IMG/VR virus record: IMGVR_UViG_3300032241_000324 | Coordinates: 1 to 27,704 of that record | Reading direction: 5' to 3' (one strand) | Origin: a virus | DNA: 27,704 nt | Shown here: positions 1 to 27,704 of the stretch, piece after piece | How the letters are laid out: the number at the start of each line of letters is the position of its first letter | How positions within the stretch are numbered: the stretch's first letter is position 1 | The notes under the pieces: generated by a model | What the model saw: the letters and a program-made list of their open reading frames with translations, nothing else | What the model was told of the DNA's origin: nothing | Databases searched by the model: none | Made by a program: the position numbers and the translations under genes

Positions 1-119
1 ATAGGGTCACGGGAACATTTAATATATTCTTCCGCTTGCTCTTGAGTCCAGTTGATTGTGACACCGACCTTTTTTAATAGGGGGTTATCACGGTAACTTT
101 CTTTATTTTTTGTTGCCAT
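1..119 (-). CDS. 17: Large terminase subunit, N-terminal fragment (T4 gp17-like)
   Basis: The first 39 codons of an ORF that runs off the left edge. It begins MATKNKESYRDNPLLKKVGV and continues with a segment containing WTQEQ and EEYIKC, which resembles the N-terminus of T4-like large terminases. In the family this is the DNA-packaging ATPase/nuclease that docks on the portal; its Walker motifs and nuclease domain would lie outside the window. The start ATG at 117-119 overlaps the end of the small terminase gene by 17 bases, which is the T4 order 16 then 17 and suggests translational coupling. Identification rests on a short N-terminus plus gene order, so the name is strong by context but only moderate by sequence. 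Confidence 0.82.
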   Translation of the reverse strand, partial: MATKNKESYRDNPLLKKVGVTINWTQEQAEEYIKCSRDP

Positions 120-519
120 CTTTTAGTAGTTTCGCCAATTCAGCAGTTGTACCAACGAATATTGCTTTGTCAATATTGGTATTATTAACTTCTTTCTTAT
201 TATCCATATCACGCATTTCTTTTTGGATTTTAAGAAGTCTATCGTTAGCTTCAGTCATGTTCTTTAATAATGTGGCATACACTTCAAAGGCTCTTGGATG
301 CTGTCCAGCTTTAGCAATCTCTAATATTTCGTGCATTGCTTCATGGCCTTGGTCGAGTATGGCTTGAAGATTTTCTTTTGATTGTTGGTAAGCATCTGTT
401 AAATCTTCTTCGATATCTGATTTTTTGTAGTGTGTTGGTAAGACCTGTTTTTTTGGTTCTGGTTCACCAATAGGATTCACATCAAAAACTTGGCTTAAAT
501 TTTTATCAAGATTATTCAT
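103..519 (-). CDS. 16: Small terminase subunit (T4 gp16-like)
   Basis: A 138-residue protein. It shares with T4 gp16 a central helical region containing the pattern HPRAFEVYATLLKNMTEAND (about residues 73-92; T4 gp16 has a similar PRHMEVFATLMGQMT stretch) and a C-terminal VGTTAEL segment like the T4 MGSPTEL. In T4 this subunit recognises DNA and stimulates the gp17 packaging motor. The N-terminus is a disordered-looking, proline- and charge-rich stretch. It is slightly shorter than T4 gp16. It follows the 322-residue fibre gene after 11 bases and overlaps gp17 by 17 bases. No clear Shine-Dalgarno sequence precedes the ATG (only AT-rich bases), so translation probably relies on coupling to the upstream gene. 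Confidence 0.88.
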   Translation of the reverse strand: MNNLDKNLSQVFDVNPIGEPEPKKQVLPTHYKKSDIEEDLTDAYQQSKENLQAILDQGHEAMHEILEIAKAGQHPRAFEVYATLLKNMTEANDRLLKIQKEMRDMDNKKEVNNTNIDKAIFVGTTAELAKLLKDGNKK

Positions 520-530
520 AAATTAAAATA

Positions 531-1499
531 TTAAGATGCTGCAGCTTTAATTATAACATATTGAATCACAGGAGATTCTGTCAATGTAGTGGTGGAAATA
601 TTTCTAATAGTTACGTTAGCTTGTCCTTGTGAAGTATTTGAGGCAAGATTATAAGCACCAATTGTACCACCACTAAAATGATTTAACAAAATAAAATCAT
701 TTGCACCAATAAATGTATTTAACAAAATAAATGTATTAGATGTTTGTGCATTTAATGAAGAATTGCTTAGTGTTATTTGTCCTGTTGGATTGTTTAATAT
801 TACTGTATTTGATTTACTTGTAGATTGTATTGCAACATTACCTGTTCCAGTTGAAAAACCAAGAGAAGTATTTGCATACAATGAACCACTTGCATTTAAA
901 TTGCCAACAACACCAACACCTCCACGAACAACCATTGCACCAGTAACAGAAGAATAAGACTGTGTTCCAATTCCGTTATTAGCAGTAAATTGTACTATAA
1001 CGTTATTTGTTAATGTTCCAGTATAATTTAATTGTTTACTTTTAATTTGAAAAACGTTATTGAATACTTGCAATTCATAACTACCAAGTTCATTTGATAA
1101 TGAATTATCCCATTGGCTTAATTCCAATGTAGGTCCACTATTTGCATTACTATTAACCCTAATAATTTTAAAAGCTCCGTTAGTATCAATTATATTTAAA
1201 GCTTTTATAAATGAAGTTTGTGATTGATAGGAAGCAGTATTAATAACATTAACAATATTAGTATTAGTTATTTGGTCTCCAAGTAATATATGACCAGTAT
1301 CCCATATATTACCGGTAACTCCTATACTAACCAAATTGGCATCAGTATTTGCACCAACAAGAACACTTCCTCCTGGAGTTACACCATCATGGACAGTTAA
1401 AGTTTTCAATGTAGTATCAACAATTATTTCACCATTAGCTCCAATAATTGTTGATAATACTGATGTTGGATATCTTTTAAATTGTAGTTGTTTTGGCAT
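531..1499 (-). CDS. Fibre-like virion protein with an Mtd-type N-terminal domain
   Basis: A 322-residue protein beginning MPKQLQFKRYPTS, followed by GANGEIIVDTTLKTLTVHDG. This N-terminal pattern (Q-x-K/R-R, G-E-I/V-x-V-D, LTVHDGVTPGG) is found at the start of many phage receptor-binding and fibre proteins and recurs in the 1013-residue fibre of this window. The middle carries a GAMVVRGGVGVVGNL segment, a module common in marine phage fibres and also present as GALIVNGGIGVKGD in the 1013-residue protein. The rest is Ser/Thr/Asn-rich beta-type sequence. It has no S74 chaperone and no enzymatic motif. It sits between gp15 and gp16, an unusual place for a fibre gene, 10 bases after gp15 and with an AGG-type binding site. 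Its function as an adhesin or decoration is inferred. Confidence 0.7.
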   Translation of the reverse strand: MPKQLQFKRYPTSVLSTIIGANGEIIVDTTLKTLTVHDGVTPGGSVLVGANTDANLVSIGVTGNIWDTGHILLGDQITNTNIVNVINTASYQSQTSFIKALNIIDTNGAFKIIRVNSNANSGPTLELSQWDNSLSNELGSYELQVFNNVFQIKSKQLNYTGTLTNNVIVQFTANNGIGTQSYSSVTGAMVVRGGVGVVGNLNASGSLYANTSLGFSTGTGNVAIQSTSKSNTVILNNPTGQITLSNSSLNAQTSNTFILLNTFIGANDFILLNHFSGGTIGAYNLASNTSQGQANVTIRNISTTTLTESPVIQYVIIKAAAS

Positions 1500-1509
1500 T
1501 TTAAACCTA

Positions 1510-2598
1510 TTAGTTAAGAGGGTAAGTTGTATCTATATTTGGAGTTTCTTTTACATTAGTACTATATGTATAAGAGTTTATATTTGCTGTTTCTGTTAAT
1601 AAATCTTCTGATGGAGTAGATTCAAATAACATATCTTCATTGATTTCTGTTTCTGTTAATAAATCTTCTACCAATATTGAAGTTGCAGTTACAGCAATTT
1701 GTGCTAGATTTATTGGTAATACTTGATAAGAGGTAAACACATAATTTGCATTTGTCTTTGTACCAATAATAGATTGTGAGGAAACAAAATTACCATTAAT
1801 ATTTATTAATGTTAATTGATTATTTGTTGGAACAAAATCAACAACTACTGCTGTTGCTGTGGCAGTATCTAATGTATAACCTTGATAAACAATTTCACCA
1901 ATCTGATAATTACCTACTTTTCCTTCATTTGAAAGATTAAATACAACTTTATCTGTTGGTTGAATATTATTTAATATATTTGTAATTGAGGTAGCAATAA
2001 GTTTTGGTGTACTTGTTGCACCAAATATAAAACCTTTAACAGTAAAATCTAAAGTCCAAATAATCGTTCTTGTATCAGAATCTCTTGGTCCTTCATAAGT
2101 AATATCAAAATTAGTTGTGTTCAATATCACAGGAATTTCTTTGGTAATTCCTAATTCGGGAATAAGATTAATTTTAATTGTATAATCTGGTGTAAAAAAT
2201 GGTAATATATGTTCAATGATTTGGTGAGCATCTTCAATATTTCTTGTATACAGATGTAAAGAAAAATCAAAATTATAAGGCACAGGATTATATTGTGCTG
2301 TCACGCCTGTTGTGGTATTATAAAAATTTTTAGTATTAGTAATTTGTTTTCTACTAGCATCATAACTTAGACCAGTCATCTCAAAAGATAATCTTGGTAA
2401 AGTCATTTGAACTTTTTTGTCTAAGTTATAATCACCTTCAATACGTTGAACATATAATTCTTTTGGTGCATAGGCAATAGGAACAATAAATCTTTCCGCT
2501 TCAGTTAAATCTGGATTATAACGAACTAAAGTGATATTATTAAATAGGTCACCAAAACCTACTGTAATTTTACGAATAATGTGGTTGTATGCGGACAT
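1510..2598 (-). CDS. 15: Tail sheath stabiliser/completion protein (T4 gp15-like) with an extra C-terminal module
   Basis: A 362-residue protein. Residues 1-200 match the T4 gp15 pattern: an N-terminal FGDLFNNI segment, VPIAYAPKE, LPRLSFEM, the QYNPVPY motif near residue 102, the LYTRNIEDAHQIIEHILPFF helix near 116-135, and IIWTLDFTVKGF near 179-190. In T4, gp15 forms the ring that terminates the tail and joins it to the neck. After about residue 220 the protein continues beyond the conserved core. A beta-rich module (about 224-291, with EIVYQG and a LININGNF segment) also occurs in the adjacent gp14, and an acidic tail contains EDLLTET twice (about 311-317 and 331-337). The start ATG overlaps the gp14 stop by one base (TAATG). 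The assignment of the core is firm; the role of the extension is unknown. Confidence 0.9.
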   Translation of the reverse strand: MSAYNHIIRKITVGFGDLFNNITLVRYNPDLTEAERFIVPIAYAPKELYVQRIEGDYNLDKKVQMTLPRLSFEMTGLSYDASRKQITNTKNFYNTTTGVTAQYNPVPYNFDFSLHLYTRNIEDAHQIIEHILPFFTPDYTIKINLIPELGITKEIPVILNTTNFDITYEGPRDSDTRTIIWTLDFTVKGFIFGATSTPKLIATSITNILNNIQPTDKVVFNLSNEGKVGNYQIGEIVYQGYTLDTATATAVVVDFVPTNNQLTLININGNFVSSQSIIGTKTNANYVFTSYQVLPINLAQIAVTATSILVEDLLTETEINEDMLFESTPSEDLLTETANINSYTYSTNVKETPNIDTTYPLN

Positions 2599-3479
2599 TA
2601 AATACTTCCAAATGGATTAGTTTCTGATGTATCAACAATCGTAGAGAAAGAATTTGCAATTAATTCATTATCATAATTCTCTTTATTGGATGGATTAGCC
2701 AATGGGTCAAACGAAACCAAACTATATTGAGCCCCACTAGTATATCCGTAAATAATAGTATTATCTAAGAATTCACCGGCAATATTGGTTACTGATAATG
2801 TACTTGAAGAAGGTATCCAAGATTGTACGATTGCTACTGTGTTTGCGTTAGCATATGAACCATCAAGAGATTGATAAACAATTTCTTGTATTGCATATGT
2901 TCCTGTTCCTGTACCAACATTAAGGTGTAAAGTGTATGCTGAATCTGTAACAACAGCATCGATATCTGCCGTACCTGTATTGATAATCTCTTGTGAATAC
3001 TTAAACTTCTCTAATTCTAATTCATAGAAGTAAGGTACTTTTCTGCCTAACATAAAGAAATCTTTTGTTTGATTGGTAAATTTAATCTCAAACAATTCAC
3101 CAGTACCGTTTAAGAATGGAATATAAATCAAATCACCTTCCATTGGTCTTGTGATTGTATTTTGTGGTACTCGTTGTGAGAATGTTCTCTTTGAAATAAT
3201 TACTTGAACCGTATTTTTAATTTCTAAACCAAACTTAGAAAAGAATTCTCTTTCACCACCATATTCTAATGAGTTAGAAAGATAGAGTTCTATTGGATAA
3301 GATGATTTAAATTTCTTAACCGGATCCTCACCAAACAATAAATCTCTTGCCTCACTATTGTTATTGGGTAAGTAGAATGCTTCAAAACCTTGGACTTTAA
3401 TGCTTTCAACTATTAAATCTTCAATTACCCGCTGTTCAGGTAAACTTCCATAATTGTTGAAATAGTGGTTCACCGGCAT
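2598..3479 (-). CDS. 14: Neck protein (T4 gp14-like) with an extra C-terminal module
   Basis: A 293-residue protein. The core (1-168) follows T4 gp14: VNHYFNNYGS, an EDLIVESIKVQGFEAFYLPN segment (T4 has VAESIQMRGVECYYVP), LLFGEDPVKKF, the EFFSKFGLEI segment, EGDLIYIPF, and EKFKYSQEIIN. In T4, gp13 and gp14 form the neck that closes the filled head and joins it to the tail. Residues 191-257 form a beta-type module with EIVYQS, WIPSSSTLSVTNIAGEF and YTSGAQY, clearly related to the module at the end of gp15. The gene starts one base after the HNH gene ends, and its ribosome binding site (AGGAGAAT) lies inside the last codons of that HNH gene. It ends in a one-base overlap with gp15. Confidence 0.88.
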   Translation of the reverse strand: MPVNHYFNNYGSLPEQRVIEDLIVESIKVQGFEAFYLPNNNSEARDLLFGEDPVKKFKSSYPIELYLSNSLEYGGEREFFSKFGLEIKNTVQVIISKRTFSQRVPQNTITRPMEGDLIYIPFLNGTGELFEIKFTNQTKDFFMLGRKVPYFYELELEKFKYSQEIINTGTADIDAVVTDSAYTLHLNVGTGTGTYAIQEIVYQSLDGSYANANTVAIVQSWIPSSSTLSVTNIAGEFLDNTIIYGYTSGAQYSLVSFDPLANPSNKENYDNELIANSFSTIVDTSETNPFGSI

Positions 3480-3480
3480 A

Positions 3481-3993
3481 TTATTCTCCTAATTTTTCAC
3501 ATAAATGTCCTTTATGGTGCTTTCTCACACCTAAAGAAACTAAAGACATTTTAGAACTATCTAAATTATTATCTATACACCACTTATACATATTTGTCAC
3601 GGTCAATTTTGTTCCGTCTGGTTTAGTTATTAACCAATTTTTAGATTTACCTTTTGAAATATTTTTTTTGTGTTCTTCGGTTTTTTTCTTATTCTTTAAA
3701 GTTTGGCTTATTTTTATCTTGTCTGATTCTGGACACTTTCTACCTAAATTCGCTTTATGTCCAATTGGAGGCCTAGATTTTTTTCCAGCCATAATAAATA
3801 ATTCATGCAATAATTCTTCTTTACCTATAATACCAGCTAACCCTTTCCAAGCTAATTCATCTTCTTTTTTACCATATTGTTCAAAAAGAATACGGTGTGC
3901 TTCTGCGTGTTCTTCTACTGTTAATTCAATTAAATTTGATGGTTCATCAGTACCACCAGCATGACGAGGTATTATGTGGTGTTTATGTTTCAT
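3481..3993 (-). CDS. HNH homing endonuclease between gp13 and gp14
   Basis: A 170-residue protein. The HNH nuclease motif is at the very N-terminus: MKHKHHIIPRHAGGTDEPSN, then LIELTVEEHAEAHRILF, giving the paired histidines (H5/H6), the central Asn and the downstream His that form the beta-beta-alpha metal site. The middle is Lys-rich with a KTEEHKKNISKGK stretch resembling NUMOD3-type DNA-binding elements. The C-terminus (about 124-168) has WCIDNNLDSSKMSLVSLG followed by HHKGH, a probable DNA-binding helix-turn-helix module that also ends the other HNH protein here. It is inserted cleanly: one base after gp13 ends and one base before gp14 starts, with its last codons supplying the gp14 ribosome binding site. 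It is a probable free-standing homing endonuclease; activity is not shown by sequence. Confidence 0.86.
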   Translation of the reverse strand: MKHKHHIIPRHAGGTDEPSNLIELTVEEHAEAHRILFEQYGKKEDELAWKGLAGIIGKEELLHELFIMAGKKSRPPIGHKANLGRKCPESDKIKISQTLKNKKKTEEHKKNISKGKSKNWLITKPDGTKLTVTNMYKWCIDNNLDSSKMSLVSLGVRKHHKGHLCEKLGE

Positions 3994-3994
3994 A

Positions 3995-4768
3995 TTAGTT
4001 CATAAAAAATTCCAGCGGCGCACCGTAATTCATTTCCATTTCTTTCTCTAATCTTTCAATTTCGTCTGTGGCTTCTTTTTGAATAGTTTTGCCATCTAAT
4101 GTAACGCCGCCAGGTAATTGTAGACCAGCAAACTTAGAAAGATTATTACCCCAACTTCTTTTAATGAGTTGTGTAGCATACTCTTTTATCCAACGGTCAT
4201 TCCATACCAAATTATAAACATCTGGATTAATGGCTGCATATGCTTCAGCAATCACAACAGTACCAACTGGTGCTTCAGAATCGCCCCATGACCAATCAAT
4301 ATAGAGTCTTTGCATATGTCTTTGGAAGCGAATAGGAACTTCTCCAGTGAACATAATTTCTAGAGAACGTAAGTGTTGTTGTGTTAAAGTGTAGTTGATG
4401 TAGGACGCTGAGGTGAAGTCGTACAACTCATTTAGTCTTAATTGATATCTAAGGTCAAACATATTGACGGAAGATTGAGAATCAGATACCGGGAATATAC
4501 GAGTGATACCAACAATTTCCATTGGATTACCTTGAGCATCTGTTGATTGACTTAAATCTAAATAGCTATTATCAATGTCGGTTTGTTGCAAACCTTTGAT
4601 ATAATAAACTTTTTGTAGTCCATCAAAGTGATAATCTTGCCAATATTGTAAGGCGTCATCTATCCTGTCCTGCACTTGATCCGAGTCAACATTTATTTCT
4701 ATCACGGGAAATCCTAATCTACGCAAGCAATAATTGGTAAAATCTTCTCTATTAGTTATTGTTGCCAT
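3995..4768 (-). CDS. 13: Neck protein (T4 gp13-like)
   Basis: A 257-residue protein. The signature is near the N-terminus: an RRLGFPVIEINVDSDQVQDR stretch followed by IDDALQYWQDYHFDG (about 16-50), the typical opening of gp13 neck proteins in T4-like marine phages. Further conserved-looking parts are the RHMQRLYIDWSWGD segment (about 150-163) and the LVWNDRWIKEYATQLIKRSWG helix (about 186-206). In T4, gp13 works with gp14 in the head-to-tail neck. The predicted start overlaps the 3' end of the upstream HNH gene by 13 bases; that gene's stop codon is read out of frame from the gp13 start. A modest AGGA site lies about 10 bases upstream. Its first 15 codons are duplicated at the start of the HNH gene. 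Confidence 0.87.
   Translation of the reverse strand: MATITNREDFTNYCLRRLGFPVIEINVDSDQVQDRIDDALQYWQDYHFDGLQKVYYIKGLQQTDIDNSYLDLSQSTDAQGNPMEIVGITRIFPVSDSQSSVNMFDLRYQLRLNELYDFTSASYINYTLTQQHLRSLEIMFTGEVPIRFQRHMQRLYIDWSWGDSEAPVGTVVIAEAYAAINPDVYNLVWNDRWIKEYATQLIKRSWGNNLSKFAGLQLPGGVTLDGKTIQKEATDEIERLEKEMEMNYGAPLEFFMN
4724..4768 (-). repeat. gp13 5' end, second copy of the direct repeat
   Basis: The functional gp13 start. It pairs with the repeat at 5407-5451. It also contains the HNH stop codon out of frame (4756-4758). Confidence 0.82.
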
Positions 4769-5451
4769 TTATTGTATCCTTTGTGTGTTATCTGTTTACC
4801 TGAATTAACTCTAGTCATAGCACCTTGGTCTAAATTATTTTTTCTACAAAATTCTCTTAAATTAAATATATCAACTTTTTGATTATTGTAAATAAAAGAA
4901 TAATTTTTACATTTTTTTATAAAAAAACCTTCTTTGTGTTTTTTGCCATACATAGGATTTTTTGTGCCTGTCGTTAAAGATTTAATATAATTCTTATGTT
5001 CTTCGGTGTGTTTATATCCAAAAGCTGGATGTTTATTTCCTTTTAGTCCATATAATGAATTATTTTCACCACTATTTTTTCTTGACACTACTTGTATATA
5101 TTGTTTTTTTACTGATGTATAAATCTTAGAATTAATTTTTAATTTTCTAAGGTTTTTCATGTGATGTGATATATTCCATAAAGCATACAACATTTTATCT
5201 TTATCTTTTCCTTCTAACATTTTAGGCAGCAAAAGATGACAAATAAAATGTTCCCGTGCAGTTAAAAATACGGTATCATTATTTTTACAAATACTTTTGG
5301 GAATTATGTGGTGATTTTCCACATATATCGGTGATGTTTTTTTGTTCCAACCACGAAGTAAAGCATTTTCTATGATAGAAAAATACCACTTACTATACTT
5401 ATTATCTAAGCAGTAAGACTTAAAATCGTTCCAATTAGTAATTGTTGCCAT
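4756..5451 (-). CDS. HNH homing endonuclease carrying a copy of the gp13 N-terminus
   Basis: A 231-residue protein. The ATG at 5449-5451 is chosen because AGGAGA lies 5 bases upstream; a TTG one codon earlier is possible. Residues 1-15 (MATITNWNDFKSYCL) copy the gp13 start and probably are not part of the nuclease. The nuclease follows: YSKWYFSIIENALLRG, then the HNH core ENHHIIPKSICKNND (about 46-59) and AREHFICHLL (about 66-75). A central tract with NKHPAFGYKHTEEH and TGTKNPMYGKKH has two NUMOD3-like motifs, which bind DNA in phage homing endonucleases. The C-terminus (NLREFCRKNNL to HKGYNKW) resembles the end of the other HNH protein. The last four residues, KWQQ, are encoded by the gp13 start region in another frame. 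Expression appears controlled by a promoter-in-hairpin element just upstream. Confidence 0.88.
   Translation of the reverse strand: MATITNWNDFKSYCLDNKYSKWYFSIIENALLRGWNKKTSPIYVENHHIIPKSICKNNDTVFLTAREHFICHLLLPKMLEGKDKDKMLYALWNISHHMKNLRKLKINSKIYTSVKKQYIQVVSRKNSGENNSLYGLKGNKHPAFGYKHTEEHKNYIKSLTTGTKNPMYGKKHKEGFFIKKCKNYSFIYNNQKVDIFNLREFCRKNNLDQGAMTRVNSGKQITHKGYNKWQQ
5407..5451 (-). repeat. Copy of the gp13 5' end at the start of the HNH gene
   Basis: Forty-five bases aligned without gaps to 4724-4768, the start of gp13. By hand count 34 of 45 bases and 11 of 15 residues match (MATITN..DF..YCL). Similarity stops sharply after codon 15. The two copies flank the HNH coding region as direct repeats about 680 bases apart. 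Confidence 0.85.
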
Positions 5452-5454
5452 CAA

Positions 5455-5491
5455 TTTCTCCTATTATGAAGTATTTATCTAATAGGAGAAA
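5455..5491 (-). promoter_or_regulatory. Perfect 12-bp inverted repeat enclosing a late promoter and sequestering a ribosome binding site
   Basis: The arms 5455-5466 and 5480-5491 are exact reverse complements (12 of 12). The 13-base loop contains the promoter motif GATAAATA (minus strand, 5479-5472). The downstream arm includes AGGAGA, the binding site for the HNH start at 5451. A transcript reading through from upstream genes would fold this arm into the stem and block translation. A transcript starting from the loop promoter would lack the upstream arm and be translated. The same arrangement is described for T4 genes such as e, soc, 49 and the I-TevI ORF. A terminator is less likely because no T-rich run follows either arm. 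Confidence 0.75.
5472..5479 (-). promoter_or_regulatory. Late-type promoter GATAAATA
   Basis: A match to 7 of 8 bases of the T4 late -10 element TATAAATA, located in the hairpin loop 21 bases upstream of the HNH start and directing transcription into the HNH-gp13-HNH-gp14-gp15 unit. Late promoters of this type need only this element plus the phage sigma and clamp system. Confidence 0.7.
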
Positions 5492-5504
5492 CGAGGCTTT
5501 TGTA

Positions 5505-5705
5505 TTATTGAATTACTTTTGAACCTAGAGGACCATCTGGTTGAGCAGGTTGAAGTTGCTCTCTTGCTTGATTACTAACTTTATCAATCAAACCACGACT
5601 AAATTTGTGTGGTAATTCATCTAAACCAGCAATTATTGTATTCAATTCATTGATGGTAACTGTAATGGTAACAGTTTGTTCTTGTTGTTGAACTTGGTCA
5701 TTCAT
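5505..5705 (-). CDS. Small unnamed protein, 66 residues
   Basis: A short ORF with a good AGGAG site 7 bases before the ATG. It starts with a Gln-rich segment (MNDQVQQQEQ), then an alternating Val/Thr/Ile strand (TVTITVTINELNTIIAGLDE), LPHKFSRGLIDKV and a C-terminal Pro-rich end (QPAQPDGPLGSKVIQ). It has no membrane segment and no signal peptide. Similar short proteins with a strand followed by an ELP motif occur upstream of gp13 in T4-like marine phages as far as I recall, but no function is known to me. It follows the 131-residue gene after 28 bases and is probably co-transcribed with it. The gap after it (5455-5504) holds the regulatory hairpin. Confidence 0.7.
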   Translation of the reverse strand: MNDQVQQQEQTVTITVTINELNTIIAGLDELPHKFSRGLIDKVSNQAREQLQPAQPDGPLGSKVIQ

Positions 5706-5733
5706 ATCAAAACTCCTATGTTAAAAAATTATA

Positions 5734-6129
5734 TTAAGTGTTGCTTGTATTAGCCCACGGTAAAGCAGGTTCAGAAATAATATTAATCTGATTATTAATC
5801 TGTTCATTAATTTTTTCATTAATGTGGTCAGCATAAGAACCAGTAATACTATTATATATCCAGCTCAAAACATTCGCTTCCTGTAATTGATTGAAATGAA
5901 TAAACTCACCTGTATCATTTGCTGTTAAAGTAAATGGAGTTGCACCGGAGAAAGTACCTGTTTGATTTGCTGGAGTTACTGCTGTATAATCCCAATAAGT
6001 TTGAATAACGGTATTTGGATATACATTACCAGATACGGTTACATCTCTAACTTTGAGGCTTTTGATGGTGTGGGTATAAGTCCACTCGGTATTGGCTAAA
6101 GTTGCCAATGTATTTACTGTGTCTGCCAT
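5734..6129 (-). CDS. Unnamed probable structural protein, 131 residues
   Basis: It begins MADTVNTLATLANTEWTYTH, followed by a beta-rich middle with PNTVIQTYWDYTAV and a GTFSGATPFTL segment, then a QLQEANVLSWIYNSI helix, a polar repeat INEKINEQINNQIN and an EPALPW end. It has no enzymatic motif, signal peptide or transmembrane segment. The ribosome binding site is strong (AGGAGAAAATAATG). A full TATAAATA late promoter lies 45 bases upstream, so this gene heads its own late transcript that may continue into the 66-residue gene and the neck genes. The style and position suggest a small virion or tail-associated protein of marine T4-like phages. The role is not established. Confidence 0.72.
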   Translation of the reverse strand: MADTVNTLATLANTEWTYTHTIKSLKVRDVTVSGNVYPNTVIQTYWDYTAVTPANQTGTFSGATPFTLTANDTGEFIHFNQLQEANVLSWIYNSITGSYADHINEKINEQINNQINIISEPALPWANTSNT

Positions 6130-6173
6130 TATTTTCTCCTAAAATGTTGGCGTTAATGAAGTTGCTGCCATAG

Positions 6174-6181
6174 TATTTATA
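6174..6181 (-). promoter_or_regulatory. Late promoter TATAAATA
   Basis: An exact match to the T4 late promoter consensus on the minus strand, placed immediately after the stop codon of the 713-residue collagen-like fibre and 45 bases before the 131-residue gene. This is the best-matching late element in the window. Confidence 0.8.
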
Positions 6182-8309
<2,128 letters not shown>

Positions 8310-8323
<14 letters not shown>

Positions 8324-10896
8324 TTATTTTTGCTTTCAATTCGTCTATTTGTAATTGTTGTTCTTTGATGGCTTCGACTAGGTATGCAAATAAAGCTCTT
8401 TCACGAATTGCCAATACTCCATCTTTTTCTCTAACAATTTCTGGTATTATTTTTTCAACTTCTTGAGCAATAAAACCAATATCATTTTTATGTCCTGCAA
8501 TTTTGTATTGGTCCGTTTCTTCTCGCCAATCAAAAGTTACCCCACGTAATTGTAAAATTTTGTTTAAAGTATTTTGTAATGGTTGAATATTTTCTTTTAA
8601 CTTGCGGTCAGAAGGAGAACCATAAGCTGTTATATTTCCTGTGGTTACAATATTTCCACTATTATCTATTCTAGTCAAAAGGGTAACTACCGAACCATTT
8701 TTTTGATAAAAATTAAATATTCCTCCATAGTCAAAAAATGACATTTGGTCTGATGCTGTATATCCAGTAGTAGTATTATTTGGATAACCTCTTAGAACTA
8801 ATCCATGGTAATAATCTGCACCATTACCCCATCGTATAACTCCATAACCTGTTGCATTATCAGTACCACCAACTAAAAGACCTTGAGAAGGTGTTTGTAA
8901 AGATCCATTTACAGTTACACTATATAAATTTGATGTACTATTAGGATCCACATAATATCCAGTATTATCAGAATCATAAAATATTGGAGCTCTAACGTCT
9001 GACGATGAGTATGTAGTTCCATTTACGTGTAGTGAGTAACTAGGACTACTTGTACCTATTCCTACATAACCACTACTTGCAATACGTATTGCTTCAACTT
9101 GATTTTGGTCCTGATTAGATGTCCAAAATGATAAACCAACTTTTCTATTATAACCTGCACCAGAATCTTCTGATACTGCATATATTGATGCAGCTTTACC
9201 AAGTGCGGATGTTGTAGCTGTTGTAGAATTAAATGGATAATTGGTAGTATCAGAAGGAGGTCCACCAAGGAACGTAATTCCCCATTTTGCTCCAGCGTTA
9301 GCTACTGATCCTGGATTTGAATTGAATGGGGCTCTAATAGCAAGCATATTATTTGTGCTACTAGCATTCATTGTAGAAGATGTTGTCACAGAATCATCTA
9401 CGTGAATATCAATTGGTGTATTAAGAACAAGTTTAGCGTATGTCGATGTTACGGTTGTACCGACTAATAATTGATTAGACGAATTAATAATTACCGCAGG
9501 ATTAGCGGTTTGGCCAGCGTAACTATTAGGATAAAAAAGAATACCAGCATTACTATCAGCATCATAATTAAAAATGTGCAACCCTCTAGCTGAACCAGTT
9601 TGAATAGAAACACCGGTCATTCCTTTGTAATAACTATTTGTACCTCCTGATGAATTATATCTAAAAGCAATTACACCATTATAATCAGTTGTAATTGAGT
9701 TATTCACAAACAATTTAGATGATGCGTAATTTGTAGTAGAACCTATCAATAAATTACCACCACTACCACCAGCACCAACAAGAACATCATTACCATTATA
9801 ATTTAAATAAAGTGGAACTCCACCAGTAGATTGAATATCACCACCACTTGAACTTGCGCCGATGTATATATTTTGTGTACCATTGGATATCCGTGTTTGA
9901 TAAACAGAACCTAATGTTGCGGATCCTTGAATCATTAATGGAACTGTAGGACTAGTTGTTCCTACACCTAACGATGACACATATAAAGAATTTAAAACTG
10001 AACCACCACTAGCATGAACATAATAACCTGTATTTCCCCAATCATAAAATGTTCCTGTGAGATATAGGTCAGCACTTGTGGTACTTGTGGCAGATAATTG
10101 CATAACGGATGCTGTAGCTGAACCACCATAATAAAAATTCTTCCAACGCATAGTTGCTCTACTGTTAGCGTATAATGAATCTACTCTTGTAAATATAGTT
10201 GGACTTGTTGTGCCGTTATAATATGTGTTGATACCATGAGATTCATTTGTTGACCAACCAGAAGCACCACCAATATAAATGTCATTGAAATCGGATGCAC
10301 CTGTACCAACATTGAGTACTAATTGACCAGCATAAGAAGCTGATGTTAAACTGTTTGTCGTTATTAATGAGAATGGAGAAGCTCCTGTAGCTCCTGTAGG
10401 TCCAGTTGGTCCAGTTGGTCCAGTAGGACCTGTAGGTCCTGTTGGACCTTGACTACCTGTGGCTCCTGTAGGTCCACTAGGTCCTGTTGGTCCAGTTGGT
10501 CCTGTTGGTCCTGTTGGTCCATTAGGTCCTGTGGGTCCAGTTAATCCTGTGGCTCCAGTTGGTCCTGTTGGTCCACTAGGACCTGTGGGTCCAGTAGGTC
10601 CAACGGGTCCAGTAGGTCCAGTAACACCTGTAGCACCTTGAGGTCCTGCAGGTCCAGTTGGACCAGTTATACCTGTTGCGCCTTGAGGTCCAGTAGGACC
10701 TGTTGGTCCATTAGGTCCTGTAGGTCCAGTTAATCCTGTGGCGCCAGTTGGACCTGTAGGTCCTGTAAGACCTGTTGGTCCTGTGGCTCCTGTAGCACCT
10801 ACGAGTCCGCTATTTGGTCCTGTCCAAACTCCTGAAGCATTAATGACCGCAGTATTACCTACTGTTAGTCCATTCTTGACAATGAAATTTGAAGTA

Positions 10897-10910
<14 letters not shown>
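8310..10910 (-). CDS. Collagen-like tail fibre 2 with S74 self-cleaving chaperone
   Basis: An 866-residue paralogue of its two neighbours. The first 40 residues are identical to those of fibre 3. Residues 35-178 hold about 48 Gly-X-Y triplets dominated by Gly-Pro-Thr, here with Gly-Pro-Asn, Gly-Pro-Ser and Gly-Pro-Ala variants. The central region (about 180-760) is beta-rich and carries YD-x-x-NTGYYV modules and [16 protein letters not shown] segments typical of phage fibre shafts. The S74 domain starts near S767 (SDRKLKENI), continues with [15 protein letters not shown] and ends in a [15 protein letters not shown] coiled coil. Its last residues (NGTS) are encoded by the same bases as the start of fibre 3. 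It has no own promoter and is probably translated by coupling to fibre 1. Confidence 0.88.
10377..10808 (-). repeat. Gly-X-Y (collagen-like) coding repeat, about 48 triplets
   Basis: Uninterrupted Gly-X-Y periodicity encoded by repeats of the type GGT-CCT/CCA-ACA/ACT on the minus strand. Thr dominates the Y position, and Pro is in X. Confidence 0.9.
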
Positions 10911-13929
<3,019 letters not shown>

Positions 13930-13964
13930 GGTTCACTTTCCCCAAGGTTATTATTGTTATTTTT

Positions 13965-13972
13965 TATTTATG
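13965..13972 (-). promoter_or_regulatory. Late-type promoter CATAAATA
   Basis: A match to 7 of 8 bases of TATAAATA. It overlaps the stop codon of the glycosyltransferase gene and lies 36 bases upstream of the TTG start of collagen-like fibre 1, so it probably drives the three-fibre unit. Confidence 0.68.
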
Positions 13973-15107
13973 TTGGATAATATTTGCTTAACCAATTTAA
14001 ATGTTCTCTTTGTTCATTCTTTTCATACCAACCATCACCATTATAAACATTTAAAACTGATTGAAAATATTCTTCGTATTTTTGTGCTACAACATCCAAA
14101 CTAAAATTATTCATTGCAAAATCACGGCAGGCTTGCGGATTAATTTTGTCAATGTTCTTTGCTGCCCATGTAAAATGTTCGAATGTTCTACAACGATAAC
14201 CAGTTACACCATGAATATTGTTTTCTGTAAATGAACCCCAATCAGTTGTGATTGTTGGAGTACCAGAAAATAAACATTCTACTTGTACACCACCAAAGGG
14301 TTCATTATATAAAGAAGCCACAAAAGCACCTTTGGCTTTTGACATGAGTTGTTTTCTTGTTTCGACATCAGCATAACCAATCTCAGTTACATGGTCAGGC
14401 ACTTTATCGTAACCCATATCTTTTAAACTATTTTGACCTGCAATAATGAGTTTAGCACCAATGGCTTCTGTTGCTTGTACGGCAATATTAACACCTTTGC
14501 CATCATATACACGACCTAGAAATAAAAAGTAATCATCTTTTTTTTCTTCAAATTTAAAATCAGAAGCATCAAAATAATTTGGTATTACAACATCATACCA
14601 ATCTTGTTTACAAGTACCAACTGAATCTAATCCATAGTACGCATGGTAAATGGCATATGATTCAAATATCTTAAATCTTGCCCAATGACCTCCTGCATAC
14701 CCAATACCAGGTTCTACACAAATTAAATCAGGATGAGCGTCACAAATAGGCCGAACGCCAGCACCCCAAAAAGGTAATATAAAATCATTCTTCTGTTTTC
14801 TTTTGGAGATTTCCTCGATAGCGTTTTTATAAAATGTTTGGTATGCATAATCGTTTGTGTCGAATTTAAAAAAGTGTTTACGCCAGTCATGGTCACCATA
14901 GGCCTTCTTCCAATCATCTGAAGTGAGAACTGTGACATGCTCTGTACAAATTAAATCAGATTCTTCGTGGCCGTAGTGTATGACTTCATGGCCTCTGGCA
15001 GTCATCATCTTGCCAAACTTAACCACTTTCTGTGTATAAGCACAAGCGTTAAATTCTTTTGATGATACGGTATGTGGCAAACTTATAACATGGAATCTCA
15101 TACCCAT
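13968..15107 (-). CDS. GT4-family glycosyltransferase (GT-B fold)
   Basis: A 379-residue protein. The N-terminal half starts MGMRFHVISLPHTVSSKEFN and has the HEVIHYG turn of GT-B enzymes. The C-terminal donor-binding domain shows FLFLGRVYDGKG (about 194-205, with R199 and K204 positioned to bind the nucleotide-sugar phosphates), AKLIIAGQ (about 218-225) and the retaining-GT motif EPFGGVQVE (E269 to E277, the E-x7-E pattern). It has no membrane segment. The gene overlaps the 2OG oxygenase by 10 bases, so the two are translationally coupled. The first ATG is preferred because AAGG lies 6 bases before it; a second ATG two codons later overlaps the oxygenase stop. The substrate is unknown. The adjacent Thr-rich collagen-like fibres are candidate acceptors, but host surface glycans are an alternative. 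Confidence 0.87.
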   Translation of the reverse strand: MGMRFHVISLPHTVSSKEFNACAYTQKVVKFGKMMTARGHEVIHYGHEESDLICTEHVTVLTSDDWKKAYGDHDWRKHFFKFDTNDYAYQTFYKNAIEEISKRKQKNDFILPFWGAGVRPICDAHPDLICVEPGIGYAGGHWARFKIFESYAIYHAYYGLDSVGTCKQDWYDVVIPNYFDASDFKFEEKKDDYFLFLGRVYDGKGVNIAVQATEAIGAKLIIAGQNSLKDMGYDKVPDHVTEIGYADVETRKQLMSKAKGAFVASLYNEPFGGVQVECLFSGTPTITTDWGSFTENNIHGVTGYRCRTFEHFTWAAKNIDKINPQACRDFAMNNFSLDVVAQKYEEYFQSVLNVYNGDGWYEKNEQREHLNWLSKYYPT

Positions 15108-15673
15108 TTAGGACCTTGAAACCAAACTGCCAAAGAATATCTTTTACCTTTAGTTACCGGATGTGCTCTGTGTGGTACAAATGATGGAAAGAATATTGCA
15201 GTACCTTGACTACGAACTTGTTCTGCATTTGGATATTCAGTCAAGTCAAATAACTCTAAGTCACCACCTTCATACTCAGATGGGTCAGTTAATTGAATGA
15301 CACAAGTAAGTTTTCTGTGATATTGGTCATTATTAATCCAAAACACATCATGGTGTTTCTTGTATTCACCTTCATATGCTGAATCATACTCTGCTAATTG
15401 AACATAAGAAACATTAGTGATATTAAAATTAAACCATTCTTTGTTGGCTGCAATACACATACGCCATAATTCATCAAATAGAAATTGAAAATCTGGATTA
15501 TTAGATTGAATAAATCGAACTTTACTTCTACGATATTCTGAATTAGAATTCTCAGACATACCAGAAACACCAAGTTTGGCATCTTGTGGTTCTATTTGTA
15601 GACCTAGCTCTAGGATTTTTTCACAAGTTTCCTTGGAAAAATTTTGATTGAAATAACACCATTCACCTCTCAT
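15098..15673 (-). CDS. 2OG-Fe(II) oxygenase (prolyl-hydroxylase-like)
   Basis: A 191-residue protein with the double-stranded beta-helix signature of 2-oxoglutarate/Fe(II) dioxygenases. It has the H-x-D iron ligands H107 and D109 (KHHDVFW), the GGDLELFD strand (about 137-144), the distal iron ligand H168 in PSFVPHRAHPVTKGKR, and R178 positioned to bind 2-oxoglutarate. The opening YFNQNFSKETCEKIL resembles phage prolyl 4-hydroxylase-type proteins, which are frequent in marine T4-like phages. All catalytic positions are present, so it is probably active. The target is unknown: proline in the downstream collagen-like fibres is attractive, although proline there sits in the X rather than the Y position. 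GAGGT precedes the ATG. It follows the 1013-residue fibre after 30 bases and overlaps the glycosyltransferase gene. Confidence 0.88.
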   Translation of the reverse strand: MRGEWCYFNQNFSKETCEKILELGLQIEPQDAKLGVSGMSENSNSEYRRSKVRFIQSNNPDFQFLFDELWRMCIAANKEWFNFNITNVSYVQLAEYDSAYEGEYKKHHDVFWINNDQYHRKLTCVIQLTDPSEYEGGDLELFDLTEYPNAEQVRSQGTAIFFPSFVPHRAHPVTKGKRYSLAVWFQGPKWV

Positions 15674-15703
15674 AACGACCTCACTTAAATTATAAAAAAT
15701 TAA

Positions 15704-18700
15704 TTAAATTGCACTTATACCTGTTCTATGTATTATATAGTTTGTAGAATTTATAGTGGATGGATTTGCCACCAAATATACAGTACCAGAACTGACGTAA
15801 GCATCATATGTAGCCAAAGGAGTATTAGTATAAACTTCACCGTATTGTGCTAACCATGCAGTTGTTGTGTTGGCAGTTAACAACAATTCAATAATGTGAT
15901 AGTTACTACCTTGTGTTGCTTGAACCATGTACTTAGCAGAACGATATGTTGTTGTACTAAAACTATCCATAGTTGTACAAGCTGTTGTTGCTGATGAAGC
16001 ATTTAAAACAGATTGGCTAACTGTACTTGATGAAGAACTAGTTATTGTTGAAGTTGTTTGTGTAACAACGTTAAATGTTGGTGATGCTGTTGTTCTTAAG
16101 TCTTGTGGAGTAGATAAAGTAATAGTACTACCACTTATTGATGCTATTACACCATTGCTACTAGAGAATGTTAATGTACCACCACCTGATACTGAACCAG
16201 AACCTGATGTACCTGTTAAGTTGATTGTAGTTGATACAGAAGTATTAGATGCTGAAGTTATACGACCATAAGTATCAACAGTTAATACCGGTATCTGTGT
16301 TGAACCACCGTATGTACCTGAAGAAACACCAGATGTTGGGAATCTAGAAGTACTTAATGTACCTGAAGTAATATTAGTTGCATTAGTTGTATCTGTTGTT
16401 GCTGAAGTTGCTAAAGTATTCCATGTAGGTGAAGAACCGTAAGTACCACCTGATGTTAATACTTGACCTTGAGAACCTGTTGAACTATTTAATTGTAGTC
16501 CGCCTAATAAATTCGTTACAGCTGTACCTTGTGTACTACCAATTGTAATTGTAGTACAAGAACCTGAACCACTATTTGTACCAATATTAATTGTTTTAGA
16601 AGAACTTAAAAATGTAGAACCTGTTCCAACGTTAATTGTTTGATTACAAGCAGACTGACCAATCGTAATAGTACCGGTTGATGAAATACCACCAATTGTT
16701 ATACTAGCACTAGAAGATGTAAATGAAACACTATTTTGTACAGTTAAATTACCTGATACAGTAATATCGGTAGGTAATCTAGAGTTGTTGATTGTTCCTG
16801 TACTAATGTTACTAGCATTGACAGAACTTGCGGCAGAGTTTGCTGCATTAAATGCTAAGTTTGCTTGGTTGAACGCTGACTGTGCTAATGTACCAGAAGC
16901 ATTTGCTTGATTGTAAGCCGCACTTGTATAAGAAACAATATTTGTTCCGTATGAGAATATATTAGATGCTTGTACATCACCTTTAACACCTATACCACCG
17001 TTTACGATTAAAGCACCAGTTGTATTACTTGTTGTAGCAACAGTTGATTTAATAATTACGTTATTTCCTGAACCAGACACACGCATAACAACACTACTAT
17101 CTAATGTGCCGTTTGCCGCAAATACAATATCATTTGTCAGGCCGGTCATTAATATTAAATTACCACCGCCTGTAGTTGTATTACCATAGACTAAGAAATA
17201 ACCATCATTTGGTTTAATTACGCCATAACCGGGATAGTTATATGTACTACTACCCATACCAATATCAAGGAATCCATCGTTTGCTGTTCCGTTATCTGGA
17301 GTAATAAAGATATCAGATGATGAGTTTGCACCAGAGTTGATGTTTTGGTGATTTACACCAGCATAACCGTTATAGTTAGCGGTGAATTGTGTTATCATCT
17401 GAGGTTCAACTAAGTAACCTGTAGGAATACCAGCGTATAAAGCATTAAATCCGTTTGATGTGTAACCAAAGAATTCACCAGTATTACCTGTAATAACTTG
17501 AGTAGTTGCATTACCGGTAAATGTAATATTACCTGTTACAGTCAAATTGCCTTGAACTGTTGTATTACCACTAATTGTTCCGCCAGACTTAGTAAAGTAT
17601 GTGGCATCAGAATAAGATTTTAAACCTGTATTTGCCTGGTCAACATACGCTTTCATTGCAGTATTGGAGGCGTTTACATAAGAAACCATGCCAGTATTTG
17701 CCTGGTCAACGTAGGCCTTCATGGCGGTATTAGACGCTACGACATATGAGGCCATGCCTGTGTTCGCTTGGTCAACATATGCTTTCATAGCAGTATTTGA
17801 AGCAACAACATATGAGGCCATACCTGTATTCGCTTGGTCTACATACGCCTTCATAGCAGTATTCGAAGCATTTACATATGACACCATACCTGTGTTAGCT
17901 TGGTCTACATATGCCTTCATGGCGGTGTTAGACGCTACAACATACGAAGCCATACCAGTATTTGCCTGGTCAACATATGCCTTCATGGCAGTATTAGTTG
18001 TTGATACTAAATTTGTTAAGTAGACGTTTGCATTATAAGCATATGTGTTAACTGTATTGGCAAAAGCATAACCAGATTGTGCCACAGTATTAGATGTATT
18101 TGCCTGATTATATGCTGATTGTGTGAATACGTTTACAGTATTAGCAAAAGAATATCCTGATTGTGCTACAGTATTGGCAGTATTTGCTTGAGAATAGGCA
18201 GAATATGCGTAGGTATTTACTGTATTGGCGAAAGCGTATGCTGATTGTGTATATGTACCAAAAGTATTTGATTGGTTATATGCTGATTGAGTAAATACGT
18301 TTACGTCATTGGCAAAGTTATATGCTGATTGTGTAAATGTAGCGTTAGAAGCAATCCAAGTATTTTGAGTTGTATCGACACCTTGAATAACGATTGTGTT
18401 TGCTTGTGCTGAATTAGCGGTACTATAAGCAGAATATGTGTATGTATTAACTGTATTAGAAGCATTATAAGCATTTTGTGCTAAAACATTGGCTGAGTTT
18501 GCTTGATTATATGCTGAATTGGCCTGATTAAAACTTGCCTGTGCTAGTACGTTGGCTGCATTTGCCTGAGCGTAGGCAGCTTGAACTTGAATATTAGAAG
18601 CTAAATAATTACCACCAGAAGTTACACCATCGTGTACCGTAATAACTTTTCTATCAGTATCAACAGTAACTTCACCAATGGCACCAGTAAACACAGAGGT

Positions 18701-18745
18701 TTGTGCCGTGTTACCTCTTCTAAGTTGTAATTGTGTTGTTGGCAT
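15704..18745 (-). CDS. Repetitive fibre protein with Mtd-type N-terminus, 1013 residues
   Basis: It begins MPTTQLQLRRGNTAQTSVFT, then GEVTVDTDRKVITVHDG, the Mtd-like N-terminal domain also seen in the 322-residue protein. Residues about 55-240 are Ala/Asn/Gln-rich heptad-like repeats (AYNQAN, QSAYNFANTVN). These are followed by six copies of AYVDQANTG in a 22-residue period (about 250-375), probably a trimeric coiled coil or beta fibre. A module around NITFTGN to NNVIIKS and the C-terminal DSF-YRSAKY-VQ module are both related to parts of the 509-residue protein. An SGTYGGSTQIPVLTVDTYGR segment recurs in the 1430-residue fibre. It has no S74 domain and no enzymatic motif. A late-type promoter lies 35 bases upstream; the ribosome site AGGT is weak. 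Confidence 0.8.
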   Translation of the reverse strand: MPTTQLQLRRGNTAQTSVFTGAIGEVTVDTDRKVITVHDGVTSGGNYLASNIQVQAAYAQANAANVLAQASFNQANSAYNQANSANVLAQNAYNASNTVNTYTYSAYSTANSAQANTIVIQGVDTTQNTWIASNATFTQSAYNFANDVNVFTQSAYNQSNTFGTYTQSAYAFANTVNTYAYSAYSQANTANTVAQSGYSFANTVNVFTQSAYNQANTSNTVAQSGYAFANTVNTYAYNANVYLTNLVSTTNTAMKAYVDQANTGMASYVVASNTAMKAYVDQANTGMVSYVNASNTAMKAYVDQANTGMASYVVASNTAMKAYVDQANTGMASYVVASNTAMKAYVDQANTGMVSYVNASNTAMKAYVDQANTGLKSYSDATYFTKSGGTISGNTTVQGNLTVTGNITFTGNATTQVITGNTGEFFGYTSNGFNALYAGIPTGYLVEPQMITQFTANYNGYAGVNHQNINSGANSSSDIFITPDNGTANDGFLDIGMGSSTYNYPGYGVIKPNDGYFLVYGNTTTGGGNLILMTGLTNDIVFAANGTLDSSVVMRVSGSGNNVIIKSTVATTSNTTGALIVNGGIGVKGDVQASNIFSYGTNIVSYTSAAYNQANASGTLAQSAFNQANLAFNAANSAASSVNASNISTGTINNSRLPTDITVSGNLTVQNSVSFTSSSASITIGGISSTGTITIGQSACNQTINVGTGSTFLSSSKTINIGTNSGSGSCTTITIGSTQGTAVTNLLGGLQLNSSTGSQGQVLTSGGTYGSSPTWNTLATSATTDTTNATNITSGTLSTSRFPTSGVSSGTYGGSTQIPVLTVDTYGRITSASNTSVSTTINLTGTSGSGSVSGGGTLTFSSSNGVIASISGSTITLSTPQDLRTTASPTFNVVTQTTSTITSSSSSTVSQSVLNASSATTACTTMDSFSTTTYRSAKYMVQATQGSNYHIIELLLTANTTTAWLAQYGEVYTNTPLATYDAYVSSGTVYLVANPSTINSTNYIIHRTGISAI
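17624..17997 (-). repeat. 66-bp tandem repeat (22-residue units, AYVDQANTG)
   Basis: Six copies of AMKAYVDQANTG separated by ten-residue linkers (MASYVVASNT or MVSYVNASNT). The units differ at many third codon positions, so they are maintained at protein level and are not very recent copies. A shorter set is in the 1430-residue fibre at about 25376-25624. Confidence 0.88.
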
Positions 18746-18772
18746 GTTTTGACCTATTTCTTAATTATATAT

Positions 18773-18780
18773 TATTTATG
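18773..18780 (-). promoter_or_regulatory. Late-type promoter CATAAATA
   Basis: A 7 of 8 match to the T4 late element. It overlaps the stop codon of the 509-residue gene and lies upstream of the 1013-residue fibre gene. Confidence 0.65.
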
Positions 18781-20305
18781 CTGCGTAACCATAATCATAT
18801 GTGAGAACGACTGTATCTGAATCGTAACCGGAATCAAACGTAACACCAGCGGAAGAAGATACTAAGCCTAAATCTCCTGTAGGAGCAGCAAGTAAATCTA
18901 ATTTTGTTACTAAATTTTTTGTATATGTCACATAAGTTTGTGCATAGGTAGGAGTTAAATAAACATAAATTACATTGTTAATAATTGATACATTGAAATT
19001 ACCTAAAGGAGTAAAATTATATACATCTCCGTAAGTAACATAGTTTGCTGAATTATCATTATTAATAATATTTAAATTTAAAGCATGATATTGAGCACCG
19101 GTTTCTAATTGAACCTGATAAAAAGCACTTCTATAACCGGCAGATGGAAAAGAATCAATCACCTGCATGCTTGTGTTAGATAAAAGTTGTGTATTGGAAC
19201 TAAAATTACCATAAGTATTAATAGATATATTATTAACACCTAATGTTCCAGTAGAAGGATTAAAGGTTATATTATTACTTGATACATTTAATGATGATAC
19301 ATTACCTGAAGTTGCTTCAACAAAAGCAATATAACCAGTTACATTTGAAGTATTATCATTAGTAATTGTAACTGTTGTGCCACCACCACTCGAAAGTGTG
19401 TTAGCATAATTGTAGGCAGCTTGTGCTAATGAATTGGCTGCATTGGCTTTATTAAAAGCGGCTTGTGTAAAATTAATTACATTGACACCAGCTACGGTCA
19501 AGTTGCTAACAACATTTACACCATAAGTGTTTGCTCGTAAAACAACATTGTTTGTGTTAGCACCACCAGCAACAATTCGTGTTTCAAGGCCTGTTGTTGC
19601 CGAAGTGGTACCAATAACTAAATTACCACCTAATTGACCTGTATTACCTTGGACATACAAATAACCATCTAATGGATAAAGTATAGATGCTCCAACAGGA
19701 TCATAGTCCTGTGAACCTTGCATACCCATATCAATATAGAATGTAGTATCACTACCTACGTCAGCAGTTACAACATAGTCAGCAGAACCATTTGGATTAA
19801 TATTCTGAGCATTAATCTGTACATATGTTCCTGTATTACCTGTAAACTGACCAATTAAATTAGGTAAAGGAGTAAATGACCTTGTTGCCAAACCAGAATA
19901 TATTGCATCAGTAACGATTAAATTATTTGCATAGACGTTGGCAGAACTAATATTTAAATCGCCAGTCATTGTATCGCCAGATTTTTTGACGAATGAACTG
20001 ACTAATGATTCATTTAAACCAATTTGAATAGTTTTGGTAATTGTATTTGCTAATACTGTAATAGAATTAGCAGCTGTAATACTTAATGTATCGTTTGGGG
20101 AACTGGCTAATAATAAAGAACCATTAGCTGAGATATTAGAAAATGATAAACTATTGGTGATATATGATAAACCACCAAAAATATTTTTATAATATAATTT
20201 ACCATCCGCATAGTTGATGGCAATTTCACCATTCGCCAAAATCGATGGTGTATTACCTGATGTTCCTGATTTTTTTAATACTAAGGTTGTATTTGAAATT
20301 GCCAT
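18776..20305 (-). CDS. Fibre-like virion protein, 509 residues, related to the 1013-residue fibre
   Basis: It begins MAISNTTLVLKKSGTSGNTP, then ANGEIAINYADGKLYYKN, a variant of the Mtd-type N-terminal domain. Residues about 150-265 (LIGQFTGN, NINPNGS, DIGMQ-like DMGMQGSQDY, LDGYLYVQGNTGQLGGNL) align by eye with a central module of the 1013-residue protein. A KANAANSLAQAAYNYAN heptad stretch follows. The segment from about residue 379 (IDSFPSAGYRSAFYQVQLET, then GAQYHALNL) matches that protein's C-terminal module, but here the protein continues with about 40 further residues. It has no S74 domain. It starts 4 bases after the 201-residue coiled-coil gene and is probably translated by coupling. 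A receptor-binding or fibre role is inferred from architecture. Confidence 0.78.
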   Translation of the reverse strand: MAISNTTLVLKKSGTSGNTPSILANGEIAINYADGKLYYKNIFGGLSYITNSLSFSNISANGSLLLASSPNDTLSITAANSITVLANTITKTIQIGLNESLVSSFVKKSGDTMTGDLNISSANVYANNLIVTDAIYSGLATRSFTPLPNLIGQFTGNTGTYVQINAQNINPNGSADYVVTADVGSDTTFYIDMGMQGSQDYDPVGASILYPLDGYLYVQGNTGQLGGNLVIGTTSATTGLETRIVAGGANTNNVVLRANTYGVNVVSNLTVAGVNVINFTQAAFNKANAANSLAQAAYNYANTLSSGGGTTVTITNDNTSNVTGYIAFVEATSGNVSSLNVSSNNITFNPSTGTLGVNNISINTYGNFSSNTQLLSNTSMQVIDSFPSAGYRSAFYQVQLETGAQYHALNLNIINNDNSANYVTYGDVYNFTPLGNFNVSIINNVIYVYLTPTYAQTYVTYTKNLVTKLDLLAAPTGDLGLVSSSAGVTFDSGYDSDTVVLTYDYGYAA

Positions 20306-20309
20306 TTAA

Positions 20310-20915
20310 TTAAAAACTTCCGCCGTCCTTTGTTATTTCCGGTTCTTTTGGTTCTTCAGGTACTTCAACAGTTTCTAATAATGAAACTTTATTTGCTTCA
20401 TCAATTTTTTTACGTTTGGCAGGAGTTAATTGTAAGTAAGCAATTTTATCATTTAATTGTTTAATATCATCATTATATTTTTCATGTATTTGTTTAACTT
20501 CTTCACTATGTTTTTCATGTGTTTTTTGGTGTTCTGCTCGCTCTTTAACCAATTCATTTCTAAAAGTATCAACGTTATTCGTTAGATGTTTAACACTATC
20601 ATATTCAGATTTTAAACTATTATAATTTAATAATCTAACATTCAATTCATTAATTGTATTTTTTGCTTCTTCTAAATCCGCATTTAACATAGTAACATAA
20701 GAATCTCTATCATTGGCATTATTAAGTTTAACTGTTTCTAATTCATTTTTTAAATTATTAATAATACCAGTTAATTCTTCTACTTGTACCGAATGATTAT
20801 TGATACTTTCTTCGGTTATTTTTGCATTTGCCTGTAAAGAAACGTTACGCAAAATTGCATCATTTAATGTATTTGATAAAATCTCAATATAATAATTTAC
20901 ATAATTATTACTCAT
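20310..20915 (-). CDS. Coiled-coil virion-associated protein with DGGSF tail, 201 residues
   Basis: It begins MSNNYVNYYIEILSNTLNDA. Residues about 35-165 are predicted by heptad pattern to be a long coiled coil (LTGIINNLKNELETVKL, LEEAKNTINELNVRLL, HEKHSEEVKQIHEKYNDDI). A basic PAKRKKIDE patch follows, then an acidic Pro/Glu-rich linker (EVPEEPKEPEI) and the terminal residues KDGGSF. The same terminal motif, DGG(T/S)F, ends the neighbouring 577- and 80-residue proteins. A CTAAATA late-type promoter lies 32 bases upstream, and a GGGG-type ribosome site precedes the ATG. It could be a structural rod or an assembly/chaperone factor for neighbouring fibres; nothing in the sequence decides this. 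Confidence 0.75.
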   Translation of the reverse strand: MSNNYVNYYIEILSNTLNDAILRNVSLQANAKITEESINNHSVQVEELTGIINNLKNELETVKLNNANDRDSYVTMLNADLEEAKNTINELNVRLLNYNSLKSEYDSVKHLTNNVDTFRNELVKERAEHQKTHEKHSEEVKQIHEKYNDDIKQLNDKIAYLQLTPAKRKKIDEANKVSLLETVEVPEEPKEPEITKDGGSF

Positions 20916-20946
20916 TTCAAACCCCTATCATAAATTAATAAAAAAA

Positions 20947-20953
20947 TATTTAG
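20947..20953 (-). promoter_or_regulatory. Late-type promoter CTAAATA
   Basis: A match to the CTAAATA form reported for cyanophage late promoters. It overlaps the TAA stop of the 577-residue gene and lies upstream of the 201-residue coiled-coil gene. Confidence 0.6.
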
Positions 20954-22683
20954 AAAGTGCCGCCATCCATTGTTGTTGTCCAAACTGGAACACCAGCATT
21001 AGTTACAGTTAGAATCTGATTTGACCATGTTTGGTCAGCACTACCAGCAGCGGCTGTAACACCTAAGTTACCTGTTCCGTTACCAAATGTAACACCGTTT
21101 GTTGTGATACTATTTAAGCCTGTGCCACCAGAAGAAACTAATAATGGAGTACCTAATGTTAATGAAGCAATATTGGCGTTGGTAGAAACTCCTAACGATA
21201 CAATGTTAGCAACACCTGATACACCAAGATTAACTACGTTAGCGTTAGTGATACCTAGTGATGAAATATTAGCAACACCAGATACAGTCAATGCTGAAAT
21301 GTTGGCAGTTACAGCACCTAATGAATTTAAATTAGATACACCTGATACACCTAGAGTAGCAATATTAGCTGTATTGATGACTGTTAAAGCAGCAATATTT
21401 GCGTTAGTACCTACGCCTAACGAAGTAATATTAGCGACACCAGAAACACCTAATGTAGCAGTATTTGTTGTATTAGTTACAGTTAAACCACCAATGTTAG
21501 CAGTTGTAACACCTAATGAAGATAAGTTAGTAACACCAGAAACACCTAATGTGGCAATATTGGCAGTACCTGAAACACCTAGAGCAATTAAGTTACCTGT
21601 ATTTGCTGTTACAGTTGAGATACCATATACGTTACCATTGGCAGCATCAACACCACCAACTTTGATAATATCATAATAAGTATTACCATCAAATGTAACA
21701 GTTGTTCCTGGTTCATTAATTACGTTAGAGAATAATTTCCATTTATTGTCGTTATAATCACGAACAAAACCAGTATGTTGGTATAAAGATGTGCCACCTG
21801 TGTGACCTGTACCAACAAAGTGACCAACGAAACCGATATCTACTAGATTACCTGAATTATTTGATGCCAAATAAATGATTGGGTCGGTAATATTTAATGT
21901 TGATATAGAGTTTGCGTAAGTGATATTACCTGAAACTGCTAAATTTGATACAGTTAATGTACCACCAACAGACATATTATTGGTTGGTAAACTTAAATCA
22001 GTATTAAATACTTGTGTACCAACAGCTGAGGTATTTGTACGAGCAATCGTATTATCAGTAGAAATAACTACGTTGGCACCACCAGAACCGTTAGCAGTTT
22101 CAGTTGCAACAATACCTGTTCCGTTACCAACAATCGTAAACACATTACCAGTTTGTAGTACGCTTGAACCTGTATTACCTGAAACTGTAATATTAGAAGA
22201 AATTACATTGGTTGTTACGGAAAGGATACGGCCGTTTGCACCAATCTGTATTGTAGGAATACTTGTAGGATTACCGTAATAACCTGGAGTTAAACCAGCA
22301 ATAGTATTTAAAGAAGCGTTTAATGTAACATTATTATTGCCTTGGAAATACTGTGCTGATGCAGTAATATCACCACCAGAAATCTGGAAAGTATTATTAG
22401 ATACAGTAGCAATCGCTAAATTGGCAGTACCGTATAATTGACCAGCAAATGAACCATCAGAAGCACGTTTTACTAGTGTATTACCTGTATTAGCAGAAGT
22501 AGCATTATCAATCGTTTGTGTGTAAAGTAAACCACCAACGTTAACAACACCTGTTCCTGTCGAATTTCCTAGAAAAAATGTGTTAGATAGATATGAGTAG
22601 GCTAATTCACCTGCTTTCAGTCCACTAGGTATTGTCGTGGTACTTGAGCGTTTTATCTGAATGATGGTATTAGAAGCTGCCAT
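20950..22683 (-). CDS. Beta-repeat fibre protein with DGGTF tail, 577 residues
   Basis: It begins MAASNTIIQIKRSSTTTIPS, then GLKAGELAYSYLSNTFFLGN, an Mtd-like N-terminal domain. A central part contains segments common in phage fibres (YQHTGFVRDYNDNKWKLFSN near 300, HFVGTGHTGG). From about residue 360 to 505 a regular 10-11-residue repeat follows, of the type ANIATLGVSGV / TNLSSLGVTT / ANIAALTVINT, which looks like a solenoid or triple beta-helix. The end has GGTGLNSITTNGVTFGN and terminates in MDGGTF. It has no S74 domain. A late-type promoter and an AAGGAAAT ribosome site lie upstream. The likely role is a fibre or spike; the receptor is unknown. Confidence 0.8.
   Translation of the reverse strand: MAASNTIIQIKRSSTTTIPSGLKAGELAYSYLSNTFFLGNSTGTGVVNVGGLLYTQTIDNATSANTGNTLVKRASDGSFAGQLYGTANLAIATVSNNTFQISGGDITASAQYFQGNNNVTLNASLNTIAGLTPGYYGNPTSIPTIQIGANGRILSVTTNVISSNITVSGNTGSSVLQTGNVFTIVGNGTGIVATETANGSGGANVVISTDNTIARTNTSAVGTQVFNTDLSLPTNNMSVGGTLTVSNLAVSGNITYANSISTLNITDPIIYLASNNSGNLVDIGFVGHFVGTGHTGGTSLYQHTGFVRDYNDNKWKLFSNVINEPGTTVTFDGNTYYDIIKVGGVDAANGNVYGISTVTANTGNLIALGVSGTANIATLGVSGVTNLSSLGVTTANIGGLTVTNTTNTATLGVSGVANITSLGVGTNANIAALTVINTANIATLGVSGVSNLNSLGAVTANISALTVSGVANISSLGITNANVVNLGVSGVANIVSLGVSTNANIASLTLGTPLLVSSGGTGLNSITTNGVTFGNGTGNLGVTAAAGSADQTWSNQILTVTNAGVPVWTTTMDGGTF
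21150..21600 (-). repeat. About 33-bp repeats encoding an 11-residue beta-solenoid unit
   Basis: About thirteen units of the pattern (A/T)NI-x-x-LGVSGV, alternating with (A/T)NI-x-x-LTV-x-NT. The codons vary between units, so the periodicity is a protein feature, not a fresh DNA duplication. Boundaries are approximate. Confidence 0.8.
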
Positions 22684-22717
22684 GGCTTATTTCCTTATTA
22701 TTTTTATTATTATTCTA

Positions 22718-22725
22718 TATTTATT
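22718..22725 (-). promoter_or_regulatory. Late-type promoter AATAAATA
   Basis: A 7 of 8 match to TATAAATA. It overlaps the stop codon of the 80-residue gene and lies 35 bases upstream of the 577-residue fibre gene, in a very AT-rich spacer, so chance matching is more likely here than at the other sites. Confidence 0.5.
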
Positions 22726-22966
22726 AAAAAGTACCACCGTCTACACCATTTAATGTTAATGGTAAATTACCTGCATTAGTGACGATAAAATTTGATGTAT
22801 TTGCTTGATAAGAAATTACATCTCCATCTGCTAAACCAGTCAAATTTAAATCTGCTGCATTATGAAGCCTATTTGTTCCTGCACCAAGACCAGCTATAGT
22901 TGGTGGAGTAGGAGTACCAACTCTGACCTGTATAACCGCTGGTGGTGTGACAGTAACATTTGGCAT
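22724..22966 (-). CDS. Small structural protein with DGGTF tail, 80 residues
   Basis: It begins MPNVTVTPPAVIQVRVGTPT, has a hydrophobic Pro/Val-rich start that is not a signal peptide, then LNLTGLADGDVISYQANTSN and a terminal VDGGTF. The LADGDVISYQ segment resembles short fibre and decoration modules of marine phages, where a similar phrase precedes a strand such as FIVTN. Its start overlaps the stop of the 111-residue gene by one base (TAATG), so the two are coupled. It has no enzymatic features. It could be a small adaptor or decoration protein; the shared C-terminal tag links it to the 577- and 201-residue proteins. Confidence 0.72.
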   Translation of the reverse strand: MPNVTVTPPAVIQVRVGTPTPPTIAGLGAGTNRLHNAADLNLTGLADGDVISYQANTSNFIVTNAGNLPLTLNGVDGGTF

Positions 22967-23301
22967 TATCTTGATACTGAAGGAGAAACTTCAGCAATTC
23001 CTTCTAAGATTCTGGTAACATTATTGTTTTGGTCAGTAATTTTAGTGTCATACACCCAACGACCTGGTGGAAGATTTGCTGTATTTGCAGCCGATAAACC
23101 TAAAATAATTGTACCGGTACTACTATTGATGATAGTTGAGAAAGATGCTAGAGTGTTTGCTGAGTAATATGACTTACGGATTTCACTATTCGCAGTAAAA
23201 CCTACTAAATTATAAGAATTTAGGTATACATCATCAAGTGTAATTGAAGTTGAAAATGTGGAACCTTGTTCAATGTATAGATTGGTGTAAGCAGCTGGCA
23301 T
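22966..23301 (-). CDS. Ig-like small virion protein, 111 residues
   Basis: It begins MPAAYTNLYIEQGSTFSTSI. The pattern IEQGSTFS, then LVGFTANSEIRKSYYS, a GTIILGLSAANTANLPPGRWVYD segment and a final LEGIAEVSPSVSR fits a small family of beta-sandwich virion proteins frequent in T4-like cyanophages, somewhat like the N-terminal domain of BppU-type baseplate proteins. It is a single-domain protein at the usual length of about 110 residues. It has a strong AGAGGAAATAATG ribosome site and a CATAAATA late-type promoter 33 bases upstream, so it begins a transcript that continues into the 80-residue gene. Its position in the virion cannot be told from sequence. Confidence 0.78.
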   Translation of the reverse strand: MPAAYTNLYIEQGSTFSTSITLDDVYLNSYNLVGFTANSEIRKSYYSANTLASFSTIINSSTGTIILGLSAANTANLPPGRWVYDTKITDQNNNVTRILEGIAEVSPSVSR

Positions 23302-23333
23302 TATTTCCTCTGTGAAATCTTTATCCTATTGGA

Positions 23334-23341
23334 TATTTATG
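23334..23341 (-). promoter_or_regulatory. Late-type promoter CATAAATA
   Basis: A 7 of 8 match to the T4 late element, placed between the end of the 1430-residue fibre gene and the 111-residue gene. Confidence 0.68.
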
Positions 23342-23344
23342 CCA

Positions 23345-26300
23345 TTATTTTTTCTTCAATTCGTCAATTTCAGATTTGAGTTCTTTGATAGCTTCAATCA
23401 AAACACCTACAATATTACCATAAGCAACGGATAATGTTTTGTCCTCGTCTGTACCTTCTAGAACAACTTCAGGTAAAACTTCTCTTATTTCCTGAGCAAT
23501 CACACCAATACCATGTTGACCATCTCTGTCAAAACTTACGCCACGAAGAGCAGAAACTTTATCTAAGGCACCAGTAATAGTTTGTACATTAGTTTTAAGT
23601 CTTGCATCAGAATAAGCAGTAACGTTTTGATAAGCAGTTAAATTTCCAGAATCATCTAAAGTAAATAAAGGTATAGTATAAGCGCTATTAACAATTTCAT
23701 ACGAACCAGATGGATTTATACGGAAATATTTGTAACCGTTTGTTGCTCCTGTATTTTGAACTTTGAAGAAAGTATGGTAGTTTGTTCCTCCGTAACCATT
23801 ATTTCCAAATGACATATATGAAGCGAAACCTAACGCATTTGATCCACCATTAAATGATGCAACACCTGAAGAACTACTAACGCTATTTACAGTAATATTA
23901 GGACTTCCAGATAAACCAGCCGCATTTCCACCAATATTTAAATTAGCTACAGGAGTTGTTGAATTTACAACAAAAGGTGCTGTGCCTGTTGTTGCTGTTG
24001 ATACAAATTGTGTTCCACTATGTGTACCAGGAGAACTAAAATTACCACTAGCGTCAAATGTATGTGTGTATAACCCACCGTATATATCGATAGTAAATGC
24101 GGACAAATTTACACAATGGATGTTTTGATATCCATATCCTGTACTCTGATTTGTATTAGATGAATTTAAAACATAAAATCCAGAATTATAACTGTTACCT
24201 GAATAACTATACGAAGTAACTGAACCTGTATTGATGTTAGGATAAGTGCCTGAAGTAAAATTAGAAGCAGTACCTGTAGTGTTTTGGTTTAATGTTGGGA
24301 ACGCACAATTAGTTAAATTACCAGAAGCCGGTGTACCTAATGCTGGAGTTACTAAAGTAGGTGAATTGCTTAAAACAACACTACCTGTACCAGTTGATGT
24401 GGTGGTACCAGTACCGCCATTACCAACAGCAAGTGTTCCTGATACCTGACCTAAAGGTACATTAGTTGCATTTGAAAGATTTACAGATGATGGTGTACCT
24501 AATGCTGGAGTTACTAAAGTAGGTGAATTGCTTAGAACATTATTGCCTGTACCAGTTGAGGTTGTAACACCAGTACCACCATAAGCGGTAGCAATCGTTG
24601 AACCTTGCCATGTACCAGTACCAATTGTACCTACTGATGTTAAACTAGAACTTGTAATACCAGAGGCTAATGATGTACCAGTTAAAGCACTACCAGCGTA
24701 GCTTAAACCACTATTACCAGCTGACTGAATTCTACCAAATGAATCTACATAAAAAGTTGGAATAGTAGTTGAAGAACCATATGTCCCGGCAGTAACACCA
24801 GAAGTTACTGGTGATATACTAACTGATTGATTTGAAGCGGTTGTATTAATTACATATGTATTAGAGGATGTTATTGCTAAGGCTTGGTTGATTAACGATA
24901 CGGATCCTGTACCACTACTACCAGAAATAGATAATGTTGAAGATACTGCCGCATTAGCAGCTGACGTTACACGACCATATGAATCAATCGCTAATACAGG
25001 AATCTGTGTTGTACCGCCATAAGTACCTGACGTAACACCACTAGTTTGTGGATTAATTGTGATTGATTGACCAGAAGCAGACGTAGTGAGAACACCAGTT
25101 ACACTTGAACCAACTGTTAATGTTTGATTGATTAATGATACTGAACCGGATCCTGAACCACCACCTATTGATAATGTAGAAGATACGGCAGCATTAGATG
25201 CTGAAGTTACACGACCATAAGCATCAATTGCTAAAACAGGAATCTGAGTGGCAGCACCATAATTACCTGCTGTAACACCTGAAGTAGGCAATCTGGAAGA
25301 TGATACAGTTCCAGATGTTAAATTACTAGCATTTAAATTAGTTGCGTTTGCAGTAATAGCACTATTCAATGTAGATACTGATGAAGAAACATATGAAGCC
25401 ATACCTGTATTGGCTTGGTCAACATAAGCCTTCATAGCAGTATTTGATGAAGTTACTGATGAAGAAACATATGAAGCCATACCTGTATTGGCTTGGTCAA
25501 CGTAAGCCTTTATAGCAGTATTTGAAGCAACCACATATGAAGCCATACCTGTATTGGCTTGGTCAACGTAAGCCTTCATACCAGTATTTGCCTGGTCAAC
25601 GTAAGCCTTCATAGCAGTATTTGCTGTATTTAAAGCATAAGAAGTAGCAATATTAGATTGACTTGTGTCGGTCGAAATAATACTTAATTTTTCAGCAGTT
25701 AAAATCTGATTGTAAATACCACTTTGTACGTTAAGAATTGCCCATACATTAGATGTTTGATTCCATTGAATGTAAGAGTTTGCGTCAGAACCTTGATTAG
25801 GTATTGTACCTGTTCTGTATACGCCAAAATATACAGTTTGATTTGGTGTTGCAGCACTTAGAATAAATTTATTGGAGTTATAAATTGTCGAACCGTTAAT
25901 AGTAAAATTACCACCAACACTAAAATTATTTGTGATTTGACCAGAACCAGCAGTTAGTGAACCGCCAGTATTTAAATTATTGGTAATATAGAGATTATTT
26001 CCAACACCAAGGTCGTTGACTGTATTTGCTAGACCACTTGCATAAAATTTGGTTGTTACTACGTTAGCTGCTTGTATATTACTATTAACCCATACATTAC
26101 CTGTAGCAACAATATTGGAAGTTGCAATGTTTGTTGTTACCCACAAATTACTACCAACACCTAAATCATTTATTGTGTTAGAAAGACCGGTGGAGTAAAA
26201 TTTATTTGTAACGATGTTGGCCGCTTGCACATTTGAATTGACCCATACATTACCTGTAGCAACAATATTTGCTGTTGTGATATTATTAGTTACAAATAAA

Positions 26301-27637
26301 TTAGCGGTATTAACACTTGTATTTGCCTGTACATTACCTGTATATGTGTTACCTGTCACAACTAATAGTGCAGTATTAACACCAGTATTTGCTTGTAGAG
26401 TATTAGTCCAAGTACCATTTGTTACCACAACTTGTGCAGTATTTACTGAAGTATTAGACTGCAATGTATTCGTTATTAGAGATGATGTGTTAACGGAAGT
26501 GTTCGCTTGTAATGTATTGGTCCAAGTACCATTTGTTACCACAACTTGAGCCGTATTAACGGATGTGTTAGCCTGTAAGGTATTTGTAATTACACTAGCG
26601 GTATTGACACTTACATTTGCCTGTAGAGTATTAGTCCAAGTACCATTTGTTACCACAACTTGAGCCGTATTAACGGAAGTATTTGCTTGTAAGGTATTTG
26701 TTATTAGAGATGCTGTGTTTACTGAAGTATTGGCTTGTAATGTATTGGTCCATGTACCATTCGTTACCACAACTTGAGCCGTATTAACGGATGTGTTAGC
26801 CTGTAACGTATTGGTTATAACTTGAGCTGTATTAACAGAAACATTAGATTGTAATGTATTAGTCCATGTACCATTAGTAACAACCATTTGGGCTGTATTA
26901 ACAGATACGTTTGCTTGAACTGCATTTGCGTATGCAATATTAACAACATTAATTAAATTTGTTTTAACATTATCAGATGCATATACTGTATTAGCATATA
27001 CACCATTGGCAGCTGTTATGTTTGTGTTTGATGTAATTGCATTTCCAAATATATTACCTGTAACAGTTAATAACGCAGTATTAACACCAGTATTTGCTTG
27101 TACTGCATTAACGTATGTATTACCAGAACCAACAATACTACCACTAACGTATGCATTACCAGTTGTTGTTTGATATGTAACTGTTAAATTATTTTGAACT
27201 GCTACATTGCCAGTTACTTGAACATTACTTGCAAATGAAGCAAAACCTTGTGTATTTGAGTTGCCTAAAATTGTTACATTACCTTGTACGTTTGCATTAT
27301 TGGCAACGTATAGTCCTGTATTTGAACCCATCAATGCAACGTTGCCGCTAGCAAATATAGATAGTTGTGTGTTTGTTGTATATACTTGACCACCAACAGT
27401 TATATTATTATCAACTATTGTAGATGAACCAACGCCTACTGAGTGTAATGTACCATACATTAATGCAGTTGCATTAACTTGTAAACCTGTTGTGGGGTCA
27501 TCTAAGTATAATGTACCTGTCGATTTATGATAGTTATTTGCCGCTAAATCATTGTTTTCTTTAGCTAAAGCATTAGTTGTTACAATCCAATCACCAAAAG
27601 TGTTAGCGGTACTTAAGAGAGAGTATACGTTAGACAT
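23345..27637 (-). CDS. Long repetitive tail fibre with S74 self-cleaving chaperone, 1430 residues
   Basis: It begins MSNVYSLLSTANTFGDWIVT. The N-terminal half is Asn/Thr/Val-rich beta-type sequence with several repeat families: a 38-residue unit (NTLQANTSVNTAQVVVTNGT) about four times, a roughly 50-residue unit (NIVATGNVWVNSN to NDLGVG) twice, four AYVDQANTG units, and a roughly 70-residue unit (TQIPVLAIDAYGRVTSASNA) two to three times. Then come two LSNSPTLVTPALGTP units, widespread in phage fibres. The C-terminus is a peptidase S74 domain from S1343: SDARLKTNV, GIGVIAQEIREVLPEVV and a [18 protein letters not shown] coiled coil. The catalytic-type Ser and Lys are present, so the last 88 residues should be released after trimer folding. 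The start codon lies inside the end of the preceding gene. It is the longest fibre here; a distal or long fibre role is inferred. Confidence 0.88.
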   Translation of the reverse strand: MSNVYSLLSTANTFGDWIVTTNALAKENNDLAANNYHKSTGTLYLDDPTTGLQVNATALMYGTLHSVGVGSSTIVDNNITVGGQVYTTNTQLSIFASGNVALMGSNTGLYVANNANVQGNVTILGNSNTQGFASFASNVQVTGNVAVQNNLTVTYQTTTGNAYVSGSIVGSGNTYVNAVQANTGVNTALLTVTGNIFGNAITSNTNITAANGVYANTVYASDNVKTNLINVVNIAYANAVQANVSVNTAQMVVTNGTWTNTLQSNVSVNTAQVITNTLQANTSVNTAQVVVTNGTWTNTLQANTSVNTASLITNTLQANTSVNTAQVVVTNGTWTNTLQANVSVNTASVITNTLQANTSVNTAQVVVTNGTWTNTLQANTSVNTSSLITNTLQSNTSVNTAQVVVTNGTWTNTLQANTGVNTALLVVTGNTYTGNVQANTSVNTANLFVTNNITTANIVATGNVWVNSNVQAANIVTNKFYSTGLSNTINDLGVGSNLWVTTNIATSNIVATGNVWVNSNIQAANVVTTKFYASGLANTVNDLGVGNNLYITNNLNTGGSLTAGSGQITNNFSVGGNFTINGSTIYNSNKFILSAATPNQTVYFGVYRTGTIPNQGSDANSYIQWNQTSNVWAILNVQSGIYNQILTAEKLSIISTDTSQSNIATSYALNTANTAMKAYVDQANTGMKAYVDQANTGMASYVVASNTAIKAYVDQANTGMASYVSSSVTSSNTAMKAYVDQANTGMASYVSSSVSTLNSAITANATNLNASNLTSGTVSSSRLPTSGVTAGNYGAATQIPVLAIDAYGRVTSASNAAVSSTLSIGGGSGSGSVSLINQTLTVGSSVTGVLTTSASGQSITINPQTSGVTSGTYGGTTQIPVLAIDSYGRVTSAANAAVSSTLSISGSSGTGSVSLINQALAITSSNTYVINTTASNQSVSISPVTSGVTAGTYGSSTTIPTFYVDSFGRIQSAGNSGLSYAGSALTGTSLASGITSSSLTSVGTIGTGTWQGSTIATAYGGTGVTTSTGTGNNVLSNSPTLVTPALGTPSSVNLSNATNVPLGQVSGTLAVGNGGTGTTTSTGTGSVVLSNSPTLVTPALGTPASGNLTNCAFPTLNQNTTGTASNFTSGTYPNINTGSVTSYSYSGNSYNSGFYVLNSSNTNQSTGYGYQNIHCVNLSAFTIDIYGGLYTHTFDASGNFSSPGTHSGTQFVSTATTGTAPFVVNSTTPVANLNIGGNAAGLSGSPNITVNSVSSSSGVASFNGGSNALGFASYMSFGNNGYGGTNYHTFFKVQNTGATNGYKYFRINPSGSYEIVNSAYTIPLFTLDDSGNLTAYQNVTAYSDARLKTNVQTITGALDKVSALRGVSFDRDGQHGIGVIAQEIREVLPEVVLEGTDEDKTLSVAYGNIVGVLIEAIKELKSEIDELKKK
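24330..24534 (-). repeat. Exact 43-bp direct repeat (24330-24372 and 24492-24534)
   Basis: Both copies encode the segment around LSNSPTLVTPALGTP and are identical over 43 bases, 162 bases (54 codons) apart. Identity at synonymous positions suggests a recent duplication or conversion inside the long fibre gene. Confidence 0.85.
25376..25624 (-). repeat. AYVDQANTG repeats in the long fibre
   Basis: Four copies of AYVDQANTG with MASYV linkers, one pair directly adjacent. It is the same unit as the 66-bp repeats of the 1013-residue fibre, so the two genes share a fibre-shaft module. Confidence 0.85.
25985..26290 (-). repeat. About 150-bp tandem repeat in the long fibre
   Basis: Two diverged copies encoding NIVATGNVWVNSN, AANIV, a KFY segment and NDLGVG. 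They are clear at protein level and diverged at DNA level. The boundaries are approximate. Confidence 0.72.
26400..26900 (-). repeat. 114-bp tandem repeat (38-residue units) in the long fibre
   Basis: The phrase encoding VVTNGTWTNTLQ recurs with a spacing of about 114 bases, near 26414, 26528, 26642 and 26756, with a diverged copy further on. Between the units lie NTSVNTA and ITNTLQANTSV segments. The copies differ at some synonymous positions. Confidence 0.82.
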
Positions 27638-27704
27638 TTGTACCTTTGCTTAATAATTGTGCCATCATTGATTTCAATTCTTTTAAGTCATCTTTGACTT
27701 CAGA
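27630..27704 (-). CDS. C-terminal end of an unidentified protein
   Basis: The last 24 codons of a gene that enters from the right edge, ending in LKSMMAQLLSKGTNV. The visible part is charged and heptad-like (SEVKDDLKELKSMM), suggesting a C-terminal helix or coiled coil. Its stop codon (27630-27632) lies inside the start of the 1430-residue fibre gene, giving an 8-base overlap, so the two are translationally coupled and probably functionally linked. Too little is visible to name it. Confidence 0.7.
   Translation of the reverse strand, partial: SEVKDDLKELKSMMAQLLSKGTNV

Follow-up and report, generated by a model that had tools for sequence, protein, structure and literature searches.

We found that the gene for an HNH endonuclease in a T4-like phage opens as its downstream neighbour, the neck gene gp13, and that gp13 itself has a chimeric 5' end. 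The sequence evidence makes it very likely that a free-standing HNH homing element invaded the gp13 coding sequence without splicing and carried a replacement 5' end with it. The anatomy of the insertion is strongly supported by the comparisons below; the enzymatic mechanism is put forward as a proposal, in which we infer cleavage and mobility of the element. The window, meaning the whole stretch of 27,704 nucleotides that was analysed, is a T4-like structural region encoded on the minus strand. Read along that strand, it contains tail-fibre genes, genes for 131 and 66 amino acids, the HNH gene, gp13, a second HNH gene, gp14, gp15 and the terminase small subunit. The features at the centre of the analysis are these:

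5451-4756, minus strand: HNH open reading frame, stop codon at 4756-4758
5407..5451, minus strand: gp13-derived codons 1-15 opening the HNH gene, probably the recipient's original gp13 start (34/45 to the window's own gp13; collinear with gp13 of the HNH-free locus L020)
4756..5406, minus strand: HNH homing endonuclease proper, with HNH core, NUMOD3, C-terminal DNA-binding region and stop (phrog_655 4.9e-29, NUMOD3 1.7e-7)
3995..4768, minus strand: gp13, neck protein, head-tail adaptor Ad2 (phrog_211 6.5e-40), ATG at 4766-4768
4777..4782, minus strand: AAAGGA, SD-like site for gp13 within the HNH 3' end, from the sequence

The initial annotation had reported that codons 1-15 of the two genes share 34 of 45 bases and 11 of 15 residues, that the similarity ends abruptly, and that the HNH core follows directly. 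All three observations were confirmed. When the first 45 nt of the HNH gene were compared with every 45-mer of the window on both strands, the best non-self match was the gp13 start, with all others at 25 identities or fewer. Identity fell off immediately past this segment, to 37/60 and 44/90, and the core (NKYSKWYF) began at residue 17. Furthermore, the likeness exceeded the 45 nt, as the leader of the HNH gene is a gp13 leader too.

To place this segment we turned to relatives of the nuclease. When three fused HNH proteins were searched against 50,697 phage records, no match among those listed reached into the first 15 residues; relatives of the window HNH in cultured phages aligned from residue 16-19 onward among the matches listed, and the HNH genes of phiM12, phiN3 and KpV477 begin where the alignment begins. 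Metagenomic unfused relatives that adjoin other genes start with M..(F)LxNKYxxWY and have no gp13 segment. Because unfused relatives start without it, the 15 residues are an addition to the HNH protein. An AlphaFold model (pLDDT 86) had high confidence for roughly its first 90 residues, with block means of pLDDT 89-98, and showed the gp13-derived piece as a short helix ahead of the HNH fold. The confident modelling of this helix is what would be expected if it were a native part of the HNH family whose likeness to gp13 arose by coincidence or convergence. We consider this hardly credible, since the segment is absent from unfused relatives and present only before gp13, and the DNA-level likeness continues through the leader. 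We also looked for the segment as a normal N-terminus of HNH proteins at unrelated loci and did not find it; these relatives start just before NKYxxWY.

The nuclease itself has the properties of a free-standing HNH homing endonuclease of the phrog_655, mob-like type. It has the family similarity, its catalytic motif HH...EH...H was invariant across 31 HNH relatives, and its DNA-binding C-terminus is modular: NUMOD3 was found in 24 of the 31, and the fused proteins have at least two types of C-terminus that are shuffled among them. Its occurrence is sporadic, at a fixed site with empty-site relatives, and the replaced gp13 5' end points to flank co-conversion at the level of sequence. dN/dS was 0.09-0.21 in the three least ambiguous HNH pairs (L112/L114, L119/L120 and L113/L115), which argues that the HNH gene is under purifying selection; it was 0.42-0.63 in two pairs that are more divergent and partly chimeric. 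A sequence search of solved structures gave no match to the HNH protein. The top PDB fold match of the HNH part was I-HmuI (PDB 1u3e; probability 1.00, with a weak E-value of 0.045), which resembles it in fold and lacks the gp13-type extension. I-HmuI is encoded within an intron. We noted that the fused HNH at L111:3501-4250 is chimeric, with an N-terminal part like that of L112 and a C-terminal domain like that of the window.

The fusion was not confined to the window. A degenerate DNA pattern over the fusion point (YCLxNxYxxWYF) matched six viral contigs, every one directly before gp13, and a profile scan added further fused loci; the pattern was not found in the bacterial and archaeal genomes searched. 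This HNH lies immediately upstream of gp13 in about 12 lineages including the window (about 11 further ones, metagenomic), compared with about 130 empty gp13 loci. The fusion follows gp13 codon 15 in eleven lineages, and gp13 likeness at the HNH start is weak in L001 and L121. The exception is L123, where the HNH stands behind gp13 codons 1 to ~43, a second type of junction. At L123:2900-3667 the junction reads VAQCTENKY, which would fit a second fusion, deeper in gp13, of an HNH already fused at codon 15. The proposal that a nuclease had inserted into or beside the gp13 5' end is supported, with the point of entry inside gp13, after codon 15, and recurring in many phages.

We asked whether HNH genes beside other genes show the same arrangement. 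Across 41 HNH-downstream pairs scored, gp13 pairs included, any duplication of the downstream start in the non-gp13 pairs was no stronger than in mismatched controls; the L142 pair had a marginal duplication that one control equalled, and L124, L136 and L159, inspected singly, had no comparable duplicated start. Unfused HNH relatives in L124, L128, L136 and L159 lie repeatedly just before one gene family (YRPxKxNDxxFxDR), and those in L129, L144 and L177 before a KKLEELFDLP-type gene, hinting at further fixed insertion sites.

Next, we compared the upstream side of the HNH gene with gp13 loci that have no HNH. The shared flank in the window is

5407..6213, minus strand: flank common with HNH-free L020 (blastn), comprising the tail-fibre gene end, the 131-aa and 66-aa genes, the leader and gp13 codons 1-15

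In L020 the genes for 131 and 66 amino acids recur with the same leader, and gp13 comes next. By blastn, window and L020 were 96.7% identical over 808 bp (-762..+44, counted from the HNH start and the gp13 start, respectively), ending at the fusion point. The HNH side of L118 likewise matched the gp13 side of L043 (87.3% over 1459 bp, to +44), as did that of L111 with L275 (94.8% over 1536 bp, to +35), and shorter collinear flank matches were found for L112, L114, L113 and L115. Because HNH-free flanks and leaders are collinear to this point, the first 15 codons of the HNH frame are those of the recipient's own gp13, which the frame leaves thereafter. The alignments show an open frame that reads from what is, by this comparison, the recipient's gp13 leader, start and 15 codons straight into the nuclease. 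The comparison with HNH-free gp13 loci that had been called for therefore favours the earlier suggestion that the HNH gene took over the original promoter, leader and start, as these, together with the HNH copy of the segment, occupy the place where gp13 starts in HNH-free relatives.

These flanks also bear on whether a single ancient fusion, leader and N-terminus included, has moved between phages as a block. The HNH N-termini (45/45 between L112 and L114) and leaders are closely similar in L111, L112 and L114, as such a block would predict. However, the flanks and leaders of the window, L118 and L111 each find their match in a different local HNH-free phage, over 0.8-1.5 kb and up to codon 12-15, and the window HNH start has more matches to L020 gp13 (40/45) than to the HNH start of any other locus (34/45 at best), so that a single fusion is very unlikely. 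In a Mantel test, whose outcome was no more than suggestive, distances between HNH N-termini correlated only moderately with those of the gp13 body (rho 0.48), compared with rho 0.28 for those of the HNH core.

The leader that now precedes the HNH gene contains the following elements:

5455..5491, minus strand: predicted hairpin TTTCTCCTATTA-GATAAATACTTCA-TAATAGGAGAAA pairing the ribosome-binding site (RNA fold); native gp13 leader, now before HNH
5472..5479, minus strand: T4-type late promoter octamer GATAAATA in the hairpin loop, from the sequence
5458..5462, minus strand: AGGAG, ribosome-binding site of HNH, by its conservation with L020 originally that of gp13

The hairpin is a perfect 12-bp stem (-18.5 kcal/mol, z -5.9 by RNA folding). 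Its repeat was also found before gp13 of the HNH-free loci L020, L296, L303 and L304, and a 9-bp form in the L111/L270 group; inverted repeats of at least 7 bp occurred in 35 of 130 HNH-free leaders, against 6 expected from shuffles. The late promoter octamer NATAAATA was present in 107/130 HNH-free gp13 leaders and 9/11 fused-HNH leaders, compared with 0/11 upstream of gp13 behind an HNH (HNH within 150 nt). These counts indicate that promoter and hairpin are a general property of gp13 leaders, which the nuclease appears to have taken over and not evolved. As judged from the sequence and predicted fold, the late promoter lies inside a hairpin that sequesters the ribosome-binding site, as in T4 hairpin-regulated late genes, and I-TevI, segB and mobE have this same layout (PMC2988022). 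Given how far T4 late promoters usually lie from their start sites, late transcription would begin beyond the 5' arm of the hairpin. Other fused loci likewise have an SD-like gp13 site inside the HNH 3' end, which suggests that gp13 behind an HNH is dependent on an SD written into the nuclease gene.

We then examined the gp13 that follows the nuclease. It is full length (257 aa) although chimeric, and collinear with HNH-free gp13. The chimeric part is

4676..4768, minus strand: putative element-borne replacement gp13 5' end, codons 1 to ~31, breakpoint 4673-4679 (identity switch L023/L020)

Codons 1-32 were 91% identical to L023 and 74% to L020, whereas codons 33-257 were 88% identical to L020 and 80% to L023; the best breakpoint lay at nt 90-96 (permutation p<1e-4). 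This switch shows a second, divergent gp13 5' end directly behind the nuclease, joined to a gp13 body that appears to be of native type. L023 has no HNH, and the exact donor is not among the sequences compared. The initial annotation had described the downstream start as intact and as overlapping the HNH stop: the two frames do overlap, by 13 nt, but the start is not a retained copy, as codons 1 to ~31 are foreign.

To compare loci, we took the shift of gp13 as the identity of codons 1-32 minus that of codons 49-end, relative to the nearest HNH-free relative. Shifts were -14 points for the window, -23 for L118, -21 for L111, -12 for L112 and -7 for L114, compared with a mean of +0.7 and a minimum of -11.5 at 88 HNH-free loci (Mann-Whitney p 1.8e-4 for five HNH-bearing loci that are not fully independent, as L111, L112 and L114 share history). 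L114 alone lies inside the HNH-free range. The test covers loci with a close HNH-free relative; L116, L119 and L123 were left out for want of one. Among HNH-free pairs with a body identity of 84-97%, codons 1-32 trailed the body by at least 13 points in 0/121. Over codons 17-32, L111, L112 and L114 were 88-96% alike, against 73% or less for the listed HNH-free relatives.

These results bear on the earlier proposal that HNH insertion locally doubled the gp13 start, the downstream copy being the old start that has since drifted. Local doubling requires no donor, and the two copies are indeed similar (34/45 here and 37/45 in L116). Yet in the testable loci the nearest HNH-free relatives match the upstream copy and its flank and differ from the downstream gp13 5' end, and drift limited to codons 1-48 was seen in 0/121 HNH-free pairs. 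We regard this account as quite improbable: the downstream start came with the nuclease, and the alternative that the annotation had allowed, acquisition from a phage that has a different gp13, was the right option. The HNH-free locus L063 retains the last ~18 HNH codons (GKQITHKGYSKW) as its gp13 leader, and its gp13 start is the one most like that of the window (92% over 16 codons). Because L063 keeps both the HNH remnant and the window-like start, HNH 3' end and gp13 start travel together. The remnant itself (L063:2380-2466) looks like a loss of the element.

Alternatively, an HNH-bearing phage could have traded its tail-fibre side with an HNH-free phage inside the 45-bp arm, with no homing. 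Tail-fibre modules beside gp13 do recombine, as seen in a 63-codon gp13 remnant of L020 fused to tail-fibre 3' codons, and the window/L020 flank is 96.7% identical while the fused 45 nt match at only 40/45. This exchange is nevertheless unlikely, because it leaves the right-hand breakpoint within gp13 and the native-type body unexplained, and because the window is the odd one in the gp13 5' end against L020, L021, L285 and L286 alike. Local duplication, a single fusion and a flank exchange thus each fail at one of the two junctions. The L020 remnant (L020:2057-2284) has its own leader, precedes the 131-aa gene and continues into sequence that matches the final codons of a tail-fibre gene; it looks as though a cassette from the tail-fibre side took the place of gp13 there and left its old 5' end.

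We therefore return to invasion by a homing element. A free-standing HNH gene of T4-like phages would have entered the essential gp13 after codon 15. The nuclease would cut close to the 5' end of a gp13 that lacks the HNH, and repair of the double-strand break would copy the HNH together with donor gp13 codons 1 to ~30-48 into the gap, crossing over on the left in the short 45-bp gp13-derived arm or the flank and on the right within gp13, at codons ~31-48. Intronless homing with co-conversion is a known pathway (PMC2988022). With the donor gp13 start brought along, gp13 would stay full length and the phage survive; no splicing would be needed, because the element carries the piece of gp13 that its insertion displaces. 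The nuclease would probably benefit by gaining the late promoter of gp13 and the hairpin that sequesters the ribosome-binding site, and the same late transcript would serve for translation of gp13 through the SD within the HNH 3' end. By its divergence, the gp13 5' end may render the occupied locus resistant to cutting, and may lessen loop-out between the two start copies. A group I intron or intein was considered and rejected: positions 4000-6300 gave no Rfam match at E<=1, and there is no continuous product, as the HNH gene has its own stop and gp13 its own start.

One position within the replaced segment was associated with the presence of the nuclease:

4691..4691, minus strand: third base of gp13 codon 26, candidate cleavage/resistance position (Fisher p 2e-7, the best of 1080 tests, in statistics that ignore phylogeny)

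Codon 26 was AAT (third base T) in 12/12 HNH-bearing versus 32/131 HNH-free loci, and the nearest HNH-free relative had AAC in 10/12. AAT may possibly mark the cut site, and we treat it as a lead. Taken further, we lean towards regarding these loci as a distinct class of splicing-free phage homing element, which at the same gp13 codon in most lineages takes the recipient 5' end as promoter, hairpin, ribosome-binding site and N-terminus and gives gp13 a recoded 5' end that resists cleavage, with codon 26 AAT as its candidate mark.

The T4 mob and seg homing endonucleases resemble the window nuclease in combining HNH with a C-terminal DNA-binding region, in their sporadic occurrence beside conserved genes, in a late promoter with a hairpin that sequesters the ribosome-binding site, and in a co-converted flank (PMC2988022). 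The reviewed cases, however, are intergenic or split a host gene in two, as in Aeh1 nrdA/mobE (PMC2988022), and in that review we found no nuclease opened by the start of its target gene with a replacement start. Homing endonucleases of phrog_655 (MobE of Sinorhizobium phages phiM12/phiN3 and a Klebsiella T4-like HNH) belong to the same family at ~30-39% identity but are unfused, with MFN.SKYT-type N-termini, and stand at other loci, the Klebsiella one between baseplate genes. The literature searched, mostly outside subscription journals, yielded no phage precedent.

The nearest precedent that we found is in fungal mitochondria, where endonuclease ORFs (mORFs) bring a foreign 3' end for atp6, atp9, cox2 and nad3 and the native end is left behind (PMC3630166). 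In Allomyces atp6 and in Glomus atp6, atp9, cox2 and nad3, as here, the endonuclease ORF lies inside a protein gene, a foreign end completes the recipient gene with the native end on the far side, and the ORF can share the reading frame of the gene (PMC3630166). The phage locus thus shares with these hybrids a foreign end completing the target gene and a displaced native end. It differs in the end that is replaced, which is 3' in the mORFs, where the displaced piece is a leftover (PMC3630166), and 5' in the phage, which would make the phage case a mirror image. Only in the phage case is the native piece reused as promoter, ribosome-binding site and N-terminus of the nuclease, which is of the HNH family.

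If this interpretation is correct, an essential coding sequence can house such an element without intron or intein. A selfish nuclease could occupy an essential gene without splicing by replacing the piece it displaces and reusing that piece as its control region, and hybrid genes of the fungal-mitochondrial type would also arise in phages. The loci provide natural donor and recipient allele pairs with mapped junctions for questions of cleavage site, co-conversion and resistance. They also call for caution in phage phylogenies, since the 5' end of a conserved structural gene, gp13 for example, can be chimeric.

The other side of gp13 is occupied as well. The second HNH gene of the window (3481-3993) lies exactly between gp13 and gp14, and a second HNH is found at this place in L066, L067 and L080, with a remnant in L026. 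The same gap holds a GIY-YIG nuclease in L020 and an HNH on the opposite strand in L037 and L076.

Follow-up and report, generated by a model that had tools for sequence, protein, structure and literature searches.

A late promoter within an RNA hairpin in the leader of phage neck gene gp13, and its probable capture by an HNH homing endonuclease gene

In phage T4, the leaders of gene e (lysozyme), the best documented case, and of soc and 49 contain a hairpin that buries the Shine-Dalgarno sequence (SD) and carries a late promoter in its 5′ part; RNA from upstream promoters is silent, and late RNA is translated (PMC3014915). Leaders with a late promoter and a hairpin sequestering the ribosome-binding site (RBS) also precede homing endonuclease genes (HEGs), namely Aeh1 mobE, T4 segB and the genes of I-TevI, I-TevII and I-TevIII (PMC2988022). 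The free-standing HNH-type HEGs Aeh1 mobE, located in nrdA, and T4 mobA, located in gene 60, lie in host coding regions and split the gene in two (PMC2988022). The mobile ORFs of fungal mitochondria (Allomyces atp6; Glomus atp6, atp9, cox2 and nad3) follow another route, in which insertion of the endonuclease gene into an essential gene supplies a substitute 3′ end, and the invaded gene stays whole (PMC3630166).

Here, we describe a promoter-containing hairpin upstream of an HNH gene and the neck gene gp13 in the window, the whole 27,704-nucleotide stretch of viral DNA that was analysed. A promoter within a hairpin over the SD is common to this locus and to T4 e, soc and 49, whereas the switch in the window appears to have belonged originally to gp13, its stem is longer, and the genes upstream of it are not evidently early. 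Unlike the hairpins of mobE, segB and I-TevI, that of the window seems to be the invaded gene's and exists without an endonuclease, and the endonuclease begins with host-gene codons. In contrast to nrdA and gene 60, gp13 is restored in full behind the HEG. As in the fungal mobile ORFs, a substitute gene end comes with the insertion, but it is the 5′ end; the HEG uses the promoter, RBS and start codon native to gp13, and is of the HNH rather than the LAGLIDADG or GIY-YIG type. The window case works like the fungal elements without being a member of their type, as it involves the 5′ end of a phage gene and not the C-terminal end of a mitochondrial one. We regard the explanation as a whole, which combines a gp13 leader hairpin, its capture by the HNH gene and a replaced gp13 5′ end, as likely.

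The genes around the hairpin are located on the minus strand. In plus-strand letters of the window, positions 5455-5466 (TTTCTCCTATTA) and 5480-5491 (TAATAGGAGAAA) form 12-bp arms that are 100% complementary and 13 nt apart. Read in minus-strand order, the element is GTTTCTCCTATTA-GATAAATACTTCA-TAATAGGAGAAATTG-ATGGCAACA, with the ATG of the HNH gene after TAATAGGAGAAATTG. The 5′ arm (5480-5491, minus strand) reads TTTCTCCTATTA in RNA, is extended by a G-U pair at 5492, and is expected in read-through RNA only. The loop holds the late-promoter motif GATAAATA (5472-5479, minus strand), which varies at its first base among relatives (NATAAATA). The 3′ arm (5455-5466, minus strand; TAATAGGAGAAA in RNA) contains the SD AGGAGA (5456-5461, minus strand), originally that of gp13, as we propose, and now that of the HNH gene. 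An earlier note on this DNA had described exact 12-bp arms, a late promoter in the 13-base loop and AGGAGA in one arm, and all of these are present in the sequence. The HNH start at 5451 is an ATG (5451-5449); the formal start of the ORF is an in-frame TTG at 5454. Judged from the promoter spacing, the late transcript probably starts at about the first base of the 3′ arm, near 5466.

At the composition of the window, about 0.1 perfect inverted repeats with arms of 12 bp or more and loops of 3-40 nt are expected, and two are present. The other one, 14 bp long with a 14-nt loop (1415-1428 and 1443-1456), is located within the ORF at 531-1499. Of the seven NATAAATA motifs on the minus strand of the window, six have a gene start within the next 60 nt (binomial p = 6e-8); the motif at 5472-5479 is the only one enclosed in a hairpin. 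The duplex between arm and leader has an energy of -16.4 kcal/mol at this motif, compared to -2.0 to -7.4 kcal/mol at the other motifs of the window. The same measure gives -12.2 kcal/mol for T4 e, and -1.8 (strict) or -9.3 (with a longer stretch) for the T4 soc control, so that it misses some known cases. T4 gene 13 has a GC-rich hairpin that does not contain the promoter motif. The NATAAATA late promoters of the window phage are found on the minus strand at 5472, 6174, 13965, 18773, 22718 and 23334, and their first base is not always T. The next late promoter upstream of the hairpin, TATAAATA (6174-6181, minus strand), lies outside any hairpin.

The minus-strand RNA from 5500 to 5445 has a predicted folding energy of -23 kcal/mol, compared to -6.8 +/- 2.4 kcal/mol for shuffled sequences (z = -6.7), and the predicted helix extends into the HNH start codon. 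RNA from 5466 to 5445, which lacks the 5′ arm, is predicted to be unfolded. The computed probability that the SD is unpaired is 0.001 in the long RNA and 0.29 in the short one. We hypothesize that read-through RNA from the upstream gene forms a hairpin of 12-15 bp in which the SD of gp13 is buried, so that there would be little translation. The proposed source of such RNA is a co-directional ORF of 66 amino acids (5505-5705, minus strand), which is 98.5% identical in the HEG-less relatives L002 and L094. RNA started at the loop promoter would not carry the 5′ arm, and its open SD would allow translation. Gene gp13 would thereby be read solely from its own late promoter. There is a good probability that the hairpin silences translation in vivo. 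The hairpin switch as such is already known, from T4, and the earlier assignment of the element to the class of T4 e, soc, 49 and I-TevI is supported by the comparison, which shows a conserved RNA hairpin that sequesters the RBS and encloses a late promoter.

A search with gp13 (PHROG head-tail adaptor Ad2) as the query retrieved 80 IMG/VR relatives. The closest, L002, has a gp13 protein with 93% amino-acid identity and shares the upstream gene (98.5%); its promoter-in-hairpin is followed by the gp13 start codon, and the HNH gene is absent. L026, L029 and others likewise have the hairpin element directly before gp13 and have no HNH gene. A collection-wide search of IMG/VR for the pattern CTCCTRTTANATAAATA-N(2-12)-TAATAGGAG found 36 stretches: 34 elements stand before gp13 in HEG-less phages, and two (L246 and L277) precede gp13-HNH fusions, as in the window. 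Across the relatives, the hairpin stays with gp13 while the genes before it come from several unrelated families. Since HEG-less phages have the same hairpin in front of gp13, it is almost certainly a leader element of gp13, and was very probably captured when the HNH gene was inserted. The earlier note had proposed that the element gates how ribosomes enter the neck operon; the gating holds, but the reason is the opposite of the one given, as the neck gene owned the switch first.

The promoter motif occurs within 80 nt before the gp13 start in 132 of 151 unique leaders, mostly 25-45 nt away. A strong hairpin is absent from 120 of the 144 gp13 leaders of the family, at the same threshold as in the terminator count below, and the hairpin is therefore dispensable. 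Many of the gp13 leaders without a long hairpin, such as those of L007, L024, L067, L080, L188 and L195, have CCTCC or a similar sequence between promoter and SD, and T4 e resembles them. Judged by their sequence, these leaders could be a weaker form of the switch if the transcript start lies past CCTCC. Phage isolates with gp13 proteins 40-50% identical to that of the window (Cr30, DLP6, Melnitz, phiM12 and pf16) have no such hairpin before gp13, and distant DNA similarity to phage isolates covers only 6% of the query, in or near the gp13 segment. The pattern search also gave an extra promoter-in-hairpin in L276 (minus strand, position 36 counted on the reverse complement), which lies about 3.2 kb farther upstream than the one before gp13. 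This second copy precedes a very short ORF of 12 amino acids, and might be what remains of a former gp13 start, split off by a later insertion.

The design of the switch matches the T4 type; however, the early-versus-late timing that the earlier note gave as its rationale is weakly founded, as nearby upstream genes look late. The same hairpin mechanism might instead serve as insulation, setting the dose of gp13 from its own promoter whatever the upstream transcription, and we give this purpose somewhat less than an even chance. The upstream genes are co-directional and come from the several unrelated families, and their stop codons mostly lie 14-35 nt ahead of the promoter. The upstream neighbors in the window look late (fiber-type genes, and the promoter at 6174-6181), so that silencing of early RNA is not evident as the reason for the switch. 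Intrinsic terminators precede gp13 in 10 of the 120 leaders without a strong hairpin and in none of the 24 with one, a contrast in the direction expected for insulation but not significant (p = 0.21). On the other hand, the characterized T4 cases are all timing switches, and early read-through is possible, given that our view covers 27.7 kb of the phage. Insulation fits the late-looking upstream genes at least as well as timing does. The gp13 promoter is immediately preceded by an intrinsic terminator in L005, L019/L117, L030, L058, L080, L096, L132 and L230.

Both purposes imply a hairpin that acts as RNA. An inverted repeat with perfect symmetry about a promoter might, however, act as DNA, for example as the operator of a dimeric regulator in the manner of I-TevI, which represses its own late promoter (PMC2988022). 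Selection on the pairing can be seen in 118 clusters with leaders chosen by gp13 homology alone: 13 have arm-leader pairing of -14 kcal/mol or lower, whereas swapping the arms between phages gives an expectation of 2.5. The search for the pattern-found set fixes the inner 9 bp, so that only the flanks are tested there; the mean outer-arm energy is -10.8, compared to -9.5 (sd 0.38) after permutation, and 0 of 2000 permutations reach it. Most of the outer-arm signal comes from two outer-stem types, CGTTT/AAAYTG and CCAATC/GATTGG, the latter with a bulge. L172 (ATCATTCTCTTATTA/TAATAGGAGAATGAT) and L228 (TATTCCTATGG/CCATAGGAATA) have other stem sequences in the same architecture, and their comparison depends least on relatedness, whereas the co-variation statistics ignore kinship. 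The earlier note had named arms that vary without compensating changes as the observation that would speak against its reading; in the relatives the arms co-vary instead. In 23 of 30 elements the sense RNA folds better than the antisense RNA (p = 0.003), which is expected of pairs drifting through G-U. Taken together, the pairing evidence argues for an RNA on the strand carrying gp13. An operator is improbable because of this G-U drift, the differing stem sequences, one type of which is bulged, the occurrence of the element in HEG-less phages and the constant location of the SD within one arm.

A stem of 12-15 bp right behind the stop codon of the upstream gene could also be an intrinsic terminator or an RNase processing site. 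This is very unlikely, as the stem sequence tracks the SD and the late RNA would lose an arm, and an intrinsic terminator was rejected since there is no U-run 3′ of the stem.

The free-standing HNH homing endonuclease gene (4756-5451, minus strand) encodes 231 amino acids from the ATG. Its product matches the family profile phrog_655 (PHROG 655; E = 6e-29) and has NUMOD3 and HNH motifs. The first 14 codons (5410-5451, minus strand), encoding MATITNWNDFKSYC, match the gp13 start of HEG-less L002 at 37/42 nt; residues 1-14 copy the gp13 start, which is MATITNREDFTNYC in the window and MATITNRNDFKTYC in L002. HNH relatives outside gp13 start almost at the core, for example with MFLDNKYTKWYF, and have no gp13-like piece. 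The gene would have been inserted inside gp13, at about codon 14, and the native promoter, hairpin, RBS, ATG and first 14 codons of gp13 would now start the HNH gene, fused in frame to the HNH core. The sequences make it very probable that the HEG captured the gp13 leader.

The HNH protein alone found few relatives, compared to 80 with an alignment and profile of four HEGs. The profile identified HEGs at the gp13 site in L281, L285, L286, L287, L288 and L289/L290, and one with a degraded N-terminus in L291/L292. The next ORF is gp13 in each case, overlapping or abutting, and most of them keep a late-promoter leader. About ten related HEGs are located at the gp13 site, nearly all with the gp13-start fusion. 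The HEG leaders of the window, L246, L277 and L285 have the hairpin, whereas those of L230, L286, L288 and L289 are not of the strong-hairpin type, from which it follows that the HEG takes whichever leader the local gp13 has. The HEGs of the window, L230, L246 and L277 have a common N-terminal nuclease half and C-terminal halves of two kinds, one ending GKQIxHKGYxKWQQ and the other EKYFxQGQxP...GRL, a pattern suggestive of module exchange at a single insertion site.

The earlier note had treated the hairpin as the endonuclease's own control. The hairpin does now precede the HNH start, and mobE, segB and I-TevI carry such hairpins (PMC2988022). A timing switch specific to the endonuclease, as in Aeh1 mobE, which arrived or evolved together with the HNH gene, is nevertheless most unlikely: it is contradicted by the HEG-less relatives with the same element directly before gp13, and the same-site HEGs of L230, L286, L288 and L289 use non-hairpin gp13 leaders.

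The capture of the gp13 leader is accompanied by a change in gp13 itself. The complete gp13 (head-tail adaptor Ad2, neck; 3995-4768, minus strand) has its own ATG inside the HNH gene, with a 13-nt overlap (4756-4768). Its 5′ end (4679-4768, minus strand) is identical to that of L002 at 65/90 nt, compared to 601/681 for the remainder (Fisher p = 1.3e-4), and among 49 similarly divergent gp13 pairs without a HEG, none shows a drop this large. The combination of a HEG start close to the L002 gp13 start and a divergent gp13 5′ end in the window indicates that the native start went to the HEG and the 5′ end of gp13 was replaced. L277, with a HEG, and HEG-less L279 have upstream proteins that are 95% identical. 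The HEG of L277 holds the native start MATQITN, and gp13 there starts MATITN. The amino-acid starts of this pair agree with the swap; the nucleotide counts are not decisive, as the gp13 bodies are more divergent. Replacement of the gp13 5′ end resembles co-conversion and is only suggestive as to homing into a HEG-less allele; the HNH protein presumably has homing activity.

The 3′-terminal coding part of the HNH gene contains a candidate SD for gp13, AAAGGA (4777-4782, minus strand). Because of this candidate SD and the gp13 ATG within the overlap, gp13 is probably translationally coupled to the HNH gene. The complete gp13 with its divergent new 5′ end would thus depend on the same switch. The alternative that the HNH region is a spliced intron, with the gp13-like HNH N-terminus as the 5′ exon in the manner of some intron ORFs in frame with the preceding codons (here gp13 codons 1-14), can hardly be correct, as a complete gp13 with its own ATG lies downstream and the HEG coding sequence fills the insert; a group I intron was rejected because Rfam gave no hit in 3400-6300, even at E values up to 1, and thus no catalytic RNA core.

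We think it rather likely that this HEG family settles by 5′-end capture near codon 14 of gp13. The HEG would arise as a fusion starting from the promoter, RBS and first codons of gp13, and gp13 would receive a substitute 5′ end. Expression of the neck gene would then be tied to the parasite, making its loss costly, and one lineage would have inherited a hairpin switch and, with it, the restriction of expression to the late promoter. Capture of the 5′ end looks like a new way for HEGs to settle in essential genes. The parasite would take over the start signals of the essential gene but provide a replacement start and so spare it, a mirror image of the fungal mitochondrial elements. This would answer how a promoter-less HEG obtains correctly controlled expression within an essential operon. 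Open-access full-text literature yielded no phage HEG with a captured host-gene start, which does not prove novelty, and the use of the switch by gp13, capture including the first codons and a replacement gp13 5′ end were not found in searchable open-access papers. The comparison places the known T4 switch on a core virion-assembly gene of many uncultured T4-like phages. Pairs of phages with and without the HEG are already in databases, so the capture idea is testable.

Further insertions were observed around gp13. The gp13 match in S-CAM9 (KU686204-6) and the S-8S55/56 cyanophages falls into two pieces over about 1.1 kb, so that this gp13 contains an internal insertion. A second short HNH ORF of the window (3481-3993, minus strand; 170 amino acids, PHROG 655), which starts MKHKHHIIP, is located between gp13 and gp14, so that the neck operon of the window has two HEGs. 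L162 has a related HEG without any start codon (2207-2821, plus strand) directly 3′ of gp13 and before gp14, which may be a remnant, or may be expressed through frameshifting or as a fusion.
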